Assembly: GCA_025924845.1 (NCBI GenBank)
Contig: JAICHN010000161.1
Coordinates: forward strand, 1 to 10,141
From: Chloroflexota bacterium
GTDB lineage: Bacteria > Chloroflexota > UBA5177 > JANWHV01
Reading direction: 5' to 3'
DNA: 10,141 bases
The stretch's first letter is position 1. Every line of letters begins with the position of its first letter. This document shows, in pieces, positions 1 to 10,141 of this stretch. A program made the position numbers and the translations under genes. Under the pieces are notes generated by a model that was not told the origin of the DNA, did no database searches, and saw only the letters and a program-made list of their open reading frames with translations.

Positions 1-75
1 ACCGCGCCGGCCAGCGACGGCCAGGGCGGCAGCCTCGCGATGGAAGGCTGTGAGGTAGGTGGCCGTATCGAGCAT
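1..75 (-). CDS. Partial 5' end of a gene, possibly maleylpyruvate isomerase / MDMPI-N family
   Basis: Only the first 25 codons are inside the window; the gene runs off the left edge. The ATG at 75-73 is preceded by AGGAG about 7 nt upstream, a good ribosome-binding site. The visible peptide begins MLDTATYLTAFHREAAALA. This resembles the N-terminus of the mycothiol-dependent maleylpyruvate isomerase-like proteins (DinB-like four-helix fold, TIGR03083 type), which often begin with a T-x-Y-L-x-A-hydrophobic-R-x-E-x-x-A-L pattern. The family call rests on this short stretch and is tentative. The gene starts 130 bp downstream of the hydroxyproline operon in the same direction and may be read through from it, but it has no obvious link to that pathway. 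Confidence 0.5.
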   Translation of the reverse strand, partial: MLDTATYLTAFHREAAALAVAGRRG

Positions 76-105
76 GTGGCGTCTCCTGAGTGTGGCTAGG
101 GATTG

Positions 106-136
106 GCCGGCGATAGGGGAAGTATACCTATCCGGC
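106..136. repeat. Imperfect inverted repeat (possible hairpin/terminator)
   Basis: GCCGG-CG-ATAGG (106-117) faces CCTAT-CCGGC (127-136), giving a 10-bp stem with a 2-nt bulge and a 9-nt loop. It lies in the 130-bp gap between the deaminase stop codon and the start of the next gene. No clear U-run follows on the minus strand, so it may be a weak terminator, an mRNA-stabilising 3' hairpin of the operon, or an operator for the downstream gene. Confidence 0.35.
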
Positions 137-205
137 GCCTTTCTGAGGCCACTTCCTCTGGGACGCTATAGCCCATTTGCTCCTGAGGCAGCTATTGCTT
201 CAAGT

Positions 206-1138
206 TTAGTGATGCGAGAGTACGCCCACCGGCGGGCGATGGGCTAACGCATGATCGATCAGGCGCCGTGCCTCTTCCAGTTCGGTCCCCACCAACTCGA
301 GTCGCGGCCCGCGCACGCGCGCGCTCCCCATGCTTACCATCTCCTGGGCGAGCTTGATCAGTTGCACGAACTTCGGCACGGTGTCCAGGCGGAGTAGGGG
401 AAGGAACCAGGTGTAGAGCGCGTCGAGCGCCGCCCGGTTGCCGTGCCCATCGCGCACATCCATGGCAAGCCGGTAGAGGTCGATGGACTCGCCTGGAAAG
501 GCATTGACCAAGCCGGCGATCCAGCCGACCGCTCCCGCCTGCACCGCTTCCACAATGCCGTCATCCACCCCGATCAGGATCTCCAGGCGGTCGCCGATCA
601 GGGCATGGATTGCCTTGATGCGCCGTACATCCGTGCTCGATTCCTTGACCGCCGCCAGGTTGGCATGATCGCGGGCCAGTTCGGCGATCTGTTCGGGCAG
701 AAAGTCGGTTCGATAGGCGGGCGGATTATTGTAGAGCATGACCGGCAGGTTGACTGACCGGATCACGGCCGCCACGTGCGCCTTCATTTCGCGCCAGTCG
801 GTAGAGTAGGCATAGGGGGGCAGGACCATCACCCCGCTGCAGCCCGCCGTCTCGGCCATCTGGGCCAGGCGCACCGCATCTCTGGTTGCCAAGGCCGCCA
901 CGCCGGGGATGATCGGTACCCGATCACCCACCGCCGCCACCGCCGTTTTGAGCAACGCCGCCTTCTCGTCATAATCCAGGGTGGCGCCCTCGCCCAGCGA
1001 GCCGAGCGGCACCAGGCCGACGCAACCCGCGTCGACCAGCCACCGGCAATGCTCGGCGAAGAAAGCATGATCGATACTGCCGTCCTCGTTGAACTTGGTC
1101 GTCATCGCGGGAAGTACGCCGTGCCAATTGACCTTCAC
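206..1138 (-). CDS. DapA/NAL-superfamily enzyme, probable Delta1-pyrroline-4-hydroxy-2-carboxylate deaminase
   Basis: This 310-residue protein has the length and layout of the class I dihydrodipicolinate synthase/N-acetylneuraminate lyase barrel. Visible landmarks are GVLPAMTT at residues 7-14, the substrate-carboxylate loop GSLGEG at 46-51, the YNNP motif with catalytic Tyr136, and the Schiff-base lysine Lys165 in AAVKESS. The C-terminal part (KFVQLIKLAQEM, RGPRLELVG) also resembles the hydroxyproline-pathway branch. In that branch the enzyme deaminates and dehydrates Delta1-pyrroline-4-hydroxy-2-carboxylate to 2-oxoglutarate semialdehyde. The function is assigned mainly from context: it is the last gene of an operon with a hydroxyproline epimerase and a HcnABC-type dehydrogenase. 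The start is GTG at 1138-1136, which overlaps the previous stop codon as GTGA; the open frame continues upstream to 1372, but that extension lies inside the previous gene. Dihydrodipicolinate synthase or a sugar-acid aldolase is possible but less likely here. Confidence 0.88.
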   Translation of the reverse strand: MKVNWHGVLPAMTTKFNEDGSIDHAFFAEHCRWLVDAGCVGLVPLGSLGEGATLDYDEKAALLKTAVAAVGDRVPIIPGVAALATRDAVRLAQMAETAGCSGVMVLPPYAYSTDWREMKAHVAAVIRSVNLPVMLYNNPPAYRTDFLPEQIAELARDHANLAAVKESSTDVRRIKAIHALIGDRLEILIGVDDGIVEAVQAGAVGWIAGLVNAFPGESIDLYRLAMDVRDGHGNRAALDALYTWFLPLLRLDTVPKFVQLIKLAQEMVSMGSARVRGPRLELVGTELEEARRLIDHALAHRPPVGVLSHH

Positions 1139-2418
1139 TGAACTACCTTCTCTCTTGACTGGAGGGGAGCGCCGATCTGGGCGAGGCTCCCCAATGTGCA
1201 TGGCGTGATCGGCGCCCGAACCGAATCCTGGGTCCAGCCGAATAGGAAGGCCGAGGCGCCGCCGCAGACTCGGCCCTGGCATGGTCCCATCCCGCAGCGT
1301 GTGTGCAGTTTGGCGCTCCTCCAACTGCCGTGTTCGCACACGGCGGCGTACGGCACATCCTCGCAGCGGCACACGAGCGTGTCGGGATCGGCGAGCATCT
1401 TGAGCTCGTCGCGCAAGGCGAATCCTTGGCTCAACGCGGCGGCGAAGCGGTGGGCGTGGGTCCGGCTGGGAAACAATGCTCGTGCCTCGGCCTCCTGCCC
1501 TGTCGCGGCCAGCCCGGCGATCCGCCCTTCGGCCAGCGCCGCTTCCAGGCCGGCCACGCCGGTCACCTCACCGGCGGCGTAGATGTGGTCGCGGCTGGTC
1601 CGTTGCCGTTCGTCCACCTGGACCGCGCCCTCGACCACCGCGCAGCCCAGGGCACGGGGCAACTCGAGGTTCGGGGTCAGGCCAAAGCCGCAGGCGAGAT
1701 ACTCGCATTCCAGCGTCCAGGCGCCGCCGTGCTGTATCGTGACCGCTTCCAGGCGCTCCGTCCCCCGCGCCCTGACTACCCACGCACCTGCCCGAAACGG
1801 CACGCCGCGCAAGCTGCCGCCGAGCCGGCCTGCCTGGCGCAGTTTATCCCAGTCGGAAAGGAGCCAGCACGAGAAGGTGGCCAGCTTTCGCCATGGCGTC
1901 TGCTCGATTACCGCCGTCACGCGGGCGCCCTTGCCGGTCAGATACGAGGCCACGGCGAGGAGGAGCGGACCGCTTCCCGCCACCACGACACGCTTGCCCT
2001 TGATCGGCATGCCGCCCTTGACCAGCGCCTGGAGGCCGCCCGCACCGAACACGCCGGGCAGCGTCCAGCCCGGAAAAGGCAGGAAAAGTTCGCGCGCCCC
2101 TGGCGCGAGGATCAGGCGTCCGTAGGCAAGCTCGATCGGCTCGCTTGTCGTGTCGGCAATCAGTCTGCCGGCGTCCGGCGCGGCGACTACACGGGTTCGG
2201 GTGAGCAGACGCACGTTGGGCACGCCGGCACGCCTGATCCAGCGCGCCGCTTGCTCGGTAGGGATGCCGCCCGGTCCGCCGCGCCAGATTTGCCCGCCTG
2301 GCTGGGGGTTGTCGTCGATCAGGCCAACCGTCGCCCTGCTCTCCGCCGCGCCCACCGCCGCCGCCAGGCCCGCCGGCCCTGCCCCAACCACCAGCACCTC
2401 GAACTGGAGATCCTTCAT
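1135..2418 (-). CDS. HcnB-like FAD/NAD(P)-binding subunit of D-hydroxyproline dehydrogenase
   Basis: A 427-residue flavoprotein. The N-terminal dinucleotide-binding motif is VVGAGPAG (residues 10-17), followed by the PQPGGQIWRGG segment typical of the HcnB/alpha-subunit family. A second Rossmann motif, VVVAGSGP, is at 144-151, and IYAAGEVTGVAGLEAALAEG (279-298) closes the FAD site. The C-terminus carries a BFD-like iron-sulfur domain with Cys350 and Cys352 (CRC) and Cys375/Cys380 (CGMGPC), plus Cys385. Relatives include hydrogen cyanide synthase HcnB, octopine/nopaline oxidase subunits and the hetero-oligomeric D-hydroxyproline dehydrogenases of bacteria. The flanking epimerase and deaminase point to oxidation of cis-4-hydroxy-D-proline to Delta1-pyrroline-4-hydroxy-2-carboxylate. 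The subunit would carry electrons between flavins and iron-sulfur centres. ATG at 2418-2416 overlaps the preceding stop codon by 4 nt (ATGA), and its own stop overlaps the deaminase start by 4 nt. Confidence 0.9.
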   Translation of the reverse strand: MKDLQFEVLVVGAGPAGLAAAVGAAESRATVGLIDDNPQPGGQIWRGGPGGIPTEQAARWIRRAGVPNVRLLTRTRVVAAPDAGRLIADTTSEPIELAYGRLILAPGARELFLPFPGWTLPGVFGAGGLQALVKGGMPIKGKRVVVAGSGPLLLAVASYLTGKGARVTAVIEQTPWRKLATFSCWLLSDWDKLRQAGRLGGSLRGVPFRAGAWVVRARGTERLEAVTIQHGGAWTLECEYLACGFGLTPNLELPRALGCAVVEGAVQVDERQRTSRDHIYAAGEVTGVAGLEAALAEGRIAGLAATGQEAEARALFPSRTHAHRFAAALSQGFALRDELKMLADPDTLVCRCEDVPYAAVCEHGSWRSAKLHTRCGMGPCQGRVCGGASAFLFGWTQDSVRAPITPCTLGSLAQIGAPLQSREKVVQ

Positions 2419-2657
2419 CCCGTCACCACCGTCATCCCATCCTCACATGGGGTTTGGCAGCCGAGGCGATGGGCCTGGCCGTCGATCGTCACTCGGCACT
2501 CGAAGCAGATGCCCATCCCGCAGAGCGGTCCCCGTGCCTCGCCGCGCACCGAGCGCCGATAGGCGCCCACGCCGGCCAGGGCGACGGCGGACGCCACCAT
2601 GGATCCCGCCGAAACGCGCACCGCGCGTCCGTTCACGGTGAGGCTGAGCTCAGGCAC
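2415..2657 (-). CDS. HcnA-like small [2Fe-2S] ferredoxin subunit of D-hydroxyproline dehydrogenase
   Basis: An 80-residue protein with a beta-grasp plant-type ferredoxin layout. The N-terminal strand is LSLTVNGRAV, and the cluster ligands are Cys46, Cys51, Cys54 and Cys67 (C-x4-C-x2-C-x12-C, in LCGMGICFEC and LGCQTPC). This is the normal size and pattern for the small gamma/HcnA subunit of heteromeric amine/imino-acid dehydrogenases, where it shuttles electrons between the two flavoprotein subunits. The chosen start is GTG at 2657-2655: GGAGG lies 6 nt upstream, and the family homology begins here. The open frame extends to 2783, but the extra residues (Arg/Ser/Cys/Pro-rich) are the previous gene read in another frame. 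It overlaps the upstream HcnC-like gene by 8 nt and the downstream HcnB-like gene by 4 nt, which fits stoichiometric coupled translation of the complex. Confidence 0.88.
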   Translation of the reverse strand: MPELSLTVNGRAVRVSAGSMVASAVALAGVGAYRRSVRGEARGPLCGMGICFECRVTIDGQAHRLGCQTPCEDGMTVVTG

Positions 2658-3774
2658 GGGCCGCCTCCAAGGAGAGGCGCGCCGGCAGATACGGCTCGAT
2701 CGGGATCTCCAGGGGCAGGCCGAGCAACTGGGCGGCAAGCAGTTTGGCCGTAGCAGGCGCGCTGGTGATGCCCAGTCCTTCATGTCCGGTGGCTAGCCAG
2801 AGGCCAGGCCGATCTGGATGAGGGCCGACCAAGGGCAATCCATCCGGCGTGGCGGCGCGGAAGCCGGTCCATACCCGAAGACATGAGAGTTGGGCCAGAG
2901 TTGGTAGGTAGGCGAAGGCGCGATGCAGCATCTGGGAAAGGATACCGTGATCGCAGGCGTCTGACTGAACGTCGAACTGCCGCGACGAGCCGATCAGCAC
3001 CTGGCCCGTGCCTCTGGGCTGCACGTTAAACGCCACCGAATCACCGTCCGTTGCATGCGCGTTCTTGATGTAGCCCAGTTCGACCAGTTGATGTCGCACG
3101 AAGCCGGGGTAGCGGTCGGTGATCGCCAGGTGTCCTTTCTTGGCGCGGATTGGCAAGTCGGGGACGAGATCGACAGCGCGCGCTCCGTTGGCGAGCACCA
3201 CGGCGTCACCGCGTAGCTCGGCGCCGCTTGCCAGCTGGACGCTGCCTGGAAGCACGGCGGTCACCGTGCCGCCAAGCAGGCGGGCGCCCCGTCGGCAGGC
3301 GCGATCGAGGAGCAGCGCCGCGCTGCCCGGTGGGTAGACCACGCTGTCCTCGGGGACGAGCAGGCCGCCCGCCAGGCCGGGCCGTAGATTCGGCTCAAGA
3401 TTAGAGAGCGCCTGGGAGCCAAGAATCTCGCATGGCACGGCCTGGGCCTGATAAGCGGCATGTTTGAGCTGAACGGCGTGCATTTCCTCGTCGTCCTCGG
3501 CCACCCAGATCGTGCCGCACTGCCCGTACTCGTGGGGCGCCCGCGCCTCCTGGGCAAAGGTATTCCAGAGCACCTGGGAGTAGCGGGTTAGTGCAAGCTG
3601 GGCAGGGCTGTCGTCCATCACCACGATATGCCCCATGCCTGCCGCCGTGGCGCCGCTGCCCACCACGTCGCGCTCCACCAGCCCAACCGATACGCCGCCC
3701 GCCGCCAACTCGTGCGCACAGGCGGCGCCCACGATACCGGCGCCGATAATCAGCACCTCGAAGGACTCAGGCAC
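2650..3774 (-). CDS. HcnC-like FAD-dependent (DAO-family) catalytic subunit of D-hydroxyproline dehydrogenase
   Basis: A 374-residue protein of the D-amino-acid oxidase/glycine oxidase (DAO) family. It starts with VLIIGAGIVGAACAHELA (residues 8-25, FAD-binding GxGxxG), followed by an acidic residue ending the second strand (VERD) and the GSGATAAGMGHI segment. The C-terminal motif ATGHEGLGITSAPATAKL is the conserved FAD/substrate-closing element. In the HcnABC/heteromeric dehydrogenase group this is the beta subunit, which takes hydride from the substrate C-N bond. Together with the epimerase next door, the substrate is most likely cis-4-hydroxy-D-proline. The start is GTG at 3774-3772, sharing one base with the epimerase stop codon (TAGTG). 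The ribosome-binding site is weak, so translation probably depends on re-initiation. The homology starts immediately, which supports this start. Confidence 0.9.
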   Translation of the reverse strand: MPESFEVLIIGAGIVGAACAHELAAGGVSVGLVERDVVGSGATAAGMGHIVVMDDSPAQLALTRYSQVLWNTFAQEARAPHEYGQCGTIWVAEDDEEMHAVQLKHAAYQAQAVPCEILGSQALSNLEPNLRPGLAGGLLVPEDSVVYPPGSAALLLDRACRRGARLLGGTVTAVLPGSVQLASGAELRGDAVVLANGARAVDLVPDLPIRAKKGHLAITDRYPGFVRHQLVELGYIKNAHATDGDSVAFNVQPRGTGQVLIGSSRQFDVQSDACDHGILSQMLHRAFAYLPTLAQLSCLRVWTGFRAATPDGLPLVGPHPDRPGLWLATGHEGLGITSAPATAKLLAAQLLGLPLEIPIEPYLPARLSLEAARA

Positions 3775-4706
3775 TACGAAATGCCCTGGCGAAAGGGATC
3801 GCGCTCGTCGAAGAGCAGGCTGCCTTCAAGGGTAATGAACGCGGAACCGGTGATGGCGGGCAAGATCCGAGCGTCCTCGATCGCGTAGGTTGCCTCGAAA
3901 CGGCTGCCGATGATGCTCTCCTGCACCCAGATCGCGCCCGGCGCCAGTTTCCCATCACTGGCCAGACAGGCCATTTTGGCGCTGGTCCCGGTGCCGCAGG
4001 GCGATCGATCGTACGCCTTGCCGGGACAGAGGACGAAGTTGCGGCTATCGGCGCCGTCGCGGCCGGGCGCGAACAGTTCGATATGGTCGATCAGTGCTCC
4101 GTCGGCGCCGGTGATGCCTTGCCGCTCCAACGCCTGACGGATACGCCAGGTCAGATCGGTTAGCGGCTCGACATCCGCGAACCGCAATTCCCGGCCGTGA
4201 TCGTCGACCAGGAAAAACCAGTTTCCGCCCCAGGCCACGTCGCCGGTGACGCGGCCGTGTCCCGGCACCTCTACCGACACGCCCCCGGCAAAGCGATAAC
4301 TGGGTACGTTGTGTACCGTGACCCGCCCATCCTCGTGCAGATGCGCGGTGACGACGCCGACCGGCGTTTCGATCCGGTGCGTGCCCGGCCTGATCTGTCC
4401 CAGATAGGCGAGCGTAGCCACCAGGCCGATCGTACCGTGCCCGCACATCCCCAGGTACGACACGTTATTGAAAAAAATCACGCCGGCGGCGCAGGTGGGG
4501 TCGGTGGGGGCGCGGAGCAGGGCGCCGACCACCACGTCGGAGCCGCGCGGCTCGTTGACCACGGCGGAGCGGAACCCGTCGAAGCGTTCGCGAAACACGG
4601 CCAACTGCCGGGCCAGGCTGCCCCCGCCCAGGTCAGGCCCACCGTCGATGATCAGGCGCGTCGGTTCACCGGCGGTGTGCGAATCAATAATGTTCACTCT
4701 CTGCAT
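3774..4706 (-). CDS. 4-hydroxyproline 2-epimerase (proline racemase family)
   Basis: A 310-residue member of the proline racemase superfamily, of normal length. It begins with the N-terminal signature [13 protein letters not shown] (residues 7-19). Both catalytic cysteines are present: Cys88 in MCGHGTIG and Cys237 in [10 protein letters not shown], with Asp233 in AYDRSPC. Two cysteines indicate a racemase/epimerase rather than the trans-3-hydroxyproline dehydratases, where one cysteine is replaced. The MCGHGTIG context and the operon favour 4-hydroxyproline 2-epimerase over proline racemase. It would convert trans-4-hydroxy-L-proline to cis-4-hydroxy-D-proline, the first step of the pathway. 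The ATG at 4706-4704 is preceded by GAGG about 10 nt upstream. It lies 67 nt downstream of the reductase gene with no convincing promoter between, and it shares one base with the next gene's start. Confidence 0.93.
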
Positions 4707-4773
4707 GCGCTCATCGCCTCGCTTACTTCATCCTGGTCCTGAATGCGACGCCGACCCTCTTGTCGCCATCGAG

Positions 4774-5469
4774 TCAGGCGGGCGCGATGAAGGTGCCGGG
4801 GCTGTTCGGGGTGCCGCGAAACTCCGGACTACGCTCCGGTTTCGCCTCGGACAGGGCGCGGCGCACCCCGTCGGCATCGAAGTCGTGGGTGTAGACCGGG
4901 GTGCCGGGCTGTTGCCGCCAGGATTCGTCCAGCCCGCCCGCGTCAACCCCATCAAAGCCGAGCTGGTCGATCAGCCGCAATACGACCGCTTTGGCCGCCG
5001 GATCATCGCCCGCCACGGGTAGGGCGATCCGCCCTGGCGTGCCGGCCGGTTTGCCCAGTTCCAGCAAGTGTTGCGCATAGATATTATTGAATGCCTTGAC
5101 CACGGGCCGACCCAACTGCTGCTCGACCCAACGACTCTCCGGCATGCCGGCCTCGATTGCCTCGATTCGGCCATCGCGCTGTCGCGGATAGTAGTTCCCG
5201 GTGTCAACGACCACGACGTCCTTGGCCGCCTCGTCGAACAAGCCTGCCGGCAGGCTCGGCACGTTCTTCTCGGGAATGGTCACGATCACCACTGCCGCGC
5301 CCCGTGCCGCTTCCGTGACCGGTACGGCAGTCGCGCCTGTCTCCGCCGCCAGATCGCGGAGCGTCTCGGGTCCGCGCGAGTTGGCCACGGCAACCTCGTG
5401 CCTCAGCGCGGTGAAGCGCCTGGTGAGCGTGCCGCCGATGTTGCCCGCGCCGATGATGCCGATTTTCAT
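4774..5469 (-). CDS. NADP/F420-dependent oxidoreductase-like dinucleotide-binding protein (COG2085 type)
   Basis: A 231-residue Rossmann-fold protein. The N-terminus MKIGIIGAGNIGGTLTRRF carries the GxGxxG motif, and the following strand ends ANSRGPETL, whose Ser-Arg after the second strand suggests NADP(H). VVIVTIPEKN and VVVVDTGNYYPRQRDG (Rossmann half) and VVKAFNNIYAQHL are characteristic of the 'NADPH-dependent F420 reductase'/F420_oxidored family. True F420 reductases cannot be told from other oxidoreductases of this family by sequence reading alone, so the substrate is unknown. The start is ATG at 5469-5467, because GGGAGGAG sits 5 nt upstream. A GTG immediately before it (5472-5470) would be only 2 nt from the Shine-Dalgarno and is rejected. 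It is the first gene after the extended -10 promoter and precedes the hydroxyproline genes by 67 nt, so it is probably co-transcribed with them. Confidence 0.82.
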   Translation of the reverse strand: MKIGIIGAGNIGGTLTRRFTALRHEVAVANSRGPETLRDLAAETGATAVPVTEAARGAAVVIVTIPEKNVPSLPAGLFDEAAKDVVVVDTGNYYPRQRDGRIEAIEAGMPESRWVEQQLGRPVVKAFNNIYAQHLLELGKPAGTPGRIALPVAGDDPAAKAVVLRLIDQLGFDGVDAGGLDESWRQQPGTPVYTHDFDADGVRRALSEAKPERSPEFRGTPNSPGTFIAPA

Positions 5470-5474
5470 CACTG

Positions 5475-5482
5475 CTCCTCCC
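5475..5482 (-). promoter_or_regulatory. Strong Shine-Dalgarno deciding the reductase start
   Basis: On the minus strand the sequence is GGGAGGAG, 5 nt before ATG 5469 and only 2 nt before the alternative GTG 5472. The spacing picks the ATG as the start codon. Confidence 0.75.
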
Positions 5483-5486
5483 GGAA

Positions 5487-5508
5487 GGGGCTGCCGTCGA
5501 GGCGCCCC
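5487..5508 (-). promoter_or_regulatory. Leader hairpin just upstream of the ribosome-binding site
   Basis: On the minus strand GGGGC-GCC, loop TCGAC, then GGC-A-GCCCC forms an 8-bp stem with one bulged A. It ends 4 nt before the Shine-Dalgarno of the reductase gene and lies inside the roughly 58-nt leader expected from the promoter at 5534-5542. It could modulate translation or protect the 5' end. No known riboswitch is recognised. Confidence 0.35.
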
Positions 5509-5533
5509 ATGGTGTCCTCACTGCTCAACCCCG

Positions 5534-5542
5534 ATCATACCA
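5534..5542 (-). promoter_or_regulatory. Extended -10 promoter for the reductase/hydroxyproline operon
   Basis: Minus-strand TGGTATGAT: a TATGAT -10 box (5539-5534, five of six bases match TATAAT) preceded by the TGn extension. There is no good -35 at the usual distance, as is common for extended -10 promoters. The predicted transcription start is about 5527, giving a leader of about 58 nt. This is the only convincing promoter seen upstream of the six-gene set. Confidence 0.5.
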
Positions 5543-5624
5543 GCGTCATCGATAGGCGGTGCGGCCAGTGGTAAACATAGAGCACTGCTACGGGAAGCGC
5601 TCGAACTTTTAATTGACAGCGCAG

Positions 5625-5655
5625 AGAAACCGGCGCGGACTCCGCGCCGGTTTCT
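5625..5655. terminator. Strong GC-rich hairpin, likely terminator after the PRC-barrel gene
   Basis: AGAAACCGGCGCGG (5625-5638) and its exact reverse complement (5642-5655) form a 14-bp perfect stem with a 3-nt loop. It begins 17 nt beyond the PRC-barrel stop codon on the minus strand and lies upstream of the operon promoter, so it would insulate the two units. Both sides have only short T stretches (TTTCT), so efficiency and direction are uncertain. 9-bp arms AGCACTGCT (5581-5589) and AGCAGTGCT (5666-5674) also flank it as an outer inverted repeat. Confidence 0.7.
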
Positions 5656-5672
5656 ATACGCCTCCAGCAGTG

Positions 5673-6356
5673 CTACCGCACCGCCTCCCTGGCGTCCACA
5701 TTGAGGTACACGACCCCGTCGTCCACCGAATCGATCTCGGAGACCGGCAACTCCCATTCCTCTCCCTTAAATAGGCCCTTATGCACTACCAGACCGGTCA
5801 GGTGGTTGTCGGCCGGATCGAAGGTAAGCTCACGCACCGTCCCCACCTTCTCGCCATCGCGGCCAAGCACATCGCTGCCCTCACCGATCACGGCATTCTC
5901 CAGATCCTGACGTCGCAGCGCGGCGTGGACCTCGCGGTCGGTCGTGCTGTCGCCGGTCCAGGTCGGAGTGACCGGGCTTGCCGCCGGTTGCAACTCACCC
6001 GCCGTGAACTGCCGGCCGCCCGCCGGTACGCCCATCCCGTAGCCGACCGGCCAGTAGAACGCCGACGCCGGATAGGCCAACGGCAGCCGGTAGTCGACGG
6101 GCGGGGAGGTATAGTCGGCCTCCTGGAAGTCCGGGAGTCTATCAACCTCCTCGGAGGTGTAGGCGATGCGGGCGTCTCCGCCGGGGCGGGCCATGACCAT
6201 ATCGGCGGGAACCTCGACGTCCTTGTGAAGGATGACGCCCTTGCGCACCACTACCGCCTTCACCGCGCTGCGGTTGGGATCGAGGATCAGCCGATCGACC
6301 GTGCCCAGATCCTTGTCGTCACTGGTGTACACATGCATGCCCAGAGTAATATCCAT
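5673..6356 (-). CDS. Two-domain PRC-barrel protein
   Basis: A 227-residue protein with two PRC-barrel-like units. The first spans roughly residues 1-70 (LGMHVYTSDDKDLGTVDRL, then AVKAVVVRKG and VEVPADMV). The second spans roughly 155-225 (GSDVLGRDGEKVGTVREL, then HLTGLVVHKGL and WELPVSEIDSVDDGVVYL). They are joined by a linker of about 80 residues rich in Pro, Tyr, Gly and Thr (residues 72-150). PRC-barrels are small beta-barrels found in photosynthetic reaction centre H subunits, RimM and many stress-related bacterial proteins; the role here is unknown. There is no signal peptide or membrane segment, so it is probably cytoplasmic. The ATG at 6356-6354 has AAGGGG about 9 nt upstream. It forms its own unit, ending just before the hairpin at 5625-5655. 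Confidence 0.8.
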   Translation of the reverse strand: MDITLGMHVYTSDDKDLGTVDRLILDPNRSAVKAVVVRKGVILHKDVEVPADMVMARPGGDARIAYTSEEVDRLPDFQEADYTSPPVDYRLPLAYPASAFYWPVGYGMGVPAGGRQFTAGELQPAASPVTPTWTGDSTTDREVHAALRRQDLENAVIGEGSDVLGRDGEKVGTVRELTFDPADNHLTGLVVHKGLFKGEEWELPVSEIDSVDDGVVYLNVDAREAVR

Positions 6357-6479
6357 GAGCTATTCCCCTTTCGTAGGAACGCGGCATGAGATATAACGCG
6401 GCGCGCTCCATCTCTCATTATGGGACCGGGATGACTGGCGTACATCGCTCGAATGACCGACGTCGGGCCGTAATCAGCA

Positions 6480-6674
6480 CTAAGCACCGCCCAGCGGGGC
6501 ATGCGTCGTGGGATGCGCGGCCAGGGTGCGGTCAGTGCGATAACAACGCCATAGCTCCTCGGCGTAGGGCAGTCCCACCGCGAGCAGCTCCGCCCCTAGA
6601 ATACCGGTCACGTAGCGCCGGGAGAGCGGCGGGCGCTTGGGCCGCAGCACGAACCGGGGGGCTTCATTACCCAA
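6480..6674 (-). CDS. Small hypothetical ORF, possibly a gene or gene fragment
   Basis: This is an open frame of up to 64 codons with no recognised family. Third codon positions are strongly G/C over most of its length, like the real genes around it, and the peptide has a protein-like stretch (YVTGILGAELLAVGLPYAEELW). Against it: the only upstream start is TTG at 6674 with a weak ribosome-binding site, an in-frame TAG lies four codons before it, and its 5' end overlaps the royal-jelly pseudogene block on the other strand. It could be a truncated remnant in a decayed region or a genuine small protein. Confidence 0.25.
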   Translation of the reverse strand: MGNEAPRFVLRPKRPPLSRRYVTGILGAELLAVGLPYAEELWRCYRTDRTLAAHPTTHAPLGGA

Positions 6675-6953
6675 TCCGACCAGCTATCTCAACGATGTGC
6701 GATTCGATATATCAGCGACTATGAGCACGGCAGCATCCGTGGTCGGCTCCTCGATGGCCGCTATGTTACGATAGCGCGGGATCCGCGCATCGTGTGGCCG
6801 GACACGCTCTCCGTGGCCCGTGACGGCTATCTCTATTTCACCGGAAACCAGTTCAATCGACAAGTTCGGTTCCACGAGGGCACGGATCAGCGGCAACCGC
6901 CCTATTATCTCTTCCGTATGCGTATCGACGCACAGCCTGTGTTGCTGCAATAG
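6661..6953 (+). pseudogene. Remnant of a major royal jelly/SMP-30-like (yellow family) protein, internally deleted
   Basis: Two blocks of one family lie in two frames on the plus strand. Block 1, in the frame of base 6661, reads PNPTSYLNDVRFDI (6670-6711), like the SYLNDVRFD motif in the first half of bacterial royal-jelly-related beta-propellers. Block 2, in the frame of 6708 and ending at TAG 6951-6953, has ISDYEHGSI, DPRIVWPDTLSVARDGYLYF, TGNQFNRQVRFHEGTD and PPYYLFRMRIDAQPVLLQ, the family's usual C-terminus. The central part that should separate the blocks is missing, the frame changes at the junction near 6706-6716 (sequence GATATATCA), and no N-terminal region can be found upstream. It is therefore a 5'-truncated, internally deleted pseudogene. 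It is the only plus-strand coding trace in the body of the window. Family recognition is from remembered motifs. Confidence 0.7.
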
Positions 6954-6991
6954 GGTCTTCTCTGCAGGCATGGGTTGATCGGTACGGCTCC

Positions 6992-7033
6992 GCGAACGCC
7001 TTCGCATGGTAGGGACGGGGCGAACGCGTTCGC
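6992..7033. repeat. Pair of near-identical 14-bp palindromic hairpin sequences
   Basis: GCGAACGCCTTCGC (6992-7005) and GCGAACGCGTTCGC (7020-7033) differ at one base and start 28 bp apart. The second is a perfect palindrome; both can fold as a 5-bp GCGAA/TTCGC stem with a 4-nt loop. They lie in the non-coding gap between the pseudogene and the kinase stop codon. They could be protein-binding half-sites, REP-like debris or 3' hairpins of the kinase mRNA. Confidence 0.55.
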
Positions 7034-7045
7034 GGGGACGGCGGA

Positions 7046-7071
7046 CTGCCTCAGTCGATGCCGGCAGGCAG
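7046..7071 (-). terminator. Hairpin immediately after the histidine kinase stop
   Basis: CTGCCT (7046-7051) and AGGCAG (7066-7071) form a 6-bp stem with a 14-nt loop, starting 3 nt beyond the kinase stop on the minus strand. There is no U-run, so this is a weak terminator candidate. Confidence 0.25.
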
Positions 7072-7073
7072 CC

Positions 7074-8897
7074 CTACGGTCCTACCTCTATCGGAGAATG
7101 CAGCAGCGGCAATCGCACGGTGACCGTCGTGCCGCTGCCTGGCCTACCGGCGATGGCGGTAGTGCCGCCATGCTGCTCCACGATCCACCGTAACCCTGTA
7201 AGCCCCAACCCGCTGTCCGCGAACTGTCCTACCACATTGCCGGCCCGATAGAAGCCGTCAAACACCCGGTCCACTTCTTCGGGCGGGATACCGACCCCCT
7301 GGTCAGTGACGCGGATGGCGAACCACGCCGCGCTCTCGTCTCCGCCGCGCGCCAGCGTGGTGACAATCTCACCACCGCGCGGACTGTACTTGATCGCGTT
7401 GGCCAGCAGATTGGCGAGGGGACGGCGCAGGCGTGCCACGTCCATCATGCTCACAAGCGTGCCCACTGTCTGCTCCAGGCGGAGCGTGTGTTGCTCGGTT
7501 GTCCGCTGGTACTCGTCAACCAGTTCCGCCATCAAGGCGACCACGTCCGTCGGAGCGAACTCCAGGCGCAGCGGTCGACCCATCCGGGCCCGCGCCGCAT
7601 CGAGCAGTTCATCGATTTGCGTCGCCATACGCTGCGCCGCTTCACCGATCACGCCCAGGCCCCGTTCCAGGCGGGCCGGATCCAACTCGGCTGGGCTTCG
7701 AGAGCGCAATTGCAGCAATTGGCTCACGGCCATGATGCTGGTCAGCGGATTCTTCAGGTCATGCGAGATTGCCGCGAGGAATTGTTCCCGCTCCCGCTCA
7801 AGATCCTTGAGCGCACTGATGTCCTGGAACACCTCCACCGCGCCCAGGATGGTCCCCTGGCCGTCCCGCAGCGGCGCGCTGTTCGCCAGGATCATCACTT
7901 CGCGCCCGCTCCGCGCATGGCGAATCTGGAACTGGTCGGCGCGTACCGTCTCGCCACGCAGCAGCGCGCGTTCCAGAGGCAGGTCCTCGAGAGGGTAGAG
8001 CGTACCGTCCAGTCGGCGCGCGGCGAACTCCGCTTCGGCGCCGGGCGGGGGGATCGGTACCGGCATGCCGACCAAATTGACGCCGAGGAGTTCCTCGGCG
8101 GCACGGTTCATGGTCGCTACTGCTGGGGGGTTGGCATCGGCGATCATGATCCCCTCCGGAAGTACGTCGATCACCTGTTGCAGCCGATTGCGCTCGGTGA
8201 GGAGCCGCTGCTCTTCCTCAAAGAGACGAACGTGCTCCAGCGCCAAAGCGACGCGATCGCCCGCCAGCCGCAGGAGTTGGAGGTCGTCTTCGGTGAATCG
8301 GCGCGGCGCCGCGGTCCCGGCGTGCAGCACGCCGACCAGCCTGCCTCGCATCAGCAGTGGGACGCCCATCAACGAGCGGATCGCCTGCTTTAGGAACGGG
8401 TTCGCCACCTCGGCCGCGCGCAGATCGTCCACCACCAGCGGCCGGCGCATGGCGGCGATGGCGCCGGCGATGCCCCGGCCAATGGGTACGCTCACCTGGC
8501 CGGCGACCTGCTCCTCCGGCCCGTGGGCCATGTGCAGCACGAGATGGCGGCCGTCCGCGGTTGGGATGAGCAGAGCGGTATTGTCGACCTCGAGCAACTC
8601 GGAAATACGGACCAGCAACTCCCTCGGCAGGTCGTGAATAGATTGGGGGGCAAGCGCCGCATCGGAGATGGCCTGCAGCGTCCGCAGCCGCCGCACGGCC
8701 GCTTCGGCCTCGCCGCGCGCGCGCTGCTCGGCCTCGAGCAGGCGCTTATGCTCCCTCTCGGCACGGCGTAGATCCTGCTCGATACGCGTGTGATCCGCGA
8801 TCTCGGCTTCGAGCATGGGGGCCTTGCTAAAGGACTCGCAACCATCCGTTGCCGAGGTTGCCGTGACGGGCGGCAGGGCGTTGCCATGGCTTTCCAT
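7074..8897 (-). CDS. Soluble GAF-PAS sensor histidine kinase
   Basis: A 607-residue hybrid of sensor and kinase domains with no membrane segment, so it is probably cytoplasmic. In order: a charged coiled-coil region (about residues 28-75, rich in Glu/Arg/Ala), a GAF domain (about 78-222, including VPIGRGIAGAIAAMRRPLVV), a short coiled coil (222-242), a PAS domain (about 240-365, ending GAVEVFQDIS), HisKA with the phospho-acceptor His379 in AAISHDLKNPLTSI, and a HATPase_c domain. The latter shows the N box NLLANAIKYSP (Asn496, Asn500), G1 DQGVGIP (532-538), an F-box-like FDGFYRA and G2 SGLGLTGL. All catalytic motifs are present, so it should be active. No response regulator lies beside it. The start ATG at 8897-8895 has no Shine-Dalgarno but sits just after a good promoter. 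An internal ATG at codon 28 with AAGG upstream is an alternative. Confidence 0.93.
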   Translation of the reverse strand: MESHGNALPPVTATSATDGCESFSKAPMLEAEIADHTRIEQDLRRAEREHKRLLEAEQRARGEAEAAVRRLRTLQAISDAALAPQSIHDLPRELLVRISELLEVDNTALLIPTADGRHLVLHMAHGPEEQVAGQVSVPIGRGIAGAIAAMRRPLVVDDLRAAEVANPFLKQAIRSLMGVPLLMRGRLVGVLHAGTAAPRRFTEDDLQLLRLAGDRVALALEHVRLFEEEQRLLTERNRLQQVIDVLPEGIMIADANPPAVATMNRAAEELLGVNLVGMPVPIPPPGAEAEFAARRLDGTLYPLEDLPLERALLRGETVRADQFQIRHARSGREVMILANSAPLRDGQGTILGAVEVFQDISALKDLEREREQFLAAISHDLKNPLTSIMAVSQLLQLRSRSPAELDPARLERGLGVIGEAAQRMATQIDELLDAARARMGRPLRLEFAPTDVVALMAELVDEYQRTTEQHTLRLEQTVGTLVSMMDVARLRRPLANLLANAIKYSPRGGEIVTTLARGGDESAAWFAIRVTDQGVGIPPEEVDRVFDGFYRAGNVVGQFADSGLGLTGLRWIVEQHGGTTAIAGRPGSGTTVTVRLPLLHSPIEVGP

Positions 8898-8906
8898 ACG
8901 TTACTT

Positions 8907-8934
8907 AGAATAACACGGCTACTTACCGCGTCAA
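8907..8934 (-). promoter_or_regulatory. Near-consensus sigma-70-type promoter of the histidine kinase gene, leaderless
   Basis: On the minus strand TTGACG (-35, 8934-8929), a 16-nt spacer and TATTCT (-10, 8912-8907). The -10 ends 9 nt before the ATG at 8897, so transcription would begin within about 0-4 nt of the start codon. This fits the absence of a Shine-Dalgarno and suggests a leaderless mRNA. Confidence 0.6.
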
Positions 8935-8963
8935 CGGCGCGCCGCCTCGCCTGCTCGCGGGCA

Positions 8964-8988
8964 GGGTCTGAAAAAATAGTCAGATCCC
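8964..8988 (-). terminator. Weak inverted repeat downstream of the DUF1275 gene
   Basis: GGGTCTGA (8964-8971) pairs with TCAGA-T-CCC (8980-8988) around an A/T-rich loop; on the minus strand the loop contains a run of six Ts. A second small stem, GGGG/CCCC, lies at about 8989-9001. Together these sit 75-110 nt beyond the membrane-protein stop and before the kinase promoter, where a terminator is expected. Neither has the classic stem-then-U-tract form. Confidence 0.3.
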
Positions 8989-9073
8989 GGGGTCACGCCC
9001 CAAAAGAGAGTCATGGTCGCGGCGCGGCAGGCGCGTTATACTGCCCCTCTGCCGGCGGATCTATGCCGCGGTA

Positions 9074-9826
9074 TCATGCCGCCTCTTGGGGCGCCGTTCG
9101 ATAGGTGAAGCGGAGACCCGCGCTCCCGGCGAGCAGGAGCAGCCCCGCGGCCAGGCCAAGCGCGGCCGCGACGGTGACATTGAGAATGAGGAGACTGCCG
9201 ACCGCGGCCCCGACGACCATTGCGGCGACGGCGGCCAGCCTACGGCCAAGCCGGGGATTATTGCCACCCGCAGGCAGTGAATCGGCGGCGATCCTGGTGA
9301 GCGTCATCGTCAAGACGGTAGTAGTCAGGTCGGCGACGCCCACCCACCGGGCCACCGCGTTCCGCAGACCCATGGCGAGGGCGAGCAGCGTGATCAGTAT
9401 ATAGCGAGCAGGATCGGCGACCGGATCGTCGCCGGTCGCGGCCGTGATCAGGGCAACAGTGACAAGCACGAACTCGATCGCGATCGCGATAGTCAGCAGT
9501 CGTCCCCGCTGCCTACCTAGGCGAGCACCAAGGCGTCCTCCGGCGATGCCCCCGATCAGGAAGGCGGCGAGAGAGACGAGCGAGGCGGCGATGGACAGGC
9601 TGCCCGCGCCCGCGAACGCGAAGCCCAGGAACACGATGTTGCCGGTCATGTTCCCCACGAAGACATGGCCGAGCTTGAGGTAACTGACGGCGTCCACCAC
9701 CCCGGTGACGCTGATCAGAACCAGCAGCAGCGGCGGCAACGGACCATCCAGGTCGGTGCGGCTAGGGGCGACGGTTCGGGCCGCATCGGCGATCACCTGG
9801 CCCGATCCCTGCTTTCCATCCGGCAT
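9074..9826 (-). CDS. DUF1275/YoaK-family integral membrane protein
   Basis: A 250-residue protein, about the usual length for DUF1275 (YoaK family). After a polar N-terminus of about 28 residues come some six to seven hydrophobic segments (approximately 29-49, 55-74, 77-98, 110-130, 141-160, 198-216, 218-236). The family signature is clear in the first two: VTGVVDAVSYLKLGHVF and VGNMTGNIVFLGF (residues 40-68). AMGLRNAVARWVGVADLTTT (151-170) matches the second conserved block (G-x-Q/R-N-A ... D-x-T-T). The molecular function of the family is not established. The ATG at 9826-9824 has AGGAG (9837-9833) 6 nt upstream. The frame stays open to 10126, but that extension runs through the inverted repeat, starts in non-coding sequence and lacks family similarity, so it is excluded. 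It stands alone; the upstream region and first codons form one arm of the long inverted repeat. Confidence 0.88.
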   Translation of the reverse strand: MPDGKQGSGQVIADAARTVAPSRTDLDGPLPPLLLVLISVTGVVDAVSYLKLGHVFVGNMTGNIVFLGFAFAGAGSLSIAASLVSLAAFLIGGIAGGRLGARLGRQRGRLLTIAIAIEFVLVTVALITAATGDDPVADPARYILITLLALAMGLRNAVARWVGVADLTTTVLTMTLTRIAADSLPAGGNNPRLGRRLAAVAAMVVGAAVGSLLILNVTVAAALGLAAGLLLLAGSAGLRFTYRTAPQEAA

Positions 9827-10141
9827 AGTTGTCTCCTGACGCAACCCCAGCCGGTTCATTCCAGCATACTGTCTCCCGCCTAACCCATCCCCCTTTGCTG
9901 AAGTATGGGGGTGCCTCGCGAGTAGGGGCGCGGGTCTCCAGGCCCGCCTTAGCTTCATCGCCGGCCGGGGCCGTGCTGCCTGGCTGACGACCCATGGTCG
10001 CACCAAGCGGGCCTGGAGACCCGCGCCCCTACTCGCGAAGCACCCCCATGCTTCAGCAAAGGGGGGATGGGTTAGGCGGGAGACAGTATGCTGGAATGAA
10101 CCGGCTGGGGTGGCGTCAGGAGACAACTATGCCGGATGGAA
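9814..10141. repeat. Long near-perfect inverted repeat reaching the window edge
   Basis: The left arm, 9814-9947, is the reverse complement of 10007-10141, with a spacer of about 59 bp (9948-10006). By eye there are three substitutions (at about 9843, 9903 and 9914) and one single-base length change in a C run (five Cs against six, near 9889-9893), so about 97% identity over 134 bp. Each arm holds an inner short hairpin GCGGG/CCCGC (9930-9934 with 9943-9947), the ribosome-binding site AGGAG, and the ATG and next codons of the DUF1275 gene. The repeat is cut by the window edge, so its true length is unknown. Confidence 0.93.
10129..10141 (+). CDS. Possible first codons of a divergent DUF1275 twin
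   Basis: ATG CCG GAT GGA A at the right edge mirrors exactly the first codons (MPDG) of the DUF1275 gene on the minus strand, with AGGAG at 10118-10122 at the same spacing. Whether a full gene follows cannot be seen; it may be a paralogue, a broken copy or an assembly fold-back. Confidence 0.35.

Follow-up and report, generated by a model that had tools for sequence, protein, structure and literature searches.

Inverted duplications joined through a short inverted repeat are familiar from the bacterial tandem inversion duplications (TID) and from ODIRA, both of which are put down to template switching at such repeats. A second point of comparison is provided by palindromes tagged with GTAG, which were surveyed in 2013 (Di Nocera et al., PMC3733652); the excerpts of that survey used here place Chloroflexi among the phyla with GTAG repeats, and report that dimers with GTAG on the outside are favoured in most families, that dimer partners are mostly 20-100 bp apart, and that many A. 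variabilis GTAG-15 dimers sit within longer palindromes. The GTAG-REPs are recognised by a palindrome with an unpaired GTAG, a head-to-head dimer with a spacer of 20-100 bp, many copies in the genome, and the presence of a RAYT (Y1 transposase), the hypothesized mobilizer. Inverted joins have also been described as artefacts, and inverted chimeras are reported to form at natural inverted repeats, with some of the palindromic artefact reads carrying mismatched bases (PMC10908179, in the portion of that paper drawn on here); foldback reads are described in long-read data as well (PMC12870357, likewise in part).

The window analysed here is probably a complete Chloroflexota contig of 10,141 bp, and the structure of interest lies at its right end, upstream of a DUF1275 gene. 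The features of the window are as follows.

206-4706, minus strand: five genes with Pfam matches to DHDPS, Pyr_redox_2, Fer2_4, DAO and Pro_racemase
9074-9826, minus strand: DUF1275 gene (YoaK-like, PF06912; Pfam E 1e-35) of 250 aa, with AGGAG upstream of the ATG
9814-9947, minus strand: left arm of the inverted repeat (134 bp), with first codons, ribosome site, leader and GTAG palindrome
9827-9921, minus strand: DUF1275 leader, from start codon to GTAG tag, mirrored in 10033-10128
9922-9947, plus strand: GTAG-tagged, REP-like palindrome with a 6-bp stem and outward tag, the 26-mer being identical in both arms
9948-10006, no strand: 59-bp spacer of the putative head-to-head dimer, unique and without a mirror copy
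10007-10032, minus strand: second GTAG-tagged palindrome, inverted and identical (from 26-mer comparison and fold)
10007-10141, plus strand: right arm of the inverted repeat (135 bp), with palindrome, leader copy, AGGAG, ATG and 13 coding bases
10129-10141, plus strand: copied first codons ATG CCG GAT GGA A, read from the sequence

The five genes at the left form a set suggestive of hydroxyproline catabolism. Between two genes further along there is a separate inverted repeat (5619-5661) with two 21-base arms, 90% complementary and one base apart, which is possibly a terminator hairpin. The PRC-barrel protein (5673-6356) has four organism-named relatives among the 120 listed, all from Chloroflexota (P0125, P0168, P0202, P0224); in the viral contigs it gave one pattern match and no relative, and it was found in none of the 8 genomes reached through loci, a search run without a positive control.

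The first-pass annotation had described the segment 9814..10141 as an inverted duplication with arms about 97% identical, each bearing the tag GTAGGGGCGCGGGTCTCC, an AGGAG and an ATG and facing outward, and this description stands, with the qualification that the right copy has only 13 coding bases before both the arm and the contig come to an end. The arms differ at four places in about 135 columns: there are three substitutions, at 9843/10112 (A in the left arm, C in the complemented right arm), 9904/10050 (T/C) and 9915/10039 (C/T), and one indel of 1 base, where the right arm has an additional G (10061). Without a break the arms match over at most 50 bp (9844-9893 / 10062-10111), whereas in 30 resamples of the window under a first-order Markov model the longest such match was 13-20 bp; when the 328 nt are folded as one RNA strand the predicted energy is -323 kcal/mol against a shuffle mean of -139 (z = -31.7), with none of 100 shuffles as low. 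On its inner side the mirror stops exactly where the two identical 26-mers end, and beyond the palindrome each arm holds about 108 bp comprising the leader, the AGGAG and the first codons of the DUF1275 gene. We regard this anatomy, the position of the inner mirror edge at the inner ends of the palindromes, and the identity of the arms as established; the coincidence of mirror edge and palindrome, and the four differences between the arms, are both points that we count in favour of a real duplication.

Each 26-mer consists of GTAG followed by 4 unpaired nucleotides and a 6-bp stem, so that both copies are short palindromes with an unpaired GTAG at one end; the fold itself is no better than that of shuffled sequence, with a DNA fold energy of -5.7 kcal/mol for the lone hairpin that is equalled or bettered in 36 of 200 shuffles, a result that counts against the duplication reading. 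The tags at 9922 and 10032 point outward across the 59-bp spacer, as in a head-to-head dimer. The motif GTAGGGGCGNG occurs in the window at these two exact sites and at two others with one mismatch, and 11 of 200 shuffles also reach four. Because the tag, the outward orientation and the spacing match the layout given in the excerpted parts of PMC3733652, the core (9922-10032) fits a known kind of element, and is probably a head-to-head GTAG-REP dimer of the BIME-like type, the likeness comprising a tagged palindrome, an inverted pair, outward tags, a spacer within 20-100 bp, and occurrence in Chloroflexi. That such dimers are favoured, and that GTAG repeats are reported from this phylum, is a further point for a real duplication. 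The locus departs from the REPs of that survey, as excerpted, in two respects: the mirror extends 108 bp beyond the tags into the start of a gene, and the pair precedes a gene start, REPs being found for the most part downstream of coding regions according to the survey.

In the right arm (10037-10054) two of the three substitutions perfect a GAAGC/GCTTC pair that is imperfect in the left (9900-9917), and this stem was at one point considered as support for the structure. We have withdrawn it; of the 528 variants of the left 33-mer that carry two transitions, 15 equal or surpass the right 33-mer in fold energy, the predicted fold of the right 33-mer is a CCCCC/GGGGG stem with TGC/GCA inside, and the energy comparison thus misses the GAAGC/GCTTC stem altogether.

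Further copies of the repeat were sought in several collections. The exact 26-mer and a leader 24-mer are both absent from the viral contigs, and the repeat gave a single 23-base match among plasmids, results that are counted against the duplication; the viral and plasmid collections hold little from the host group as far as is visible, so absence from them says little about that group. The whole window found gene-level matches in three plasmid records (Streptantibioticus 2, Burkholderia 1), and Rfam returned no match at its gathering threshold. A degenerate REP pattern occurs in 7 viral contigs, representing three distinct sequences (L081 = L085, with L082 a variant of these, and L083 = L084 = L086 = L087 around the match); none of the seven has a second, inverted GTAGGGGC nearby, and these putatively coding matches were set aside as copies of the element. 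GTAGGGGC is also found once per locus in 12 of 80 DUF1275 loci, and once in 50 kb of the T. roseum plasmid, which is the level expected by chance.

The content of the copied arm can be compared with the relatives of the DUF1275 protein, of which there are 6170 at E <= 0.001; among the best 120 of these the named ones are mostly from Streptomyces and others. When the N-terminus was aligned with 15 relatives, the start motif GGKQ was found to be common to only two of them, P0003 and P0004. The start MPDGKQGSG resembles MSGGKQDPGG in P0004, and P0003 has a similar stretch, PGGKQDSGG, that lies eight residues in from its predicted start; P0002 begins MTGERQGVDG, and the starts predicted for P0005 and P0006 are shorter. 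The resemblance to P0003 and P0004 counts for a real duplication, and the restriction of the motif to 2 of 15 relatives, together with the shorter starts of P0005 and P0006, counts against it. The shared motif is modest evidence that the copied start is the DUF1275 gene's own sequence; a start belonging to the gene would favour duplication over a mobile element bringing in start signals. As a separate observation, the DUF1275 frame remains open through the inverted repeat (9074-10126, minus strand; 350 aa from a TTG at 10126), which means that automatic gene calling might run the gene on across the palindrome.

With a probability of roughly 0.5, we favour the interpretation that the structure is a real and recent inverted duplication of the DUF1275 start region that was seeded at the REP dimer. 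The starting state would have been a head-to-head GTAG-REP dimer upstream of the DUF1275 gene. A strand would then have folded at the two inverted REPs and polymerase continued along the other arm, by template switching or snap-back synthesis, placing on the opposite side of the dimer an inverted copy of the DUF1275 leader and start (at least 108 bp past the tag, and perhaps all of the gene). The arms would subsequently have diverged by the three substitutions and one indel. The end of the mirror at the inner end of the REP and the gene content of the copied arm are features read from this one sequence rather than against a pre-duplication relative; we infer that the structure is present in the chromosome, that it arose by template switching, and that copying ran from left to right. 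The arrangement resembles TID and ODIRA inverted duplications in having a short inverted repeat at the junction and longer copied arms outside, and differs in that the far end of the duplication lies beyond the end of the contig. That position at the contig end counts against the duplication, as does the fact that no second assembly with the structure was found.

The principal competitor is a technical fold-back, in which the inverted REP pair let single strands fold back on themselves while the library was prepared, amplified or sequenced, or a second strain's leader allele was connected through the 26-bp REP in an assembly graph of low k; in the true genome the REP dimer would then stand alone, followed on the right by unrelated sequence. 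We consider this a serious possibility, if somewhat short of an even chance. In its favour, the mirror starts at the REP and is cut off by the contig end, and for all tested k up to 29 (21, 25-29) the terminal k-mer of the contig recurs in the left arm, as at a collapsed graph branch, which also weighs against the duplication. A mixture of two strains lacking any inverted duplication yields every k-mer of 9948-10141 at k 21, 23, 25, 26 and 27, but leaves 2, 4, 14, 24 and 28 of them over at k 29, 31, 41, 51 and 55 respectively; how far these remainders argue against a misassembly depends on the assembler and the type of read, and the 24 k-mers that the strain mixture leaves unexplained at k = 51 are counted for a real duplication on condition that the reads were short. 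At k = 29 the window contains 27 repeated k-mers, all inside the inverted repeat, of which the number falls to 1 at k = 50 and to none at eight tested values of k from 51 to 141. Since the repeats vanish at k = 51, a short-read assembler would have passed both arms by use of a longer k or of spanning reads, again on condition that the data are short reads; the 50-bp exact repeat requires resolution above k = 50, a requirement that a single noisy long read would escape. An earlier suggestion that the contig ends by collapse at k = 29, its last 29 bases being those of the left arm, is weakened by the consideration that the 50-bp exact arm would collapse also.

The mismatches between the arms had been taken in the first-pass annotation to argue against a simple fold-back of one molecule, and in part this is upheld: four differences exceed what plain copying of one molecule gives. 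They are nonetheless not decisive, in view of the fit of a strain mixture at k 21-27 and of the mismatches reported in some artefact palindromes in the part of PMC10908179 used here. The locus shares with the PDSM chimeras of that paper and with the long-read foldbacks of PMC12870357, so far as the portions drawn on describe them, a mirror joined through a natural inverted repeat and a position at the end of a sequence, and the existence of these described artefacts counts against a real duplication; it is unlike them in that the arms differ at 4 sites in 135, with the same caveat concerning mismatched palindromes.

A second possibility raised at the outset was that two divergent DUF1275 paralogues share a duplicated control region. 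Two complete paralogues of this sort would be the full-length outcome of an inverted duplication and are compatible with it, and the start at least is copied, the right arm repeating exactly the AGGAG, the ATG and 13 coding bases of the left; the cluster to which the protein at 9074-9826 belongs (P0001) moreover holds 2 member sequences with 1 contig listed. The 13 bases are, however, all of the coding sequence that the contig offers, and the loci covered here give no parallel. We examined the best 80 of 82 DUF1275 loci, which reach up to 5 kb on each side, are in some cases clipped by contig ends, and include no title naming Chloroflexota; tblastn matched DUF1275 in all 80 and found a divergent pair in none of them, which with this coverage is weak evidence against such a pair. 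Apart from members of its own cluster, no relative exceeds 77% identity among the best 120 of the 6170, and a search with the N-terminal 90 residues returned 240 proteins, among 120 of which (proteins of about 50-158 aa only) the best match has 73% identity and none exceeds 80%, the few at 80% covering little over half of the query. We consider a complete second paralogue unlikely. One locus, L006 (Pseudonocardia sp. N23), contains a stretch of DUF1275 matches at 4238-5675 that could accommodate two adjacent same-strand copies; the two regions overlap, and a joining effect of the script may explain them.

The remaining proposal, that a MITE- or REP-type element donated promoter and start signals, survives in that the core looks like a GTAG-REP dimer, but its extended form, a larger MITE-like palindromic element whose 134-bp arms are terminal repeats and whose one end supplies the leader and start codon, is in our estimation very improbable: the longer palindromes around A. 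variabilis GTAG-15 dimers (PMC3733652, as excerpted) and the presence of the start motif in only 2 of 15 relatives speak for it, while a comparable stretch is present in P0003 and P0004 at their starts or close by, modest evidence that it is gene sequence, the viral and plasmid collections, with their apparently sparse sampling of the host group, yielded no further copy of the arm, and donation of a promoter is without support here because a sigma-70 pattern scan of 9780-10141 on both strands, a search by pattern only, revealed no promoter-like site.

If the structure is a fold-back, it cautions that where REP dimers lie at contig ends, spurious divergent promoters can result. If instead the duplication seeded at the REP dimer is real, two near-identical leaders would face away from each other, and the locus would be a fresh inverted duplication with a REP dimer as its junction, showing that such dimers can copy the start signals of a gene to the other strand. 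A broader suggestion, and one to which we give only a small chance, is that REP dimers are hot spots at which replication folds at paired palindromes, and that this gives rise to head-to-head paralogues with mirror-image leaders capable of forming cruciforms.
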